Below, one piece after another: positions 1 through 64,000 of a DNA stretch of 64,000 nt. The notes beneath the pieces are model-generated. The model did no database searches, was not told the origin of the DNA, and saw only the letters and a program-made list of their open reading frames with translations. The position numbers and the translations under genes are program-made. Every line of letters starts with the position of its first letter. Positions within the stretch are counted from its first letter, which is position 1. Source of the DNA: Bacillus bingmayongensis (GTDB lineage Bacteria > Bacillota > Bacilli > Bacillales > Bacillaceae_G); assembly GCF_000299035.1 (NCBI RefSeq), contig NZ_AKCS01000005.1, forward strand, positions 248,001 to 312,000, in the 5' to 3' direction.

Positions 1-580
1 GTGCTACAAACGCTCCTTTTTGAAAAGCTAGTAACACAGTTTCAAACATCTCTTCTTCTTCAATCATCTGAATAAATTCTGCTAACTCTTCTGCATGTGA
101 AATTGCATTATCAATTACTAGAAATCCTTTAGGCTCTAATATTCGTTTTATATTTTCCCACCACCACATGTATTGCGTACGCTCTGAATCTAAGAAAATA
201 AAGTCAAACGAACGATTAACTTGTGCATCTAAAAATGCACCAGCTTCCTGGTTATGAATATCAATACGATGTCTAAGACTTGCTTTTTCGAAATTCACAA
301 GCGCGTCCGCAACACGTTCCGAAGAAAGTTCCACGGTTGTAACGATTCCTTTTGTTTCTTGCGCAGCATTCGCAAGCCATATTGTGGAGTATCCATTCGA
401 TGTCCCGATTTCTAATATTCTTTGAGCGCTACATCCTTTCAACAAAATGGATAAAAATTGTCCCATTTCTCGAGAAATATTTCTTAATCTTTCTTCTCGT
501 TTTTCTTTTGTACGATCATGGTCTTTTCCGTATTTTTCAAGTTCTAACAACAATGATTCTATATGATGCATTTTATTCAT
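1..580 (-). CDS. O-methyltransferase, family 3 (C-terminus cut by window edge)
   Basis: Class I SAM-dependent O-methyltransferase of the catechol/caffeoyl-CoA family. The reverse strand from ATG at 580 translates without a stop to the window edge (193 codons), so the C-terminal end is missing. Motif I reads ILEIGTSNGYSTIWLA at about residues 54-69, followed by the acidic ribose-binding end of strand 2 (TTVELS) and the FDFIFLDSE motif with metal/SAM contacts. The N-terminus is charged (KYGKDHDRTKEKREERLRNI). Start chosen as the first ATG; a second ATG lies three codons downstream. The substrate cannot be read from the sequence. Confidence 0.85.
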   Translation of the reverse strand, partial: MNKMHHIESLLLELEKYGKDHDRTKEKREERLRNISREMGQFLSILLKGCSAQRILEIGTSNGYSTIWLANAAQETKGIVTTVELSSERVADALVNFEKASLRHRIDIHNQEAGAFLDAQVNRSFDFIFLDSERTQYMWWWENIKRILEPKGFLVIDNAISHAEELAEFIQMIEEEEMFETVLLAFQKGAFVA

Positions 581-889
581 CGCCTTTCCAAGCAAATTTA
601 CTACATGATCAAAATTGATGAGAAACTTGATTATGTTTGTCTACTTTTCATTATATGCTAAACGAATAAGTTTTTCCTGTTATAAGACAAAGAATTGAAT
701 TTTTTTGTAGCATATTGTTTTGTTTTTTGATAAAGTTAATTTCTACGTGTAATCATTCCATTCACATTATTTTACAATCAAAATGCAATTATAAAATCAT
801 TTTTAATCGGTATTTCACATTAAAAAAGCGCCCTTTTGGGACGCATTTTCTTTTGTTTATTACTGTAAGTAAGAAAGGATGCTTTAAAC
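581..889. other. Intergenic stretch, no gene seen
   Basis: AT-rich spacer between the divergent O-methyltransferase and the small gene at 890. The only structure seen is a short imperfect GC hairpin at 828-844 (GCGCCC, TTTT loop, GGGACGC) followed by a T-rich run, which could be a weak terminator or attenuator in the leader of the small gene. Both promoters must lie here, but no convincing hexamers were identified. Confidence 0.4.
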
Positions 890-1048
890 ATGAACGTGAT
901 TAATTTAGAAGCTGCTAGAAAACGTAAGCAGCATAAAAAGCGAATGATAACTATACCGATTATTAAACGTATTTACGAAGAGGACGGAGAAATCAAGTTC
1001 GAGGTATTAGGTGAAAAGGATGTTCCTCTTGAAATGTTAGAGAAATAA
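890..1048 (+). CDS. Small basic hypothetical protein, 52 aa
   Basis: A 52-residue ORF preceded by AAGAAAGGAT about 9 bases before ATG and followed 20 bases later by a strong terminator hairpin, which together make it a plausible gene. The N-terminal third is very basic (AARKRKQHKKR), the middle is hydrophobic-basic (MITIPIIKRIY) and the C-terminus acidic (EEDGEIKFEVLGEKDVPLEM is the central part). No signal peptide, no cysteine. I do not recognise the family and assign no function. Confidence 0.55.
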   Translation: MNVINLEAARKRKQHKKRMITIPIIKRIYEEDGEIKFEVLGEKDVPLEMLEK

Positions 1049-1068
1049 ATCATATAATCCCAAATTAA

Positions 1069-1098
1069 GGACGCATTTCTGTGGAAATGCGTCCTTTT
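1069..1098. terminator. Bidirectional Rho-independent terminator
   Basis: Perfect 11-bp stem GGACGCATTTC / GAAATGCGTCC with a 4-base loop and a TTTT run on the plus side. It sits between the convergent small gene (ends 1048) and the sigma factor gene (ends 1103), so it can serve both. Confidence 0.85.
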
Positions 1099-1102
1099 CA
1101 TT

Positions 1103-1978
1103 CTATGCATTCTGATTTAAATGCATAAGCTTATCTGGATTCGCCATCATGTAAATAGATGATATTTTTCCCTCTTTAAATTCAAATGAAATTACATACA
1201 CAGCGCGATTATTTATACTAACAATAATACCCGGAACACCATTTACCATTTTAAATTTGATGGAATGTTCTTCTGATAACTTCTTAGTAATTCCTAAGAA
1301 TAAGCGTGCAATTCGTTCCGAAGTGTAAATTGGTTTAAGAGCCGTTGTAACCTTCCCTCCGCCGTCCGATTTAAATATCGCATCTGTTTTTAAGATTTCT
1401 AGCATTGCTTGCACATCTCCTTGCTGCAAAGATGCAACGAATTGTTCAACATATGCCACCATCTGCTTTGTACTTAATTTTGAAGCTTTCGGTTTATCTA
1501 TTAAACTCTTCCTTGCCCGATGATAAATTTGTCGACAATTTGTACTGCTTTTATCAATAATTGAAGCAATTTCATCATACCCGTAGCAAAAAACCTCTCT
1601 TAATATGAAGACGGCACGTTCAACTTCAGAAAGTTGTTGCAAAAGCAAAAGATACGCTGTAGAAATAGACTCCTTCATTATATATGTCATTGAAGGATCA
1701 TCATTTTCTTCAACAAGTGGTTCAGGTAACCACGTGCCAACATAAACATCTCGTTTATGAGCTGCTGAACGCAATTTATCGATTGTACGATTCGTGACCA
1801 TCTTGCATAAATACGCTTTTATATTATCAACTGAATCTAGATTTTCTATTTGACTTAAGGAAAGAAATGTATCATGAACAATATCTTCAGCATCCATAAC
1901 ACTCCCAAGCATACGGTAGGCTAACGAAAATAATAAAGGTTTATATGCTTGATACAATTGTTCAGTTTCCACACTCAC
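1103..1978 (-). CDS. ECF41-type RNA polymerase sigma factor with SnoaL-like C-terminal domain
   Basis: Alternative sigma factor of the extracytoplasmic function group 41 (SigJ-like). Region 2 (YKPLLFSLAYRMLGSVMDAE) starts near residue 10, region 4 (ERAVFILREVFCYGYDEIAS) lies around 130-150, and the last ~110 residues form a SnoaL/NTF2-like extension. Two family signatures are present: WLPEPL in the linker between regions 2 and 4, and DGGGK in the start of the extension; in characterised ECF41 proteins this extension tunes sigma activity in place of an anti-sigma factor. It lies directly behind an FAD oxidoreductase, the usual partner type for this group. Start is uncertain: GTG at 1978 is chosen, GTG at 1972 and TTG at 1993 are in frame; GAAGG lies just upstream of the GTG codons. 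Confidence 0.9.
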   Translation of the reverse strand: MSVETEQLYQAYKPLLFSLAYRMLGSVMDAEDIVHDTFLSLSQIENLDSVDNIKAYLCKMVTNRTIDKLRSAAHKRDVYVGTWLPEPLVEENDDPSMTYIMKESISTAYLLLLQQLSEVERAVFILREVFCYGYDEIASIIDKSSTNCRQIYHRARKSLIDKPKASKLSTKQMVAYVEQFVASLQQGDVQAMLEILKTDAIFKSDGGGKVTTALKPIYTSERIARLFLGITKKLSEEHSIKFKMVNGVPGIIVSINNRAVYVISFEFKEGKISSIYMMANPDKLMHLNQNA

Positions 1979-1989
1979 ATAACCTTCTT

Positions 1990-3273
1990 TCAATTTGTGA
2001 CTTTACCTCGTTCTAGAATTTGTAGTGCTGCTCGTTTACCGCTAGAAACCGCAGCATCAGCTAATAATTCATTATGTCCAGCCCAATCTCCTGCAACATA
2101 TATCCCAGGCATTTCAGGAACAATAGGACCTGGATTTTCAGTACGACCAATATGAGGGAGATCATATACAACTGTTATTTTAGGTAAATATTGCTTTACA
2201 ACTAACTCCCGTTGCCACTCTGGATGTAATAAATCCATTGTATGTTCTAACAAAATTTTATCGTCATTAGAATCACTAACCTGTAATGTAGGATTATGAT
2301 ATTTTATCAATCCCACGACTACCGCTCCATCATCACTTAACTTAGCGGCTCTCGATTGATTCGTAAAAAATACAGGTTGATCTAATCCTAAAGCAAATTG
2401 ATGTGATGGATTGGGCAATTTTCTTAAACCTAGATCTAACGAAGCAACTGTTACTGGCACTGATTGTTCTTTCCATATATGCAGCGCTGTATCTTTTGCA
2501 CCCTTTACAATTTTATAAGACTCTTTTGGTGGTATAGTAATGACCACCGTAGAGACTTCAAATATTTCATCACCAGAACAGCGAATTCTTTGAAAATCAT
2601 CACAGTGTTCGATTTCAACTACATTTTTACTAGCCATAAATTGAACTCCAGCATTTGTAGCTTCGTCTCTTAGTTTTGTTATAATTGTTTCCCACCCACC
2701 ATCTACATAAAAGACTCCTTCTTTCATTGATCTTTGTATTTGTTTTAGTACAGAAGATGCTAGCTGTATTGTCGGAGCATATGTGTAGGTTGTTGTTCGG
2801 CATAATGCATAAAACATATTTCTTACCATGGGATCTTTAATTTCTTTTTCTGCCCATACACTCAGACTCATTTTAGGAATTGTATTCAAATCTAATTTCC
2901 CTAGCCTTAACATCAAATGAGAAAATTGTATTTTAGCAGACCATGAAAGTAATGGTGTAGATAAGATTGACCGAAGATCTGTCGGCACTGCATACACATC
3001 ATTTTTCCATATACCATGCGTGCTAGTTGAAGGTATTCCTCCTGGAATATTAATTCCAAGTTCCTCAAAAATTGATAGTGCTTCTCCCCCGCGATATAAA
3101 GCGTGTGCCCCAAGATTCATAAGGATGCCGTTTTTATTCGTTGTTATCGCTCTTCCGCCAAAGCAATTTGCTTTTTCTAATACAACAACTTTTTTTCCTT
3201 CCCTAGATAAATAAATCGAGGCTGTTAATCCAGCAAGTCCCCCGCCAATAATTGCAACATTAAAATTCTCCAT
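1990..3273 (-). CDS. FAD-dependent oxidoreductase, phytoene desaturase / protoporphyrinogen oxidase fold
   Basis: 427-residue amine-oxidase-like flavoprotein. The N-terminal dinucleotide-binding motif IIGGGLAGLTASIYLSREG is at residues 9-27, followed by a VVVLEK acidic strand end and the GGRA motif; the C-terminal FAD motif IYVAGDWAG is near 400. No membrane segment. It is the first gene of a two-gene operon with the ECF41 sigma factor 11-12 bases downstream, and an ECF41-type promoter lies 30-60 bases before the start, so it is probably the main target of that sigma factor. ECF41 sigma factors are typically linked to carboxymuconolactone decarboxylases, oxidoreductases or epimerases; the substrate of this enzyme is unknown. 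GGAGGGAATTTAT precedes the ATG. Confidence 0.88.
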   Translation of the reverse strand: MENFNVAIIGGGLAGLTASIYLSREGKKVVVLEKANCFGGRAITTNKNGILMNLGAHALYRGGEALSIFEELGINIPGGIPSTSTHGIWKNDVYAVPTDLRSILSTPLLSWSAKIQFSHLMLRLGKLDLNTIPKMSLSVWAEKEIKDPMVRNMFYALCRTTTYTYAPTIQLASSVLKQIQRSMKEGVFYVDGGWETIITKLRDEATNAGVQFMASKNVVEIEHCDDFQRIRCSGDEIFEVSTVVITIPPKESYKIVKGAKDTALHIWKEQSVPVTVASLDLGLRKLPNPSHQFALGLDQPVFFTNQSRAAKLSDDGAVVVGLIKYHNPTLQVSDSNDDKILLEHTMDLLHPEWQRELVVKQYLPKITVVYDLPHIGRTENPGPIVPEMPGIYVAGDWAGHNELLADAAVSSGKRAALQILERGKVTN

Positions 3274-3304
3274 ATAAATTCCCTCCTTATTGTTCTACAC
3301 ACAA

Positions 3305-3331
3305 GACGAATGACAGAGGGGGAATGTGACA
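3305..3331 (-). promoter_or_regulatory. ECF41-type promoter of the oxidoreductase-sigma operon
   Basis: On the minus strand TGTCACA (3331-3325) is followed after exactly 16 bases by CGTC (3308-3305), 31 bases before the oxidoreductase start. This matches the promoter signature described for ECF41 sigma factors (TGTCACA in the -35, CGTC in the -10), and implies autoregulation of the operon. Confidence 0.75.
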
Positions 3332-3361
3332 TTGTTAGAGAATTATTTTTTGATAAACAGA

Positions 3362-3395
3362 AAAAGACCCTTTATTTCATATTTAAGGGTCTTTT
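3362..3395 (-). terminator. Terminator of the beta-amylase gene
   Basis: Perfect 11-bp stem AAAAGACCCTT / AAGGGTCTTTT with a 12-base AT loop and T-runs on both sides, 16 bases after the beta-amylase stop codon. Confidence 0.8.
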
Positions 3396-3410
3396 GTTTA
3401 CATAATATTA

Positions 3411-5051
3411 TTACCACCAACTTACATGAGAGGTAGTCTTCATTGGGACGGGGTTCCAACTTTGTTGTATTGTTTGCCATGATTTGAGCCTTCCATCTTT
3501 ACTTTTAATAAACGCTTTAAATTCTATATTTCTCTCAGCTGGCAACACAACATTGCCCCTCCAATCATTATTATGAGAATCATAATACAATTGAATTGGA
3601 TACTGTTTCGTGTCCCATTGTCCTAATTCCGCACGATTCCCAGTAATATAAACAGTATCTCCTAATGTTGTAGGAACATTTTTTACTACAATCGTTTGCA
3701 TGACTGGGGTCACACCTAATAAGTTTTTAAATTTCTCCATCAATGAATTATTATATATGACATCTTGATAACGAAGTAAAGTAAATCCAGCAAAATTATA
3801 ATTAAAGGCCATTTCTGCAACTCTGTTATACTCTGTCTCATTTCCTATACTTAAAGCATTTTCACCATTTAATACAACCCCTTTTTGATTAGCCAATGTC
3901 GCAATTTCTTGTACTAATGTTCTAGGCATTGAATATTCTGGATAACTACCCTTGTCAGTCATTTCTAAACAAGTAAATGTTACATCTAACTTTGCGCTTT
4001 TGAAAGCATCAAGTAAATAGCTATAATCATTATATCCCGCTGGCCTTTCTGCTCCGTGTGGTATAACTGGATTATTATATTGCCAATGTACTCCTGCAAT
4101 CTTTGCGCCGATTGGTACTTGGAAACTTGGATCAAAAGCATTGTGTGCCAATTCGCCTATTAATTTTGTATGACTTTCTAAAACACCTTGATACCAATCT
4201 AAATAATCTTTTCCATACGAAGAATTATATCCCTTCTTAAGAAACAGTTCCCCATCACTTGGTGGTAAAATTTCTGAAAAAGAAGTAAGTTTTGTACTCC
4301 ACGCTTTATTCACTTCATTTAAGGAATCATATTTGTTTATTACCCAGGAACGGAATTTTGATTTTGCAGATTCTGTATACGCTTGAAATTTTCCACGTGA
4401 TGGATAACCGCTTCCATCAGCAGATGTGTATGAAGGATATCTCAGCTCTCCAGCTGGTCCCCCAGATAAATATATTTTTACGATTACATCCTTATAGGGT
4501 TTCATAGCTTCTGCGAATGCTGTATATAGTTCACCATATTCCTTTTGAATTACATCTGAAGCAAGTGGATTCAATGTTTCTTTATTAACGGTTCCGGTTT
4601 CAGATTTAAAGTAAAGACTATCATCATTCTTTTGATTCCAAACCCATAAAGGAATTGGTGCATTGCAATCATCTCCAACATTTCCACCACACTGATGTGT
4701 AGAAATAATAGGAATCATTTTCATACCTGCATTTCTTACCGATTGAGCAAAACGCTGTGCGTATGAAAAATCAAATTGCTGATCTCCGTTCTTTTCCATA
4801 TCTCCCCACCAAAAATCAACGGTAATCGCATAAAAACCATTTTGTTTTGCCCACCTTAAATCATTTTCAAATGTCTCCCAATTTGTTACTTCCGGAATCT
4901 TTTTTAATGGTGCCATTAAATATGCTTTGTAATCCGGATTCATTCCTTTTCCATTTACAGCTGCAAAACTAGTTTGTGGAATTAATAATGATACAAATAA
5001 CATCACGATAGACAAAACAACAATACAACAATATTGAAACTGATTTTTCAT
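3411..5051 (-). CDS. spoII: Secreted beta-amylase (EC 3.2.1.2) with starch-binding domain
   Basis: Exo-acting glycoside hydrolase family 14 enzyme that releases maltose from starch ends; exported. With the ATG at 5051 (SD AGAGGAG, 9 bases upstream) the protein has 546 residues, the known length of the B. cereus enzyme; an upstream in-frame ATG would add 28 charged residues before the signal peptide and is rejected. Residues 1-30 are a signal peptide ending TSFA, mature N-terminus AVNGKGMNPDYKAYLM. The catalytic acid lies in GGPAGELRYPSY and the base in VLNGENALS (Glu172 and Glu367 of the mature B. cereus enzyme). The last ~100 residues (VVKNVPTTLGDTVYITGNRA onward) are a CBM20 starch-binding domain. 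Single-gene unit with its own terminator and cre-like sites. Confidence 0.97.
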   Translation of the reverse strand: MKNQFQYCCIVVLSIVMLFVSLLIPQTSFAAVNGKGMNPDYKAYLMAPLKKIPEVTNWETFENDLRWAKQNGFYAITVDFWWGDMEKNGDQQFDFSYAQRFAQSVRNAGMKMIPIISTHQCGGNVGDDCNAPIPLWVWNQKNDDSLYFKSETGTVNKETLNPLASDVIQKEYGELYTAFAEAMKPYKDVIVKIYLSGGPAGELRYPSYTSADGSGYPSRGKFQAYTESAKSKFRSWVINKYDSLNEVNKAWSTKLTSFSEILPPSDGELFLKKGYNSSYGKDYLDWYQGVLESHTKLIGELAHNAFDPSFQVPIGAKIAGVHWQYNNPVIPHGAERPAGYNDYSYLLDAFKSAKLDVTFTCLEMTDKGSYPEYSMPRTLVQEIATLANQKGVVLNGENALSIGNETEYNRVAEMAFNYNFAGFTLLRYQDVIYNNSLMEKFKNLLGVTPVMQTIVVKNVPTTLGDTVYITGNRAELGQWDTKQYPIQLYYDSHNNDWRGNVVLPAERNIEFKAFIKSKDGRLKSWQTIQQSWNPVPMKTTSHVSWW

Positions 5052-5084
5052 CGCTTCTCTCCTCTTTAATTTAGAATTTTTTTG

Positions 5085-5128
5085 TGTATCCGTTTTCATT
5101 ATAAGACAAAAGGTGCAATCGTTTGCAT
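5085..5128 (-). promoter_or_regulatory. Beta-amylase promoter with two cre-like CcpA sites
   Basis: On the minus strand a TATAAT (5103-5098) lies 47 bases before the start codon. ATGAAAACGGATACA (5099-5085) overlaps it and fits the cre consensus WTGNNARCGNWWWCA at every position. A second site, ATGCAAACGATTGCA (5128-5114), fits at all but one position and covers the -35 region, where no good -35 hexamer is visible. Catabolite repression by CcpA is inferred. Confidence 0.6.
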
Positions 5129-5151
5129 GAAACATTGCATATTATTAAACT

Positions 5152-5188
5152 AAAATAAACAAGCTAGATTAATTAACTTGTTTATTTT
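5152..5188 (-). terminator. AT-rich terminator hairpin after the acetyltransferase
   Basis: 12-bp inverted repeat AAAATAAACAAG / CTTGTTTATTTT with a 13-base loop. It is about 95 bases downstream of the acetyltransferase stop and upstream of the beta-amylase promoter; low GC makes it a weak terminator. Confidence 0.45.
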
Positions 5189-5283
5189 AAAATTCGACTA
5201 CAGATTATTCACTTTTATATAAAAATATCATTTCTCATTTTACTGAACTTGTTACACTGCTTTTATAATATTTCACTAAAATA

Positions 5284-5787
5284 TCAAGAAACCCTTTTAC
5301 CAAGAATAATTAAATCCCTTTCAACCCCATCTAATTCTGCAACATTAGGCAAATGCGCCCACTTTTCAAAATCAAAACAAGAAAATAATTGAAGACTAAC
5401 TTTATTATGAGCAAATATAAATGCTAACAATGTTTTAATCTTGAGCTTCGGACAAGTATCTAACACTTTATGTAGTATATGTTTACCTATCCCCCTACCT
5501 CTATAAAATTGATGAATGTATATACTTATTTCAGCTGTCCCATTATAAGCAGGTCGACCGTAAAAGGATTGGAAACTAACCCAGCCGCATATCTCTCCTT
5601 GAGATTCTATTACCCATAAAGGTCTAAAAGAAGGTGAATGTTCATTAAACCATTGTTCCTTACTCGTAACAGTAACAAGTTCTGTATCAGCAGTTACCAT
5701 TCTACTTGAAATAGTTGAATTATATATATCCACAACACTAGATAAATCACTAATTTTAGCATCTCTAATCTTAATATCTTCTTTCAT
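5284..5787 (-). CDS. GNAT acetyltransferase, phosphinothricin acetyltransferase-like
   Basis: Cytosolic acetyl-CoA-dependent N-acetyltransferase of about 167 residues, close to the usual length of the Pat/Bar/YwnH group. The N-terminus IRDAKISDLSSVVDIYNSTI and the segment GWVSFQSFYGRPAYNGTAE are typical for that group; the acetyl-CoA loop is FYRGRGIGKHILHKVL (Q/RxxGxG/A), followed by HNKVSLQLFSCFDFEKWAHL. The natural substrate is not known; relatives act on phosphinothricin, methionine sulfoximine or amino acids. ATG at 5787 is chosen; a TTG two codons upstream is in frame behind AGGGGG. Confidence 0.85.
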   Translation of the reverse strand: MKEDIKIRDAKISDLSSVVDIYNSTISSRMVTADTELVTVTSKEQWFNEHSPSFRPLWVIESQGEICGWVSFQSFYGRPAYNGTAEISIYIHQFYRGRGIGKHILHKVLDTCPKLKIKTLLAFIFAHNKVSLQLFSCFDFEKWAHLPNVAELDGVERDLIILGKRVS

Positions 5788-5970
5788 AAACAACCCATCC
5801 CCCTAGTAAATATACTATTTTTTCATATATTAACTGAATTCTTACATACAATTCAAACTTGAATTGTAATAAATCTAATGTTTTTTCCTTTTATCTCAAC
5901 TATTTACGTATCATACTTATTCTTTCACTCTAGAATCAAAAAACAATCTGAATTCCTCTGTCATTAAAAA

Positions 5971-6003
5971 AATAACTAGGTATTTATGCCTAGTTATTTT
6001 TTT
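5971..6003. terminator. Terminator after the DUF5519 gene
   Basis: 10-bp perfect stem AATAACTAGG / CCTAGTTATT with an 8-base loop, flanked by A-run and T-run, so usable in either direction; 26 bases beyond the DUF5519 stop codon. Confidence 0.8.
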
Positions 6004-6028
6004 ATGAAGTCCCAACTTCAGCTTTTCT

Positions 6029-6337
6029 CTAATTTTTTACGAATCTATCATACTGCATCCGAAAAAGTTCAATGACAAACGGAAGATCCTCTTCGCTTTT
6101 TATGTGATAACTAATCCATCCTGATTCAGGTAATACATGATGCGGGCGTGCTAATCCTTGATTTATTAATTCATCCCGTTTTGATTTTGGAAATGGAAGG
6201 TCAGCTAATTTGTCTCCATGAAGATGGCCTAATTCTTTATTTTTATAATTTAATTCGATCCCACCAAATCGATGAGGTTTTTCAGTTACACCTTCCCAGC
6301 TTAAAACTTCTTTTCTAATCATTTCGCTAAATGACAT
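6029..6337 (-). CDS. DUF5519 (luciferase-domain) family protein
   Basis: 102-residue cytosolic protein of the small family annotated as luciferase-domain or DUF5519. Visible family features are the start SWEGVTEKPHRFGGIELNYK, the conserved GHLHGDKLADLPFP, the HHVLPESGWISYHI stretch and a C-terminal helix that begins EEDLPFVIELFRMQYDRF. There is no reason to expect luciferase activity; the biochemical role is unknown. ATG at 6337 is chosen because AAGGAG lies 8 bases upstream; a longer in-frame ORF to 6388 has no ribosome site. Confidence 0.8.
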   Translation of the reverse strand: MSFSEMIRKEVLSWEGVTEKPHRFGGIELNYKNKELGHLHGDKLADLPFPKSKRDELINQGLARPHHVLPESGWISYHIKSEEDLPFVIELFRMQYDRFVKN

Positions 6338-6457
6338 AACATTCACTCCTTCATTATTTGAATGTAACATTAAGATACCTCTTTTCATTAAAAGTTACAT
6401 TACACAAAAGTATGAATGTATTTACGAAAATCGTTTGATATTTCCTATACACATTGA

Positions 6458-6588
6458 TTTATCCCGCATTAACGGGCAGTAAGACCCCACCTCAAGATTC
6501 AGAGAGAAACGAGGAAGATAGGTGGGGGATGAAGCCCCCCCACCACTGATGGAAGTTTCACTTTATCATTGATTAAAGTGAAACTTCC
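6458..6588 (-). repeat. bcr1-like repeat, copy A
   Basis: A dispersed B. cereus group repeat. TTTAT direct repeats at 6458-6462 and 6562-6566 flank a unit that begins CCCGCATTAACGGGCAGTAA and ends CACTGATGGAAGTTTCACTT, with pyrimidine/purine arms that fold into a hairpin. It is shorter than copies B and C. Immediately after the second TTTAT, 6574-6588 repeats the end of the unit in inverse orientation (AAAGTGAAACTTCC), making a palindromic junction. Confidence 0.75.
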
Positions 6589-6748
6589 AAAGATTTCAAA
6601 GTAAGAGCCCATTCCATTATGATTAAACTTCATGATAAATTTTAAAAAGTTAACCACTATATTATTGGATAAAATTACCTGTATCCTTTAAAAACATTCA
6701 GACAATCTAATAAGGAATTAAAACATGTATAAAAACGGAGGAACATGA

Positions 6749-7216
6749 ATGAACCATCTTGTCGCACTACTAATTAAGTACACTGCAATTAGTGGCGTAT
6801 TACTTTTTATTTTGGGTATTTTTGTGGGTGTAAGCATTCCAACAATATTATTAATTTCATTGTTCATTACAGGCGCAGCGTATATAGTTGGAGATTTATT
6901 TATCTTGCCTCGTTATGGAAATACCATTGCAACAATCGCTGACTTTGGCATGAGTTTTTTAGGGATTTGGCTTTTAAGCTATTTGCTTATAGACACAAAT
7001 CGTAACATTGCTGCAACTGCATTTTTTTCAGCAGCAATTATAGGAGTTTTAGAAATACTTTTCCATATCTATATGAAGAAAATCGTTTTAAATCATTCCG
7101 TCAAGAAAACAAGGTTTCAAACAATTAATCAAAACAGATATGCGACAGAATTTTCGGAAGAACACCCGGATTTCAAGCATACAAAAAAGATAAATAAAAC
7201 AGACAATTCAAAGTGA
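6749..7216 (+). CDS. YndM-like membrane protein (DUF2512)
   Basis: 155-residue integral membrane protein with four predicted transmembrane segments (about residues 9-28, 31-52, 60-80 and 85-108) and a polar, basic C-terminal tail of ~45 residues ending in KKINKTDNSK. The pattern LFITGAAYIVGDLFILPRYGN is typical of the B. subtilis YndM / DUF2512 family, often of unknown function in spore formers. GGAGGAACATGA precedes the ATG. It stands alone, between a bcr1 repeat and a terminator. Confidence 0.85.
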   Translation: MNHLVALLIKYTAISGVLLFILGIFVGVSIPTILLISLFITGAAYIVGDLFILPRYGNTIATIADFGMSFLGIWLLSYLLIDTNRNIAATAFFSAAIIGVLEILFHIYMKKIVLNHSVKKTRFQTINQNRYATEFSEEHPDFKHTKKINKTDNSK

Positions 7217-7377
7217 TGTATTGCAATTTAAATGGCTAGTTGCTAGAATTTCTATATCTTATCACACCCATAAATCAACCATTGAGGCTTTTACTTTCCA
7301 ATAACGCTGAATAAATTCAATTTTTTATGCTTTAAACTTATACGAACTAATAATTCAATATTTAGCTACATGGAAAG
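7217..7377. other. Short intergenic stretch, nothing recognised
   Basis: AT-rich spacer between the YndM-like gene and its probable terminator; no ORF with a ribosome site and no strong structure was seen. Confidence 0.4.
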
Positions 7378-7407
7378 AAAGAGAGGTTATTTATAATCTC
7401 TCTTTTA
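7378..7407 (+). terminator. Terminator hairpin downstream of the YndM-like gene
   Basis: 13-bp stem AAAGAGAGGTTAT / ATAATCTCTCTTT (one G-U pair) with a 2-base loop, followed by TTTT. Confidence 0.6.
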
Positions 7408-7484
7408 AATTTGTCAGTTTCTTGTTGTGAGTAGACATTTCTTCCTTTTGAGTATCTTCTAGCCTTTATCTCATTGTTATCGTA

Positions 7485-7512
7485 ACTTTTACTAGAGTTT
7501 ACACATATAATA
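7485..7512 (+). promoter_or_regulatory. Possible sigma-K promoter
   Basis: AC at 7485-7486, 17 bases, then CATATAATA at 7504-7512, fitting the sigma-K pattern AC-N16/17-CATANNNTA. It lies 31 bases before the small gene at 7543. These are short, AT-rich matches, so the assignment is tentative. Confidence 0.4.
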
Positions 7513-7542
7513 TATATATATTACACTGGAGGTGATGATATC

Positions 7543-7695
7543 ATGAATAAAGATTCTAACTCAAACAGCTATTCTTCCAACAATAAAGATATCCGCACTC
7601 CATCTTCACAATCTTCCAATTATCAATCATCACAAAATTTATATCGCCAAGGATATGTAAAGAAAAAAGGCTGTAATTGCGGTAAAAACAAATAG
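7543..7695 (+). CDS. Small Ser/Asn-rich protein with CxC tail, probable spore-associated
   Basis: 50-residue protein with an excellent ribosome site (GGAGGTGATGATATC before ATG). Residues 1-37 are almost entirely Ser, Asn, Gln and Tyr with no hydrophobic stretch (begins NKDSNSNSYSSNNKDI); the C-terminus is basic with two cysteines, KKKGCNCGKNK. Low-complexity Ser/Gln/Tyr proteins with a small basic Cys cluster are common among coat and exosporium components, and a sigma-K-like promoter precedes it, so a spore surface protein is inferred. I do not recognise the exact family. Confidence 0.6.
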   Translation: MNKDSNSNSYSSNNKDIRTPSSQSSNYQSSQNLYRQGYVKKKGCNCGKNK

Positions 7696-7743
7696 GAAGT
7701 TCACTTTGTTTAAGATTAAATTTATTGTGGAATATATACGCAT

Positions 7744-7779
7744 CAAAAAAAGAGCATCCGATATGGATACTCTTTTTTA
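7744..7779 (-). terminator. Terminator of the ABC exporter operon
   Basis: Stem AAAAGAGCATCC / GGATACTCTTTT, fully paired on the minus strand when one G-U pair is allowed, with T/A-runs on both sides; 44 bases beyond the last exporter stop codon. Confidence 0.75.
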
Positions 7780-7822
7780 TAAAATAGGTAAATGGTTATT
7801 AATTATGAAAGAACATTTATAG

Positions 7823-9619
7823 TTAAATCTTAAACTGACTCGTATACAATCCATGGTAGAACCCTTGATTTTCAATTAAAGATTCATGATTACCTCTCTC
7901 GATAATTTCTCCATCTTGAATAACAAGAATTTGATCTGCTTTTTCAATCGTTTTTAATCGATGGGCAATGACAAAGCTTGTACGTCCCTTCATCAGATTA
8001 TTTAATCCAGATTGAATTTGCAGCTCTGTTCTTGTATCGATATTAGATGTAGCTTCATCAAGAATTAAAATATCTGCATCTGCTAAGATTGCTCTTGCAA
8101 TTGCAAGCAATTGCTTTTGTCCTTGACTTAAATTCGATCCTTCTGAAGCAATCTCTGTTTCATATTGCTTTGGTAAATGTTTAATAAAGGAATGTGCAGA
8201 GGCTGCTTTTGCTGCAGCAATAACTTCTTCATCACTTGCATTTAGTCGTCCATAACGAATATTATCCATAATTGTCCCAGCAAAAAGATATGTATCTTGC
8301 AAGACGACTCCTATTTTACTCCGTAAGGAACTAATATCGTAATCTTTTATATCTTTTCCATCAATCTTAATTTGGCCTTTATGGATATCATAAAAGCGCG
8401 TTAATAAATTAATAACTGTTGTTTTTCCTGATCCCGTTGGTCCAACAAGTGCAATTGTTTCTCCTGGATGCGCATGTAAGTTTACATCTTTTAAAATTTC
8501 TTTTTCTTTCGTATATCCAAATGATACATGTTCGAAAGCAACATTTCCTTTTAGATTATTAACAACAATTGCATCTTTTTTATTTTGAATTTCTGGTACT
8601 TCATCCATAATTTCAAAAACTCGCTCTCCCCCAGCAACTGCAGCTTGAATTGTATTCATAAGCGTTGCAAACTGACTGAGCGGTCTTGAGAATTGACGAG
8701 AATAGTTAATAAATGCTGCGATGACACCAACTGTTGTCATACCATTTAAAACCATAATAGCACCTGCTAAGATAACAAGTCCCATACCTAAGTTATTAAT
8801 AAAGTTCATACTTGGGAATATAAACGCTGAAAATGTATCAGCTTTTGTAGCAGAAATTCTAAGCTGTTCATTGATTGCATGAAATTTGTTTACTGTTTCT
8901 TTTTCTTTTCCGTATAACGTAATAACATCTGCACCTGTAATAGCTTCTTCAATAAAACCATTCAATTCTCCTAAATCTTTTTGGCGCTTCGCAAAGTTTT
9001 TACCACTATACGCTACCAATTTTTTTGTTACGAAAAACATAATTGGTACTGTAATGAGTGTCACAATTGCTAAAATCCAATCTAGTGAAAACATTGCGAT
9101 CGTCACACCAATAAATGTTAAAGCAGACGAAATGATTTGAACGACGCTTTGTGTTAACGCTTGGTTTAAACTATCGATATCATTTGTAACACGACTCATT
9201 AAGTCTCCTTGTGAACGTACATCAAAGAAACGAAGTGAAAGCGTTTGGATTTTTTCAAAAATATCTTGCCGTATTTTTTGTATCGTTTTTAATGCAACAT
9301 TGACCATTAAGAATGTTTGAAGCCACGTTAATAATACTGTAACGCCATAGATTCCAATGAGCAGTATACACATTCTCGCTGTTCCATTTAAATCTCTTGG
9401 CACAATATATTCATCAATAATAACTCCCATATAATATGGGCCTAGTAAACCAAGTAACGTTGTAACAAATACAAGAACAATAACGAACATAAGAGCTGCT
9501 TTTTGATAACCCATATAGTTCCAAATTCTCATTACAGTTCCTTTTGTATTTTTCGGTTTTCCTGATTTGGAATTGCTACGCCCACCTTTATTTCCGAACT
9601 GCCCTTGAAAATTACGCAT
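7823..9619 (-). CDS. ABC exporter half-transporter with canonical Walker B (partner 2 of heterodimer)
   Basis: 598-residue type IV ABC exporter subunit: a ~25-residue Gly/Ser/Lys-rich N-terminus, six transmembrane segments (about 37-310) and a nucleotide-binding domain (~350-590). Walker A is GPTGSGKT, Walker B ILILDEATS with catalytic Glu, switch His in VIAHRLK. The signature reads NLSQGQ rather than LSGGQ, as in the subunit that completes the degenerate site in heterodimeric exporters (BmrCD, LmrCD, TM287/288 type). Start ATG 9619 has AAGGAGG 8 bases upstream and overlaps the stop of the partner gene by 8 bases. Likely exports hydrophobic drugs or lipids-like compounds; substrate unknown. 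Confidence 0.93.
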   Translation of the reverse strand: MRNFQGQFGNKGGRSNSKSGKPKNTKGTVMRIWNYMGYQKAALMFVIVLVFVTTLLGLLGPYYMGVIIDEYIVPRDLNGTARMCILLIGIYGVTVLLTWLQTFLMVNVALKTIQKIRQDIFEKIQTLSLRFFDVRSQGDLMSRVTNDIDSLNQALTQSVVQIISSALTFIGVTIAMFSLDWILAIVTLITVPIMFFVTKKLVAYSGKNFAKRQKDLGELNGFIEEAITGADVITLYGKEKETVNKFHAINEQLRISATKADTFSAFIFPSMNFINNLGMGLVILAGAIMVLNGMTTVGVIAAFINYSRQFSRPLSQFATLMNTIQAAVAGGERVFEIMDEVPEIQNKKDAIVVNNLKGNVAFEHVSFGYTKEKEILKDVNLHAHPGETIALVGPTGSGKTTVINLLTRFYDIHKGQIKIDGKDIKDYDISSLRSKIGVVLQDTYLFAGTIMDNIRYGRLNASDEEVIAAAKAASAHSFIKHLPKQYETEIASEGSNLSQGQKQLLAIARAILADADILILDEATSNIDTRTELQIQSGLNNLMKGRTSFVIAHRLKTIEKADQILVIQDGEIIERGNHESLIENQGFYHGLYTSQFKI

Positions 9620-11366
9620 GTTCTTTCCCTCCTTCTTGATGTAAACTACCACCTTGGGAAAGATATATATCTTGATACACTTCACATGTTTCTATTAGAT
9701 ATTTGTGTGTCCCACTTCCAACTAACTCGCCATGATCTAAAACGAGAATTTGATCAGCATCTATAACAGATGATATTTTTGAGGCAATTAAAAATGTTGT
9801 TGTTTCTGTGTGTTCTTCTTTCAATGCTTCTTGTATAATCCCTTCTGACTTTGCATCAACAGCCGATGTAGAATCATCTAACACAAGGATAGATGGCTTT
9901 CGGACAAGTGCCCTTGCGATAGAAAGACGCTGTTTTTGACCACCAGAAAGGTTCGTTGCACCTTGTGTTAAGTTATACTGATATGTATTTTCAAGCTTAT
10001 GAATAAACTCCGTCGCACATGCTGCTTCTGATGCAGATTCTATTTCGCTTTGCGTAGCTTCTTCTTTACCATATCGCATATTTTCTTCAATACTTCCTGA
10101 AAACAGCAATGCCTTTTGCGGAACAAATCCAATTGAAGAACGAAGTACCTGTAAATCGTACTCTTTGACATTGATACCATCAACAAAAATTTCTCCTTGA
10201 TCAACATCATATAAACGTGGAAGTAATTTAACTAAAGTAGATTTCCCACTTCCCGTAGGACCGATAATCCCTACTTTTTCACCTTTTCTTACGGTAAATG
10301 AAATATCTTTTAAAACATATTCATCATTTTTGCTGTAACTATAGCTTACATGCTTAAATTCAATATTTCCCTTTACTTCCTCCGGTTGATACGCATTTTT
10401 TTCATTTTCAATATCAACATTAGTCTCTAGCACTTGTTGTACACGGTCAGCAGATGGAAAAGCACGAGCAATTTGAATAAATACCATACTGATTGACATA
10501 AGTGACATTAATATAATGTTTAAATAGTTAATAAATGCTAATATCGCTCCCACTTGTAGTGTACCGTTAAACACTTTTTCGCCACCTATCCATAGCGTAG
10601 CTACAATACCACCATTTACAACAAGCATGATAATAGGCATCATTAATGAAATAATTTGTACCGCACGAATATTAATGCCTGTTAAGTTTTTATTTACTTT
10701 TTCAAACTGAGAAACTTCATGATTCTGTCTTACATAAGCCTTTACAACGCGGACACCAGATAAATTTTCTTGTAGTTTTGTATTCACTTTATCTAGAGCT
10801 TCTTGTACTCTTCTAAAGGACCCACTTGCATTCCCAGCGATGAAAATAATTGCAACTAAAAGAATAGGTACAACAACAAGTAAAATTGAAAATAAATCTT
10901 TTGCTGTTACAAAAACAATGATAATACTGCCTATAAATAATAATGGGCCACGAACAAGAACACGTAATGTCATCGTCATAGCGGCTTGAATAGATGTAAC
11001 ATCATTTGTCACGATTGTTAATAATTTTCCAGTTCCAAATGAGTCCCGATTTTCACTAGAAAACGTCTCGATTTTTGTAAAGACATCTTTTCTTATATCC
11101 GTCGCGAAGTTAACAGCAGCTTTCGTAGAATACATCATACATCCAAGCCCACCAATTAATCCAAGTGTTGCTGCTCCTATCATAAGAATTCCCATTTTAA
11201 TTACATAATGAAAATCTTGATTAGCAATTCCAACATCAATAATATGTTGCATAATCGTCGGCTGAATTAAGTCCATCGCAACCTCAAGTACCATAAACAG
11301 TGGTCCAATAATGGCGAAGAACATGTATGGTTTTAAATACTGTAACAATTTGCGGAATGATTTCAT
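9612..11366 (-). CDS. ABC exporter half-transporter with degenerate Walker B (partner 1 of heterodimer)
   Basis: 584-residue partner of the next gene. Six transmembrane segments (about 15-300) are followed by the nucleotide-binding domain. Walker A is GPTGSGKS and the signature NLSGGQ is canonical, but Walker B ends LVLDDSTS (Glu replaced by Asp) and the switch His is replaced (FLIASKISS). These two changes mark it as the subunit that carries the catalytically impaired site; paired with the LSQGQ of its neighbour, the consensus and degenerate sites separate exactly as in known asymmetric exporters. AAAGGAGACAATGT precedes the ATG. The two genes overlap, so they are translationally coupled. 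Confidence 0.93.
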   Translation of the reverse strand: MKSFRKLLQYLKPYMFFAIIGPLFMVLEVAMDLIQPTIMQHIIDVGIANQDFHYVIKMGILMIGAATLGLIGGLGCMMYSTKAAVNFATDIRKDVFTKIETFSSENRDSFGTGKLLTIVTNDVTSIQAAMTMTLRVLVRGPLLFIGSIIIVFVTAKDLFSILLVVVPILLVAIIFIAGNASGSFRRVQEALDKVNTKLQENLSGVRVVKAYVRQNHEVSQFEKVNKNLTGINIRAVQIISLMMPIIMLVVNGGIVATLWIGGEKVFNGTLQVGAILAFINYLNIILMSLMSISMVFIQIARAFPSADRVQQVLETNVDIENEKNAYQPEEVKGNIEFKHVSYSYSKNDEYVLKDISFTVRKGEKVGIIGPTGSGKSTLVKLLPRLYDVDQGEIFVDGINVKEYDLQVLRSSIGFVPQKALLFSGSIEENMRYGKEEATQSEIESASEAACATEFIHKLENTYQYNLTQGATNLSGGQKQRLSIARALVRKPSILVLDDSTSAVDAKSEGIIQEALKEEHTETTTFLIASKISSVIDADQILVLDHGELVGSGTHKYLIETCEVYQDIYLSQGGSLHQEGGKEHA

Positions 11367-11594
11367 ACATTGTCTCCTTTTCTTATAAAATTGTCATATT
11401 ATAATTCAAATACCACCTTCCTTTTATTCATTCATGAGGATTATATTATACAGATTAATATTTAACATTATTAAATGATAAATATTAATCATGTATTCGT
11501 CAACAAATGTGTCTTGCTGTTATAAAAGATGTATTTCAATCACCCAACTTTATGCTTCCATTTGCTGAACTCTAAAAATTTAAAACTTCTAGGC

Positions 11595-11632
11595 AAAAAT
11601 AAAACCGCATTCTTTCATACTAGAATGCGGTT
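11595..11632 (-). terminator. Terminator after the DUF1349 gene
   Basis: 11-bp perfect stem AACCGCATTCT / AGAATGCGGTT followed on the minus strand by TTTTATTTTT; 8 bases beyond the stop codon at 11641. Confidence 0.88.
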
Positions 11633-11640
11633 AATTTCAA

Positions 11641-12243
11641 TTACATATGTTCAATTGTAAAATCAAAAAATTGTGTTTCAAACCCGTCATTTTTTGACGG
11701 GCTACAAGCATAGAATCCTATTTTTATAGGACTATTACCTTGATCTTCAATAAGATGCGCTATTCGGATTTGTTCCCACTCATGGTTTAGTTGTGCGATC
11801 TTTACATAAATTGTATAATCTCCATTCTTTCGAACAATACGAAATGAAAGATTTTGATCCACCTGTATATTAGGATAATTTTGCGTCGACCAATCAGAGT
11901 ATCCACCGTTCGTTACAACGGCTCCTAAATGTGATGGTCCCTCAGGGATATATTCAAGTGATGTTTTTAACCAGCAGTCCTCAGATAACATAACAAAAAG
12001 TCCCGCTTGGTCATATATTGATTTCGGATTCATGTGTAATGAAACTTCAGCTTGAAAGTTTGTAGACACCTCTTCATAAAATACATGACCATTCATTACT
12101 TCAAAACCATAATGCGTTTTTAACCAAAAATCCGTTTCTTCTTTTGAATGAACAATAACTGAATCATCTCTTATTTCGTAATATTTTGGTTCGTTCATTA
12201 ATGTAAGTTTTTCTATATGATTTGGTATGTAAGATGTTTTCAT
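11641..12243 (-). CDS. DUF1349 protein, concanavalin-like fold
   Basis: 200-residue cytosolic protein of the DUF1349 family (concanavalin A-like jelly roll, COG3506). Family features: the aromatic DFWLKTHYGFEVMNGHVFY near residue 35, IYDQAGLFVMLSEDCWLKTS with the conserved Gly-Leu and Trp-Lys, GGYSDWSTQNYP, and the C-terminal KIGFYACSPSKNDGFETQF. No signal peptide. Related proteins are sugar-associated or of unknown function. ATG at 12243 follows GGAGGGACTT; an ATG four codons upstream is part of the same ribosome site and was not chosen. The next gene upstream ends 34 bases before, so the two may be cotranscribed. Confidence 0.82.
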   Translation of the reverse strand: MKTSYIPNHIEKLTLMNEPKYYEIRDDSVIVHSKEETDFWLKTHYGFEVMNGHVFYEEVSTNFQAEVSLHMNPKSIYDQAGLFVMLSEDCWLKTSLEYIPEGPSHLGAVVTNGGYSDWSTQNYPNIQVDQNLSFRIVRKNGDYTIYVKIAQLNHEWEQIRIAHLIEDQGNSPIKIGFYACSPSKNDGFETQFFDFTIEHM

Positions 12244-12277
12244 AAGTCCCTCCATAAAAAACTTTTTAGGCTACACA

Positions 12278-13162
12278 TTAAAACTCAGTCAAAATCGGAA
12301 ACTTATACCCATTAAAAATAATCTTATTACTACTTCGAACCATTAAATAATTATTAGACTGAAATTCTTTATACCTCAAATCTTCAAGCCCTAACTCATC
12401 AGGATAAAAGTAGAACTCAATTTCTGTAAATGATTCAGAGATTTCAGCGCATATTTCATCTAAAATTGGAAGAATTGGTGCAAACACTCCAAATAATTTT
12501 AAGACTTGATCTCTCACTTCAAATACAATAAGCGCATCCAACTTCTCTGAATAATATAATTTTTCATTCCATTTCGCATCGTACATATTAAAATAAAAAG
12601 AAGATTGATAGTTTAATGTTGAAAATTCCATTGAAAGCTGTTGGGAATCCTCCATTATTTCCTTTATAAGTTCCATATCTTTTTCATCATAAAAGTTTAA
12701 TTTTCGAAGTGAAGATAAACGAGGTTGTTCGTTCTCATAGGATAATGTCATCAGATGTTCTTGTACAACTCGAAAACCAAATGGTTCGTATAATTCCGGT
12801 TTCTCTGTGAATAAAACCGTACATTCATATTGTGTATCTATTTCTTGTAATACTTTACAAAACAGCTGTTTCATCAATCCTTTTCTACGATATTCTGGAT
12901 GTGTCATGACAGATTGAATGCCAGCTGCATGAATCTGCTCTCCGTTTACAAACATTGGTAGCGAAAACATTGACACATTTGCTATTACTTGACCTTCTTG
13001 TAAATATGAAAAAGGTTTGTATGTAGTGTCCCAAAATCCATTGGACTCAAAATTTTGTAACGTTTGAGCAGGAATACGAAACACCTCTTCAAATAATTGA
13101 AACAACAATTCCTTTTTCGGTTCTTTCACAAAAAAGTTTTCAGAAAGAATAAAATTCCCCAT
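12278..13162 (-). CDS. Eis-like GNAT acetyltransferase
   Basis: 294-residue protein with an N-terminal GNAT domain and a long C-terminal second half, the architecture of Eis-type acetyltransferases. The acetyl-CoA site is GIQSVMTHPEYRRKGLMKQL (about residues 75-94); YEPFGFRVVQEHL closes the first GNAT domain. Eis relatives acetylate aminoglycosides or protein amines; the substrate here is unknown. The chosen ATG at 13162 follows GGAGGAACAAT; an earlier in-frame ATG lacks a site. It probably shares a transcript with the DUF1349 gene. Confidence 0.85.
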   Translation of the reverse strand: MGNFILSENFFVKEPKKELLFQLFEEVFRIPAQTLQNFESNGFWDTTYKPFSYLQEGQVIANVSMFSLPMFVNGEQIHAAGIQSVMTHPEYRRKGLMKQLFCKVLQEIDTQYECTVLFTEKPELYEPFGFRVVQEHLMTLSYENEQPRLSSLRKLNFYDEKDMELIKEIMEDSQQLSMEFSTLNYQSSFYFNMYDAKWNEKLYYSEKLDALIVFEVRDQVLKLFGVFAPILPILDEICAEISESFTEIEFYFYPDELGLEDLRYKEFQSNNYLMVRSSNKIIFNGYKFPILTEF

Positions 13163-13506
13163 ATTGTTCCTCCATAAGTTCATTCCTATTAATGTAATCG
13201 TTTTCTATTGTGCTTAAATCAAGTAAATCTTCTTTCAAACCAACATACCCTCACAAAATATACCAAAATAAGCTAAAGTTTTCAAGATAACTAAGAATAC
13301 TACTTCCCTTCTTTTTATGATTTATACAACTACCAGTAAAACTAAAAGAAATTATTTTCTTACTACAGCACTTTTATAAATTTTATACTTAACAGCTAAA
13401 TTATATATGGCAGAGAAAATTATTTTATATTGCTCTTACATGTATTGTTCAATAATCAACATACTAAGTGGGAACTAATTTCGTTTAAAGTGAGGGCTAT
13501 TTAACC
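13163..13506. other. Intergenic stretch with the divergent promoters
   Basis: 344 bases of AT-rich sequence between the Eis-like gene and zwf. No ORF with a ribosome site, repeat or strong hairpin was seen; promoters in both directions must lie here. A weak ribosome site (GTGAGGGC) precedes zwf. Confidence 0.4.
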
Positions 13507-15027
13507 ATGAAAAATTATACTACTCCTAAATGTATTATCGTTATTTTTGGTGCAACAGGTGATTTAGCAAAGCGCAAATTATTCCCATCTCTTTTCAGGC
13601 TCTTTCGACAAGGGAAAATCTCTGAAAACTTTGCTGTTGTTGGCGTGGCAAGAAGACCATTATCTAATGAAGAATTTCGTGAAAATGTTAAACAATCTAT
13701 TCACAATTTACAAGAAGAAAACATGACTCAAGATACATTCGCTTCCCATTTCTATTATCACCCTTTTGATGTAACAAATTTATCTTCTTATCAGGAGCTA
13801 AGAAGTTTGCTAACCACTCTAGATGGAAAGTATTTTACTGAAGGGAATCGTATGTTTTATTTAGCAATGGCCCCTGATTTTTTCGGCACAATTGCTACGA
13901 ATTTAAAATCGGAAGGATTAACTTCAACGGAAGGCTGGATTCGTTTAGTAATTGAAAAACCGTTTGGACATGATTATGAATCAGCACAAGCATTAAATGA
14001 TCAAATTCGTCATGCCTTCACAGAAGATCAAATTTATCGTATTGACCACTATTTAGGTAAAGAAATGGTTCAAAACATTAAAGTCATTCGATTTGCGAAT
14101 GCAATTTTCGAACCTCTTTGGAATAATCAATATATAGCTAACATCCAAATTACTTCAAGCGAAACTTTAGGAGTAGAAGAGCGCGGTCGCTATTATGAAG
14201 ATTCCGGTGCACTTCGTGATATGGTTCAAAATCATATGTTACAAATGGTGGCACTCCTTGCAATGGAACCACCAATCAAGCTAACTGCAAATGAAATTCG
14301 AAGTGAAAAAGTGAAAGTACTCCGTGCTTTACGACCACTTTCAGAAGAAACAGTAGAGCATGATTTTGTACGAGGACAATACGGATCAGGTATGATTGAC
14401 GAGCAAAAAGTAATTAGCTACCGTGAAGAGAACGCAGTTGATTCAGAATCAAATACAGAAACGTTTGTTTCTGGTAAGCTAATGATTGAAAATTTCAGGT
14501 GGTCAGGAGTTCCTTTCTATATTCGAACTGGGAAACGTATGCAAGAAAAATCAACCGAGATTGTCATACAATTTAAAAACTTACCAATGAATCTATATTT
14601 TAATAACGAAAAAAAGGTTCATCCTAATTTGTTGGTCATTCATATTCAGCCAGAAGAAGGAATTACACTTCATTTAAATGCACAAAAAACTGATAGCGGT
14701 ACTACTTCGACACCTATACAATTAAGCTATTGTAATAACTGTATGGATAAAATGAATACACCAGAAGCATATGAGGTTCTTCTATACGATTGTATGCGTG
14801 GTGATTCAACTAACTTTACTCATTGGGACGAAGTATCCCTTTCTTGGAAATTCGTTGATACAATCTCAAATGTTTGGAGTAATAAGCCAGCTGAATATTT
14901 TCCTAACTACGAGTCCGGTTCAATGGGCCCTAAAGAATCTGATGCTTTATTAGAAAAAGATGGTTTCCATTGGTGGCCAACGATAACCACTCATTTGAAA
15001 GGAGAAAGTTACAATGAAAATATATGA
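13507..15027 (+). CDS. zwf: Glucose-6-phosphate 1-dehydrogenase
   Basis: First enzyme of the oxidative pentose phosphate pathway: glucose-6-phosphate + NAD(P)+ to 6-phosphoglucono-lactone. 506 residues, normal length. The nucleotide motif IFGATGDLAKRKLFPSLF is at residues 13-30, the substrate-binding EKPFGHD at ~150, and the active-site signature RIDHYLGKEMVQN near 178-190 with the catalytic His. Its last 14 bases overlap the start of the cyclase-family gene, so the two are coupled. The NAD-type 6-phosphogluconate dehydrogenase is nearby in convergent orientation. Confidence 0.98.
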   Translation: MKNYTTPKCIIVIFGATGDLAKRKLFPSLFRLFRQGKISENFAVVGVARRPLSNEEFRENVKQSIHNLQEENMTQDTFASHFYYHPFDVTNLSSYQELRSLLTTLDGKYFTEGNRMFYLAMAPDFFGTIATNLKSEGLTSTEGWIRLVIEKPFGHDYESAQALNDQIRHAFTEDQIYRIDHYLGKEMVQNIKVIRFANAIFEPLWNNQYIANIQITSSETLGVEERGRYYEDSGALRDMVQNHMLQMVALLAMEPPIKLTANEIRSEKVKVLRALRPLSEETVEHDFVRGQYGSGMIDEQKVISYREENAVDSESNTETFVSGKLMIENFRWSGVPFYIRTGKRMQEKSTEIVIQFKNLPMNLYFNNEKKVHPNLLVIHIQPEEGITLHLNAQKTDSGTTSTPIQLSYCNNCMDKMNTPEAYEVLLYDCMRGDSTNFTHWDEVSLSWKFVDTISNVWSNKPAEYFPNYESGSMGPKESDALLEKDGFHWWPTITTHLKGESYNENI

Positions 15028-15628
15028 TATTACAGCACCTATATTTGAAGGGATGACCGTTTACAAAAATAAGTCTGAAAAACAACCACAGTTTTCAAGA
15101 ACAACAAATGCACATGTCACCGAGTCACGTATCACATTAGACGTCCATACAGGTACGCATATTGACGCACCATTACATATGATTAACGAAGGAGCAACTT
15201 TTGAAAGTATTCCATTAGAAAAACTAGTGGGACCTATTAAAATTTTTGATTTAACAGCAGTTGAAAACGGAATTACAAAAACTGATTTACAACAACTCGA
15301 TATTCAAGAGAATGACTTTATCTTATTTAAAACTCGTAATTCTTTTGAAGACGAGTTTAATTATGAATTTATTTTTTTAAAAGAAGACGGTGCCAATTAT
15401 CTAGCAGAGCGCAAGATTAGAGGGGTTGGTATTGATGCCCTCGGCGTGGAACGTAGCCAACCAGGACACCCAACCCATAAGGCATTATTCGGTGCAAATA
15501 TTATTGTCATTGAAGGGTTACGTTTAAAAGATGTACCGGCAGATCAGTATTTTATGGTAGCAGCACCATTAAAATTAGTTGGAACTGACGCCTCTCCAGC
15601 ACGCGTTCTTCTTTTTAAAGATATGTAA
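15014..15628 (+). CDS. Cyclase-family metal hydrolase (arylformamidase-like)
   Basis: 204-residue member of the cyclase / kynurenine formamidase family. The metal-binding signature HTGTHIDAPLH is at about residues 45-55, and GVGIDALGVERSQPGHPTHK carries the second conserved set (catalytic His and Asp/Glu). These enzymes open cyclic amides or hydrolyse N-formylkynurenine using a Mn or Zn pair. No tryptophan-degradation gene is visible nearby; coupling to zwf (14-base overlap, SD GAAAGGAG inside zwf) suggests the two are made together. The TAA stop codon lies at the very edge of a bcr1 repeat. Confidence 0.9.
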   Translation: MKIYDITAPIFEGMTVYKNKSEKQPQFSRTTNAHVTESRITLDVHTGTHIDAPLHMINEGATFESIPLEKLVGPIKIFDLTAVENGITKTDLQQLDIQENDFILFKTRNSFEDEFNYEFIFLKEDGANYLAERKIRGVGIDALGVERSQPGHPTHKALFGANIIVIEGLRLKDVPADQYFMVAAPLKLVGTDASPARVLLFKDM

Positions 15629-15787
15629 AGTGAAACTTCCATCAGTAGAGGGGTTTTTTCATCCTACACTGATGGAAAGTCCTCACCAATCGAGCTTTTA
15701 CGGGCAGTTAGTTATCCCCTGCCTATCTTCCTTGCTTCTCCTGAATCTTAAGGCTGGGGTGCTTACAGTCCGTTAATACGGGATAAA
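15627..15787 (+). repeat. bcr1-like repeat, copy B, abutting a stop codon
   Basis: About 160 bases, in the orientation AAAGTGAAACTTCC... to ...CGTTAATACGGG, ending in ATAAA (15783-15787). The left boundary reads GTAAA and includes the last two bases of the cyclase TAA stop. Contains the shared blocks CACCAATCGAGCTTTTACGG and CCTTGCTTCTCCTGAATCTT. Same relation to the upstream gene as copy C has to thrS. Confidence 0.8.
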
Positions 15788-15829
15788 TAAAAAACAACCC
15801 CGTTCTTTTGAGAACAGGATTGTTTTTAT
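15788..15829 (-). terminator. Terminator of gnd
   Basis: Imperfect hairpin AACAACCCCGTTCT / AGAACAGGATTGTT, which pairs through G-U on the minus strand, followed by a T-rich run; about 35 bases beyond the gnd stop codon. Confidence 0.7.
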
Positions 15830-15864
15830 GTAATAAAACTTTCCGATTACATTATGAAAATGAC

Positions 15865-16767
15865 TCATTTTTTGTCGCTTTTCTCTACTGCATGTCCGCC
15901 GAATTCATTACGTAGTGCTGCTACTACTTTACCTGTAAATGTATCATTTTCTAATGAACGATACCGCATTAATAAGGACAGCGCAATAACAGGTGTCGCT
16001 GTTTGTAAATCAAGAGCCGTTTCAACTGTCCATTTTCCTTCTCCTGAAGAATGCATAATTCCTTTAATGTCATCTAACTTTGCATCCTTTGAAAATGCAC
16101 GTTCCGTTAAATCCATGAGCCACGAACGAATAACTGAACCATTATTCCATACTCTTGCTACTTGTTCATAGTCATAATCAAACTCGCTTTTCTCTAACAC
16201 TTCAAAACCTTCACCAATAGCAGCCATCATACCGTATTCAATTCCATTATGAACCATTTTTAAAAAATGACCACTTCCTGCTCTTCCTGCATATAAATAT
16301 CCATTTTCTACAGCCGTATCTCGAAATACAGTCTCTACAATGCCCCACGCTTCTGGATCTCCTCCAATCATATAACAAGCACCATTACGAGCACCTTCTG
16401 TTCCACCAGATGTTCCTGCATCCATAAAATGTACACCAGCTTTTTTAAGCTCAGCATAACGACGAATGGAGTCCTTATAATAAGAATTACCCGCTTCAAT
16501 CACAATATCTCCCCCACTTAAAAGCGGTGTAATTTCTTTAATAACACTATCAACAACAGCATGCGGCACCATAATCCATAGAATTCTTGGTTTTTCGAGA
16601 GATTGAATAAGTTCAGCTAGACTAGCTGTACCAATAGCCCCATAGCTTTTTATTTCCTTTACAGCATCTGTATTTACATCATACGCCACTATTTCATGAT
16701 TCTTGTCCATTAAATTTTGCCCTAAATTTAATCCCATTTTCCCTAAACCGATTAATCCTATTTTCAT
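15865..16767 (-). CDS. gnd: 6-phosphogluconate dehydrogenase, short NAD-type
   Basis: Oxidatively decarboxylates 6-phosphogluconate to ribulose 5-phosphate. 300 residues, the length of the short (YqeC / NAD+-dependent) class rather than the 470-residue NADP class. N-terminal Rossmann motif GLIGLGKMGLNLGQNL; the acidic residue after strand 2 (VAYDVNTD) favours NAD+; substrate motifs DAGTSGGTEGAR and KMVHNGIEYGMM carry the catalytic Lys and Asn. AGGAGGAATTAAAA precedes the ATG. Its location close to zwf fits pathway use, though it is transcribed separately. Confidence 0.95.
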   Translation of the reverse strand: MKIGLIGLGKMGLNLGQNLMDKNHEIVAYDVNTDAVKEIKSYGAIGTASLAELIQSLEKPRILWIMVPHAVVDSVIKEITPLLSGGDIVIEAGNSYYKDSIRRYAELKKAGVHFMDAGTSGGTEGARNGACYMIGGDPEAWGIVETVFRDTAVENGYLYAGRAGSGHFLKMVHNGIEYGMMAAIGEGFEVLEKSEFDYDYEQVARVWNNGSVIRSWLMDLTERAFSKDAKLDDIKGIMHSSGEGKWTVETALDLQTATPVIALSLLMRYRSLENDTFTGKVVAALRNEFGGHAVEKSDKK

Positions 16768-16989
16768 TTTTAATTCCTCCTAAAAATACTTAAGTGAGAT
16801 TCGCTAATCCATTGTTTATCTTTCTTCATTTGGACAATCTATATTTATCCAAAAATTTTTCACTACGGATATATTTTGCACGAATCCGCTCTGGTAGATG
16901 CATAGGAGGTACTTAATATTTATATTTTAACATTGCAGTAGTATCTTGTTATCCTCCTACCCCAAAATTTCTTTTTAACACAGCTTATT

Positions 16990-17159
16990 ACTTTGCATTG
17001 CGAGGACTTTAACTTTATACCTAAACCATATATGAAATTTCTACAGAGTAACTCTATTCAAGTGATTTCAATTAAAAATCCTATCTCAACAATAGAAATT
17101 GGGGTTATTTATAGAAAGGATAAATATATCTACGCTGCTACAAGAGTGTTTATTGAGTA
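16990..17159 (+). pseudogene. Remnant of a LysR-family regulator (C-terminal end)
   Basis: A start-less open frame that translates as ...NFIPKPYMKFLQSNS followed by IKNPISTIEIGVIYRKDKYI and AATRVFIE-stop, then LKTL-stop. This resembles the end of a LysR substrate-binding domain (typical closing pattern ...IGLIYRKDKYLSxAAxxFIExLK). The HTH domain is missing and the last codons are interrupted by TAG. It lies just beside the IS, so it is probably a deletion relic. The family call is by eye. Confidence 0.4.
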
Positions 17160-17202
17160 GTTAAAAACATTGTAGATTCTTTTCAATAATAAAGATTTAA
17201 AT

Positions 17203-17245
17203 AAAAAAATAAAGAGAGTATATTTATAACTCTCTTTATTTTTTT
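17203..17245. repeat. Left copy of the 43-bp duplicated target (terminator palindrome)
   Basis: 16-bp arms AAAAAAATAAAGAGAG / CTCTCTTTATTTTTTT around an 11-base loop. The identical 43 bases occur at 18806-18848 on the other side of the IS. It is taken as the target-site duplication. Confidence 0.85.
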
Positions 17246-18805
17246 CAGAGTGTTGGGAAACCCTTTAGGGTTTCCGACACTCTGGAATTTTTTTAATATT
17301 TTAGTGAATGAAAACAATAAAAAGTGATAGAAGCTAGAAAAATAGCCCTTCACCTGACCCTTTTTGGTCAGGTGAAGGGCTATTTTTTTCATGTTTTGGC
17401 AAGCTGCGGTGAGATAAGCCTGCATTTGGACAGACTTCAGCCCCCGGAACCGAGCGTATCGATAGCCATGTAGCTCTTTGGCATCCGCGAAGCTTCGTTC
17501 AATAGTAGAACAGCGTACCTTATATAGTTTTTTACCTGTACTTGTTAATTTGTTTTTTCGTGCAATATCTTTATACTCTTCCCAAATGTGATGTGTAATG
17601 ACCTTCTGTTTTTGTTTCTCTGAGAAACATTTGTTACGCAACGGACAAACTGCGCAATCTGTTGGATTAGACTTATATTGGCGATATCCTTCTCGATCGG
17701 TTGTCGCATATTCTAAAATACATCCCATTGGACAGGCAAATACATCTGTTTCTTTTTCGTATTTAAATTGGCTTTTTGGTACGTCTTTATTTCTTTTTCC
17801 AAACCGGCGATACCCCATCACCATAAATATATTCTGTTCCGATAATTTTTTGCAGATATAACCTGTAAAGTAGCCAGCATCAAGTGCCACTGCTTCTATT
17901 TGAAATCCAAACTTATCAACTTGTGCTTGAAGTCGCTCTAAATACGGCTCGGAATCCGCTACATTTCCAGCCGTAATAAATGTATCTGTAATCACATTAT
18001 ATTTCGCATCCGTTGTACGATGATCTAAGAAATGAAAACCGTTCGGTTTTCCATCTCGCATTAAAAAGCCACTATCTGGATCTGTTGTACTTACACGTGT
18101 TTTTTTGATTGGGGTATCACGTTCCTTTCTTGGTTTTAATTCTTTTTTCCGTGTTTTTCCCTATCTTTTATAACTGCCGCTTCTAATTCTTCCATATATA
18201 ATTTAGGGCGCTCTTTTTTTACTTTGTGTACAAATTTATTTTTATTTGCGTTTGCTTTCACATGAGTTGAATCTGTCATCAATGCGCGCCCACCCACCAT
18301 ACGATGTTCCATCGCTTGACGTACAATTTCATTAAAGATTTCTTCAAAAATATTTGTATGAATAAAACGAGTACGACGGTTCCAACTGATTGTGGAGTGG
18401 TCTGGTACTGAATCCGATAAAGAAAACCCTAAAAACCAACGATACGCAATATTAGTTTTAATCTCTTTTTCTAATTGACGTTCAGATCGAATACCATAAA
18501 AATAGCCAATAAACATCATTTTGAATAAGACGATAGGATGAATAGAAGGGCGACCATTGTTTTCACAATAATAAGGACGTAACTTTTCCTCGATAAAATC
18601 AAAATTAATAGTCGCTTCAATTGCACGAAGAAAATGATCTTGTGGAACTAACTCTTCAACAGAAACTGATACACGCTCATCGCGATGATTTTTCAATGCA
18701 CCCATCATAATAAATCGCTCCTTTTCCTCTTTTTATCATTGTTGACAGATAAAAAAGGGTTCAGACACAAAAATAGGCTGTGGAGCAAACTTTCTCCACA
18801 GCCTG
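17246..18805 (-). mobile_element. IS1182-family insertion sequence, 1560 bp
   Basis: Bounded exactly by the two 43-bp direct repeats. The outermost 16 bases, read inward, are CAGAGTGTTGGGAAAC and CAGGCTGTGGAGAAAG, matching at 11 of 16 positions. Each end also contains its own palindrome: 17246-17284 (imperfect, TTTA loop) and 18775-18804 (11-bp perfect arms AGGCTGTGGAG / CTCCACAGCCT). Carries one transposase gene. ISfinder describes variable, sometimes long, duplications for this family. Confidence 0.88.
17341..17384. terminator. 19-bp perfect hairpin inside the IS
   Basis: Stem AATAGCCCTTCACCTGACC with its exact complement around a 6-base loop, T-rich on both sides. It lies within the 3' end of the transposase reading frame, so transcription of the transposase may stop here, and transcripts entering from outside would also be blocked. 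Confidence 0.75.
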
Positions 18806-18848
18806 AAAAAAATAAAGAGAGTATATTTATAACTCTCTTTATTTTTTT
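18806..18848 (-). terminator. Terminator of the DCC-DoxX operon; right copy of the 43-bp duplication
   Basis: Same 43 bases as 17203-17245: 16-bp arms, 11-base loop, T-run at the end. One base separates it from the stop codon of the 28-residue coupled ORF (18850), so this copy is the original terminator of the operon. Confidence 0.85.
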
Positions 18849-18849
18849 A

Positions 18850-18936
18850 TTATTCACTTTTCTTATCTATAAAAAAATAATAACAGCAAGAAATAGCAAA
18901 AATAATAAGTAAAAGAATGATATTAAAGATAGTCAC
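18850..18936 (-). CDS. 28-aa membrane peptide, coupled to the DoxX gene
   Basis: GTG start overlaps the DoxX stop codon (GTGA), 28 codons, TAA. The translation is one hydrophobic helix with polar ends: VTIFNIILLLIIFAISCCYY then FFIDKKSE. The terminator follows directly. Overlapping start/stop and exact fit between DoxX and the terminator support a real gene; the short length, low complexity and GTG start argue for caution. Could assist the DoxX membrane protein; function unknown. Confidence 0.4.
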   Translation of the reverse strand: MTIFNIILLLIIFAISCCYYFFIDKKSE

Positions 18937-19412
18937 TTTACATTCATCCACCTTTCTTCTGTATCTCTCTGCTTATCTATAACTCCATTTTCAAAAAACA
19001 CTCTTTTCAATTTTGAATACTCCAGTAAAAGTAAAAAAACACTTAATGTCGTTAACAGAATACTAATAGGAAGTGCTGGAATATCAAAACAGTAATCTAA
19101 AACTGTAATATTGACAGTAATCGGTAAGTATATAATATTCCCTACTGTTGCTGTACGCGGGATAAGTAATAATATTGCAGCTGTCAACTCACCAAAAGCA
19201 ATAAACAGATTATAAAAATCAGAGTAACCGAAAAAATACCATGCTAATTTCATCGGTGAATCTTTTGTTGAATCAAAAATAAAATCTCCAGTTGAGAATT
19301 GACCTGGATAAATTTTTGCTACGCCATATATGATAAACATAATCGCTAAAAAACACCTAAAAGATGTAATCACACTCTTTTTCAGCTTTATTCTTATAAT
19401 CCTTTTTTTCAT
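18933..19412 (-). CDS. DoxX-like membrane protein
   Basis: 159-residue protein with four predicted transmembrane segments (about 16-33, 65-85, 88-105, 112-132) and basic termini, the layout of DoxX/DoxD-like quinone-associated membrane proteins. IMFIIYGVAKIYPGQF in the first helix and FIAFGELTAAILLLIPRTAT in the third are the typical segments. It follows a DCC-family thiol protein by 18 bases, a common pairing that suggests a membrane redox role; a direct function is not established. GAAGGGATTTTA precedes the ATG. Confidence 0.8.
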   Translation of the reverse strand: MKKRIIRIKLKKSVITSFRCFLAIMFIIYGVAKIYPGQFSTGDFIFDSTKDSPMKLAWYFFGYSDFYNLFIAFGELTAAILLLIPRTATVGNIIYLPITVNITVLDYCFDIPALPISILLTTLSVFLLLLEYSKLKRVFFENGVIDKQRDTEERWMNVK

Positions 19413-19430
19413 TAAAATCCCTTCTTTCTT

Positions 19431-19856
19431 TTAGATACCCTCTTCCAAAAATCTATCTCGTACATCCTTTGTTGGAATCATACAAGAAGTTTGTTTCCCA
19501 AACCAACGATACCTATTTCGAGCAACCATATCATATATTTTATCTCGCGCAAATTTAGGAATAAAAATCAAGATGGTTAATATTTTGATTGGTCCTCTCA
19601 ATTTCCGAAGAATTTTTAAAACTGCTGTGGATTTTGTATAGAGGTTTCCTTCCTCAAATAAAATGATAGAGTCGCCTCCTTTATATTCCCTTTCATATTT
19701 CATGATTAAACTTTTTGCTATTTCTGATTGTAACGAAGCAAACTTAAATACTGCTTCCGGATCTCTTTGAATAACAAACTGCACCCAAGAGTTACATAAA
19801 TTACAAACTCCATCAAAAAGAATAATGGAATTGGTTGAAAAATTTATTTGATTCAC
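19431..19856 (-). CDS. DCC-family (DUF393) thiol-disulfide oxidoreductase-like protein
   Basis: 141-residue protein of the YuxK / DUF393 family, named for its N-terminal DxxCxxC motif, here LFDGVCNLCNSWVQFV at residues 13-28. A thioredoxin-like fold is expected, with the two cysteines as the likely redox centre. The C-terminal part (YRWFGKQTSCMIPT) is typical too. First gene of an operon with the DoxX-like protein. GTG start with GAGGTGAAATGA upstream. Confidence 0.88.
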   Translation of the reverse strand: MNQINFSTNSIILFDGVCNLCNSWVQFVIQRDPEAVFKFASLQSEIAKSLIMKYEREYKGGDSIILFEEGNLYTKSTAVLKILRKLRGPIKILTILIFIPKFARDKIYDMVARNRYRWFGKQTSCMIPTKDVRDRFLEEGI

Positions 19857-19979
19857 TCATTTCACCTCAACTTCCTACATCTTCTACCTGAATTTTAAAG
19901 TTCATTTTCATTTTTTCACATCGATTTCCCTTACAATTTAGGAATGAAACTTACAAAAACGTCATTTAATCAATTAAGT

Positions 19980-20035
19980 AAAAAGAGGCCGCTCTAAAAA
20001 ATCGTTACATGACAATTTTTAGAGCGGCCTTTTTA
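19980..20035 (-). terminator. Strong terminator
   Basis: 16-bp perfect core AGGCCGCTCTAAAAAT / ATTTTTAGAGCGGCCT (arms 19986-20002 and 20015-20030) with flanking A- and T-runs. It follows the truncated membrane-protein fragment at 20058 on the minus strand. Confidence 0.85.
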
Positions 20036-20057
20036 TGCATAACTTTTTCTACTTTTA

Positions 20058-20168
20058 TTAATGGACTTTCTTAAATTTAGGAATATATTTTGTAAAATAA
20101 GCACCAACTAACAGTAAAATCATTGACGATAGCCAAGTGAACATCCCTACAAAATTAAACCCGTACAC
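20058..20168 (-). pseudogene. Membrane-protein fragment or 36-aa ORF
   Basis: Reads VYGFNFVGMFTWLSSM then ILLLVGAYFTKYIPKFKKVH, one hydrophobic helix and a basic tail, ending 22 bases before a strong terminator. Upstream the frame runs into a degenerate bcr1 piece, so it is most likely the 3' end of a gene whose front was lost. Alternatively GTG at 20168 with GAAGG upstream makes it a complete small gene. Confidence 0.4.
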
Positions 20169-20170
20169 CA

Positions 20171-20250
20171 ATATTAGCCTTCACCAATCGGGCTTGTTGA
20201 CCTCCCACCTAACTTCTTTGCTATCTCTTCAATTACTTCACAGTAATCTT
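20171..20250 (+). repeat. Degenerate bcr1 fragment
   Basis: Shares CACCAATCGGGCTT and CCCACCTAACTTCTTTGCT with copy D in the same order, but lacks the GTGAAACT end and the flanking ATAAA repeats. Interpreted as a decayed partial copy. Confidence 0.5.
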
Positions 20251-20351
20251 TATCCTAATAGTTAAAGTTTAAGCTGCAGAATCATTTCATTTAATAATTG
20301 TTTAAATTTATTTGATTTCAAAACATATTGATTCATTATATTTTTTATTGC

Positions 20352-21458
20352 TCAATTATCTTCTACTCTCCAAAAATCAGCGTATAGTTGATTTACAAAA
20401 TTCACATCGACTTCAGAAAACGGAAGCTCTTCCCCCACTTTCAATGAGTACCATTTATTTAAAAGTGGCGACCCGAAACAAACATCAATTGTTCGTTCGT
20501 GTAAATCAAATAGTAATGAGTGTAAGGTTCCAAACCATTCTTGATAGTTATGAACTGTTAAGCCAGCAGGATATTCACGCTCTACTAATTTTTTTAACGC
20601 TTCCATACTTATGTATTCATTTTGAACCAAGCAATCATGCAAAACATGAAATCGATTGGAAGAATGTTCTAATTTTCTGTTATTTATCTTTTTAATTGTA
20701 GAACTAGCTGCGTGATTGGTTGATACGATAAAATCTTGGGTATCTTCTTCTATTCTTGTTACATATTTATGACCATCAAATATTTCAATCTGTGCTGCCT
20801 CAAAACAATCAGATATAATTACGTTTATATTAGCCGCAATTGGCATTTCTTCTATCAACAAAATTGCTTCCTGCACACTTTTACATTTTTCTAATAAAAC
20901 ACGAATTACAGCAAAACACTGCAAACCATTTACCCTTGGCTTCTTCATTCCTTCAATATCCCCAACAGGTTGACCACATGCAGAAAAGGTAATAGATAAT
21001 CCATGTTCATTCATACCTTCAGTTCTCCCGAAAAATTGAGTAGAAAACCCGCTATGATAATATGAACCTGTTACATGAGTCGAACAAAAGCGCATATCAT
21101 CAATTTGTGGTGATAGATCATAGTTTCTTAAAACATACGTATGTTTTAAATCTGTCTTATGAGGTAATAATGCACAGTGACTACACCCTGCTTTTAATAA
21201 CGTTTTATAATAATACATGATTTGTCTAGGAAATATTTTTAACACATCACAAAAACCTTCAATTTCTTCGTTTATCCCTGGACAATACTGTTCCAAAATA
21301 TTTCTAGATTCTTTCCACTGCTCGTCCGCTATAAATTTTTCTTGCTGAATAAATTGAGATAAAAGATGTAAATTATTTCGAACAAATTCACCCTGCTTTC
21401 TCCCGATTTCATAATGATTTCCACTTAGCGATGCAAAATATCCCTTTACTGTATACAA
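20352..21458 (-). CDS. C45-family Ntn hydrolase (acyl-CoA:6-APA acyltransferase-like)
   Basis: 368-residue cytosolic protein related to the C45 autoproteolytic acyltransferases/hydrolases. The N-terminal GNHYEIGRKQGEFVR is characteristic; the nucleophile is expected at the Cys of KAGCSHCALLPH (about residues 91-102), followed by TYVLRNYDLSP and FFGRTEGMNEHGLSITFSAC. Relatives cleave linear amides such as penicillin side chains or N-acyl amino compounds; substrate unknown. TTG start: AAGGGGG lies 8 bases upstream, and no better start exists. Confidence 0.85.
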   Translation of the reverse strand: MYTVKGYFASLSGNHYEIGRKQGEFVRNNLHLLSQFIQQEKFIADEQWKESRNILEQYCPGINEEIEGFCDVLKIFPRQIMYYYKTLLKAGCSHCALLPHKTDLKHTYVLRNYDLSPQIDDMRFCSTHVTGSYYHSGFSTQFFGRTEGMNEHGLSITFSACGQPVGDIEGMKKPRVNGLQCFAVIRVLLEKCKSVQEAILLIEEMPIAANINVIISDCFEAAQIEIFDGHKYVTRIEEDTQDFIVSTNHAASSTIKKINNRKLEHSSNRFHVLHDCLVQNEYISMEALKKLVEREYPAGLTVHNYQEWFGTLHSLLFDLHERTIDVCFGSPLLNKWYSLKVGEELPFSEVDVNFVNQLYADFWRVEDN

Positions 21459-21597
21459 TTTGATAGCCCCCTTGTAATTCCACCTATCTAAAGCATATCA
21501 AATGAATATTTTTTATTCTTGATGTTTTTTGCTATATGTATGACTTACGCTCATTCACTTTCGCCCATAGATAACATTGATCTTCTAGGTAACTACA

Positions 21598-21693
21598 TTA
21601 AAAAATGTGCAGAACAAAGTCAATTACTGTAACCAATTCTTGAAAAAAGTCTGAAGATAAATAGGTAACATTGATTTTGGTTGCATCTTGCAT
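21598..21693 (-). pseudogene. Possible remnant of a MarR-controlled gene
   Basis: Short frame MQDATKINVTYLSSDFFQEL... (31 codons) just downstream of the second MarR-like palindrome. The KINVTYLSS stretch looks like a flavodoxin-type first strand, the usual class of gene beside such MarR regulators, but the frame ends at once and the ribosome site is only one base from ATG. Low confidence. Confidence 0.25.
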
Positions 21694-21705
21694 TCCTCTC
21701 TTTTT

Positions 21706-21720
21706 ATTTCATATATGAAT
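21706..21720. promoter_or_regulatory. MarR-type palindrome, downstream copy
   Basis: ATTTCATATATGAAT contains the perfect palindrome TTCATATATGAA, identical to the site in front of the MarR gene at 22221-22232. It would control a gene to its left, now apparently lost. Confidence 0.45.
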
Positions 21721-21774
21721 TATTTATATAAGAAAAATGTAACAGAATGTTACACTTTTTCTTATATATCACAA

Positions 21775-22197
21775 TTAAATTAAATGATGCTTCCATTTTA
21801 ATAATAGCTCTTGCAGTTTCTGTTCTTCTTCATCAGTAAAACAGCTACAATTTTCTTGTAAAAAACCTGCATATTTTACATCGACTTTTTCCCAAGCTAT
21901 TTCTCCTTTTTCAGTTAAAAACACAAGCGTTTCACGTTGATCGTTTGGATTTTTTTCCGTTGCAACATATCCGTCCCTCTTCATCCGTTGAATCATGGTG
22001 GTCATATTGCTTGGAACACACCCCATGTTTTCAATCAACTTAGACATCGATACCTTTCCGGATTTCGCAAGTACTTGTATCACACCAAATTGGACATAAC
22101 TTATATCGTGCTCTTCTATCGCTTTATCCAAATTTCTTTGCAACTGATGATAGACATCTCGAATATTTCCATATAACCCTCTTTTTTTCATATCCAT
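21775..22197 (-). CDS. MarR-family transcriptional regulator
   Basis: 140-residue winged-helix repressor. Residues 30-100 hold the wHTH: ISYVQFGVIQVLAKSGKVSM then SKLIENMGCVPSNMTTMIQR for the recognition helix and GYVATEKNPNDQRETLVFLT for the wing with the conserved DxR. Dimer helices at both ends. One Cys (MGCVPSN) lies in the DNA-binding helix region and another near the C-terminus (NCSCF), so redox sensing is possible. A palindrome 24 bases upstream suggests autoregulation. Confidence 0.9.
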   Translation of the reverse strand: MDMKKRGLYGNIRDVYHQLQRNLDKAIEEHDISYVQFGVIQVLAKSGKVSMSKLIENMGCVPSNMTTMIQRMKRDGYVATEKNPNDQRETLVFLTEKGEIAWEKVDVKYAGFLQENCSCFTDEEEQKLQELLLKWKHHLI

Positions 22198-22220
22198 TCG
22201 AAAAAGCCTTCCTTTTTTAT

Positions 22221-22232
22221 TTCATATATGAA
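22221..22232. promoter_or_regulatory. MarR-type operator in front of the MarR gene
   Basis: Perfect 12-bp palindrome TTCATATATGAA 24 bases before the start codon, with a half-related TTCATATGTCAA at 22249-22260. Same sequence as 21708-21719. AT-rich, so chance cannot be excluded, but the paired positions around one MarR gene are suggestive. Confidence 0.5.
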
Positions 22233-22361
22233 TCTTATTTCCATTTATTTCATATGTCAAATAAAATAACCTTGTCTCAATGGGATTTTTTCTCATCTAT
22301 CCACCAAGACAAGGTCAACAACAATCTAAACTTTTTAACATGATTATGTATATTCTATAAG

Positions 22362-22967
22362 TTATTTTTTAGCTTGTTCACCACTTGCTATTAACGTGCT
22401 TCCTGAAAATGTCTCTTTTTGCATGAAGAGTTTGTTAACCAACTCTTTCTGCTCATCTTGTGACATTACACCCTTACCTTCCCCAAGATTACCGCTTTGT
22501 AATTTCCAAATCGTATTATGATCTGCATCAACTTTCTTGTATTCCCCTTGTTTCCATCTTTCTAGAATATCTATATATGCACCTTTTTGATTTAAATCAC
22601 CATTCTTAACAATCTCTATTAAACTTTCAATTCGTTCTTGTGTTATAAAAATATAACCCCATTTTTGATCTGCTTTCACTTTTTGATGTGCCATTTCATG
22701 TAATGCAATTTGTACTTTTTCATCAGTCCACTTAAAGCCTTTATTAAAATCACTATTTGGCAATGAATAATTTCCATTCTCTAACAGCTTCGCATTCTCT
22801 GCTTTTACTTTGCTATCAGCTAACACTTCTACTGCCGGAGCTGCAGTTGGTGTTTTTTTAGCGGTGGGTTTACTAGAATTAAGATAATATAAGATTCCAT
22901 AAGTAAGTGCCACACCGATTACTGCCATACCAACAATTATCCCTAATATTTTTAATAATGTTTTCAT
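22362..22967 (-). CDS. Membrane-anchored DUF6241 protein
   Basis: 201-residue protein with one N-terminal transmembrane segment (about residues 5-27, LLKILGIIVGMAVIGVALTY), an Ala/Pro/Thr-rich linker (KPTAKKTPTAAPAVEVLA) and an extracytoplasmic domain with LHEMAHQKVKADQKWGYIFI and TQERIESLIEIVKN, matching the DUF6241 pattern. The HEMAH resembles a HExxH metal motif, but conservation of catalytic function is not known. ATG at 22967 is preferred over the ATG three codons upstream, which sits on top of the GGGGGG ribosome site. Confidence 0.75.
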   Translation of the reverse strand: MKTLLKILGIIVGMAVIGVALTYGILYYLNSSKPTAKKTPTAAPAVEVLADSKVKAENAKLLENGNYSLPNSDFNKGFKWTDEKVQIALHEMAHQKVKADQKWGYIFITQERIESLIEIVKNGDLNQKGAYIDILERWKQGEYKKVDADHNTIWKLQSGNLGEGKGVMSQDEQKELVNKLFMQKETFSGSTLIASGEQAKK

Positions 22968-22976
22968 TGAACACAT

Positions 22977-23346
22977 TTCCCCCCCAACATTCCATCACTC
23001 ATTTTCTTTCTACTTATTTCGTTTTTTAACAACTCGTTATAAGTGATTCATTGAAGATGCTTTTTTCATAAAAATTCTCCCCCAAAAGTATTATTTTATT
23101 AGTCCCTTTCCTATGTTTCCTTTTATTTTATTTCTATTCAGCTTTATATTGCAAGATTATTCTGTCAAAAGATTATGATTTTCTAACATTCAAATAAGAA
23201 TTTTTCCACACTCCATCTCTTTTCGGCAAAATGTGATTAGCTTTATTCAAAACTATACACTTTGAAATTAGTTAAATGAAGAAAGTCTTTTATTTTAAAA
23301 TCATTTAAATTTGTGCTAGGTTAGTATGTAAGGGAGATGACTGAAT
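22977..23346. other. Intergenic stretch, nothing recognised
   Basis: About 370 AT-rich bases between the divergent DUF6241 gene and the arginase-family remnant. No structured element or extra ORF was seen; a ribosome site (AAGGGAGA) for the remnant lies at its right edge. Confidence 0.4.
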
Positions 23347-23887
23347 ATGAGTTTATTACATAAAACTTATTCTTTTCGATCATCACTCTGATATGGAGTT
23401 ATCATCCTCCCAAAGAAGAACAATGATTTCTTGCGGATCATGGGTATCGTTTGCCCTTCGAAACAATCCTATGCTGCAAAAAGCAATTATCATTGGACCA
23501 CCTTCTTTTCAAATACATTCTTTGATATCATCAAAAGTGAAGGTGTTCCCAATAAAATCTACACATGCAGTCTCTGTGAATACAATTTTGTCACATATAG
23601 AAACAAATACAGTTTATATGAGCATCGATAAAGATATATTAGAACCTCGTGACGCTATTACAAATTGGGATCAAGGACATATGGATTTATCAAAATTATT
23701 ACAGTATGTTCGTTCAATAAAAAACAAAAAATCCGTTCACGGCATCGATATTTGCGGTGAAATTTCATCCTCACCAACTGAAATGTTTTTACCAGAATAT
23801 CAAGAAGCCATTACAAAAAATAAAACAGCAAATATCCAAATCTTAGAGAGCATTTTACAAATCCCCAAACAGTACAGTCATATATAA
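23347..23887 (+). pseudogene. Arginase/ureohydrolase-family gene with deleted front
   Basis: The original start (ATG 23347, SD AAGGGAGA) encodes MSLLHKTYSF, then the frame breaks; in the next frame the sequence continues ILFDHHSDMELSS and runs to 23887. Metal motifs of the ureohydrolase fold remain: DHHSD and YMSIDKDILEPRDAITNW. The region that would carry the first part of the domain (about 100 residues in relatives) is missing. ORF from ATG 23393 gives 164 residues but starts after the first metal ligands, so a functional enzyme is unlikely. Confidence 0.7.
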
Positions 23888-23896
23888 AAACAAACA

Positions 23897-23936
23897 TAAA
23901 AGCGAGTGCACCGACTAGGTTAGCACTCGCTTTTTA
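23897..23936. terminator. Bidirectional terminator
   Basis: 11-bp perfect stem AAAGCGAGTGC / GCACTCGCTTT with a 13-base loop and T/A-runs, between the converging arginase remnant and kinase gene. Confidence 0.85.
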
Positions 23937-23939
23937 TAT

Positions 23940-24581
23940 TTATGCACGATTTAGTTTTAGCCAATTCGCGACATCTCCCAAATTAGTGACATCGTATCTT
24001 TGTGCTGTATTTGTTTTCCTAATAAATACATGTTCCATTATTTCTTTCACATTGTTTTCCACACTTTTTGCTTCAATTAACTTACAATATTCTTGTATAA
24101 TATTATTTAAATGTTGATAATACCTTTTATGAGGTTTAGCAATATGTATATGTTTTTCGAAATTCCTTCTTTTTCTTGTATAATCAAAACCTTTTCGTTT
24201 TCTTAATTCACATTCCGACGTATACAAATAAAAATATTGGTCTGGAAACCCAATTTCTCGTTTCCGTATGCTGTTTTTATAAAATTCTTCTAGAAAAGAT
24301 AACGACTGATCAAATACTTCAAAATGAAAACACCAATTATAACTAAGCGGTTGAAAAACATCTCCATCAAGTACAACGAATTCATAATTCTTTGATTGTT
24401 GCACTGCTATATGCCATCGTTCTACTTGTCTCTCTAAATACCACGTTTTGTGTTCATTTTTAGGACGTTCAAATAAAAGATTAACTTCAGGAATAATATA
24501 CGCATCATACTCTTTTTCTAACTGCTGGCATGTTGTAGTTTTCCCAACCGCGCTTGGCCCTTCTAAACAAATTATAGCCAT
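23940..24581 (-). CDS. P-loop kinase-like protein (thymidylate/AAA kinase fold)
   Basis: 213-residue cytosolic protein with an N-terminal Walker A (ICLEGPSAVGKTTTCQQLE, residues 3-21) and a likely Walker B/DxD (FVVLDGDVFQPLS). The C-terminal half is rich in Lys/Arg/Tyr (RKRKGFDYTRKRRNFEKHIH), reminiscent of a lid. Deoxynucleoside or small-molecule kinases are the nearest fold class; substrate not identifiable. 20 bases behind the CPBP gene, so probably cotranscribed. GAGGGGAGTTACATC precedes ATG. Confidence 0.75.
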   Translation of the reverse strand: MAIICLEGPSAVGKTTTCQQLEKEYDAYIIPEVNLLFERPKNEHKTWYLERQVERWHIAVQQSKNYEFVVLDGDVFQPLSYNWCFHFEVFDQSLSFLEEFYKNSIRKREIGFPDQYFYLYTSECELRKRKGFDYTRKRRNFEKHIHIAKPHKRYYQHLNNIIQEYCKLIEAKSVENNVKEIMEHVFIRKTNTAQRYDVTNLGDVANWLKLNRA

Positions 24582-24601
24582 GATGTAACTCCCCTCATAA
24601 A

Positions 24602-25498
24602 TTATCCAATATTATGCTGTTTCGACCGTCTTCCCCACAGTTGTCTCCATAATACAATTGAGGCAACTGCAAGCATAATTGTCGTAATTACACTTCCTTC
24701 AATTCCAAAAGCTCCTCCATGTAATGATTTTGGACCGCTTGTTGTTGATTTAAACAAAGGTGTAGAGTAAATTGTTATACCACTTACCGCAAAACCATAT
24801 ATATTATATTGAGCCCAGTTCCATATAGAATGCCAAGCACATATACCCCAAAGACTATTTTCTTTTAACACATAAAACGCGGCAAATACACCAACTAATA
24901 TGATATTTGACATAGAAAGAATTGTAATACCTGGGTTAAATAGATGGAGCAATCCGAATAAAAATGAGGTAACAACAACCCCAATCCATATCCGACTTCT
25001 AGCTGAAATAACTGGAAATAACCAACCACGCACAACAATTTCTTCTGTGGCACCTTGTACTAAAAACGCTATTAAAGAACCTAATATCCCCAATATGACT
25101 GTACTTGAAATCTGTTGTATATGTAATGTAACAAAACCACTTAAAACTAAAATGAAAACTGGTATTGTTATAAATATAAGCCCAATGAATGCTCCGTGTA
25201 AGTATTTTTTCAAAGCATTATCTTTCCAAAAACCAATTGTTGAAAATAAACGTTTTTCTACAAAACGAATCCATAAAAATACAAATAAAATTGCTCCACC
25301 AAATGTTAATAACATCCTTAAGTTATCATAAATGCCTTTCATAAATGTCGTTTCTGCTTTTGGCAATAACAACATGAATAAACTAAAAACCTCACTAAGT
25401 GACAAAAATAATATAGCTAATATAACAGCTAATATAGGGTGTACTTTTCTTTTCCCTTTTCGTGCAGCTTCTATTGTTTCAAATCGATTATTATTCAA
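24602..25498 (-). CDS. CPBP-family intramembrane metalloprotease (Abi)
   Basis: 298-residue membrane protein with about eight hydrophobic segments. CPBP motifs are intact: EEIVVRGWLFPVI (EExxxR), FLFGLLHLF (FxxxH) and the later conserved His/Asn segment (ICAWHSIWNW). These proteases resemble Rce1 and cleave within the membrane; bacterial members are linked with bacteriocin immunity or signalling. TTG start with AGGAGG six bases upstream. First gene of a unit with the P-loop kinase. Confidence 0.88.
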   Translation of the reverse strand: MNNNRFETIEAARKGKRKVHPILAVILAILFLSLSEVFSLFMLLLPKAETTFMKGIYDNLRMLLTFGGAILFVFLWIRFVEKRLFSTIGFWKDNALKKYLHGAFIGLIFITIPVFILVLSGFVTLHIQQISSTVILGILGSLIAFLVQGATEEIVVRGWLFPVISARSRIWIGVVVTSFLFGLLHLFNPGITILSMSNIILVGVFAAFYVLKENSLWGICAWHSIWNWAQYNIYGFAVSGITIYSTPLFKSTTSGPKSLHGGAFGIEGSVITTIMLAVASIVLWRQLWGRRSKQHNIG

Positions 25499-25558
25499 AT
25501 CCTTCCTCCTAAGTCATTCATTTCTTATTTTACACTTCATTTACATTTCTCCAAACTC

Positions 25559-25816
25559 TTACAATTCCATCTGAAATAGAATTTTTTTATATCGAAGCTC
25601 CTCATTTAATACAAGACACTCGATTAACCTCTCTTCTCGTTCTTCAAATACATCCGTCCAATAAACTGGAGCAATAACTAATTGTACAGAAGGATCTATT
25701 GTCTTACCTCGTATCTTCTCTACGAAATTCTCCCGTAATGCTCTTTCCATTTCTTTTGCAAAATCATGATCTTGATTTCCAATTCCATGTATAATTGCCA
25801 CCGCTATCTTCTACAT
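25559..25816 (-). pseudogene. Alpha/beta hydrolase N-terminal fragment with nonsense codon 2
   Basis: From ATG at 25816 the reading is M-stop-KIAVAIIHGIGNQDHD; the second codon is TAG, and the frame ends after about 80 residues. The AIIHGIGNQ start is the first strand and oxyanion region of a lipase/esterase-like alpha/beta hydrolase; the nucleophile and all later parts are gone. Translation from the internal GTG at 25801 would still give only a fragment. Confidence 0.65.
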
Positions 25817-26138
25817 ATCAGCTCTCCTTACTTAAAATAATGATTAGTAACAGACTCAATTTACATCTTTAAACAGTATTCTCTACTATAGAAAATTCAA
25901 AATTGCTCATATTATTTTCACCATAAACTAACACTCATATTAATACGACATATTCAACATTTATAATTCCCCTCCTACTTTAACGATTGCTTTTTATTCA
26001 GGATAAGTTTTTACAAAAAAAATTTCCAATTACTGAATACGTATATAAAGTTCAACTAACTAAATATAATTTTCAACCTGCATTTGGATTATTTTCTTAA
26101 AGAATCAACCATGTCAAAAAACCTAATTTTTCCAACAC
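25817..26138. other. Intergenic stretch, nothing recognised
   Basis: AT-rich spacer between the hydrolase fragment and the cold shock promoter. No ORF with a ribosome site or clear repeat was seen. Confidence 0.4.
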
Positions 26139-26336
26139 TTGCTATTTCTCACCATTTGTTGTAAGATAGGTCTTAAGGTCAAATTCATAAAAGTTTCACT
26201 TTACATATTATCAAGCATCTATTACGAATACTAAGTGTTCCTAATGGGTTTTTGATAATATGTGAATTTTTATTTTCGTTGAAATAAGACGGATCATATT
26301 GTAATTTATTTTTCTTATTTTTAGGAGGCACTTACC
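26139..26336 (+). promoter_or_regulatory. Cold shock gene promoter and long structured 5' leader
   Basis: TTGCTA (26139-26144), 17 bases, TAAGAT (26162-26167) make a modest promoter, giving a leader of about 160 bases. Within it TTACATATTATCAA (26201-26214) pairs with TTGATAATATGTGA (26252-26265) at 13 of 14 positions. Long folded leaders are typical of csp mRNAs and act as thermosensitive structures; that role is inferred here. Confidence 0.5.
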
Positions 26337-26540
26337 ATGACATTAACAGGTAAAGTAAAATGGTTTAACAGCGAAAAAGGTTTCGGTTTCATCGAAGTTG
26401 AAGACGGTAACGATGTATTCGTTCACTTCTCAGCTATCACTGGCGAAGGTTTCAAATCTCTTGACGAAGGTCAAGAAGTTAGCTTCGAAGTTGAAGAAGG
26501 CAACCGTGGACCTCAAGCTAAAAACGTTGTAAAGCTATAA
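26337..26540 (+). CDS. Cold shock protein (Csp family)
   Basis: 67-residue single-domain OB-fold RNA chaperone that melts mRNA structure at low temperature. RNP1 is KGFGFIEV (residues 15-22), RNP2 is VFVHFSAI (29-36). Sequence [18 protein letters not shown] and [13 protein letters not shown] are close to the B. cereus Csp set; which paralogue (A-E) cannot be fixed with certainty, CspE being my best guess. GGAGGCACTTACC precedes ATG. Followed by a terminator and then ydjO. Confidence 0.97.
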
Positions 26541-26550
26541 TTTAAACAAT

Positions 26551-26588
26551 AAAAAGGTTGTTACCATCGCACGGTTAACAACCTTTTT
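26551..26588 (+). terminator. Terminator of the cold shock gene
   Basis: Stem AAAAAGGTTGTTA / TTAACAACCTTTTT around an 11-base loop, ending in a T-run. Confidence 0.85.
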
Positions 26589-26629
26589 AATATATAATTA
26601 AAAAATTTTTACATAAAAGGAGTGGTCAT

Positions 26630-26815
26630 ATGTATCGCAATCGAAAGAACGATGTAGCAGAAGTACCACCAGAACAAACCCCTGTTTGGGAATGTGAATC
26701 AGAGGATTGTTTAGGATGGATGAGAAAGAACTTTTCATTTGAAGAAGAGCCAAAATGCCCTTTATGTAAAAGTAACATGAAAAGCGGAGAACGTTTATTA
26801 CCTAAATTAGGTTAA
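26630..26815 (+). CDS. ydjO: Cold-inducible protein YdjO
   Basis: 61-residue protein with four cysteines in a zinc-ribbon-like arrangement: WECESEDCLGWMRKNF and KCPLCKSNM. The B. subtilis homologue YdjO is cold-inducible, and placement directly behind a csp gene agrees with that. Function otherwise unknown. AAAAGGAGTGGTCAT precedes ATG; partial readthrough of the csp terminator or its own promoter may drive it. Confidence 0.85.
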   Translation: MYRNRKNDVAEVPPEQTPVWECESEDCLGWMRKNFSFEEEPKCPLCKSNMKSGERLLPKLG

Positions 26816-26825
26816 TGCTTGCATT

Positions 26826-26857
26826 CCCCCTCTTGTCTTTTGGCAAGAGGGGGTCTT
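26826..26857 (+). terminator. Terminator of ydjO
   Basis: 10-bp GC-rich stem CCCCCTCTTG / CAAGAGGGGG followed by TCTTTATTTT. Confidence 0.88.
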
Positions 26858-26913
26858 TATTTTCATTACTATTGCGCTAACATTCCAAGTCTAAAAAAGA
26901 AAAACCATGGATG

Positions 26914-27468
26914 TTATATCTCATGGTTCTTTTCTAAATCTGTTCGTATAATAGAATATATATATACATCTCGTTGTCGATCTCCTTGATGAATATATCC
27001 TCTTAATAATCCTTCTTTCTGAAATCCTATTTTGGACAACATCTTACAAGATGCTACATTTTCAGGATATGTAATTGCACCAATTCTGAATATCCCTAAC
27101 TCTTGAAAACTATACGTGATAATTTGTTGCGCAGCTTCCGTTGCATAACCCTTTCTCCAGTAAGAAGGATGTAAATCATAACCAATCTCAGAACGTTTAC
27201 TCCAAAGTTGTAAATTATTTAATCCAATTGTGCCAATTAACGCACCTGTTTCCTTCAATGCAATTCCCCATCGAATTGCACGTTTTTCAAAATATTTTTT
27301 TGAAAAAGATTCAATCATACGCGAAGCCTGACCAAATTCTGTAAAAGAATTCATTCCATAATAACACGTTACTTCCTCAAGCGAAAAGATTTCATATATT
27401 TTTTGACAATAAGATTGATCAATTTCAACTAAACGTAAGCGTTCTGTTTCTAAAACAGGAAATGCCAT
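26914..27468 (-). CDS. GNAT acetyltransferase, RimJ/RimL type
   Basis: 184-residue acetyltransferase of the ribosomal-protein-alanine class. LETERLRLVEI at the N-terminus, EIGYDLHPSYWRKGYATEAA (acetyl-CoA loop) at about residues 94-113, and NVASCKMLSKIGFQKEGLLR near 140 are diagnostic. Targets of RimJ/L relatives are N-terminal amines of ribosomal proteins or small amines. AAGGAGGATTTTA precedes ATG. Single-gene unit. Confidence 0.9.
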   Translation of the reverse strand: MAFPVLETERLRLVEIDQSYCQKIYEIFSLEEVTCYYGMNSFTEFGQASRMIESFSKKYFEKRAIRWGIALKETGALIGTIGLNNLQLWSKRSEIGYDLHPSYWRKGYATEAAQQIITYSFQELGIFRIGAITYPENVASCKMLSKIGFQKEGLLRGYIHQGDRQRDVYIYSIIRTDLEKNHEI

Positions 27469-27706
27469 TAAAATCCTCCTTTTCTTTCTACTGGTTTATT
27501 ATATCAGAAATACCTTCTCGTATTGGAGGATTCCTCATAAATAAAAGTTTGTTTTCATAATACGCGAAACAGACCTCCTCAATAGTTTTCTTAATTTATT
27601 CGGTTTATACACAATATTCAATTGGATATTTATGTTAAACTATACGTGCAGAAACTCTAATCAAAGTTAAATAATAAACGATAGGTACAATTTTTAGTAA
27701 CAACGA

Positions 27707-27741
27707 ACGAAATCCCACTCTTATACTAGAGAGGGATTTCG
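27707..27741 (-). terminator. Possible terminator of hemY
   Basis: GAAATCCCACTCT / GAGGGATTTC hairpin 20 bases beyond the hemY stop codon; no clear T-run, so weak. Confidence 0.4.
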
Positions 27742-27761
27742 TCAAAAATACAAAGATTACA

Positions 27762-29162
27762 TTATTCAAAGTGATTATTCAACGCTTTTTTAATCTTCTC
27801 TGCCGTTTTCTTTCCATTTCCTATACAAGCCCCAATCCCTACACCATAGTATGAAGCTCCAGCTAGATAAATATTTGGAAACGCAGCTGATAATTTCTCA
27901 TTTAATGATTGAACTGCGTGATTATGTTCTAAATGATAATTTGGCATTAAATCTTTCCAGTCCGTAACTTCAACAGTTTGCGGTTCTCCCTTAATTCCAA
28001 GGCTTTTCTCAATGTCAGATAAGGCAACTTGAATCAATTCTTCCTTATTTTTATGTTTCATTTTTTCATAAGCAGGATTCGAACTCTTATAAAACATTCT
28101 CACCAATAAATTTTGCTTATCTGATGTATGCTTCCATTTCCTACTTGTCCATGTACATGCATCACAAAGTAAATCGCTATTTTCCGAAACAATAAAACCA
28201 GTTCCATCTGCTGGTAATTGCTCATCCGGTATTTCAAACCCTAAGTAAATGCTAATAAGAGAGGAATTTTTTAGCTTGTTGAAATCATCATCTAATTCAT
28301 TAGAATGTAATAATGTTTGTGCAACATCATGAGGGGTAGCTAAAATAACGTAATCAGCTTTTAATGTTTCATGAGTCGAAAAAGAAACGTCATATCTATC
28401 ACCGTCTTTACTTACCCTTGTCGTTTCTAACCCTTTTCGTATCACCGTCCCAGCTAATTCCTCTTCTAATCGATTGATAATAGTGGAAAGTCCACCTTTA
28501 AACGATAAAAACTTTTTATTCCCAGCAGCTTGAAATTGCTTTTTATTCACTTCAAATCCTTTAATAATACTGCCATATGTATTTTTGTAATCAAGTAAAT
28601 ACGGTAGTGTAGACGCCATTGTAAGCTCATTCAATTTACCAGAGTACACCCCTGAAAGAACGGGAGAAATTTGTTTTTCAACTAACTCTTCTCCTAAAAA
28701 ACTTTCTAAAAAGACAGCGAGCGATGTATCTTTCGTAAAACCTTTATTTTTTGTAATGAAGTCTTTTAGCGCAATAATTTTCCCCTTCGTTGAAACTAAC
28801 GTACTACTAAATAACGACTCTACACTCATTGGTATACCAAATACTGTGTCAGCAGGAATCGGATGTAACGTGTCGTTTGAGTAAATATAAGAAATACCAG
28901 TTTCGTTGTATACCATTTCATCCTCTATATTCAGTTCTTTTACAAGTGGCAAAACATTTTCATTTCGAGCAACGATTGAATCGGCTCCTGTTTCCATAAT
29001 AAAATCATTTTCTTTCACACTGTGAATTTTCCCGCCTAAATATTCATTTTTTTCTACAAGGATTAATTCCAAATCTATTTCATAATCCTTTTTTAATCTT
29101 TCTAAATAATACATAGTAGAAAGTCCGGTGATTCCTCCACCTATGACAACAACTGTTTTCAT
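27762..29162 (-). CDS. hemY: HemY-type coproporphyrinogen III / protoporphyrinogen IX oxidase
   Basis: 466-residue FAD enzyme of heme synthesis, soluble or membrane-peripheral. The FAD motif VVVIGGGITGLSTMYYLERL is at residues 3-22, ELILVEKNEYLGGKI follows, and the conserved C-terminal FAD motif IYLAGASYYGVGIGACIGNG is at ~430-449. In Firmicutes this enzyme (CgoX) oxidises coproporphyrinogen III in the coproporphyrin-dependent pathway. It is not beside hemE/hemH here, so it may be a second copy; B. cereus group genomes commonly carry more than one. TAGGAGCGCAGTAGAT precedes ATG. Confidence 0.9.
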   Translation of the reverse strand: MKTVVVIGGGITGLSTMYYLERLKKDYEIDLELILVEKNEYLGGKIHSVKENDFIMETGADSIVARNENVLPLVKELNIEDEMVYNETGISYIYSNDTLHPIPADTVFGIPMSVESLFSSTLVSTKGKIIALKDFITKNKGFTKDTSLAVFLESFLGEELVEKQISPVLSGVYSGKLNELTMASTLPYLLDYKNTYGSIIKGFEVNKKQFQAAGNKKFLSFKGGLSTIINRLEEELAGTVIRKGLETTRVSKDGDRYDVSFSTHETLKADYVILATPHDVAQTLLHSNELDDDFNKLKNSSLISIYLGFEIPDEQLPADGTGFIVSENSDLLCDACTWTSRKWKHTSDKQNLLVRMFYKSSNPAYEKMKHKNKEELIQVALSDIEKSLGIKGEPQTVEVTDWKDLMPNYHLEHNHAVQSLNEKLSAAFPNIYLAGASYYGVGIGACIGNGKKTAEKIKKALNNHFE

Positions 29163-29245
29163 ATCTACTGCGCTCCTAACCGATACTATAAATTAATAAA
29201 TTCCTTTATTATTATACCCAAAAGTCAGCTTTCCCGACTAGCAGA

Positions 29246-29357
29246 TTACAAAGTTCTTTCAAAGGTATACAATGTACGTAAATACATTTCAGGTTGATCA
29301 TTATGGACTAAATGATTCGAAAAAGGAATCGCAGCAATATGAATTTCAGGCCATATT
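29246..29357 (-). pseudogene. C-terminal remnant of an alpha/beta hydrolase
   Basis: An isolated frame reading WPEIHIAAIPFSNHLVHNDQ then PEMYLRTLYTFERTL-stop. The pattern His-xx-xx-x-Gln-Pro-Glu followed by a final helix is the usual end of an alpha/beta fold hydrolase, including the catalytic His. No upstream portion remains. Call by eye. Confidence 0.4.
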
Positions 29358-29765
29358 CAACAGTACAGATTCGCCTTGTGTGTAAAGAGCACTATTTCTA
29401 ACTATACTTTCAGTTTTAAGCTTAAGAGTGTCATTTTTAATTTCATTACATAGATTCAAACAACTTTTATTAGACCTAATAATATTCTTTGAATGTTTGA
29501 ATCAGTTTTTCGATTTTAACATTTACTTTTATATAGGCAATCATTTCATAAGAAATAGTAAGAAGATCCTCAATCTTTTTAAATAACTGTTTGAGTGAAT
29601 ATTATCCTTATGAAAGACAAGAATTTAATAAATTGTATCAATCCATACTTTCTTCATATTTTCGTATTATGAGGTGAATACACTTTAATATATGATAACA
29701 TGAGGTTCATAACGTTGATGTTAATATGAGAAAAATGACATTTTCTACAAATGGTGAAAAGCATC
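29358..29765. other. Intergenic stretch, nothing recognised
   Basis: About 400 bases of AT-rich sequence upstream of hemY. No frame with a ribosome site or recognisable protein segment was found on either strand; the hemY promoter may lie at the left edge. Confidence 0.4.
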
Positions 29766-29915
29766 TTATTTTAATAACATTATGCAATTAATTAATTTGT
29801 CTAGTTCCTGGCTTACTGCAAGCACTTTTTCATGTTGAAATCCATAATTTGAAACTAGTGTGAATAATTCTTCTTTTTTCGCTTCAATGATTTGCTCTAA
29901 TTTTCTCAGCTCCAT
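29766..29915 (-). CDS. Spo0E-like aspartyl-phosphate phosphatase
   Basis: 49-residue helical-hairpin protein of the Spo0E family, which dephosphorylates Spo0A~P and so delays sporulation. The family signature is SQELD, here VLAVSQELDKLINCIM, preceded by the first helix ELRKLEQIIEAKKEELFTLV. Length fits the family (about 45-60). Too short for usual ORF tables. Start is uncertain: ATG at 29915 has only a distant GGAG (14 bases); no better start is in frame. Confidence 0.75.
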   Translation of the reverse strand: MELRKLEQIIEAKKEELFTLVSNYGFQHEKVLAVSQELDKLINCIMLLK

Positions 29916-30098
29916 ACCGTATTTAATCGCTCCAATTTAAAATGTATGTACTCTAGTATAAAGTATTTACATAATAAGTAAAAGCGTCATTTTTAAGTCA
30001 ATCTTACATCTATTAAAAAAATATGATATAGAGGCATATATATAGTAAGTTAAAACGTACACAGTATCCGATTTGGAACTTGTAAATAAAACATTAAT

Positions 30099-30143
30099 AA
30101 ACCAACAAATAGACTAATAACATATTAGTCTATTTGTTGGTTT
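30099..30143 (-). terminator. 21-bp perfect hairpin, terminator of the acetyltransferase
   Basis: Arms 30099-30119 and 30123-30143 are exact complements with a 3-base loop, containing ACCAACAAATAGACTAATA. A T-run is short, but it lies 36 bases beyond the stop codon at 30180. Confidence 0.75.
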
Positions 30144-30179
30144 AAGTTCAAATTGCATTATGTATATTTCTTACAATAG

Positions 30180-30689
30180 TCACGTATCTACAAGAAGTCC
30201 GTTTGGGCGAAAACGACTCATCATGATTTCATCAATGAACTTACCGCGCGCTTTTAAATTCCCTTTTTTAATACCTTCTTCCCTGAATCCAAATTTTTCA
30301 TATAGTGCTTTTGCGCGAGGATTTATTTCCAAAACACCTAGTTCTACTCTCTCCAGCATTAACCAATTGTCTGCAAGATCTAACATTTTTGTAAGCAAAG
30401 CTTTTCCAATCCCTTTATTATGATATTCACTATCTACACCAATAAATAAATCTCCTGAATGTGACCTTCTTCCTTGCCCTTGCGTTAAACCAACAAACCC
30501 AACTACTTTCCCGTCATACTCCGCAACAAATCCAAATTGATTAGGTGCTAAGTTTCGAATTCTATTTTCCATTGCATCTACTCTTATACTAGGCAAGAAA
30601 ACCATATAAGGTAAAACATCATTTTGTATGCATATACGATGAATCGCTCTAGCATCTTGTATTTCTACTGCACGAATCGTAACTTCCAT
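30180..30689 (-). CDS. GNAT acetyltransferase
   Basis: 169-residue acetyltransferase. VTIRAVEIQDARAIHRICIQ at the N-terminus, LFIGVDSEYHNKGIGKALLT (acetyl-CoA loop) around residues 85-104, VLEINPRAKALYEKFGFREE near 125, and the C-terminal DEIMMSRFRPN. The pattern resembles YhhY/AaaT-type L-amino acid acetyltransferases. Substrate unknown. ATG at 30689 follows AAAGGAGGTAATGTA; the longer frame to 30740 has no ribosome site. Confidence 0.87.
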   Translation of the reverse strand: MEVTIRAVEIQDARAIHRICIQNDVLPYMVFLPSIRVDAMENRIRNLAPNQFGFVAEYDGKVVGFVGLTQGQGRRSHSGDLFIGVDSEYHNKGIGKALLTKMLDLADNWLMLERVELGVLEINPRAKALYEKFGFREEGIKKGNLKARGKFIDEIMMSRFRPNGLLVDT

Positions 30690-30914
30690 TACATTACCTC
30701 CTTTCCAACTAATACAATATAGATTCTTTATACTACACAAAACTCCTACTTGAATTTATTTTATATTTAACATCCAAACAATTCATTCGATTGAATGACA
30801 ACATTTTTCAAAAATGTTCGTATAACAAATTTAAAGTTTCTTTTTCTCATTTTTTGAATTATTATATAATAATGGAATAATTTCTCTAAAATACTATAGT
30901 TTGGAGGTTTTAGT

Positions 30915-31490
30915 ATGACAACACTCGGTATTATCCGCCACGGCAGTACACACTGGAATAAAGAAGGAAGAGCTCAAGGTAATTCAAATATTCCACTTGA
31001 TCAAGACGGATTATCTGATGCTTATAAACTAGCAAAACGGTTAGCTACAGAAAATTGGGATTTGATCTATTCTAGCGATTTGCTAAGAGCAAAGCAAACT
31101 GCTGAAGCAATAGGAAAAAGCATTGAAAATATAGAAATCCATTTAGAACCTAGACTTCGTGAAGTAAGCGGTGGACAAATTGAAGGAACGACTGAAGAAG
31201 AACGAATTTCGAAATGGGGAAATAATTGGAGAAAACTTGATTTAGGAATTGAAAGCGCTGATAGTGTTAAAGCAAGAGCCATACCGTTTATTGAAGAAAT
31301 TACATATAAACATCCTAACAAAAATATACTTATCGTTAGTCATGGGTCATTCATTAAGCATCTTCTTAAAGAATTAGTACCCCATTTAAGTATGTTAGAA
31401 TCCCCTAAAAATACATCAATAACTAAAATTATAAAATTAGAGAATGGATGGGATTCAGAATTATATAATTGCACGGTGCATTTAGACTAA
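30915..31490 (+). CDS. Histidine phosphatase superfamily protein
   Basis: 191-residue phosphoglycerate-mutase-like phosphatase. The catalytic LGIIRHGSTHWNKEGRAQG is at residues 4-22, the second Arg in SDLLRAKQTAEAI, the acid/base Glu in REVSGGQIEG and the second catalytic His in LIVSHGSFIKHLL. Relatives include broad phosphatases and cobalamin or sugar phosphate phosphatases; the substrate is unknown. TTGGAGGTTTTAGT precedes ATG. Confidence 0.9.
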   Translation: MTTLGIIRHGSTHWNKEGRAQGNSNIPLDQDGLSDAYKLAKRLATENWDLIYSSDLLRAKQTAEAIGKSIENIEIHLEPRLREVSGGQIEGTTEEERISKWGNNWRKLDLGIESADSVKARAIPFIEEITYKHPNKNILIVSHGSFIKHLLKELVPHLSMLESPKNTSITKIIKLENGWDSELYNCTVHLD

Positions 31491-31503
31491 ATCTTTAGGA
31501 TTC

Positions 31504-31546
31504 CAACAAAAAAGAAGACCTTTTAATAAGGTCTTCTTTTTTGTTG
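31504..31546. terminator. Strong bidirectional terminator
   Basis: 17-bp perfect stem CAACAAAAAAGAAGACC / GGTCTTCTTTTTTGTTG with a 9-base loop, between the convergent phosphatase and acetyltransferase genes. Confidence 0.9.
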
Positions 31547-31578
31547 TTTAGTTTCTTAGAAATATGAGATACTAACAA

Positions 31579-32097
31579 TTATATAGTACTTAAATCTTTT
31601 CCCATTATCACATAAGGGACATCATCTTTACTTGGATGAAATGGTTCCATTATATTAATCCATTCTAACTTCTCATATAATGAACGCGCATTATGGTTAC
31701 TTACTTGAGTCGTTAAAACGCTAGTTTTATTGAATATTCCATCTAATAAATGATTATGTAATACAGTTCCTAATCCGTTTTTTCGATAATTGGAATGGAC
31801 CGCTAATTCAACAAATTCAAAACAATCCTGTAACCATTGATTTGCTTGTTCCGAACTTAATGCTTCTCTCAATACATGATTATAGTACTGTCCTTCTAAA
31901 GATTGATATCCATAAGCGAAACCGATTATTTCCTTTGCATCACTTATAGCTACTATACCCTTGAATTTTTTATAATCCATATGTCTCGTAATTCTTTCTA
32001 CCATTTCATCAAAGTCTTTTCCTTCATACACCATGCAGTACAGTTTTGCTATATTTTTAACTAAAGTTTCATCTTTCTGTATTGGTACTATATTCAC
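31579..32097 (-). CDS. GNAT acetyltransferase
   Basis: 172-residue acetyltransferase: ELAVHSNYRKNGLGTVLHNH is the acetyl-CoA loop (about 95-114), NHNARSLYEKLEWINIMEPF is the C-terminal signature. Extended central helix (LREALSSEQANQWLQDCFEF). Substrate unknown. GTG start with AGGAGGGGATTTGTA upstream. Confidence 0.85.
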   Translation of the reverse strand: MNIVPIQKDETLVKNIAKLYCMVYEGKDFDEMVERITRHMDYKKFKGIVAISDAKEIIGFAYGYQSLEGQYYNHVLREALSSEQANQWLQDCFEFVELAVHSNYRKNGLGTVLHNHLLDGIFNKTSVLTTQVSNHNARSLYEKLEWINIMEPFHPSKDDVPYVIMGKDLSTI

Positions 32098-32547
32098 TAC
32101 AAATCCCCTCCTAAATAAAAAATTATAGTAGTTACTATATTTATAAATAATTATAAAATAAAGAATATTAAAACAACACGTTTTATTTATTTTTCTCTTT
32201 TGTATTGTGAATATAGAAGCATAACATTACTAATCTTATAATTTATTTTCCACTATGCGCTCAAGACTGTTAGGTAAATTCAAAATTCGCTCTTTTGAAA
32301 ACAATGGATATAAATTTAGATTTTAATTTCTTCTAATGCTTTCCAGTAAAAAATATGTTTATACTTCCCTCTCTCAGTCATTAGAAATTCACTTTCCTAA
32401 AAATATTAAGCTCAAACCTAATCCTCTAGATATTCATCCATAACGAAAAGAAATTTACTAATATTATTTAATTCTTTACTTTATCTCTTTATCAAAATGC
32501 TATTACCATCTAATGGTTTCTATAATCAAACCAATTCATTATACCTC
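32098..32547. other. Intergenic stretch with possible gene debris
   Basis: 450 bases without a convincing gene. On the minus strand short frames such as MTERGKYKHIFYWKALEEIK (about 32390-32320, with AGGAAAG upstream) and KELNNISKFLFVMDEYLED look protein-like but stop at once; they may be remnants of a decayed gene. No family assigned. Confidence 0.3.
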
Positions 32548-34053
32548 TCACTCCATATGTATAAGTCCTTTTGTTTTATTTTTTGTTATATGGACCCGAA
32601 TTATCAGAACCATTTTTAACACACCTACACAAAGCAATAATATGGATAGGTAATAGAGAAGATGTCCCACCCCCGGCATAAATAAAGTTATAGCCGACCA
32701 TGGAACCGAAGTTATTTTAGGTAAAAGGAACAGCACCGCCAAAGAGGATAAAATATTAAAAATCAAGATAAACAAGACATTTATGACAGTACGTGCTGGT
32801 GTAGTCTTATGTTTTTTTCTCCATTTAAATAAACTATAGATGGAACGAGTGACTAATGCGAGAACTACTAATGCGACCAAATCAACAATCAAGTATATCT
32901 TAGTATAATCTGGCATGTCAGCTTGCGAACGATCTTGACCGTGGACAATCCCGTTAATCCCTGCAATGATGCTATCATAGGATATGAGGGGATCCTGTGC
33001 ATTTGTAAGAAGAATGAATCCGTATTCCCCTTCCATCGCCATAAACGAATACGTATTTTCAGTTAAACCATCATGAAAAATCACGTTCTTGTTAACACTC
33101 CATCCCATAGCGTAAGATGGACCACCTCTCATTGATGAGGAAGGCTTATGCATTCGCTTGGTACTTTCTTCGGACAATATAACACTGTTTTTAAAACGGC
33201 CGCGGTTCATTTGTGTAATTAAATAATTTGACATATCTTCTGCAGTGGAAATTAAATAACCTGACGCAACCGTGGCCTCGTGGTTTAATTGCTTTGTCGG
33301 TACCATAAATCCAAACAAAGGTTGATAACCAGTTGCCAAACCATCGTTTTTAGCCTCTTTCGAATTACCGTAACTGTGGTTCATGTTAATTGGCTCGAAT
33401 ATGTGATTTCTCACATATTGTGTATAAGATTCCTGAGATACTGCTTGAACGATCCCACTAAGGATATCATAGTTTAAATTCGAATATTGGAACACGGATC
33501 CTACAGGTTTGGTAAGTGCTGTATTTTTTAGGCTTCGTATATGTTCTTCTATAGACTTATTACCGTGAGTCAGGCTAACACGACCATCATAAGTAGAAAG
33601 CCCACTTGTTTGATGTAATAAATCTTTGACTAAAATTTTCTTAGACGCTTCTTCATCAGCTACCCGAAACCATGGTAAATAACGCTGTACTGGAGCCTCA
33701 AGATCAATCATTCCTTTGTCGACTAACTGCATGATAGCCAGTGCTGTAAAAGATTTGCTGGTAGAACCAAGGACAAATGGAGTCTGCGGAGTAACCGGTT
33801 GATGGTTCGGTCCTGCTATTCCATAGCCGTTAAGATAAACAATTTTATCTCCCTTTACAATCCCTAACGAAGCACCAGGAATTTTGAATCGTTTCATTGC
33901 AGTATCCATAAATTGATCAACTTTCTTCACATCAAAAGTTGTTTCAGCTTTAACTTCTGTCCCTATAAAATTACTTGTAATTACAATTATGATGATCAGG
34001 ATCCCGCATACTTTTTTATACACATTCTCGATAATTCTTCTGTTCGTATTCAT
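32548..34053 (-). CDS. Membrane-anchored serine hydrolase, class C beta-lactamase / PBP4* family
   Basis: About 501 residues. N-terminal signal/anchor (about 12-32, KKVCGILIIIIVITSNFIGT), an extracellular serine beta-lactamase-like domain with GSTSKSFTALAIMQ (SxxK nucleophile, near residue 93) and QYSNLNYDILSG (YxN), the third HxG-like motif in FHDGLTENTYSF, and three to four transmembrane segments at the C-terminus (from ~385). This architecture (esterase/peptidase domain plus C-terminal helices) is common in Bacillus; hydrolysis of peptidoglycan peptides or D-amino peptides is likely but beta-lactam resistance is not implied. Start ATG 34053; TTG 34059 is closer to the AAAGGAG site. Confidence 0.87.
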   Translation of the reverse strand: MNTNRRIIENVYKKVCGILIIIIVITSNFIGTEVKAETTFDVKKVDQFMDTAMKRFKIPGASLGIVKGDKIVYLNGYGIAGPNHQPVTPQTPFVLGSTSKSFTALAIMQLVDKGMIDLEAPVQRYLPWFRVADEEASKKILVKDLLHQTSGLSTYDGRVSLTHGNKSIEEHIRSLKNTALTKPVGSVFQYSNLNYDILSGIVQAVSQESYTQYVRNHIFEPINMNHSYGNSKEAKNDGLATGYQPLFGFMVPTKQLNHEATVASGYLISTAEDMSNYLITQMNRGRFKNSVILSEESTKRMHKPSSSMRGGPSYAMGWSVNKNVIFHDGLTENTYSFMAMEGEYGFILLTNAQDPLISYDSIIAGINGIVHGQDRSQADMPDYTKIYLIVDLVALVVLALVTRSIYSLFKWRKKHKTTPARTVINVLFILIFNILSSLAVLFLLPKITSVPWSAITLFMPGVGHLLYYLSILLLCVGVLKMVLIIRVHITKNKTKGLIHME

Positions 34054-34059
34054 CAACAA

Positions 34060-34302
34060 CGTCTTCTCCTTTAATTTTGTAATACAATCTCAAATGTTTT
34101 TTTCTTACATCTTCAAAACTTCGCTTAGCAAAGGTCCAACTAATATAAGGTAATATATAGAAGAACTTGATAGAAATTTTGAAAATCCTCAATAGATCCT
34201 GATGTCAAGGTGTTTCATATATCTCTCATGATTCTACTGTTACCTAAGTAGCATCTACGAAAATCAGATTGCCGTATGTCGGAGCATCGATGATTTCTAA
34301 CA
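34060..34302. other. Intergenic stretch, nothing recognised
   Basis: AT-rich spacer; no ORF with a ribosome site and no strong hairpin was found. Confidence 0.35.
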
Positions 34303-34536
34303 CTATAATTTTTTATTTTCATATGTAATAATTAAACAATTTATTATCAATTTATATACCTGCCACAATCCTAATGACAACATACGTATATTCAGGTAGG
34401 TGTGCTGACAATAATATGTTTTTTCTCGGTCTATTTTAGCTGCCCACAGAAATAAATTCTTATGTTCCGCATTTGCCGTTATGACCTTTATCATTGTTAC
34501 AACAATCGTCAATATAATAATTAGTACATTCAACAT
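34303..34536 (-). CDS. Hypothetical small membrane protein, 77 aa
   Basis: One N-terminal transmembrane helix (MLNVLIIILTIVVTMIKVIT) followed by a 55-residue tail with a second hydrophobic patch (LSLGLWQVYKLIINCLIITY). AGAAAGGTTTG precedes ATG 34536. No family recognised; AT-rich composition and lack of motifs leave open that it is not expressed. Confidence 0.35.
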   Translation of the reverse strand: MLNVLIIILTIVVTMIKVITANAEHKNLFLWAAKIDREKTYYCQHTYLNIRMLSLGLWQVYKLIINCLIITYENKKL

Positions 34537-34539
34537 CAA

Positions 34540-34811
34540 ACCTTTCTTTTAATATATAAACATTCTCCTTTATAAATTTAATTGTGCACAACAATAAATT
34601 TAACTCCGTGCTCTTTCACTCTACAATAAACAGAAGATTCTAAATATCTATTTTCCTTACAAGAAGATTACAAAATTGTCATAAAAGTGAGTATCTATTT
34701 TCAAGTATGTACTTTTATTTTTAGAAATTTTCCGGTTCTGCCAAACTTATAAGAAGGAGTTGTTCACAACTTTGCGAAATATATATTCGGAAAAGTATGT
34801 TTACAATTAAC
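34540..34811. other. Intergenic stretch, nothing recognised
   Basis: AT-rich spacer between the cat terminator and the small ORF; no feature could be supported. Confidence 0.35.
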
Positions 34812-34862
34812 AAAAAAACGGACTCAATGCCCTATATATATAAAGGGGTGAGTCCGTTTTTT
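34812..34862 (-). terminator. Terminator of catA
   Basis: 13-bp stem AAAAACGGACTCA / TGAGTCCGTTTTT plus an inner CCC/GGG stem around an AT loop, with A- and T-runs; 31 bases beyond the stop codon. Confidence 0.88.
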
Positions 34863-34893
34863 CCGGTATTACATATTTAAATAACTTATAATT

Positions 34894-35544
34894 TTATCCA
34901 AGCCACTCATGGAAATTATTAGATAGCTCTTGTAACTCTACTATAAATTTACTTGCATGATATCCATCACAAACAGCATGATGCACTTGTAACGAAATAG
35001 GTAACAATATTTTATCTCCCTGATTAAAATATCTTCCCCCTGTAATGATAGGTAATAAAAAGTTGTCATCATTATTTATATTTAGGTTAAATCCTGTAAA
35101 ACTAGCCCAAGGAATACTAGATATAGGAAAAGAATTTTGGGGTATATTTTCTTTTGTGAATAAACCATGAATATTAGCGTATTGTTTTATATCATCTTGA
35201 TAGTTTTTATAAAAAACACTGAATTCGTTAGAGAACTCAGTCCATATACTCGAAAAAGATTTGTTATCATTATGAAATATTGTATAACTTGGTATCATTT
35301 TATCCCAGTATCCTAAAACACCTTCATCATTAAAACAAGTCCGAAATTCTTTATGGGCATTGACTGTTCTACTGACCATATAAATAAAAGTAGGATATAA
35401 TTTAATTCCTTTATTGTGAAATTGTTCCAATAATTCCGTGATGTCTATATTTGCTGTCATGCTAAATGTACATTTTAGTTTTAAATAATGCTCAAAATAC
35501 TGGTTTCTATTCCAATTTTCTCTATTAATTACATGAAACCTCAT
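34894..35544 (-). CDS. catA: Type A chloramphenicol O-acetyltransferase
   Basis: Inactivates chloramphenicol by acetyl transfer from acetyl-CoA; cytosolic trimer. 216 residues, normal for the class. The active-site motif is QVHHAVCDGYHASKFI (HHxxxDG, catalytic His) near residue 190; other CatA landmarks are YPTFIYMVSRTVNAHKEFRT, GYWDKMIPSYTIFH and SIPWASFTGFNLNI. The ribosome site AGGAGGCTAATAAA is sequestered in a stem-loop preceded by a short leader ORF, so expression is expected to be induced by chloramphenicol through translational attenuation. Single-gene unit with its own terminator; chromosomal context of the window is otherwise host-like. Confidence 0.95.
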   Translation of the reverse strand: MRFHVINRENWNRNQYFEHYLKLKCTFSMTANIDITELLEQFHNKGIKLYPTFIYMVSRTVNAHKEFRTCFNDEGVLGYWDKMIPSYTIFHNDNKSFSSIWTEFSNEFSVFYKNYQDDIKQYANIHGLFTKENIPQNSFPISSIPWASFTGFNLNINNDDNFLLPIITGGRYFNQGDKILLPISLQVHHAVCDGYHASKFIVELQELSNNFHEWLG

Positions 35545-35547
35545 TTT

Positions 35548-35589
35548 ATTAGCCTCCTAAAATTATGTTTTGTATTTTAGAAGGCTAAT
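35548..35589 (-). promoter_or_regulatory. Translational attenuator stem-loop hiding the catA ribosome site
   Basis: Arms ATTAGCCTTCTAAAAT (35589-35574) and ATTTTAGGAGGCTAAT (35563-35548) on the minus strand are complementary at 15 of 16 positions, with a 10-base loop. The second arm contains the catA Shine-Dalgarno sequence AGGAGG; the first overlaps codons 6-9 and the stop of the leader ORF. Confidence 0.85.
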
Positions 35590-35606
35590 TCTCTTGTTTT
35601 CACCAA
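35577..35606 (-). CDS. cat leader peptide (9 aa)
   Basis: TTG-GTG-AAA-ACA-AGA-GAA-TTA-GCC-TTC-TAA, behind GAGGTG six bases upstream: MVKTRELAF (or VKTRELAF from GTG at 35603). The leader of cat-86 begins MVKTD, and there a ribosome stalled by chloramphenicol near codon 6 opens the stem. Here the stem starts at the third base of codon 6 (GAA), so a ribosome paused at the same place would melt it. The match is by sequence and geometry, not experiment. Confidence 0.75.
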   Translation of the reverse strand: MVKTRELAF

Positions 35607-35736
35607 ATCATTCACCTCTTCATAAAGATTTGTTAAAAATAAAATCTGTAAGTATTAGAGCCATAATCTCTATTACCTACTATACGATATACGTTAACCT
35701 TAAACAAAAAATACACTGTTTCAATAAGCATTTTTA

Positions 35737-35985
35737 TCACGAGTTCATATTAAATGTATATACTTTATATTCACCATTATTGGATGAATTTCTTAAAATA
35801 TTTCTGTCTTCTGCTAAAGGGATGGTTACTCTTCCCGTACCACATGCTATATCTAAAATCCATTCATTTTGGATTCCAAGTTTTTTGGACCAAGATAATA
35901 AAAGCGGAAAATCTGACAAACTTGTATTTTCTACATCATATCGTTTCGGATTTTCATATTCTGATAAATTCCACTTCGCTTGCAA
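35737..35985 (-). pseudogene. Truncated SAM-dependent methyltransferase
   Basis: 82 residues that begin like a full methyltransferase (LSEYENPKRYDVENTSLSDF, then EWILDIACGTGRVTIPLAE, motif I with the SAM-binding loop) but after residue 59 change to DRNILRNSSNNGEYKVYTFN and stop. A normal protein of this type is about 240-260 residues. The tail looks like the end of the same family, so an internal deletion is likely. TTG start with AAAGAGG upstream. Confidence 0.7.
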
Positions 35986-36149
35986 ACTAATACCTCTTTT
36001 CTTTTTTCAACTAAAGCTAATATACAGATTATAACAAATAAACAGATATCTTTTCACTTTCTCTAGAATTACTTCCAAATAATTTGGACTAATCTATCCT
36101 TTCACACAGTAAGCTGAAAATGAAGGTTACAATAATGGAGTGTGATGCT

Positions 36150-36887
36150 ATGGAACGGTTATGGCTTCCGATGATCGTTACGCTTTTTTCTTTTGGAGGA
36201 TTACTATTAGGGGGAGCTGTTGGACTTGCAACGCGGCAACTGATTGAAGAGAAAATGCACCGTTTATATGCGCTATGTGGCGGCATATTATTTGGATTAT
36301 TATCGCTAGAAATCATTCCAGAAACTTTTTCAAACTTTGAAATCATCGGTCCTATGCTCGGGATTACCCTTGGTATATTAATTATGAGTTTACTAGATAA
36401 TTATTGCCATCACCCTATGATACATAAAAAAGACCAGCAAGCATGGCAAACTTTTTTATTTCTCTCCTTCGCTATTTTTATTCACAATATGCCGAGTGGG
36501 TTTGCATTAGGGACTGCTTTTACAAACCATAATGAAACGGCAATTCCATTCTTATTTGCGATTGTCATACACCATATTCCAGAAGGATTAGCTTTAATCA
36601 TTCCTTTTCTATTCACGCAGCATAAATATCTCTCATTTTTATTAACAATTCTGCTATTATCAATTATCCTCGGCACTGGTACACTCTTTGGGATTATGAT
36701 GAACGGGAAAGCAATTCACTTACAAGGACTGATAATGGGGAGTGCCATTGGTTCTTTAGGATATGTCACAATGCATGAGATGTTATGGAAAGCTAAGAAA
36801 CACCTTTCTCCTTTTCCCTTCCTTACTTGGGCTATTAGTGGATTTTTACTCATAACTGTTTTTACTCTTTTCGCTGACCATCATTAA
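36150..36887 (+). CDS. ZIP-family metal transporter
   Basis: 245-residue integral membrane protein with eight predicted helices, taking up divalent cations such as Zn2+, Fe2+ or Mn2+. The two metal-site helices are present: HNMPSGFALG and HHIPEGLAL. Helix 7-8 region ends HEMLWKAKKH. ATG at 36150 is chosen for the GGAG site 9 bases upstream; the longer frame to 36120 is less likely. No regulator is adjacent, and no Zur or Fur box was recognised. Confidence 0.88.
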   Translation: MERLWLPMIVTLFSFGGLLLGGAVGLATRQLIEEKMHRLYALCGGILFGLLSLEIIPETFSNFEIIGPMLGITLGILIMSLLDNYCHHPMIHKKDQQAWQTFLFLSFAIFIHNMPSGFALGTAFTNHNETAIPFLFAIVIHHIPEGLALIIPFLFTQHKYLSFLLTILLLSIILGTGTLFGIMMNGKAIHLQGLIMGSAIGSLGYVTMHEMLWKAKKHLSPFPFLTWAISGFLLITVFTLFADHH

Positions 36888-36965
36888 AAAAAGGACTCAT
36901 ATTTTGTATATTTTACCTATTTATCCAAAATATAATAGTATCTCAATGCACAAGGAGGATCTATT

Positions 36966-38666
36966 ATGTTTCGTAAAACAGCGGGTGAAGCACTTGTTGA
37001 TTTGCTTATCGAATGGGGCGTTGACCACATTTATGGTATGCCTGGGGATTCAATCAATTCAATTATTGAACCGCTTCGAAAAAAACAGGACAAAATTAAA
37101 TTCATTCAAGTTCGTCATGAAGAAGCAGGTGCTTTGGCGGCCGCTTCCTATGCAAAATTAACTGGTAAACTCGGCGTTTGTATGGCGATTGCTGGACCTG
37201 GGGCGATTCATTTATTAAATGGATTATATGACGCGAAACTAGACCAAGCACCGGTACTCGCAATTACAGGGCAAGTTGAATCAGATTTACTTGGAACTGG
37301 GTTTTTCCAAGAAGTAAACTTAGAAAGAATGTTTGATGATGTGGCTGTTTATAATCAACGAATTATGTCAGCTGAACAACTCCCTGCAGTTGTAAACCAA
37401 GCGATTCGTATGGCATATACAAAGAAAGGTGTATCTGTTCTTACCATACCAGATGATGTTCCGAAGTTTGAGGTGGAAGCTGGTGCACGTATAACAAGTT
37501 CTTCTTTTACATTGCCTGAACTTTTTCCGCAAGAAGAGGATCTAAAATTGGCAAAACTAGCACTAAATGAAGCGAAAAAACCTGTTATTTTAGCCGGAAA
37601 AGGAGCAAAATATGCGAAGGAATCTTTACTTGCATTTGCAGAACATATTGGTGCCCCAATCGTTTTAACACTTCCAGCAAAAGGGATTATTCCTGATGAA
37701 CATCCTCTTTGTATAGGTGGATTAGGATTAATTGGGACAAAACCGTCTTACGAAGCAATGAAGAATGCGGATACATTAATTATGGTTGGTACTTCTTATC
37801 CTTTTACTGGCTTTTTACCTGAAAAAGCCAAAACGCTTCACATTGATACGGACCCTGCGCAAATTGGGAAACGTTATGCGACAGATATTGGATTAGCTGG
37901 TGATGCAGATAAAACATTGAAATGGTTTTTAGAAAATGTAGAGAAGCATACGGATCATTCATTCCTAGAACATCATCAAGAACTGATGAAAAAATGGGAA
38001 GAGAAATTGCATAACCAAGAAGAAGATTCTTCTACTCCAATTAAACCACAAAGAGTGATGCACGCTTTGCAACGTGTCGCTCATGATGATGCAATTTTAT
38101 CAGTAGATGTTGGGAATGTCACAGTATGGGCTGCCCGCCATTTTCGGATGACGAATCAACAATTCATCATCTCTAGTTGGCTCGCAACACTTGGATGTGG
38201 CCTTCCTGGAGCAATTGCTGGGCAACTTACTTATCCAGATAAACAAGTCTTTGCAATTTGCGGTGATGGTGGATTTGGAATGACGATGAATGATTTTGTC
38301 ACCGCCGTTAAGTATAAACTACCAATTATCGTTGTTGTATTAAATAACCATAAAATCGCTATGATTAAATTCGAACAAGAAGTAATGGGAAATGTTGAAT
38401 TTGGTACAGACTTAACAAACCCTAATTTTGCAAAATATGCAGAAATATGCGGCGGAGTTGGTTACCGTGTTGAACATATCGGTGAATTGCTTCCTGCTTT
38501 TGAAAGTGCTGTTAAGCAAGATAAACCATGCATTATTGATGTAGTAGTAGATGTAAATGAAGCACCCATGCCTGCTAAAATTACATTTGGGCAAGCAGCA
38601 GGCTATACGAAACATATGTTAAAAGAGTTATTTGAAGAAGGAAAAATTGATTTACCACCTTTGTAA
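36966..38666 (+). CDS. Thiamine-diphosphate-dependent pyruvate oxidase (YdaP/PoxB-like)
   Basis: 566-residue TPP enzyme with the three-domain layout: PYR domain (about 1-170, with YGMPGDSINSIIEPLRKKQD and the catalytic Glu in VRHEEAGALAAASYAKLTG), FAD/middle domain (~190-330) and PP domain (~360-540, TPP motif AICGDGGFGMTMNDF). Converts pyruvate to acetyl phosphate or acetate with CO2 release. In B. subtilis the homologue ydaP belongs to the general stress regulon; no clear sigma-B promoter was recognised here, only a TATAAT about 30 bases before the gene. AAGGAGGATCTATT precedes ATG. Confidence 0.92.
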   Translation: MFRKTAGEALVDLLIEWGVDHIYGMPGDSINSIIEPLRKKQDKIKFIQVRHEEAGALAAASYAKLTGKLGVCMAIAGPGAIHLLNGLYDAKLDQAPVLAITGQVESDLLGTGFFQEVNLERMFDDVAVYNQRIMSAEQLPAVVNQAIRMAYTKKGVSVLTIPDDVPKFEVEAGARITSSSFTLPELFPQEEDLKLAKLALNEAKKPVILAGKGAKYAKESLLAFAEHIGAPIVLTLPAKGIIPDEHPLCIGGLGLIGTKPSYEAMKNADTLIMVGTSYPFTGFLPEKAKTLHIDTDPAQIGKRYATDIGLAGDADKTLKWFLENVEKHTDHSFLEHHQELMKKWEEKLHNQEEDSSTPIKPQRVMHALQRVAHDDAILSVDVGNVTVWAARHFRMTNQQFIISSWLATLGCGLPGAIAGQLTYPDKQVFAICGDGGFGMTMNDFVTAVKYKLPIIVVVLNNHKIAMIKFEQEVMGNVEFGTDLTNPNFAKYAEICGGVGYRVEHIGELLPAFESAVKQDKPCIIDVVVDVNEAPMPAKITFGQAAGYTKHMLKELFEEGKIDLPPL

Positions 38667-38671
38667 AATCG

Positions 38672-38714
38672 AAAAAAGATAGATGAAAACAGATTGTTCT
38701 CATCTATCTTTTTT
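38672..38714. terminator. Terminator of pyruvate oxidase
   Basis: 15-bp stem AAAAAAGATAGATGA / TCATCTATCTTTTTT with a 13-base loop; it also overlaps the end of the permease gene on the other strand. Confidence 0.85.
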
Positions 38715-39714
38715 ATTTTGATACTTCTTGATGGAAAGAAAAATCTTCTCTTTCACTTTTCACCTGTTTCTCGACTTTCTCTTCTTTCTTTCCTACTTTC
38801 CTTCTTCTCAGATTTCCTATTCCAATCGACCCTTGCAGACTATTACTAATAAGATTTCCTGCCAAAATAGTCAAGCTATAGAAAAACATCGGTATAAGAA
38901 CGATCCAAGTATGTGTGGTCAAATGGCGGAAATTTTGTCCAATTAATCCTGTCCATTCCTTCGTCACACTATCTGCTTCACCGCTAAATAATATAGTTCC
39001 TCCAAAGAATAACTGGAGTAAGCCAAGATGCATAAGTAACAGCAACATGCTAACAAATTGCTGGGCAACAAGTAAGAAAAAAGATGGTACAAGATGAGGC
39101 CAAACATGGCGACATAATCGATGCCACTTACTGCCTCCAAGAACAGTTGCTGCCATCATAAACTCTTCTCTTTTTACACGCTGTACCTCTTGCGCTGTAT
39201 ACAGCATAACAGTCGGCACAGCCAAACATGTGAGAATACTAATTTGAAACAGAACTCGCATTGCGAAAGGAACTGGAAGCGTACCATTTTCAAAGAATAA
39301 AACTTCTCTTAACATAAAATACGAAATCATAATCATGGGAACAATACTAAATGGATCAAAAAATGCAGAAATAGCTGGAAAAGAACGTTTACTATACATA
39401 CCAAGAAGTAAACCTAGCCCTCCTCCAATGATAACCCGCAAAATCGCAACAATTAAACTCGCACCAATTGTCCATTTTGCCCCTTCTATTATTAATTGAA
39501 ATAAATCTCTTCCTTTACTGTCACTTCCAAACCAAAACTGAGATGATGGAGGAAAAGGAGCTGCTTCTACTTGTCCTTTTTCGTTATACAACATCGTTAC
39601 TTCCCGAATTTCCCCATCAAAAAATAGAGTATTTCCGATACTGACAAGCAAAAGTCCGCTTAAAAAAAACAAACCAATCCAAAATCGCATGTCATGTTTT
39701 AATGTTTGCCACAT
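38713..39714 (-). CDS. Opp/Dpp-type ABC transporter permease (OppC-like)
   Basis: 333-residue membrane protein with six predicted helices and the N-terminal periplasmic segment (FPPSSQFWFGSDSKGRDLFQ) typical of DppC/OppC. The EAA loop is AATVLGGSKWHRLCRHVWPH. The C-terminus is unusually charged (RRRKVGKKEEKVEKQVKSER). It follows an OppB-like gene with a one-base gap, but no substrate-binding protein or ATPase is adjacent. ATG at 39714 lies behind AAGGAG; an in-frame GTG three codons upstream touches the ribosome site. Confidence 0.83.
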   Translation of the reverse strand: MWQTLKHDMRFWIGLFFLSGLLLVSIGNTLFFDGEIREVTMLYNEKGQVEAAPFPPSSQFWFGSDSKGRDLFQLIIEGAKWTIGASLIVAILRVIIGGGLGLLLGMYSKRSFPAISAFFDPFSIVPMIMISYFMLREVLFFENGTLPVPFAMRVLFQISILTCLAVPTVMLYTAQEVQRVKREEFMMAATVLGGSKWHRLCRHVWPHLVPSFFLLVAQQFVSMLLLLMHLGLLQLFFGGTILFSGEADSVTKEWTGLIGQNFRHLTTHTWIVLIPMFFYSLTILAGNLISNSLQGSIGIGNLRRRKVGKKEEKVEKQVKSEREDFSFHQEVSK

Positions 39715-39715
39715 A

Positions 39716-40582
39716 TTACACACGCTCCTTTATCACATTTTGCATGAGCGTATGTAACAAGCGAAATAAGAAGAAAATCGGAACATATAATAGAACTAAG
39801 CAGACAGTAAACACTTCTATTTTCGAATTTTCTTTTACGAATACAAACATGCCATATGTATTAAAGAGCCATTCAATGATATAAAGATTGGATAACATGA
39901 ATAAAATATTCGTTTTCGCATAGTAAACCGTAGTAAGTAACACGTTTCTTGAAATATGATGCGTTAATATATGTTGTAAACTTAACCCTTTACTTTTTGC
40001 AAATATACTATAATCTTTTTCTAGCTCTTCTCTAAAACGGAGTAATAATAGTTTAATAAATAATAACGTTGTCGGTAATGTGAGGCATAAAATCGGTAAA
40101 AGGCGAACCCTTTCTCCCGCAAGCCCTGCAAACTTCACTGGCATCCATCCTGTTTTTTGAAACACAATCACTACCAAAAGTTGTGATAATAAAATAAGTA
40201 GAATATCCGGAATACTTTCAAGTGTAAGAAAAACCCCATTCCATACACGTTGCCTCATATGAGAACGCTGCAGTACCCATACAACAAGCACATACGCTAT
40301 GAATAACGACAGTAGAAAAGACGAAACAAACACTAGCATAGTTTCCAAGTAATGTATCCAAATTTGCGGAAATAGAGTTCGAGAGTCCCGAAACCCATAC
40401 ATAATTTCCCCTGGATGAAGTAATTTCTCACCAAGGTATAAAATCGTTTTTCCATATCCAATAGGATCCATTTGTAATCCTTTAAATAAACGGGGGAGTG
40501 CCCCTAAACAAAGAATACATCCCAGTGCAGCTAATAATTGTAAAAAAGTAATCCACCACCACTTTCCAACTCGAAACAACAT
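39716..40582 (-). CDS. Opp/Dpp-type ABC transporter permease (OppB-like)
   Basis: 288-residue partner of the next gene with about six helices. The EAA-like loop reads YSIFAKSKGLSLQHILTHHI. The usual DppB N-terminal motifs are only partly kept (the protein starts FRVGKWWWITFLQLLAALGC). AGGAGGAGAAATTTC precedes ATG. Likely forms a heterodimeric channel; the missing ATPase and binding protein must come from another locus or the pair may have a different role. Confidence 0.8.
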   Translation of the reverse strand: MLFRVGKWWWITFLQLLAALGCILCLGALPRLFKGLQMDPIGYGKTILYLGEKLLHPGEIMYGFRDSRTLFPQIWIHYLETMLVFVSSFLLSLFIAYVLVVWVLQRSHMRQRVWNGVFLTLESIPDILLILLSQLLVVIVFQKTGWMPVKFAGLAGERVRLLPILCLTLPTTLLFIKLLLLRFREELEKDYSIFAKSKGLSLQHILTHHISRNVLLTTVYYAKTNILFMLSNLYIIEWLFNTYGMFVFVKENSKIEVFTVCLVLLYVPIFFLFRLLHTLMQNVIKERV

Positions 40583-40692
40583 GAAATTTCTCCTCCTTTA
40601 ACCCTTAATTTATTTTTACAAAATATTAAAAAAATGTAAAATGTATTTTGTGAATTTAAAAGGAAGTTTGTCAAAATATTTTTCGCCAAAAT

Positions 40693-40733
40693 AAATAATA
40701 GGTGAACGTGAAATACACGTTCACCTATTATTT
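40693..40733 (-). terminator. Terminator of the Bce-type transporter operon
   Basis: 18-bp perfect stem AAATAATAGGTGAACGTG / CACGTTCACCTATTATTT with a 5-base loop, 43 bases beyond the stop codon at 40776. Confidence 0.85.
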
Positions 40734-40775
40734 AAGCTTAGAATTAAATACTATTTTTCTTTAAAGTAATAACAT

Positions 40776-42656
40776 CTACTTTATCATTTGTTCCTTTGGC
40801 ATAACCATACTCTTATACAATTGAACCGTAATCCAGTAATATAAAACATAAATAATAAGAAAGATTCCAATTGGCATCCACACTTTTACAAACGGATCCA
40901 CTAAAAAGAGACGGAACAAGTTAAGTCCTACTAAAATGTGAGAAATACCAATGATAGCTGGAAAAATAAACAGATATGAAATCTCCTTATAAATACTACG
41001 TGACAACATACTACGGCGCACTCCAATTTTCCGAAGCATTTCATAACGGCGTATATCACGAGAAGCTCCTGTTAAGATTTTAAACATGAGAGAGCTTGCC
41101 ATCATTGCTAAGAATGCAATTCCAAGGAAGAATCCCATGAACATCGTACCGCTCATAAAACTATTCATAAATTGGTAAGTTGTCATTTTTGTATATAATT
41201 CTATTTTTCCACCTATTGCTTTTTCTACTAGCTCTTTTTGTCGCTGATCAATTTCTATTAACAAAGGTTTATACTTTTGTAAATCGTCTACTTGTATGAG
41301 CGTAACACTATGCTCTGTTCCTTGAACTTTTTTATAATGCTCCTCATCTGCAATTCGAACAGGTTTCCCGTTGAATTGATTGTGTGTCACTTGGACTTCT
41401 CTTATAATTGCGTCACTCCAATCAGTTGGCACATGTGGAAGTTTACTTGCTGCCTCAGGTGCTTCCATAGATGTGTATAGAGGTTCAGTTAAAGGTTCTT
41501 TTATGCGTTTACGCACAGGCGCTTTTACATTCTTTGTATCTTGATGATCAGAAATGAGCGGCGGTTTTGCAGTTAAATCTTCTCGTAAATAATAGACTGC
41601 TTCTCCATCCACTTTATACTTATAAGTTCGTTGCTCTACAATCTTCATTTGCTTTAATGCGGCTGCATCTTTTTCATTCGGATCATGAATTGTCGCATCA
41701 TAGACTCGAGAAAAATCCGTCATAATGCCGACATTTTTTTGAAAGGCCATTCCTGCTGTCATCGCTCCTGCACCAAGTGCAATTAGCATCGCGACAGTCC
41801 CAAGCACCCGTGATAAACTATTGATTCGAAAACGAAGCTGAGCATATGTAAAACTATTTAAACCTGTTTCATTTCGTTTTTTGTTACTTTTTAACCGCGT
41901 CACAAACAACGGTAACAATGAACTAAAAATAAAATATGTCCCTATCGTTGTAGCACCCGTTGCTAGTATAAAACCTATTTCACGTAACTTATCTATATGA
42001 AGGATAGAATAATACCCTGTTCCTAACAGTAACACTCCCATTACAGTAAAAATGATAACACGGCGTCTACTCTTTTCTATTGCATCTTGTGTTTCATCTT
42101 CACGAAGTAACTCAAGTTCAGTTTTACGTAATAAACGTATACTATTGATAAATCCAGTAATTATAAATAAGATCAAGAAGAATCCACATGTAACAAGAAC
42201 TGCAGGTATATAAAATGGCGCATAGCCTTTCGCTGAAATTTCTAAACCATTCATTAAAAAATTCCCTGCTGCACTTGCTAGTAATATTCCTACAATAATT
42301 CCAATGATAATGCTAACAATCCCCATACCGAATGTTTCTATAAATAATAGCTGTGCGACTTTTTTCTTCTTCGCTCCGAGCATCATATACATACCAAGCT
42401 CTTTCCTGCGCAATGTGAGTAAAAAAGAATTAGCATATACGATATAAAAGACTGTAATGAAGGAAAGTAAGACAGCACCAACCCAAAATACAAGTCGAAT
42501 ACTATTAATCATACTATTATCTTTTGTAAATTGACTGTTGATTGCCATCGTTTGGAACATATAGAAGATACTTATACTAATAACGAGACCAACAAGTAAA
42601 ACAAGATAATCCTTTAACATCTTTTTCATACTATGACGTGATAATTTCAATAACAT
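40776..42656 (-). CDS. Bce-type ABC transporter permease (FtsX/MacB-like)
   Basis: 626-residue permease with ten predicted helices and the large extracellular domain (~210 residues, about 315-525) between helices 7 and 8 that defines BceB/VraG-type antimicrobial peptide transporters. Starts KLSRHSMKKMLKDYLVLLVG; contains two FtsX-like repeats (SFLLTLRRKELGMYMMLGAK and SRDIRRYEMLRKIGVRRSML). Such systems sense and detoxify bacitracin, nisin or related peptides. Usually a BceRS-like two-component system is adjacent; none is present within this operon. Confidence 0.88.
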   Translation of the reverse strand: MLLKLSRHSMKKMLKDYLVLLVGLVISISIFYMFQTMAINSQFTKDNSMINSIRLVFWVGAVLLSFITVFYIVYANSFLLTLRRKELGMYMMLGAKKKKVAQLLFIETFGMGIVSIIIGIIVGILLASAAGNFLMNGLEISAKGYAPFYIPAVLVTCGFFLILFIITGFINSIRLLRKTELELLREDETQDAIEKSRRRVIIFTVMGVLLLGTGYYSILHIDKLREIGFILATGATTIGTYFIFSSLLPLFVTRLKSNKKRNETGLNSFTYAQLRFRINSLSRVLGTVAMLIALGAGAMTAGMAFQKNVGIMTDFSRVYDATIHDPNEKDAAALKQMKIVEQRTYKYKVDGEAVYYLREDLTAKPPLISDHQDTKNVKAPVRKRIKEPLTEPLYTSMEAPEAASKLPHVPTDWSDAIIREVQVTHNQFNGKPVRIADEEHYKKVQGTEHSVTLIQVDDLQKYKPLLIEIDQRQKELVEKAIGGKIELYTKMTTYQFMNSFMSGTMFMGFFLGIAFLAMMASSLMFKILTGASRDIRRYEMLRKIGVRRSMLSRSIYKEISYLFIFPAIIGISHILVGLNLFRLFLVDPFVKVWMPIGIFLIIYVLYYWITVQLYKSMVMPKEQMIK

Positions 42657-42667
42657 GCTCTCGCCCC

Positions 42668-43435
42668 CTACTTGGATTCAGCCGCTGAGCCCATATGAGC
42701 AAGCACACCTAAAATATCTTGATAAAAATCCTCACGTGTTTCTCGGCGTTTCAATTCTTTATAGAGTAGTCCATCTTGAATAAATAGAATCCGCTGACAA
42801 TAACTCGCACTAAATGCATCATGCGTCACCATTAATATACTTACTCCATGATTTTCATGTAAATCTTGCATCGCTTCTAATAAACTCTTCGCATTTTTAC
42901 TATCAAGTGCACCTGTTGGTTCATCCGCTAATACAATAGCAGGATTATGTACTAAAGCCCGCGCCGCAGCTGTTCTCTGTTTTTGTCCACCAGAAATAAC
43001 TGATGGGTACTTCGTTAAAATCTCCATAATCCCCAGTTTCTGTGCAACCTCATTTACTTTCCCACTTATCTCACTTGAAGGCACTCCTTGTAATGAAAGT
43101 GGCAATGCAATATTTTCATAAATCGAGAGGTTTTCAAGCAAATTAAAATCTTGGAAAATGAACCCCAGTTTTTGAGAACGGAAATCTGATAATGCGTTCC
43201 CCTTCATGGAAGTGATATCTGTGCCTGCTATTGTCACACTTCCTCCTGTTGCATGATCAAGTGTACTAATTACATTAAGTAGTGTCGTTTTCCCTGATCC
43301 AGAAGGTCCCATAATCCCAACGAATTCCCCTTTTTGTATCGTAAGCGATACCCCTCTTAATGCTTTTGACTGACTTTCATTTCTTTTACCATATGTTTTC
43401 TCCACACTTTTTACTGTCACTACATTTGTTGCCAT
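42668..43435 (-). CDS. Bce-type ABC transporter ATP-binding protein
   Basis: 255-residue MacB/LolD-type ATPase paired with the permease 11 bases downstream. Walker A GPSGSGKTTLLN, Q-loop FIFQDFNLL, signature VISGGQKQRTAAARAL, Walker B IVLADEPTGALD, switch His VTHDAFSA. ATG at 43435 follows GGAGTGATAGAA; the longer frame uses GTG with the ribosome site inside it. Confidence 0.92.
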   Translation of the reverse strand: MATNVVTVKSVEKTYGKRNESQSKALRGVSLTIQKGEFVGIMGPSGSGKTTLLNVISTLDHATGGSVTIAGTDITSMKGNALSDFRSQKLGFIFQDFNLLENLSIYENIALPLSLQGVPSSEISGKVNEVAQKLGIMEILTKYPSVISGGQKQRTAAARALVHNPAIVLADEPTGALDSKNAKSLLEAMQDLHENHGVSILMVTHDAFSASYCQRILFIQDGLLYKELKRRETREDFYQDILGVLAHMGSAAESK

Positions 43436-43673
43436 TTCTATCACTCCATCCCCATTTGTATATCATTACTTTGCCATACGTTTCTTAGGTTTCCACTACA
43501 TAAATTCTTAATATCCCTTAAATTTCTGACTTCCTTTCTTAATATTCTCACTTTTATTTACAATCTGCCCGCGATTTATCTTACATTCACCTTACATTTT
43601 TATAAGGTACAAAAATAACAAAATGAAATCCCACCACCTCCCCTTCGCTTAGAGACGGTTGCTTCTAAATATA
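43436..43673. other. Intergenic stretch upstream of the Bce-type operon
   Basis: AT-rich; a BceR-type operator would be expected here, but no clear inverted repeat was recognised. Confidence 0.35.
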
Positions 43674-43919
43674 TTAAGACAAGCATAATGTAAAATAAGT
43701 AAAAATGGGGAGGATTAAATTCAATGGAGCGTTCCGAAAATATAGTGAGTAATCGACCAATTTATCATTACTAGATAAAGAAACTTCTATAATTTCATTA
43801 GAAGGATGATCCAATTTTTCAATTGTTTGATCAGCCCAATTAATTATGTCAGCTTTTGAAAATATTCCAATTTGTAATCCTATCCTATAAACTTCAGCCA
43901 TTTCTTTTACATTCACCAT
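43674..43919 (-). CDS. Hypothetical protein, probably truncated
   Basis: 81 residues starting MVNVKEMAEVYRIGLQIGIF, then SKADIINWADQTIEKLDHPS and EIIEVSLSSNDKLVDYSLYF. The first 55 residues look like an ordered two-helix domain similar to small immunity-like or DUF2247-type proteins, but the tail (FRNAPLNLILPIFTYFTLCL) reads like frameshifted sequence. AAGGGGC precedes ATG 43919. Family not firmly recognised. Confidence 0.5.
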   Translation of the reverse strand: MVNVKEMAEVYRIGLQIGIFSKADIINWADQTIEKLDHPSNEIIEVSLSSNDKLVDYSLYFRNAPLNLILPIFTYFTLCLS

Positions 43920-43967
43920 ATATAGCCCCTTAAACTTTTTAATAATTATATAATAAAATAAAACGAA

Positions 43968-44045
43968 CCTTCCATCAGTGTTTTTTCTTCGCCCCACCTC
44001 CCTTCCTTGTTTCTTTCTGAATCCTGAGGCATACTTTTTTGCTAA
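43968..44045 (+). repeat. Degenerate bcr1 fragment
   Basis: Shares CTTCCATCAGTG, GCCCCACCTCCCTTCCTTG and TTCTGAATCCTGAGG with copy B in the same order, without the ends or flanking ATAAA. Located between the truncated hypothetical gene and the GNAT gene, close to the GNAT stop codon. Confidence 0.5.
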
Positions 44046-44052
44046 ATGGATT

Positions 44053-44454
44053 TTACAAACTTCTAGACATTCCATAAAAATCAGGATATACAAGATTAAA
44101 TCCAAATTTTTGATATAACTTTATACTTGATACATCCGCCATTACTGTAATACGAGTATTCTCACTAGAAACTCCATCTAGATACGTCAATAATCCCTTT
44201 AATATAATGTCTTCTATCCCCTTATCCTTCTGCAAAGGCGAGACAATAATATCAACAATTTGAAAGAAATAAGCTCCATCACCAATAACTCGCCCCATAC
44301 CCAAAAGTTTTGAGTCAGTTCCTCTCACAATAACTGAATATGTTGAGTTGCTTAAAGCTATTTTTGTAAGTGCTTTTTTTTGTGAGTTTAGTCCTACACT
44401 TTTTCTTAGTTCCATATACTCTTTTACATTCGGGATTTCATGCAATATATTCAT
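44053..44454 (-). CDS. Short GNAT acetyltransferase
   Basis: 133-residue acetyltransferase with a compact fold: VIVRGTDSKLLGMGRVIGDG strand pair, FQIVDIIVSPLQKDKGIEDI (acetyl-CoA loop, with KDKGIE replacing the usual RGxG pattern), and IKLYQKFGFNLVYPD. The degenerate loop suggests altered cofactor binding or another ligand. AGGGGGAACAAA precedes ATG. Confidence 0.8.
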   Translation of the reverse strand: MNILHEIPNVKEYMELRKSVGLNSQKKALTKIALSNSTYSVIVRGTDSKLLGMGRVIGDGAYFFQIVDIIVSPLQKDKGIEDIILKGLLTYLDGVSSENTRITVMADVSSIKLYQKFGFNLVYPDFYGMSRSL

Positions 44455-44675
44455 TTTGTTCCCCCTGCCTTTTTACTTATAATGAAATGAACATCTATAC
44501 AGTCAAATATACAACACTAATGCAAGTGATAATGTTATAACAGAGTTCTCCAGTAAAACACACATTCATATAACAAAAGTTTATCGAAGCACTTTAATCT
44601 TTTTATTTAAGGTTTACATCCACTACTAGCTTTGATAAATTTAAAATCGACCTTTCGATTTAAGGGAGTGCTACA

Positions 44676-45434
44676 ATGCATTATTACAAACCAATAGAGA
44701 TTGCTAAAGAACTTCAAAGCAGTACAAGTGCTTTAAGGCACTATGAATCTTCAGGGGTTGTACCATCTCCTGAACGTTCTGAAACCGGATATCGCCTTTA
44801 TACAAAGGTACATTTAGCCTACTTTCGCTGTCTTCGCGCAATGGTTCCTGGGTTTGGGTTCACAGTCACTTATGATGTACTTCGTCATATTCAAAACAAA
44901 GATATGGACCATGCATTTTGGATTGTCAACGCAGAACAAGCAACATTACAGCATGAAAAAAAACTCGCTGATCAAACACTTCTATTCCTACAGGACAAAA
45001 ATTTGACTGTTATGAACGATAAGAAAGTGAAAAGTACAATGACTATAGGTGAAGTAGCTTCCATAACTGGTGTACAAACCTCTGCTATTCGTCATTGGGA
45101 AAAAGAAGGACTAATATCCCCAAATAGAAATCCTGAGAATGGATACAGGTTGTATACCCACATGCACGTAAAACAAGTTCTTCTTATTCGTACTTTAAGA
45201 AAAACAGTTTACTTTTTAGATAAGATGAAAGAAATTATTCAAGCTGTGGAAAATCAAAGTATTAAAAAGGCAAAAAAAGTTACTGAGAATGCACTTTTAA
45301 GTATTCATCAAAGAAACCGGCAACAATATAACGGTGTTCATAAGTTGGTAGAGTTGTGCAATGAGATTGGATTAATGAATTACGACGATGCTTCTCTATT
45401 AAAACCTAATCATTCTTTTGACCAGACAAAGTAA
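44676..45434 (+). CDS. Regulator with two MerR-type DNA-binding domains
   Basis: 252-residue protein. Domain 1 (about residues 1-75): KPIEIAKELQSSTSALRHYE, SGVVPSPERSETGYRLYT. Domain 2 (about 119-195): MTIGEVASITGVQTSAIRHW, EKEGLISPNRNPENGYRLYT, MKEIIQAVEN. Each is a complete MerR winged helix with the typical R-x-W/Y-E and GYRxY motifs. The linker of ~45 residues is helical and acidic. One chain could bind DNA with both halves, unlike ordinary MerR dimers. No effector domain is obvious. AAGGGAGTGCTACA precedes ATG. Confidence 0.88.
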   Translation: MHYYKPIEIAKELQSSTSALRHYESSGVVPSPERSETGYRLYTKVHLAYFRCLRAMVPGFGFTVTYDVLRHIQNKDMDHAFWIVNAEQATLQHEKKLADQTLLFLQDKNLTVMNDKKVKSTMTIGEVASITGVQTSAIRHWEKEGLISPNRNPENGYRLYTHMHVKQVLLIRTLRKTVYFLDKMKEIIQAVENQSIKKAKKVTENALLSIHQRNRQQYNGVHKLVELCNEIGLMNYDDASLLKPNHSFDQTK

Positions 45435-45469
45435 AGCATCTGTGAATAATTTTTTTATTGTAGTAAAAA

Positions 45470-45497
45470 ACACACCACTTATTAAAATTGGTGTGTA
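45470..45497 (+). terminator. Weak terminator of the MerR-type gene
   Basis: 8-bp stem ACACACCA / TGGTGTGT with a 10-12-base AT loop; the T-run follows after a short gap. Confidence 0.5.
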
Positions 45498-45506
45498 GCA
45501 ACATTT

Positions 45507-45663
45507 TTTATCCCGCATTAACGGGCAGTAAGACCCCTACCTCAAAATTTAGTCAAAACAAGGAAGTTAGGTGATGGATCAACTGCCCATAAAAGCCCGA
45601 TTGGTGAAGACAAATAATCAATGGGAGATGAACAAACCCCCACTGATTATAGTTTCACTTTAT
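45507..45663 (-). repeat. bcr1-like repeat, copy C, abutting the thrS stop codon
   Basis: TTTAT at 45507-45511 and 45659-45663 flank CCCGCATTAACGGGCAGTAA ... CACTGATTATAGTTTCAC, about 150 bases, close to the size reported for bcr1. On the minus strand it starts AAAGTGAAACT immediately after, and overlapping, the thrS TAA stop codon (45662-45660). Confidence 0.85.
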
Positions 45664-47585
45664 TTAGAGCATTTATTATAAACTTCCTCCTGTACACCTT
45701 CCATAAATACAGATAGTGAAACCACCTCAGATTTCTCTTCACCATATTTACGCACATTTACAGATCCATTTTCCATTTCTTTATCTCCAATAACAAGAAC
45801 GTATGGTATCTTTTGAATTTGAGCTTCTCGGATTTTATACCCTAGTTTTTCACTACGAACATCTCGTTCGACTCGAATACCAGTTTGTTTTAACTTTTCT
45901 TCAATTTCATTTGTATATTGGTCATGGACTAGAGTTGAAACCGGAATTACTTTTACTTGAACAGGAGCTAACCATGTTGGGAATGCTCCTCCAAAATGTT
46001 CAATTAGTATTCCTAAGAAACGATCAAAAGAACCTAATACAGCCCGGTGAATCACAACTGGTCTTCTTTTCTCATTTCTCTCATCAATATAATTCAAATC
46101 AAATTTCTCTGGCATTTGGAAATCAAGCTGTACTGTTCCACATTGATGGCTTCTTTGTAAAGCATCTTTAATATGAAAATCAATTTTCGGTCCGTAAAAC
46201 GCACCATCTCCTTCATTTACTCTATAATTATAATCTAATGATTTCAGCACATTTTCGAGAGACGCTTCAGCTTGATTCCATAGCTCATCATCACCCATTG
46301 AATCTTCAGGTCTTGTTGAAAGCTCAACTTCGTATTCAAAACCAAATTTTTTATAGACATAGTCAATTTGTTTTAACACTGACTTTATTTCACTTTCTAT
46401 TTGTTCAGGTGTCACAAATAGATGTGCATCATCCTGACAGAATGTACGTACTCTTAATAATCCGTTCAATGCACCACTAAATTCGTGGCGATGTACTTTA
46501 CCAAATTCACACATTCGAATTGGTAAATCACGGTATGAACGTAGTTTATTTTTAAAAATAAGCATATGTCCAGGGCAATTCATCGGTTTTAATGCAAAGC
46601 TTTTGTTGTCTACCTCTGAAAAATACATATTGTCTTTATAATGATCCCAGTGCCCTGATTCTTCCCATAGCCCTTGATTCATCATAATAGGAGTGCGCAC
46701 TTCTTGATAATCGTATTTTTGTTGTATTTCTCTTAAAAAAGCCTCTAACTCATTTCGGATGATTTGTCCTTTCGGTAAATAAAAAGGCATCCCAGGCGCT
46801 TCTTCTGAGAACATAAATAATTCAAGTTCATTTCCAAGCTTGCGATGATTTCTCTTCGCAGCCTCTTCTACAAAATGTAAATAACTTTCTAATTCTTTTT
46901 GAGAAGAAAATGCAACACCATATACACGCTGAAGTACTTGATTATTACTATCTCCGCGCCAATATGCACCAGAAACATGAGTTAATCGAAATGCTTTTAA
47001 ATAACCAGTTGACGGTAAATGCGGACCGCGGCATAAATCTACAAATTCTCCTTGTTTATAAATTGTCACAACTTCATTCTCTGGAATTGCTTCTAAAAGT
47101 TCCAGCTTTAAATGATCATTTATATCTTGAAACAATTTTTCCGCTTCATCCCTAGTGATTTCAACTCGTTCTATTTCCAAGTTTTCGTTAATAATATTTT
47201 GCATTTCATTTTCAATTTTAGGTAGGTCCTCTACAGCGATGCTACTTGGAAGATCCATATCATAATAAAATCCATTTTCAATAACAGGTCCTACACCAAG
47301 TTTTACATCGCCATATATTCTGTTTACAGCCTGTGCTAACATATGTGCAGAAGTATGTCTTGCAATTTCTACACCTTCCTCTGAATCTATAGTGATGATT
47401 TGCACTTTCGCATTTCCTTCAATGTTTCGGCGTAAATCAAAAAGCTGACCATTCACCTTTCCTGCTACTGCCTTCTTTTTTAAACTAGTACTAATTGATC
47501 CTGCAATTTCTTCTAAAGTAATTCCTTTTACAAATTCTTTTACACTACCATCTAGAAAAATAATTTCAATCATCTGTTCTCTCAT
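45660..47585 (-). CDS. thrS: Threonyl-tRNA synthetase (T-box-controlled copy)
   Basis: 641 residues; class II synthetase charging tRNA-Thr. N-terminal TGS domain (1-65), editing domain with HTSAHMLAQAVNRI and the HxxxH-C/H zinc-like site (about 65-225, including HVSGAYWRGDSNN), catalytic core with motif 2 RMCEFGKVHRHEFSGALNGL and motif 3 PVVIHRAVLGSFDRFLGILI, and the C-terminal anticodon-binding domain. Two tandem T-box leaders lie upstream, as for the starvation-inducible thrZ gene of B. subtilis (which has three), so this may be the thrZ orthologue. GGAGCGATAAAA precedes ATG. Stop codon is inside the flank of bcr1 copy C. Confidence 0.97.
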   Translation of the reverse strand: MREQMIEIIFLDGSVKEFVKGITLEEIAGSISTSLKKKAVAGKVNGQLFDLRRNIEGNAKVQIITIDSEEGVEIARHTSAHMLAQAVNRIYGDVKLGVGPVIENGFYYDMDLPSSIAVEDLPKIENEMQNIINENLEIERVEITRDEAEKLFQDINDHLKLELLEAIPENEVVTIYKQGEFVDLCRGPHLPSTGYLKAFRLTHVSGAYWRGDSNNQVLQRVYGVAFSSQKELESYLHFVEEAAKRNHRKLGNELELFMFSEEAPGMPFYLPKGQIIRNELEAFLREIQQKYDYQEVRTPIMMNQGLWEESGHWDHYKDNMYFSEVDNKSFALKPMNCPGHMLIFKNKLRSYRDLPIRMCEFGKVHRHEFSGALNGLLRVRTFCQDDAHLFVTPEQIESEIKSVLKQIDYVYKKFGFEYEVELSTRPEDSMGDDELWNQAEASLENVLKSLDYNYRVNEGDGAFYGPKIDFHIKDALQRSHQCGTVQLDFQMPEKFDLNYIDERNEKRRPVVIHRAVLGSFDRFLGILIEHFGGAFPTWLAPVQVKVIPVSTLVHDQYTNEIEEKLKQTGIRVERDVRSEKLGYKIREAQIQKIPYVLVIGDKEMENGSVNVRKYGEEKSEVVSLSVFMEGVQEEVYNKCSK

Positions 47586-47605
47586 TTTTATCGCTCCATT
47601 TCATA

Positions 47606-47855
47606 ATAAAAAAGCACACTCATCCCTAATAATAGGGACGAGCGTGCTTTTACCCGTGGTTCCACCCAGATTCCCATCATACTTCATCGTACAATGGCTT
47701 CTTTTGCGGTAACGTCGCTTACACGGCACTAGATACTTTCATTTTCCCTAGTGCAGCTCTAAGGTGGTAAGTTATTTCACTGCATTAGGAAGTTCTCAGC
47801 ATTCCTTCCCTCTCTGTACAACCGTTAAAAATAACTCGTGTCCTTTTCTTCGCTT
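47606..47855 (-). ncRNA. T-box riboswitch 1 (proximal), Thr
   Basis: The T-box core GGGTGGAACCACGGGT is at 47667-47652 on the minus strand, followed by the terminator stem AGCACGCTCGTCCC / GGGATGAGTGTGCT (47651-47612) and a T-run. The 5' half carries the Stem I, with GTAAGCGACGTTACCGC and a TTACCACC segment whose ACC codon fits threonine. Uncharged tRNA-Thr is expected to stabilise the antiterminator and allow thrS transcription. Confidence 0.9.
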
Positions 47856-47872
47856 ATTATGAAATTAAAAAT

Positions 47873-48120
47873 AAAAAAGCATACTCATCCCTAATAACAG
47901 GGACGAATATGCTTGTATTCGTGGTTCCACCCAGATTCCCATCATACTTCATCGTACAATGGCTCCTTTTGCGGTAACGTCGCTTACACGGCACTAGATA
48001 CTTTTATTTTCCCCAGTGCAGCTCTAAGGTGGTAAGTTATTTCACTGCGTTAGGAAGTTCTCAGCATTTCTTCCTTCTCTGTATAACCGTTAAAAATAAC
48101 TCGTGTCCTTTTCTTTGCTT
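47873..48120 (-). ncRNA. T-box riboswitch 2 (distal), Thr
   Basis: Near-identical second copy. T-box core GGGTGGAACCACGAATA at 47932-47916, terminator AGCATATTCGTCCC / GGGATGAGTATGCT (47914-47876), Stem I start AAAGCAAAGAAAAGGACACG, and the same TTACCACC segment. The unit differs from copy 1 by a few substitutions. A TTGACA hexamer at 48183-48178 (minus) is a candidate -35; no well-spaced -10 was found. Confidence 0.9.
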
Positions 48121-48209
48121 TTATAATACATCCATTAATTGTTATTTAATATATCTTATTCATTTTATTTTTGCAAGTGTCAAAAAATATTTTTTGTTCA
48201 ATAAAAAAA

Positions 48210-48247
48210 GGGAAACCAAAAACAATTTTCATGTTTTTTGATTTCCC
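48210..48247 (-). terminator. Terminator of rluF
   Basis: GGGAAACCAAAAACA / TGTTTTTTGATTTCCC hairpin with A-rich and T-rich sides just after the stop codon. Confidence 0.75.
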
Positions 48248-48256
48248 CTATCTTTT

Positions 48257-48964
48257 TTACCAATCTTGTGGTTCGTAGTTTAAATCTGCAAATAATCTTT
48301 TTTTCTCTTTCTTCGTTAAATCTCTCCACTGTCCAACTGGTAAATTATTCAACTGGATATTCATAATTCGCGTACGTTTTAATGTGTAAACTTGATAACC
48401 TAAAGCTTCACACATACGACGAATTTGGCGATTCAATCCTTGTGTTAAAATAATTTGGAATTCATATTTTGATAACTGTGTTATTTCACAAGGAAGTGTT
48501 TTTGTTCCTAAAATTTTAACACCTGCTGCCATTTGTTTTAAAAATTCAGGCGTAATCGGTTTATCTACTGAAACAATATATTCTTTTTCATGTTTATTTT
48601 CAGCACGTAAAATTTCATTAATAATATCGCCATCATTCGTTAACAAAATTAAACCGTCTGAATCTTTATCAAGACGTCCAACGTGATTAATTCGTAAAGG
48701 ATGATTCACTAAATCGATAATGTTACCTTTAACTGCCTTTTCACTTGTACATGTAATACCTACTGGTTTATTTAAAGCGATATACACATGGTCTCGAGCA
48801 ATTCGAAGTTGCTCTCCATTTACTCGCACGTCATCACCTGGTTGTACTTGGTCACCTATTTTTGCAACCTTTCCGTTAATAATTACTCTTCTTTCATTAA
48901 TTAATTTATCTGCTCCGCGTCTAGATGCTTTTCCAGATTCACTAATAAATTTATTTATACGCAA
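48257..48964 (-). CDS. rluF: 23S rRNA pseudouridine synthase RluF
   Basis: Isomerises uridine in 23S rRNA (E. coli U2604). About 235 residues: an S4 RNA-binding domain ([20 protein letters not shown], residues 1-60) then the RsuA/RluF catalytic domain with [18 protein letters not shown] carrying the catalytic Asp. [16 protein letters not shown] is also conserved. Start uncertain: TTG at 48964 gives the family-typical MRINKF; GTG at 48973 sits too close to AAAAGG. The final residues NYEPQDW are unremarkable. Confidence 0.9.
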
Positions 48965-48974
48965 GTTAGGCACA

Positions 48975-49240
48975 TCCTTTTCTCTAAAAATTTCAAGCTC
49001 ACACTGCTTCTACCGTACAATAACAAAAGGGTAAGCCTCCTAATATAACTTAAATATATTAACATGAATGGGTATCTGACGTCTTCTATAATTTTCATGT
49101 TTAAGAGAAAAGAATTCGTCTTATTGAACTACATACCAATAATACATTCACTGCACGCCTTCTACTTTTAAACTAATACCTCATACAACCATAACTACTA
49201 AAATCATTTAGCCTAGATATACATCATTTATTTACTTTTT
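48975..49240. other. Intergenic stretch, nothing recognised
   Basis: No ORF with a ribosome site and no repeat was seen on either strand. Confidence 0.35.
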
Positions 49241-49867
49241 TTATAATTCATATACAGACCATTCTTTTATACATGCAACTTGCTTTCCGTTTATATTTTC
49301 AACATCCTCGGTTACATTAGCTAATTCATATAATCCAGGAAAAATTTCTTTCACATAACTCTGATGTGATATTTCATTTTCCCAAAAAGAAAGAACGACA
49401 TAACGATTAGAGTTTTTAAGAGATCTTCCCACAACGCCGCCTAACATTCCTTCTAATTTTTCCATTCCTTTATTCCAAATTGTTTCCTGTATATGCAAAA
49501 AGTGCTGTTCCCTTCCTCTTTTCACATCACAAACTGCAGCTCTGACAAATAGATTTTTTGTAAGTACATCCGTAAATGAAGTAGCTTTCATATCAAATAA
49601 CGTTTGAAACAACTCTACTTCACAAGATAAATACGTATCCTTTTGATTGCTATTATGAAAAATTGGATCGTGCATTTCATTCATAAATTTTTGATATGTA
49701 TTCATGTTTTCCCATACGGTAAACACACAGGCCTCATCTTCATTCCAGCCTCCAAATTGTCCATGAAATCCCTCTAGATTTTGTAAATCTCTCCATTTCT
49801 CTTGCGCCTCTGAAAACAAACCCTTTTTTTCTTTTTCTACCTGACAAAATATCGTTTTTAATAACAT
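49241..49867 (-). CDS. YdbC/DUF4937-like protein
   Basis: 208-residue protein with two tandem ABM-like ferredoxin-fold halves: LLKTIFCQVEKEKKGLFSEA then FHGQFGGWNEDEACVFTVWE, and in the second half VRAAVCDVKRGREQHFLHIQ then RYVVLSFWENEISHQSYVKE. The pattern matches the DUF4937 / YdbC family, a divergent monooxygenase-like group of unknown role. ATG at 49867 follows AAGGGGGAGCAGT. 14 bases after the PhzF gene, so a two-gene unit. Confidence 0.75.
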   Translation of the reverse strand: MLLKTIFCQVEKEKKGLFSEAQEKWRDLQNLEGFHGQFGGWNEDEACVFTVWENMNTYQKFMNEMHDPIFHNSNQKDTYLSCEVELFQTLFDMKATSFTDVLTKNLFVRAAVCDVKRGREQHFLHIQETIWNKGMEKLEGMLGGVVGRSLKNSNRYVVLSFWENEISHQSYVKEIFPGLYELANVTEDVENINGKQVACIKEWSVYEL

Positions 49868-49881
49868 ACTGCTCCCCCTTA

Positions 49882-50766
49882 CTATACATTCCATGTCCCT
49901 TTTGCAATGCTTGTTACTTCTCCACCTACAAAAACATCAATTACATCTTCTATTTCTTCTGCCCGAATATGTAATAATGAAGGTCGTTTTATCTCATATC
50001 CTTGTTCAACACGCAAATTTATTTTCTTTTTGTCAAAATACCGATGTTTTATTAAATATGTTGCTAAACATCCATTAGAGCTACCAGTTGCTGCATCTTC
50101 CGGAATACCATAGTACTCTGCAAAATCACGGACATTCAGATCATTTACTTCTTCATACGTTTCAGAAGTAAATACCATAATTCCTTTTGCCTCTCTCTTT
50201 TCGATTAGCTTAAAATATTTTTCCTTATTTATTTGAACTTCTTTTACAGCAGCTAACGATTTTAACGGCACAAGAATAACTGGTAAACCTGTTGATACTT
50301 CTTGAATTGGATATCGAAGGTCTATTTGAGAAATATCAATATTTAGTACATCTGCAACTACATGTCTATCCAACTTCTCTCCAAATTCAGGCTCATTTTG
50401 CTGCATCCACAGCACATTTTCCTCGTCATGAAAAGTAACCTCTACAGAACCACCTTGGAAATGTAATAGAATATTTTCAAGCGTATCATTTTGAAGAATT
50501 GCTTCTTTGAGTACAAAAGCTGTTCCTAATGCAGGATGTCCAGCAAAAGGTATTTCTTCATTTGGTGTAAAAATGAGTACATCATACCCTCCGTTTCTCT
50601 GTTCTTTTGAGAGAATAAACGTTGTTTCAGCATAGTCCATCTCTTTCGCTATTAACTGCATTTCCTTATTTGAAATTTGATGATCATTTACAAATACTGC
50701 AAGTTGATTCCCTGTATACTTCCCTTGTGAAAAGACATCAACAATATAGAAATCCACCTTTCTCAC
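49882..50766 (-). CDS. PhzF-family isomerase/epimerase
   Basis: 294 residues of the PhzF / DAP-epimerase fold. FYIVDVFSQGKYTGNQLAVF at the start, EIPFAGHPALGTAFVL with the conserved His/Gly, catalytic Glu in YAETTFIL, and AATGSSNGCLATYL near the C-terminus. Homologues act in secondary metabolism or are of unknown substrate. GTG start after GAGGGAGAA; an alternative GTG three codons on is possible. Confidence 0.88.
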   Translation of the reverse strand: MRKVDFYIVDVFSQGKYTGNQLAVFVNDHQISNKEMQLIAKEMDYAETTFILSKEQRNGGYDVLIFTPNEEIPFAGHPALGTAFVLKEAILQNDTLENILLHFQGGSVEVTFHDEENVLWMQQNEPEFGEKLDRHVVADVLNIDISQIDLRYPIQEVSTGLPVILVPLKSLAAVKEVQINKEKYFKLIEKREAKGIMVFTSETYEEVNDLNVRDFAEYYGIPEDAATGSSNGCLATYLIKHRYFDKKKINLRVEQGYEIKRPSLLHIRAEEIEDVIDVFVGGEVTSIAKGTWNV

Positions 50767-50818
50767 TTCTCCCTCACCTATAACTTAAAAAATGGAATCT
50801 TTTGTTTACATAATAAAA

Positions 50819-51646
50819 TTATATTTGACTAAATTCACTATTATTTAAATAATGGTCCGCTTCTTTTATCATCCAACTTCCAAAATTATTTAAAAACGTT
50901 AAAATTTCTATTATTTCACCTATAGGATTAACTGCATATTGCAGCGCTTTCCTCATATTTCGTTCTTGCTCTGGAAAGTGCTTACTAAACAACTCATATG
51001 CTGGATATAAGTCTCTGGAATAAAGTCCTTCCCTATCAATTGTTAGTGCTAAACCCGCTCTGACTACTATCTTCATAATCCAGCGACAACAATCTTTTAT
51101 ATCCTCCCTACCTTCATTATGAATTAACTCTTCACGTGCCTGCTCGATTTGTGCCTGTAAATGAATAAGATGTTCATACGCCAATTCTTTACTTACTTTA
51201 TATTTAGTCAAACGTGGCCTTATATCTTCACCGAAGATACATACCCCGTGTGTCTGAATCATAAAACTAATAAAAGAAAAATAAGCAGAATGTATCACTT
51301 CTTCTACATCATAAAAACTTAATTCTACTCCAGATATACTATTAAATTTTTGCAGAAGTTGTTGCTCTATATTTTCACTCCATTCCAAATTTATTTCTTC
51401 AGGAGCTTTTCGAACTAATATAATCGTATCTATATCTGCAATCCCCTCTATTCCAATCCCTCTTGGAATAGAGCCTCTAATGTAAATACTATGCAAATCA
51501 TCCTGTAACGATTGAAAACACGTATCCTTTACTTCTTGTATTACCTCCAGAAAAACAGACTGAATTTTATTAATGTGTGAATCATTTATAATGTATCCCG
51601 TATCATCCACAGGACAAAAACGACCTATTTTTTTTATAATTGACAA
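50819..51646 (-). CDS. Nucleotidyltransferase-domain protein, aminoglycoside adenylyltransferase-like
   Basis: 275 residues. The NT-fold motif YIRGSIPRGIGIEGIADIDT (GS-x-x-x-x-G then DxD) is near residues 54-73, followed by a helical C-terminal domain (LAYEHLIHLQAQIEQAREEL). Related to ANT-like and MNT-type nucleotidyltransferases; no resistance profile can be stated. TTG start without a clear ribosome site; ORF boundaries otherwise good. Confidence 0.8.
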   Translation of the reverse strand: MSIIKKIGRFCPVDDTGYIINDSHINKIQSVFLEVIQEVKDTCFQSLQDDLHSIYIRGSIPRGIGIEGIADIDTIILVRKAPEEINLEWSENIEQQLLQKFNSISGVELSFYDVEEVIHSAYFSFISFMIQTHGVCIFGEDIRPRLTKYKVSKELAYEHLIHLQAQIEQAREELIHNEGREDIKDCCRWIMKIVVRAGLALTIDREGLYSRDLYPAYELFSKHFPEQERNMRKALQYAVNPIGEIIEILTFLNNFGSWMIKEADHYLNNSEFSQI

Positions 51647-51788
51647 TCTATCAACTCATTTCTATATAAAGTGTTACTTCCATGTTATATAGAAATGAGT
51701 TATAAATCAAAAAATTCAGAATAAAAAATTCAAAAAACCATCTATTTTGATACAATTGTAACAGTGTTTACATTTACTACATGATTCA

Positions 51789-51915
51789 ATAAAGTGAAAC
51801 TTTAATCAGCCCGCACCAATCGGGCTTTTACGGGCAGCCCGCCCCACCACCTAACTTCTTTGCTCTTGCTGAATTTTGAGGTGGGGGTCTTACTGACCAC
51901 AAATAGCGGGATAAA
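51789..51915 (+). repeat. bcr1-like repeat, copy D
   Basis: ATAAA at 51789-51793 and 51911-51915 flank GTGAAACTTTAATCAGCCCG ... GACCACAAATAGCGGG. Contains CACCAATCGGGCTTTTACGG, CCACCTAACTTCTTTGCTCT and GAATTTTGAGGTGGGGGTCT. Lies between two divergent genes, away from stop codons. Confidence 0.8.
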
Positions 51916-52095
51916 AAGAGTATTTCATAATAAATCTATAATTTTTAGCAACCGATTCAGCACATATACAAAAGTTTGATTATTATTTCTTAAAAACTTT
52001 TCTTTTTTTCGACAAAATAAAACAATTTCCGAATGTGTAACTTGTTATTATAGATTAATACATCTTGTTTTTTGCATATTAGGAGGAAATATCCA

Positions 52096-52680
52096 ATGAG
52101 AAAATCGTTTCATAAAAAATGGTGGTTTTGGCTTTTTAGCATACTGATTATCGCAAGCATTGCGGCCATTATTTTTTTGAACTACACGAAAGAGACAAAA
52201 ATACAAACTACTAAAGAACCTGTCGATAAAAAAATCTATCAACAAGAATTAAAATCTCAAATCGATTTTCTTACTACAAAATACGATAATATTATCGAGC
52301 AAGAATGGCTACCAGCATGGACTGAAATAAATTTAAATCCAAGCAACATAAATACAGCTGAATCACTAGATAAAATGAACAATGTAGCTAATCATTATAA
52401 TGAACTAGCTAAAAAAATGGATGCTTTTAACGCTGAAAACAACATGAATGATCCTGATTTAAAAAAGAAAATGAATAGCTTTAGAAAAGAATTTATTGCT
52501 GCTTCAAATTGTATGGAAAATGCTACTTTATCTGTTATACAAAGTTTTAAAAATGGTACACCATTGGACCAAAGTATACATAACGCAAAAGAATCTTTAG
52601 GACTTGCCGACCAACATATTGTAATCGCGTTATCCACTTTAAATGAAATAGAAGAAATATTAGGGGTTACACAGAAATAA
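52096..52680 (+). CDS. Membrane-anchored hypothetical protein
   Basis: 194 residues: a basic start (RKSFHKKWWFW), one transmembrane helix (about 13-30, LFSILIIASIAAIIFLNY) and a helical extracytoplasmic domain rich in Lys/Asn/Glu (QQELKSQIDFLTTKYDNIIE, NEIEEILGVTQK). No cysteine for lipidation near the helix. Family not recognised. ATG at 52096 has AGGAGGAAATATCC directly upstream; the in-frame ATG at 52072 is before that site and rejected. Confidence 0.75.
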   Translation: MRKSFHKKWWFWLFSILIIASIAAIIFLNYTKETKIQTTKEPVDKKIYQQELKSQIDFLTTKYDNIIEQEWLPAWTEINLNPSNINTAESLDKMNNVANHYNELAKKMDAFNAENNMNDPDLKKKMNSFRKEFIAASNCMENATLSVIQSFKNGTPLDQSIHNAKESLGLADQHIVIALSTLNEIEEILGVTQK

Positions 52681-52759
52681 TTTCATTATTTTATCCCTTT
52701 CATTTTAAGCAGTACAATTAAAAATCTTTTCTTAAAAATTATTTTCCAATAAAAAATGA

Positions 52760-52788
52760 TTGCAATTCGTTTACAAGGAACCTATAAT
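52760..52788 (+). promoter_or_regulatory. Sigma-A promoter of the glycine riboswitch-symporter unit
   Basis: TTGCAA (52760-52765), 17 bases, TATAAT (52783-52788). Start would be near 52795, about 70 bases before the riboswitch. Confidence 0.65.
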
Positions 52789-52865
52789 GTTGTTTATTGA
52801 TTATGTAAAAACCATTTCATATCAATATAATTAATTTTTTAACCACATAATTCGGATGAACCATT

Positions 52866-53073
52866 CAGGAGAAGATCAATTGATCTACCGACGGGGCAAA
52901 AAGTTGATGACTCAGCTTTGAAACTCTCAGGTCTTGATTATAAGTAGAACTGCATGGGGACGAATCTCTGGAGAGACTCCCTCTCGCTTCTATATAGCGC
53001 GGAGGAAAAAGAGCACCGAAGGAGCAAATCCGCTGTATTAGCGGATAATCTCTCAGGTAAAAGGACAGAGACA
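52866..53073 (+). ncRNA. Tandem glycine riboswitch
   Basis: Second aptamer (52969-53073): GGAGAG, CACCGAAGGAGCAA, AATCTCTCAGGTAAAAGGAC and AGAG are all present in order. First aptamer (52866-52950): GGAGAAG, ACCGACGGGGCAA and AAACTCTCAGGTC are recognisable but its P1/P3 regions are shorter or altered. Together they fit the tandem aptamer class controlling glycine use. A terminator follows at 53132-53160. Confidence 0.9.
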
Positions 53074-53131
53074 AGCGAAAGAAAACGCCGATTTGTATCG
53101 GTTTATTTTTCTATTCCTTGTTTCTCCAGAG

Positions 53132-53160
53132 ACCATTTCATTTATGTGAAGTGGTTTTTT
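53132..53160 (+). terminator. Riboswitch expression-platform terminator
   Basis: ACCATTTCA / TGAAGTGGT stem with 6-base loop followed by a T6 run, 25 bases before the symporter start. Confidence 0.8.
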
Positions 53161-53184
53161 ATTTTTTCTAAAAGGAGAATAGAG

Positions 53185-54552
53185 ATGGAGACAGTAAGTA
53201 AAGTATTAGAACAAATTAATCACTACGTATGGGGATTACCAACCTTATTCCTTCTAGTCGGAACTGGAATCATTCTCACAGTACGCCTAAAAGGTTTACA
53301 GTTTCGTAAACTATTATATGCTCACAAACTAGCATTTAAAAAATCAGAAGATGCGTCTTCTTCCGGAGATATTAGTCATTTCCAAGCACTAATGACAGCC
53401 ATGGCCGCAACCATCGGAATGGGAAATATAGCTGGTGTCGCAACTGCTGTTACAATCGGTGGTCCAGGAGCAATATTTTGGATGTGGATTACTGCCTTGT
53501 TTGGTATGGCAACAAAATATGCAGAAGCTATTCTTGCGGTAAAATACCGTGTAAGTAATGAAAATGGGGAATATTCTGGTGGCCCAATGTATTACTTAGA
53601 ACGTGGTTTAGGGAAAAAATGGCTCGCTATTTTATTTGCGATTTTTGGGACAACCGCTTCTTTTGGAATCGGGAATATGGTGCAATCAAATTCCGTTGCA
53701 GAAGCTATGAGAATCAATTTTTCGTTTCCGCCTGCTTTAACTGGTATATTAATGGCTTTCTTAATTGCGATTGTTATTTTAGGTGGCGTGAAAAAGATTG
53801 GAAAAGTGACTGGTTTTTTCGTTCCGCTTAAAGCTTTCTTTTATGTAATTTCTGGGCTCATTATTGTTTTTTATCACTTCGATCAAGTTCCAGAGGCATT
53901 TTCACTTATTTTTTCTGGTGCGTTTCAAGGTACTGCCGCTGCTGGTGGTTTTATTGGTGCAACAGTTGCTTCTGCTATTCAAATCGGGATGGCACGTGGA
54001 GTATTCGCCAATGAAGCTGGCTTAGGAAGCGCTCCAATTGCCGCTGCTGCTGCAAAAACAGATTCACCCGCAAAACAAGCTCTTGTGTCAATGACAGGAA
54101 CTTTCCTTGATACATTTATTGTTTGTACAATTACTGGTTTAGTACTAATTACTACAGGTGCATGGAAATCTGGAAAAACTGGTGTGGAAGCAACAACACT
54201 CGCTTTCCAATCTGTATTTGGTAGCACTGGTAGCATGATTCTTGGTATTGCAATCATTCTATTTGCCTACTCCACTATTTTAGGGTGGTCATATTATGGT
54301 GAAAAATGTGTAGCTTATTTATTTGGACAAGGTGCCGTACGATATTATAAAGCTATCTTCATTTTAATGATCGCAATTGGTGCCAACTTAAAGCTCGGAA
54401 TCGTGTGGACATTTGCTGATATCGCAAATGGACTTATGGCCATTCCAAACTTGATTGGTCTAATTGGATTAAGCAGTATTGTGGTAGCAGAAACAAATCG
54501 ATTCTTACAATCCGAAAAGTTTAAAACATCAAATAAAAAAATTGCAAGTTAA
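53185..54552 (+). CDS. Sodium:alanine/glycine symporter (AGCS/AlsT family)
   Basis: 455 residues with about eleven transmembrane helices, importing alanine or glycine with Na+. Family markers: TAMAATIGMGNIAGVATAVT, ATKYAEAILAVKYR, GGPMYYLERGLG and FANEAGLGSAPIAAAAAKTD. ATG at 53185 follows AAAGGAGAATAGAG. A frame open to 52954 runs through the riboswitch and terminator and is not part of the protein. Regulated by the glycine riboswitch upstream, so glycine is a likely substrate. Confidence 0.95.
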   Translation: METVSKVLEQINHYVWGLPTLFLLVGTGIILTVRLKGLQFRKLLYAHKLAFKKSEDASSSGDISHFQALMTAMAATIGMGNIAGVATAVTIGGPGAIFWMWITALFGMATKYAEAILAVKYRVSNENGEYSGGPMYYLERGLGKKWLAILFAIFGTTASFGIGNMVQSNSVAEAMRINFSFPPALTGILMAFLIAIVILGGVKKIGKVTGFFVPLKAFFYVISGLIIVFYHFDQVPEAFSLIFSGAFQGTAAAGGFIGATVASAIQIGMARGVFANEAGLGSAPIAAAAAKTDSPAKQALVSMTGTFLDTFIVCTITGLVLITTGAWKSGKTGVEATTLAFQSVFGSTGSMILGIAIILFAYSTILGWSYYGEKCVAYLFGQGAVRYYKAIFILMIAIGANLKLGIVWTFADIANGLMAIPNLIGLIGLSSIVVAETNRFLQSEKFKTSNKKIAS

Positions 54553-54566
54553 TAAAATTTTTAAGC

Positions 54567-54600
54567 AAAGGGTATCCCATTTTTATATGGGATACCCTTT
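54567..54600 (+). terminator. Terminator of the symporter
   Basis: 14-bp perfect stem AAAGGGTATCCCAT / ATGGGATACCCTTT with 6-base loop and T-rich end. Confidence 0.88.
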
Positions 54601-54639
54601 ATTAGTTTTTATATAATCTTTTTACTTCGTAACATTTCT

Positions 54640-55569
54640 TTACAAAATTGATAATTCCATTCCTTTCTTTACATGCTTTAAGTTTGATGTAAATACTTCA
54701 GGAGCATACCAATTTATATATGCACTCGGACATTTGACCTCATCAATATTTGTATTCTCTCTAACTAAAACTGTTAATTCTTCAATGTATTCTATTACTT
54801 TTCTCAAGTCTGTTTTTACACCTACAGGCCCATGTCCTGGCACTGCTTTATCAATTTCAAATTCCTCAATCATTTCTAACATACGCTTCCATTCTTGAAG
54901 ATTAGATTCTTCAAAAAAAGTAGGATGTGATTTCACAAATAACAAATCACCCATAAAACAAACCTTCTCTTTAGGTAAGTAAAGAATCGTATCACAAACG
55001 GAATGGCCTCCACCTAACGTAATCAATTTTGCGGTTCTCTTCGAACCATGTATAGTAAATTCATTTTGGAAAGAATATTGAGGTAATATAAGTTGCAGTG
55101 TAGGTAATGAAATCGCTAACTGATTCAAGAATGAAATCTGCTTTCGTAAGCTTTCATCATTCTTTTGAGCGAATTGATCTTGTAGGGATTGTATATATGT
55201 ATGTAAACCTTCTATGTCTTGTTTCTGTTTATCAATTCTGGAAGGATGAATTTCTGCCATTTGCTCGTATGTTTTATAACTAGATATGATATTACAATTT
55301 TTAAAAACTTGATTTCCACGAATATGGTCTCCGTGCCAATGACTGTTAATAACCCATGATATAGAGTGACCTGTTATCTTTTCTGCTATCTCTTTTAAAT
55401 CTGCAGCTGCTTGTTGTGTATTAAATGTATCAAAAATGATGGTTTGATCCCCCATATTTATAAAACCCGCATTAGCTAAAGAACCTCCTCCTTCTTTCGC
55501 AATTGCCGCGTAAATACCATCTTTTAATTTCTCAATTGTAAAATGTTCGCTACTGCATGCTTTATACAT
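54640..55569 (-). CDS. MBL-fold metallo-hydrolase
   Basis: 309-residue metallo-beta-lactamase-fold hydrolase. Motif INSHWHGDHIRGNQVF (HxHxDH) at about residues 72-87, LGGGHSVCDTILYLP with the third His, CFMGDLLFV bridging Asp, and VPGHGPVG late His. Glyoxalase II and thioesterase-like enzymes belong here; substrate unknown. A helical insert (SLQDQFAQKNDESLRKQISF) sits mid-protein. ATG at 55569 with GAGAGGAAAGAA upstream. Confidence 0.88.
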   Translation of the reverse strand: MYKACSSEHFTIEKLKDGIYAAIAKEGGGSLANAGFINMGDQTIIFDTFNTQQAAADLKEIAEKITGHSISWVINSHWHGDHIRGNQVFKNCNIISSYKTYEQMAEIHPSRIDKQKQDIEGLHTYIQSLQDQFAQKNDESLRKQISFLNQLAISLPTLQLILPQYSFQNEFTIHGSKRTAKLITLGGGHSVCDTILYLPKEKVCFMGDLLFVKSHPTFFEESNLQEWKRMLEMIEEFEIDKAVPGHGPVGVKTDLRKVIEYIEELTVLVRENTNIDEVKCPSAYINWYAPEVFTSNLKHVKKGMELSIL

Positions 55570-55631
55570 TTCTTTCCTCTCCTCTCCTTCTATTCTCAAT
55601 GTATTTGAATACTAAGCTCTCATTTTCTTCA

Positions 55632-56144
55632 TTAAGATTTTTGTTCTACATGTAAATAAAATACAAAGTCCGTCATAGAAGATGGATAACCTAGCTGCCT
55701 CAACATAGCTGTTATATTCCCTCTATGATATGTTCCATGATTTACAACATGCTGCACTAATTCGGAAACAGATGTTTCCAATCTTCCAGCGTATGGATTA
55801 TCAAGTATAACTACTTCATTGATATCTTTTTGTTTATCCAAAAACACTTTATATTGCTGCATTACATTTTGGAACATATTTTCCAATTCATTCATTGTTT
55901 TGGTTTCTACTTGTTCTTGTAGTTGTTCTCCTATTTTTAGCGCTACAGTCATACTTTTGCCACTTAAAACATTTAGCCATACACAATCAACCACATAAAT
56001 ATGAATCAGTGCCTTTGCTATAGAAGGAAACACACTTTGAACTTCTTGATTATACACATCCTTTGGGAGTTCCTTTAGTCGTTCAAATATTCTTTTATTT
56101 GCCCATACATGATAATCAAATTGTTTTATCATACTTTGTTTCAT
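55632..56144 (-). CDS. DinB-family four-helix protein
   Basis: 170-residue putative metal-dependent hydrolase of the DinB/YfiT type. Starts IKQFDYHVWANKRIFERLKE; helix 2 has ALIHIYVVDCVWLNVLSG and helix 4 ELVQHVVNHGTYHRGNITAM with the three-His metal site. Bacillithiol transferases belong to the same fold; target unknown. GGAAAAGAGGAATGTAAT precedes ATG. Confidence 0.85.
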   Translation of the reverse strand: MKQSMIKQFDYHVWANKRIFERLKELPKDVYNQEVQSVFPSIAKALIHIYVVDCVWLNVLSGKSMTVALKIGEQLQEQVETKTMNELENMFQNVMQQYKVFLDKQKDINEVVILDNPYAGRLETSVSELVQHVVNHGTYHRGNITAMLRQLGYPSSMTDFVFYLHVEQKS

Positions 56145-56184
56145 ATTACATTCCTCTTTTCCTTATATTTACACAACCACATAC

Positions 56185-56949
56185 TTACCTCACAAAATAT
56201 AATTCTAGTTCCTTAAATTCTGTTTTTTCATCCGCTTTAACAATACCAATTTCTTCTATTAAATTCTTTTGTATAGGTTTATAACTTACATATGTCTTAA
56301 ATTCTATTTCAAAAGGAAATGGTGTGATTCGAATCTTTTTTTTATCTATCCACTCTGCTGTTAACGGTTCGTTGGTACCTTTGTTAAAAATCTCAGTTCC
56401 TTCAAATCTGCCTTTAAATAAATCAATTTCTTCTTTTTTCGTTATACCAGGTTCATTCATACAAGCATATAAAGATAGTTCATCGCAAAATTTCAAAAGT
56501 TTATAGTGCTTATCAAACATGGCATACTGCGTCTTTGTTAACGTTTTCAAAAATTGCTTTTGGCGATTTAATTCCTGCTTATAAAACGCTACCATTTCCT
56601 GATCTTCTTGATTAAGAGGAAATGATATGAAATGTTTACTACAAAGTGCAGCACCGTAAGGATTTGAATTTTCAATCTCATCAAGACCTAAAGTATAAAA
56701 AACAAACCTTAATGAACTCGGACAATCCATAAACGTATAAGGTGAATTTTTAGCATCATTCCAAATTGGTGTTTTATCTAAGCCAATCCATCCTCTATCA
56801 TGTTCATAAATCGCATCAATACAATCTTTTAAATATGTTTTGTCTTCAAATACATCTTTTCTAAAATTTTTTGCAAATTCTCCCGCCAAAAATCCATGGT
56901 CATGCTGTCGAATTAATATGATTTCTTCTGGTTTTGTGCGAATAATCAT
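56185..56949 (-). CDS. DUF3891 family protein
   Basis: 254 residues; RTKPEEIILIRQHDHGFLAG, AIYEHDRGWIGLDKTPIW, and CSKHFISFPLNQEDQE match DUF3891, whose conserved His/Asp residues recall HD-type metal enzymes. Function unknown. AGGGGGGAATTCGATT precedes ATG. Possibly one unit with the DinB gene, 40 bases downstream. Confidence 0.8.
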   Translation of the reverse strand: MIIRTKPEEIILIRQHDHGFLAGEFAKNFRKDVFEDKTYLKDCIDAIYEHDRGWIGLDKTPIWNDAKNSPYTFMDCPSSLRFVFYTLGLDEIENSNPYGAALCSKHFISFPLNQEDQEMVAFYKQELNRQKQFLKTLTKTQYAMFDKHYKLLKFCDELSLYACMNEPGITKKEEIDLFKGRFEGTEIFNKGTNEPLTAEWIDKKKIRITPFPFEIEFKTYVSYKPIQKNLIEEIGIVKADEKTEFKELELYFVR

Positions 56950-57190
56950 AATCGAATTCCCCCCTCACTTCTATTTTATATATCGAATTTATTATAATCT
57001 ATATAAATCCTTCCTTTTTCAAAGAGCAATAAAAATAAATTCCACTATACTTTGCAGGGATTCCGACTCTTTCACCGAAATATAAGATAACAATACGACC
57101 CTACCAATCTTTTACATTAATAAATATTTCTCCATTCTATTATTCATTATACTAACAAACCTAGACAAAAAATTAATATGAGGTGAAAAC
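56950..57190. other. Intergenic stretch with HU promoter region
   Basis: AT-rich spacer between the divergent DUF3891 and HU genes. No convincing -35/-10 pair was singled out. Confidence 0.35.
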
Positions 57191-57463
57191 ATGAACAAAA
57201 CTGAATTAATTAAAAATGTGGCTCAAACAGCCGATATCTCACAAAAAGAAGCTTCAGTAGCTGTTCAATCTGTATTTGATGCCATTACAAACGCTTTACA
57301 GACAGGTGACAAGGTACAACTTATTGGTTTTGGAACATTTGAGGTACGTGAAAGAGCTGCTCGTACAGGGCGAAACCCTCAAACAGGTGAAGAAATTCAA
57401 ATTGCAGCTGGAAAAGTTCCAGCCTTTAAAGCAGGAAAGGAATTAAAAGAAGCAGTAAAATAA
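57191..57463 (+). CDS. HU-family DNA-binding protein
   Basis: 90 residues, histone-like nucleoid protein that bends DNA as a dimer. The intact family signature [20 protein letters not shown] is at residues 46-65, and [20 protein letters not shown] ends the protein. One of several HU paralogues typical of B. cereus. TGAGGTGAAAAC precedes ATG. Confidence 0.95.
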
Positions 57464-57498
57464 TAATACCCCAGCCTAGACAAGGCTGGGGTATTATT
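57462..57498. terminator. Bidirectional terminator (HU / DUF98)
   Basis: 16-bp perfect stem AATAATACCCCAGCCT / AGGCTGGGGTATTATT with 5-base loop, flanked by runs. Confidence 0.9.
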
Positions 57499-57511
57499 AT
57501 TTTACTGATAT

Positions 57512-58060
57512 TCATCTCATTACTTCATATATATTATCCGCATGATATACTTCACAAATATAAAATACACATCTACAATTACTTACAATTTGATATTTTC
57601 TCGTAGGATATATACTAGATTGTAATAAGCAGCCATCAAACAGCTCAATAATATTTCCGGAAGGCTGATATCCTTGATATAACATATTTTTTCTTACGTC
57701 CATTCTCTCTATTAATTTTTCAATAGGGATGTTTCCAGTTTCTAATTCTTTTACAATTCCACTCGGTAAAAGTGAAGTATCGACAAAAATTAGATTTTCA
57801 GATAACACCTTTCCTTTGTAACTAATGGATGAAATTCGATAAAGAAATGTTCCATTTTTATCAAAAAAACTTTTTACTTCTTTTGGAATATATTTTCGAT
57901 CTAACATTTCTTGTTCCACAACATTGAACTGAATTGTATCTTTCACAATATTTTCTAAAGAAGCAATAGATGACTTTTCTTTAGAAAATATTAAATCTTT
58001 CACAACTTTAACTGCTGTAGCATCAGCCAATTCTCTTTTTTTATTTTCCACTACTAACAT
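57512..58060 (-). CDS. DUF98 / chorismate-lyase-like protein
   Basis: 182-residue protein with the UbiC/UTRA-like fold of DUF98, whose characterised members remove pyruvate from chorismate to give 3- or 4-hydroxybenzoate. Visible matches are TIQFNVVEQEMLDRKYIP, FLYRISSISYKGKVLSENLI and the terminal arginine stretch IPIEKLIERMDVRKNMLYQG. Sits beside sfp and the bacillibactin genes, but bacillibactin uses 2,3-DHB made from isochorismate, so any link is not established. ATG at 58060 is preferred (AAGAGG 8 bases upstream). Confidence 0.6.
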   Translation of the reverse strand: MLVVENKKRELADATAVKVVKDLIFSKEKSSIASLENIVKDTIQFNVVEQEMLDRKYIPKEVKSFFDKNGTFLYRISSISYKGKVLSENLIFVDTSLLPSGIVKELETGNIPIEKLIERMDVRKNMLYQGYQPSGNIIELFDGCLLQSSIYPTRKYQIVSNCRCVFYICEVYHADNIYEVMR

Positions 58061-58203
58061 GACTAACACCTCTTCTATATTTATATAATCTAGCAGTCAA
58101 TCAGACGAACATATTCCTAAAATTACTTCATATGAAAATGATCATAGTAGGTATCGGTTCTATTATCGATACACACTTCCATCAACTAATCAGTTACTGC
58201 TCA

Positions 58204-58968
58204 TTAATGTGTGAGAAATCTACTACTTTGCAAAAGTGTTCCTGCATTAAACTGCCTCATTTCTGATACATCTTTGTTTAAAAAAGCTATTGAAGCAATA
58301 TATCCTGATCCAGGCTGCAAATTCATCAAAGTTGTAGTCTCAACAAGCTGTGGCTTATCCTGAAAAACAAGTAGTTTCGGTAAATTATCTGGAGTTGATA
58401 CAGTTAGATTAGAAGGTGATATCATTAACCCTTCTCCAGTCGCCTTAAGTATAGCTTCCTTCTGTGTCCAATAGGTTAAAAACCCTTCAATTTGTCTTTC
58501 AACTGGCAGTTGCATTAACTGAGCAGTTTCTATATCTGTTAATACTCCTACTGCCATTTTAAGTACATCAATATTAGAATTTATTTGTTCTACATCTATG
58601 CCGATTGGTGTAGATGTTGTAAATGCGACAGTCACTCTGTCTCCTGAATGTGATACAGATAGCTGCGGCATACCTACAGGTAATTGCGGGCGTCCATGAG
58701 CTAACTTACAAACTGAACAGGTTCGATCTATTGGTATATGAAGCGGGGACATTGCGAGCAGTTTTCCCAGTACCAATCGACTAATTGCACATCCAATAAT
58801 AAATCTTGCTCGGTCCTTGGAATGATGAAATAAATTTGCTTTTTCACGCTCCGTTTCATTTAATAAACTATAATGCCACGATTGTAAGTCTGAAATTCGT
58901 GCCCACCATACTTGACATTGATTACTTCTTAGCTCTGGTACTGAATCTACAATCTCCCAATCTCTCAT
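58204..58968 (-). CDS. sfp: 4'-phosphopantetheinyl transferase, Sfp type
   Basis: 254-residue enzyme that loads carrier domains of NRPSs, here most likely DhbF/DhbB and others, with phosphopantetheine from CoA. Motifs: KDRARFIIGCAISRLVLG, GRPQLPVGMPQLSVSHSGDR, the magnesium site GIDVEQI and WTQKEAILKATGEGL. Separated from the dhb operon by a terminator, so it has its own transcript. ATG at 58968 follows AAAGGGGAGAATTTTT. Confidence 0.93.
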   Translation of the reverse strand: MRDWEIVDSVPELRSNQCQVWWARISDLQSWHYSLLNETEREKANLFHHSKDRARFIIGCAISRLVLGKLLAMSPLHIPIDRTCSVCKLAHGRPQLPVGMPQLSVSHSGDRVTVAFTTSTPIGIDVEQINSNIDVLKMAVGVLTDIETAQLMQLPVERQIEGFLTYWTQKEAILKATGEGLMISPSNLTVSTPDNLPKLLVFQDKPQLVETTTLMNLQPGSGYIASIAFLNKDVSEMRQFNAGTLLQSSRFLTH

Positions 58969-59095
58969 AAAAATTCTCCCCTTTTCATAACCCATATCTC
59001 ATACTAAGAAAAGTATGGAATCTATTCAGTCTTTCGACAAATATCTCCATTAGCATTTCTCTTGTAACTTTTTATCATTGGTATTGTAATAGAGG

Positions 59096-59131
59096 AACAT
59101 ACCCAGATTTATTATTATATCTGGGTATGTT
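59096..59131 (-). terminator. Terminator of the dhb operon 3' end
   Basis: 13-bp perfect stem AACATACCCAGAT / ATCTGGGTATGTT with 10-base loop, 9 bases beyond the MFS stop codon. Confidence 0.85.
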
Positions 59132-59140
59132 CTTCCTCCG

Positions 59141-60595
59141 TTATTCACCTGCAACTGCTTTTGAATGATCTTCATTTGATTGGACTGACATTTTTTTCTT
59201 TGGTGTAGCTATTGCAGCCGTATCACGAATACGTAATGCAAACAATAATGCAATGCATAGAAATACAGCTGCACCAAGCAAGGCGATTTGATACGCTACA
59301 ATACTAGCACTCTCATTTCCTGCTTCACTTACATCATTATTTCCAAAAGCAGCTAGAAAACTTGCAAGAATCGCAACACCGATGGCAGAACCTAATCGAT
59401 TTTGCACATTAAAAATAGTTGTCGCTCTCCCCATTGAAGACGGATGAATAGTATTAAAAGCTGAAAATTGAACAGCTCCTACAGAATGACCTAGGAAAAA
59501 TCCTATGCCGAATAGTAACATTCGAATTATCCAAGAGCTTGTCTCTTGATTCACGAAACTTAACAAAACAAATATTATCGCCGAGCACAACAATCCAATA
59601 GAAATTAGCTTACGTGGCCCAAGTCTTTTATACGACCAAGGCACAATTTGTGAAGAAATCATGAGTCCAATCGCTTCTGGAAATGTAGTGAGACCTGTTT
59701 CTAGCGCTGACGCATGCAATACATTTTGATACATAAGCGGAAATACAAATAACATTCCGAGTAATCCAGCAGCTGAAAATAGCGAAATAAGACTCATATT
59801 CCGAAATAGACGATCTTGTAGTAAACGTAAATCCAGCATTGGCTGACTCACACGAAGTTCTACAAAAATAAAGAGAGTGATAAGCAAAAGCCCACCTAAT
59901 CCTGTTCCTATTATTTCTGGAGAGCTCCAACTTTTCGATGGGCCTTGACTCATCGCATATATGAACATTGCAAAGCCTGGTGCGGAAAGCATAAAACCAG
60001 GTAAATCTAACCGCCCAGCAGTTTTTTCAATATGCTCTACTAAAAATAACGCTCCAATTAGTAAAGCTACTATTCCAAACGGTAGATTAATATAAAACGC
60101 CCAACGCCAAGACATATGTTCCACAAAGAACCCGCTAACAATTGGCCCTATTGCTGGTGCAACAGCAATAGGCAAGACGATGAACCTAGAAATCTTTGGC
60201 CTTTCTTGTGGTGAAAATGTGCGAAATAACATCGCCATTCCTACAGGCGTCAATAATCCCCCGCCAGCACCTTGTATGATACGGAATATATTTAAGGTAG
60301 TAATATTATCAGCCATTCCGCATAGCGCGGAAGCAGCTGTAAATACAGAAAGAGCAATTAGGAATACTCGCTTCGTACCAAACCGATCTCCAAGCCATCC
60401 AGAAATAGGTAAAAATACCGCAAGACTTACTAAGTATCCAACATTGACTGTCCCCATTGCTGAAGGCGGAACTTGTAGTTCATGACTAATCGTTTGCAGA
60501 GCTACATTTACAATCGTTGCATCCATAGCAGCCATAAACATAGCAGTTACATATACAACACTAACAACAATTTTCGGATTCAGCTTCAAATTCAT
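59141..60595 (-). CDS. DHA2-type MFS transporter, likely bacillibactin exporter
   Basis: 484 residues with 14 predicted transmembrane helices, EmrB/QacA class. Motif A SGWLGDRFGTKRVF, motif C-type GIPG/APAIGPIVSGFFVEH region, and D1 motif AAMDATIVNVALQTI. Located directly downstream of mbtH (2-base gap) in the bacillibactin operon; the analogous B. subtilis exporter YmfE/YmfD is elsewhere. Cytoplasmic tail KKKMSVQSNEDHSKAVAGE. ATG 60595 has GGGGAGTAGTA upstream. Confidence 0.9.
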   Translation of the reverse strand: MNLKLNPKIVVSVVYVTAMFMAAMDATIVNVALQTISHELQVPPSAMGTVNVGYLVSLAVFLPISGWLGDRFGTKRVFLIALSVFTAASALCGMADNITTLNIFRIIQGAGGGLLTPVGMAMLFRTFSPQERPKISRFIVLPIAVAPAIGPIVSGFFVEHMSWRWAFYINLPFGIVALLIGALFLVEHIEKTAGRLDLPGFMLSAPGFAMFIYAMSQGPSKSWSSPEIIGTGLGGLLLITLFIFVELRVSQPMLDLRLLQDRLFRNMSLISLFSAAGLLGMLFVFPLMYQNVLHASALETGLTTFPEAIGLMISSQIVPWSYKRLGPRKLISIGLLCSAIIFVLLSFVNQETSSWIIRMLLFGIGFFLGHSVGAVQFSAFNTIHPSSMGRATTIFNVQNRLGSAIGVAILASFLAAFGNNDVSEAGNESASIVAYQIALLGAAVFLCIALLFALRIRDTAAIATPKKKMSVQSNEDHSKAVAGE

Positions 60596-60597
60596 TA

Positions 60598-60819
60598 CTA
60601 CTCCCCTACTGAAACGCATTCAAGTGAGTGAAGACTCTTTGGCTGCATATCACTCCAATGTAATTCGATATACGCAAGACAAGCCTGTCTACTATCTTGT
60701 TCATAAACAACATTCCAGCCGGCTGGTACATCGAGAAAGGCTGGCCAGACAGAGTGCTGACCTTCCTTATTTACTAACACTTTATACATAAAGTTATCGT
60801 TTTCAAATGGATTCGTCAT
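60598..60819 (-). CDS. MbtH-like protein
   Basis: 73-residue chaperone that binds and activates NRPS adenylation domains. The family signature is [20 protein letters not shown], then [16 protein letters not shown] with conserved Trp residues. Start codon overlaps the dhbF stop (ATGA), so the two are translationally coupled. Confidence 0.95.
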
Positions 60820-63800
60820 ACTTTACTTACCCCTTTCATCCCTTGCAATCTATTCGCTAATACTTGTCCAATTTCTGTAAGTGGTCCTGGCTGACATAAA
60901 TCTTTATGGCGGCAATCAATATCATATTGTTCAATTTCCCCATCTATATAGCTAAGCCATGTATCTGGAGAAATCGGATCAAACCATTCTGGTATGATTG
61001 TTGATCTAAAGAATACAAGATTGCCATGGAATTGTTTTGGAACATACTTTCCTAAAAGACCAACAGAATTTACGTATGTTTCTTTCAAGTTCAAAATTGT
61101 TTCCTCTTCTAGGCTCGCTAATGCACTACCATCCCTGCGAAGTATTTCAATAGCATTTGCCATATCAAGTGGTTTCCCGTCCATATTATCTGGATCATAT
61201 CCTCCTAATGCAAGTAGCGCAATAAGCGCTTCTTCCTCAGTAGGCGATTCTGTATTTGGTAAAAAGTGACCAGGATAAGAATCCAGCATGACAAGTAATT
61301 CAACTTCTTCTCCTTGATTTTGCAAATGTGTTGCCATTGCATGAACAACATTTCCTCCGAGAGACCAACCTAACAATCTGTACGGCCCATGCGGCTGTAT
61401 TTCACGAATGTGCTCAAGATAGTCAGCAGCCATTTCGTCTAATGATTTGGGAAATTCTTCACTTTTTGCAATACCGCGCGCCTGCACACCATAAATTGGA
61501 TAATCAGTTCCTAAAGACTTCATTAATCCCGCATAGCACCAGCTGAGTCCACCTGCTGGATGTACACAAAACATAGGTAATTGTTCTCCACTTGTCCTTA
61601 ATGGCAGAATTACCTCCAGTGCACTTTGGCTCGTCCCCATCTCAAGTCTTTCGGCAAGCCCAGCAACTGTCGGTGCTGCAAATAAGCTGCCAATACTTAG
61701 CTCTACCCCTAGTGCTTCCCTGATACGGCTCATTAACTGCACAGCAAGTAAGGAATGACCGCCAAGATCAAAGAAACCATCATCAATACCAATTCGAGGT
61801 ACATTCAAAACTTCTGTAAATAAATCACATAAAATTTCCTCTTTTGGTGTTCTTGGTCCTCGGCTTATCGTAGATACAGTAAATTCTGGTACTGGTAATG
61901 CTTTACGATCTAACTTACCATTTGGAGTTAGAGGCAATTCACTTATCATAACGAAAGCATATGGTACCATATAATCAGGTAGACTAAGTCCTACATATTG
62001 GCGCATTTCAGCTGTATCAATGTTTACATGTTCTGACGGAACAATATAGGCCACTAAGCGCTTATCACCCGGCTGATCTTCACGTACAACGACAGCAACT
62101 TGTTCAACATGAGAATGCTGCATAATAACCGCTTCAATTTCACCAAGTTCAATTCGGAAACCTCGAATCTTAATTTGGTGATCTGCCCGACCTATGTAGT
62201 CTAATGTGCCATCTTGACGCCAACGTGCCAAATCTCCTGTACGATACATTCGAGTACCAGGTTTCCCATATGGGTCTGCTATAAATCGTTCCGCAGTTAA
62301 TCCTGCACGACCTAAATATCCACGGGCAAGTCCTGCTCCTGCAACATACATTTCTCCTACCACTCCTGGTGGTACAGGTTGTAAATAGTTATCTAATACG
62401 TATACTTTAAGATCTGGTATACTACATCCAATTAAGCTGTTTGCTCGCAAGGATACAATATTTTGATCAAGCTCAATATAACTTACGTGTACAGTTGTTT
62501 CTGTAATACCATACATATTAATAAGCTTAGGCGCGTTTTCTGGATGACGACTATACCAATCTTCTAGACGGCTTAATTCCAGTGCTTCTCCGCCAAAAAC
62601 GACATACCGTAAAGAAAGCTTCTGTCCTAATTGGGCATTTTCGCGATCCGCCTGCATAAGTTGGTAAAACGCTGATGGTGTCTGATTTAAAACAGTTACT
62701 CTTTCCTGAACAAGCAAATTTAAAAATTCTCTAGGCGAACGGCTTACAGTATGCGGTACAATAACGAGACGCCCTCCATACAGTAAGGGTCCCCAAATTT
62801 CCCAAACTGAGAAATCAAACGCGTAAGAATGAAACATTGTCCAAATATCATCCGAATCAAATTGGAACCAATGATCAGTTGCTCCTAATAGTCTTACAAC
62901 ATTTTGATGAGGAATCATTACACCTTTTGGTCTACCTGTTGAACCGGATGTATAAATTACATAAGCGATGTGTAAAGGTGATAATGGCTGTATTCGTTCT
63001 ACATTTTCTATATTCTCTTCACCATATTTGTTTAATGTGTCCATTGTTTTCGGATCATCTACTACAATCGCTTCGATTTCTTCACTCTCTATTGTCACTT
63101 TTGTGTTCGTAATCATACAAACAGGCTTAGCATCGCTTAGCATGAATGAAATTCGGTCTGTTGGATAATCAGGATCTAGCGGTAAATATCCTGCCCCCGC
63201 TTTTAAAACTGCTAACAAACTTACAACCATATCAAGAGATCTTGGCATCGCCAAAGCAACCATTTGCTCTGGACCTACTCCCTTTTCAATTAACAGACGT
63301 GCCAGCTTATTTGATCTCTTATTTAATTCTGTATAACTTAGTGTAGTGTCCTCAAATACGACAGCAATTGCATCTGGAGTCATGTGAACTTGTTTCTCAA
63401 ACAATTCCGGCAATGTCATTTCTGGTACAATTTGAAAACCACCATTCCATTTTTCAAGTATTGTTTGACGCTCTTCTTCTTCCAAAATTTCCAAACGTCC
63501 AATAGATTGTTCTGGATCTTGTACTGCATCCTCTAATAAACGAATGAAACGAATGACAAGTTTTTCAGCTGTCTCACGCTTAAATAAATCTGTACTAAAT
63601 TCAAGTAAACCATGTAACCCATTTGGCTGACCTTCAGACGTACTACGTTCACTTATTTCTATCGTTATATCAAACTTTGAAGAACCCACACTCTTAATCT
63701 CCAGATGCGTTTCTAGATTCGGTATATCAAGTGTTGCCTCTGGTGTATTTTGATAGGCTAACATAATTTGGAATAGTGGATGACTATTTCTCGAACGCAC

Positions 63801-64000
63801 AGGGTTTAATACTTCAACAAGTCGTTCAAACGGAACATCTTGATTTTCATATGCTAAAAGGTTAACCTTACGTACCCTGCTTAACAGTTCACTAAAGCTA
63901 GGATCTCCCGATGTATCTGTCCGTAAAACGAGTGTGTTTACGAACAATCCGACAATATCTCCAAGCGCATCATCGCTACGTCCGGCAATGGGACTACCTA
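60816..64000 (-). CDS. dhbF: Bacillibactin NRPS DhbF, C-terminal module (N-terminus off window)
   Basis: The frame runs past the right edge; the first residues [20 protein letters not shown] are the C5 motif of a condensation domain. Then an adenylation domain ([20 protein letters not shown] core A3; [11 protein letters not shown]5; [10 protein letters not shown]7; [10 protein letters not shown]10), a carrier domain with [17 protein letters not shown] and a thioesterase with [13 protein letters not shown]. Pocket residues D, F, W ([10 protein letters not shown]), N (LNQTP), G, M, V, H fit the threonine code DFWNxGMVHK, as in DhbF module 2. The thioesterase cyclises three DHB-Gly-Thr units. 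Fur regulation is expected but the promoter is off window. Confidence 0.97.

What the first reader, a model, noticed from the sequence alone, without database searches (positions are those of the whole stretch)
35548..35606. Chromosomal catA with a leader peptide and ribosome-site-sequestering stem: translational attenuation
A 9-codon leader (MVKTRELAF) lies upstream of a 16-bp stem that pairs the catA Shine-Dalgarno with the end of the leader. The stem begins at the third base of leader codon 6, where a ribosome paused on codon 5-6 would melt it. This geometry and the MVKT start match the inducible cat-86 system known mainly from plasmids and B. pumilus. Its presence on what looks like host chromosome is worth checking.
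Basis: partly seen in the sequence, partly recalled or inferred. Interest (0 to 1): 0.72.

Follow-up and report, generated by a model that had tools for sequence, protein, structure and literature searches.

The report
Chloramphenicol-sensing switch before resistance gene
A very short gene and an RNA hairpin in front of a chloramphenicol-resistance gene probably keep it silent until the drug stalls a ribosome there; it is a new example of a long-known switch, and comparing it with relatives shows which of its letters do not change.

Summary
On the minus strand a 9-codon leader (TTG start, MVKTRELAF, 35606-35577) overlaps a mismatch-free 16-bp hairpin (35589-35548) that covers the Shine-Dalgarno of catA (35544-34894). 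Best explanation: chloramphenicol-induced translational attenuation of the cat-86/pC194 kind, a known mechanism and a new member. Induction was not measured.

Chromosomal location is therefore ordinary. The host was not identified; nearest CatAs found are 74-81% identical.

The comparison added one thing. Leader codon 4 is Ala, Ser or Thr in 53 of 53 leaders, the residues that chloramphenicol needs in the penultimate position for a stall on codon 5; they fill only 3 of 212 places at codons 2, 3, 5 and 6. Codon 4 is always GCA, TCA or ACA: on the CatA tree its first base changed at least 11 times, its third base never, while neighbouring third bases changed 6-14 times. The peptide rule alone does not predict that fixed wobble base.

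The parts
35612..35618 (-). Shine-Dalgarno of the leader, GAGGTGA, 5 nt before the TTG start
   Evidence: read directly
35577..35606 (-). leader ORF, TTG start, MVKTRELAF plus TAA; codon 4 ACA (Thr), codon 5 AGA (Arg), codon 6 GAA (Glu)
   Evidence: start codon and frame conserved in relatives
35574..35589 (-). left arm of the stem, from the third base of leader codon 6 past the leader stop
35548..35563 (-). right arm of the stem, holding the catA Shine-Dalgarno AGGAGG at 35558-35553
34894..35544 (-). catA, type A chloramphenicol O-acetyltransferase, 216 aa
   Evidence: NF000491 309.9 bits, cut-off 270; phmmer hits to solved CAT structures
34813..34862 (-). likely terminator hairpin after catA, ending in TTTTTT on the minus strand
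   Evidence: inverted repeat I3; the pattern scanner did not list it, so this is a reading of the sequence

Best explanation
The control region of a chloramphenicol-inducible catA that works by translational attenuation. Without drug, ribosomes translate the 9-codon leader and leave; the 16-bp stem forms and hides the catA Shine-Dalgarno, so little CatA is made. With drug, a ribosome that has made MVKTR (Thr penultimate, codon 5 in the P site, Glu codon 6 in the A site) cannot form the next peptide bond and stalls; it covers the left arm, the catA ribosome site is freed, and CatA is made and inactivates the drug. Shown here: the parts, their geometry, their conservation and the restriction of codon 4 to Ala, Ser or Thr. 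Inferred: the stall, the melting of the stem and the induction.
For: Stem and leader beyond chance. Conservation with true CatA and not with CatA-like paralogues: 39 of 40 and 6 of 6 draws over the cut-off, 5 of 5 genome-contig loci, 12 of 12 plasmid catA records, against 0 of 27 and 0 of 24 under the cut-off. The anti-SD lies 22 nt after the leader start in 50 of 53, 21 in 2, 23 in 1 (48 of 52 at 22 when the start was chosen without that rule). The ten core pairs hold in 40-42 of 42 distinct arm pairs, with changes on both sides at some positions. Codon 4 is Ala, Ser or Thr in 53 of 53; no Gly at codons 5 or 6; Ala, Ser and Thr take 3 of 212 places at codons 2, 3, 5, 6. That is the published chloramphenicol rule: arrest with Ala, less so Ser or Thr, penultimate, and no Gly-tRNA in the A site (PMC8066774, passages; PMC12121999, passages). 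Leaders of the same plan precede fexA and fexB (4 of 4 plasmid records).
Against: No induction data. Arg at codon 5 with Glu at codon 6 occurs in none of the other 52 leaders. Thr is among the weaker penultimate residues (PMC8066774). A clear promoter was not found. Exceptions among CatA genes: L052 (over the cut-off) and L086 (Streptococcus phage catA) lack the leader.
Confidence: 0.9

Rival explanations
1. A relic: leader and stem are inherited but no longer switch, because Arg at codon 5, Glu at codon 6 or the TTG start spoil stalling, so catA stays low.
For: The Arg-Glu pair at codons 5 and 6 is found in the window alone among 53 leaders.
Against: Stem mismatch-free over 16 bp, both Shine-Dalgarnos present, codon 4 in the allowed set; TTG in 8 of the other 52 leaders; residues 5 and 6 vary freely in relatives, 12 and 13 changes on the tree, and Arg at codon 5 recurs in a clade of 10.
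Confidence: 0.06
2. The stem is a transcription terminator or attenuator rather than a cover for the ribosome site.
For: A strong hairpin before a gene.
Against: The right arm is followed by AAAATGAGG, not a run of T, and the terminator scan did not list it; the conserved core of the stem is exactly the Shine-Dalgarno and its complement.
Confidence: 0.02
3. The stem lowers catA translation passively and the short ORF is an accident.
For: Such short ORFs alone are common in any sequence.
Against: The ORF start, frame, codon 4 and the 22-nt distance are conserved across 53 leaders.
Confidence: 0.02

Closest known systems
pC194 catA attenuator (NC_002013, L203) and its plasmid kin
   Same: leader start 22 nt before the anti-SD, Lys-Ala at codons 3-4, stem over the catA SD; CatA family
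   Different: leader MKKADK with 6 codons in the fetched record, Ala not Thr at codon 4, Asp not Arg at codon 5
cat-86 attenuator of Bacillus pumilus (recalled, not fetched)
   Same: as recalled: leader beginning MVKTD, stall with codon 6 in the A site, stem starting at codon 6
   Different: window has Arg at codon 5 and Glu at codon 6; no direct alignment was possible
Leaders of chromosomal catA in Bacillus sp. PS06, Planococcus sp. 107-1, Neobacillus mesonae, Pseudalkalibacillus decolorationis, Paenisporosarcina sp. HGH0030 (L001-L005)
   Same: leader, geometry and stem; CatA 74-81% identical
   Different: MVKADKLAS, MVRADKLAS, MVKADKLAS, MVKTDK, MVKADD against MVKTRELAF
fexA and fexB attenuators (L206-L209)
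   Same: leaders MVKAVDLAS and MVKAVDLAF, same 22-nt distance and SD-covering stem; fexB shares the TTC codon before TAA with the window
   Different: downstream gene is an exporter, not CatA

Membership tests
CatA, type A chloramphenicol acetyltransferase | NF000491 score over the curated cut-off | tested here: met
   309.9 bits against 270
cat translational attenuator (cat-86/pC194 kind) | short translatable leader with its own SD directly upstream | tested here: met
cat translational attenuator (cat-86/pC194 kind) | stem that pairs the end of the leader with the cat SD | tested here: met
cat translational attenuator (cat-86/pC194 kind) | residue penultimate to the codon-5 stall is Ala, Ser or Thr; no Gly in the A site | tested here: met
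   Thr at codon 4, Glu at codon 6; rule from passages of PMC8066774
cat translational attenuator (cat-86/pC194 kind) | leader and stem conserved among CatA orthologues | tested here: met
   39 of 40 over the cut-off, 0 of 27 under it
cat translational attenuator (cat-86/pC194 kind) | leader begins MVKTD as in cat-86 (recalled) | tested here: not met
   MVKTR in the window; residue 5 is D in 13, V 21, R 11, E 6, T 1, S 1 of 53 leaders, so Asp does not define the kind
cat translational attenuator (cat-86/pC194 kind) | ribosome stall at leader codon 5-6 with chloramphenicol, and induction | not testable with these tools
   needs toeprinting and a reporter
B. cereus group chromosome | window lies in a B. 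cereus group genome | tested here: inconclusive
   no genome held; best match of the 36966-38666 gene among 299 class-drawn genomes 73% DNA identity; no names available for those

The most novel reading that the evidence does not exclude
The wobble base of leader codon 4 is under selection of its own. Codon 4 is GCA, TCA or ACA in 53 of 53 leaders; its first base changed at least 11 times on the CatA tree while its third base never did, although third bases of codons 2, 3, 5 and 6 changed 10, 6, 14 and 12 times. Chloramphenicol arrest on these leaders would then depend not only on the nascent peptide but on the codon or the tRNA isoacceptor read just before the stall (the NCA codons are read by U34 tRNAs, recalled), or on an mRNA base seen by the ribosome.
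Probability: 0.3. Interest if true: 0.6.

Novelty: new member of a known kind. Interest (0 to 1): 0.36.

Why it matters
By itself the locus is one more inducible catA. The comparative set turns it into a natural test of how chloramphenicol chooses its stall site: evolution has kept exactly the penultimate residues found by ribosome profiling, at one codon and almost nowhere else in the leader, and has also kept a wobble base that the peptide model does not explain. The same plan before fexA, fexB and one cfr-family gene suggests a shared architecture for phenicol-resistance switches in Bacilli.

Tried and rejected
Host identification: no genome is held; a 12-kb megablast against plasmids found nothing; the gene at 36966-38666 matched class-drawn genomes at 73% or less; the order search returned only 14 genomes, all already drawn; PDB searches with four window proteins gave no close named kin; tblastn of window ThrRS, NRPS and one 573-aa protein against plasmids gave at best 74% and 71% identity, and no match. 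Left open.

Remnant upstream: the 82-aa ORF 35737-35985 carries a methyltransferase-like start (NF041820, 23.4 bits, under its cut-off of 175) and no Pfam hit; whether catA replaced the rest was not settled.

rRNA complementarity of the leader as the reason for the fixed wobble base (an old proposal, recalled): not tested; only two neighbouring bases of the region are invariant, one of them explained by the peptide rule.

Counts against or outside the reading: L052 (over cut-off) has no leader; L086 (Streptococcus phage catA), L087 (catA1) and L088 (catA2) have none; L089 has no upstream DNA. Under the cut-off, 27 of 34 class genomes were fetched, 7 were not; of the 24 phylum loci under the cut-off several are fragments for which the gene start was not found, and L109, a catA-like gene with an in-frame stop, does have a leader-like ORF (codon 4 ACA) that the rule missed. 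The 60 catA records include one gene twice (L048/L092) and near-identical records. The tree is a quick one with 19 of 49 inner branches open, so change counts are approximate. Independence is assumed in the wobble probabilities. A paper search for MVKTD, MKKSE or a cat-86 leader gave two unrelated papers. I did not see the primary cat-86 papers; older mutational work on leader codons may already bear on the wobble base.

Full report
What is there. On the minus strand, GAGGTGA (35618-35612) precedes TTG GTG AAA ACA AGA GAA TTA GCC TTC TAA, a 9-codon ORF MVKTRELAF (35606-35577). A 16-bp stem without mismatch begins at the third base of codon 6 (35589) and ends at 35548; its right arm holds AGGAGG, 8 nt before the ATG of catA at 35544. 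The fold is far more stable than shuffles (z -4.5 on 81 nt; z -6.2 on 151 nt), and only 1 of 5000 shuffles gave even a 12-bp stem of this arrangement. The gene is a CatA over the NCBIfam cut-off (309.9 against 270 bits). An inverted repeat after catA ends in T on the minus strand (34813-34862), probably its terminator. No convincing promoter was found.

Surroundings. Genes around it include a ZIP-like transporter, a thiamine-type oxidase-like gene, ABC transporter parts, ThrRS with two T-box leaders, a glycine riboswitch before a sodium:alanine symporter and an NRPS with a thioesterase. This looks like a chromosome (inference). A transposase split over two ORFs lies 16 kb away (17183-18708); not all ORFs of the window were scanned. 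No tRNA gene was found.

Relatives. The genome-contig scan with CatA gave 5 relatives, 74-81% identical. A draw of 398 genomes of the same class gave 40 with CatA over the cut-off and 34 with weaker matches only; a draw of 398 from the phylum gave 6 over the cut-off, 5 of them genomes already seen. With one uniform rule (start codon 21-23 nt before an anti-SD, in-frame stop, GGAGG near the gene start), the leader is present in 39 of 40, 6 of 6, 5 of 5 and in 12 of 12 plasmid catA records, and absent from 27 of 27 and 24 of 24 fetched loci under the cut-off. The last set includes fragments, and one of them, L109, shows a leader-like ORF by eye. L052, a Streptococcus phage catA (L086), catA1 and catA2 lack it.

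Geometry. The anti-SD starts 22 nt after the first base of the leader in 50 of 53 leaders; with starts chosen by leader length instead, 48 of 52. Forty-nine of 53 leaders have 9 codons, 3 have 6 and 1 has 11. Ten core pairs of the stem hold in 40-42 of 42 distinct arm pairs; the outer and inner neighbours vary, with changes on both sides, for example G-C 14, A-U 13, U-A 5 at the pair just outside the core. In the window the core has one U-G pair where most have C-G.

The stall site. Passages of PMC8066774 state that chloramphenicol arrests translation when Ala, less so Ser or Thr, is penultimate in the nascent chain, and not when Gly-tRNA is in the A site; PMC12121999 (passages) says the same of Ala, Ser and Thr. 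If the ribosome stalls with codon 5 in the P site, as recalled for cat-86, codon 4 is penultimate. Codon 4 is Ala in 27, Ser in 16 and Thr in 10 of 53 leaders; Gly never appears at codon 5 or 6; Ala, Ser and Thr fill 3 of 212 places at codons 2, 3, 5 and 6. Leaders were assigned without regard to codon 4.

A further constraint. Codon 4 is GCA, TCA or ACA in all 53, and in the 6 plasmid leaders fetched afterwards, 59 of 59 in all. On a quick CatA tree the first base of codon 4 changed at least 11 times, the second and third never; third bases of codons 2, 3, 5, 6 changed 10, 6, 14, 12 times. Within the CatA genes themselves A-ending codons are about a third of the GCN, TCN and ACN codons, and 7% in one cluster that still has GCA in the leader; if clusters were independent the chance of an all-A outcome would be 10^-8.6 with 16 clusters and 10^-12 with 23. 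Clusters share ancestry, so these are too small, but inheritance alone does not explain a third base fixed beside a first base that changes. The peptide rule explains the C at position 2; it does not explain the A. Codon or isoacceptor identity, an mRNA base contact, or an RNA structure not seen here are possible; none was tested.

Same plan, other genes. A stem pattern search in the 398 class genomes hit 45 genomes; 34 of these hold an over-cut-off catA with the stem before it, and G212 a broken one. Of the rest, L143 is FexA (1043 bits, cut-off 900; leader MVKAVDLAS), L132 an MFS gene that looks FexA-like (leader MKKAIDVAS), and L142 a Cfr-family methyltransferase over three cut-offs with leader MIPVNDKAS. 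Plasmid fexA and fexB carry the leader in 4 of 4 records fetched, all with GCA at codon 4. In 52 viral stretches with the stem, no leader of the cat kind was seen by eye.

What is known. Translation attenuation of cat, cmlA and fexA is established (PMC5418344, passages; PMC8876359, passages), as is the CmlA leader arrest motif KNAD (PMC10192921, passages). Chromosomal cat in all 104 Bacillus licheniformis and paralicheniformis strains studied is reported in PMC6333372 (passages). So mechanism and location are known kinds. I saw no survey of catA leaders or of the codon-4 wobble base in the searches run; the library lacks most subscription papers, so this is weak evidence of novelty.

Verdict. 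A well-formed, probably working chloramphenicol attenuator; a new member of a known kind. The one item that deserves follow-up is the invariant third base of leader codon 4.

Noticed in passing
   Followed up: partly
   Followed up: partly
L053, L109, G212:C32: Broken or truncated catA-like genes; L109 and G212 still have the stem, and L109 a leader-like ORF, upstream.
   Followed up: no
window 35737-35985, minus strand: An 82-aa ORF that looks like the start of a methyltransferase and stops short, just upstream of the catA leader.
   Followed up: partly
window 47631-48124, minus strand: Two tandem T-box leaders before a ThrRS gene (45660-47585).
   Followed up: no
window 17183-18708, minus strand: A transposase split over two ORFs (DDE_Tnp_1_6 and DUF772 parts).
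   Followed up: no
L086:480-612 (Streptococcus phage phi-SC181): A catA next to optrA that keeps the SD arm but has lost the cat leader; an inverted repeat stands in its place.
   Followed up: no
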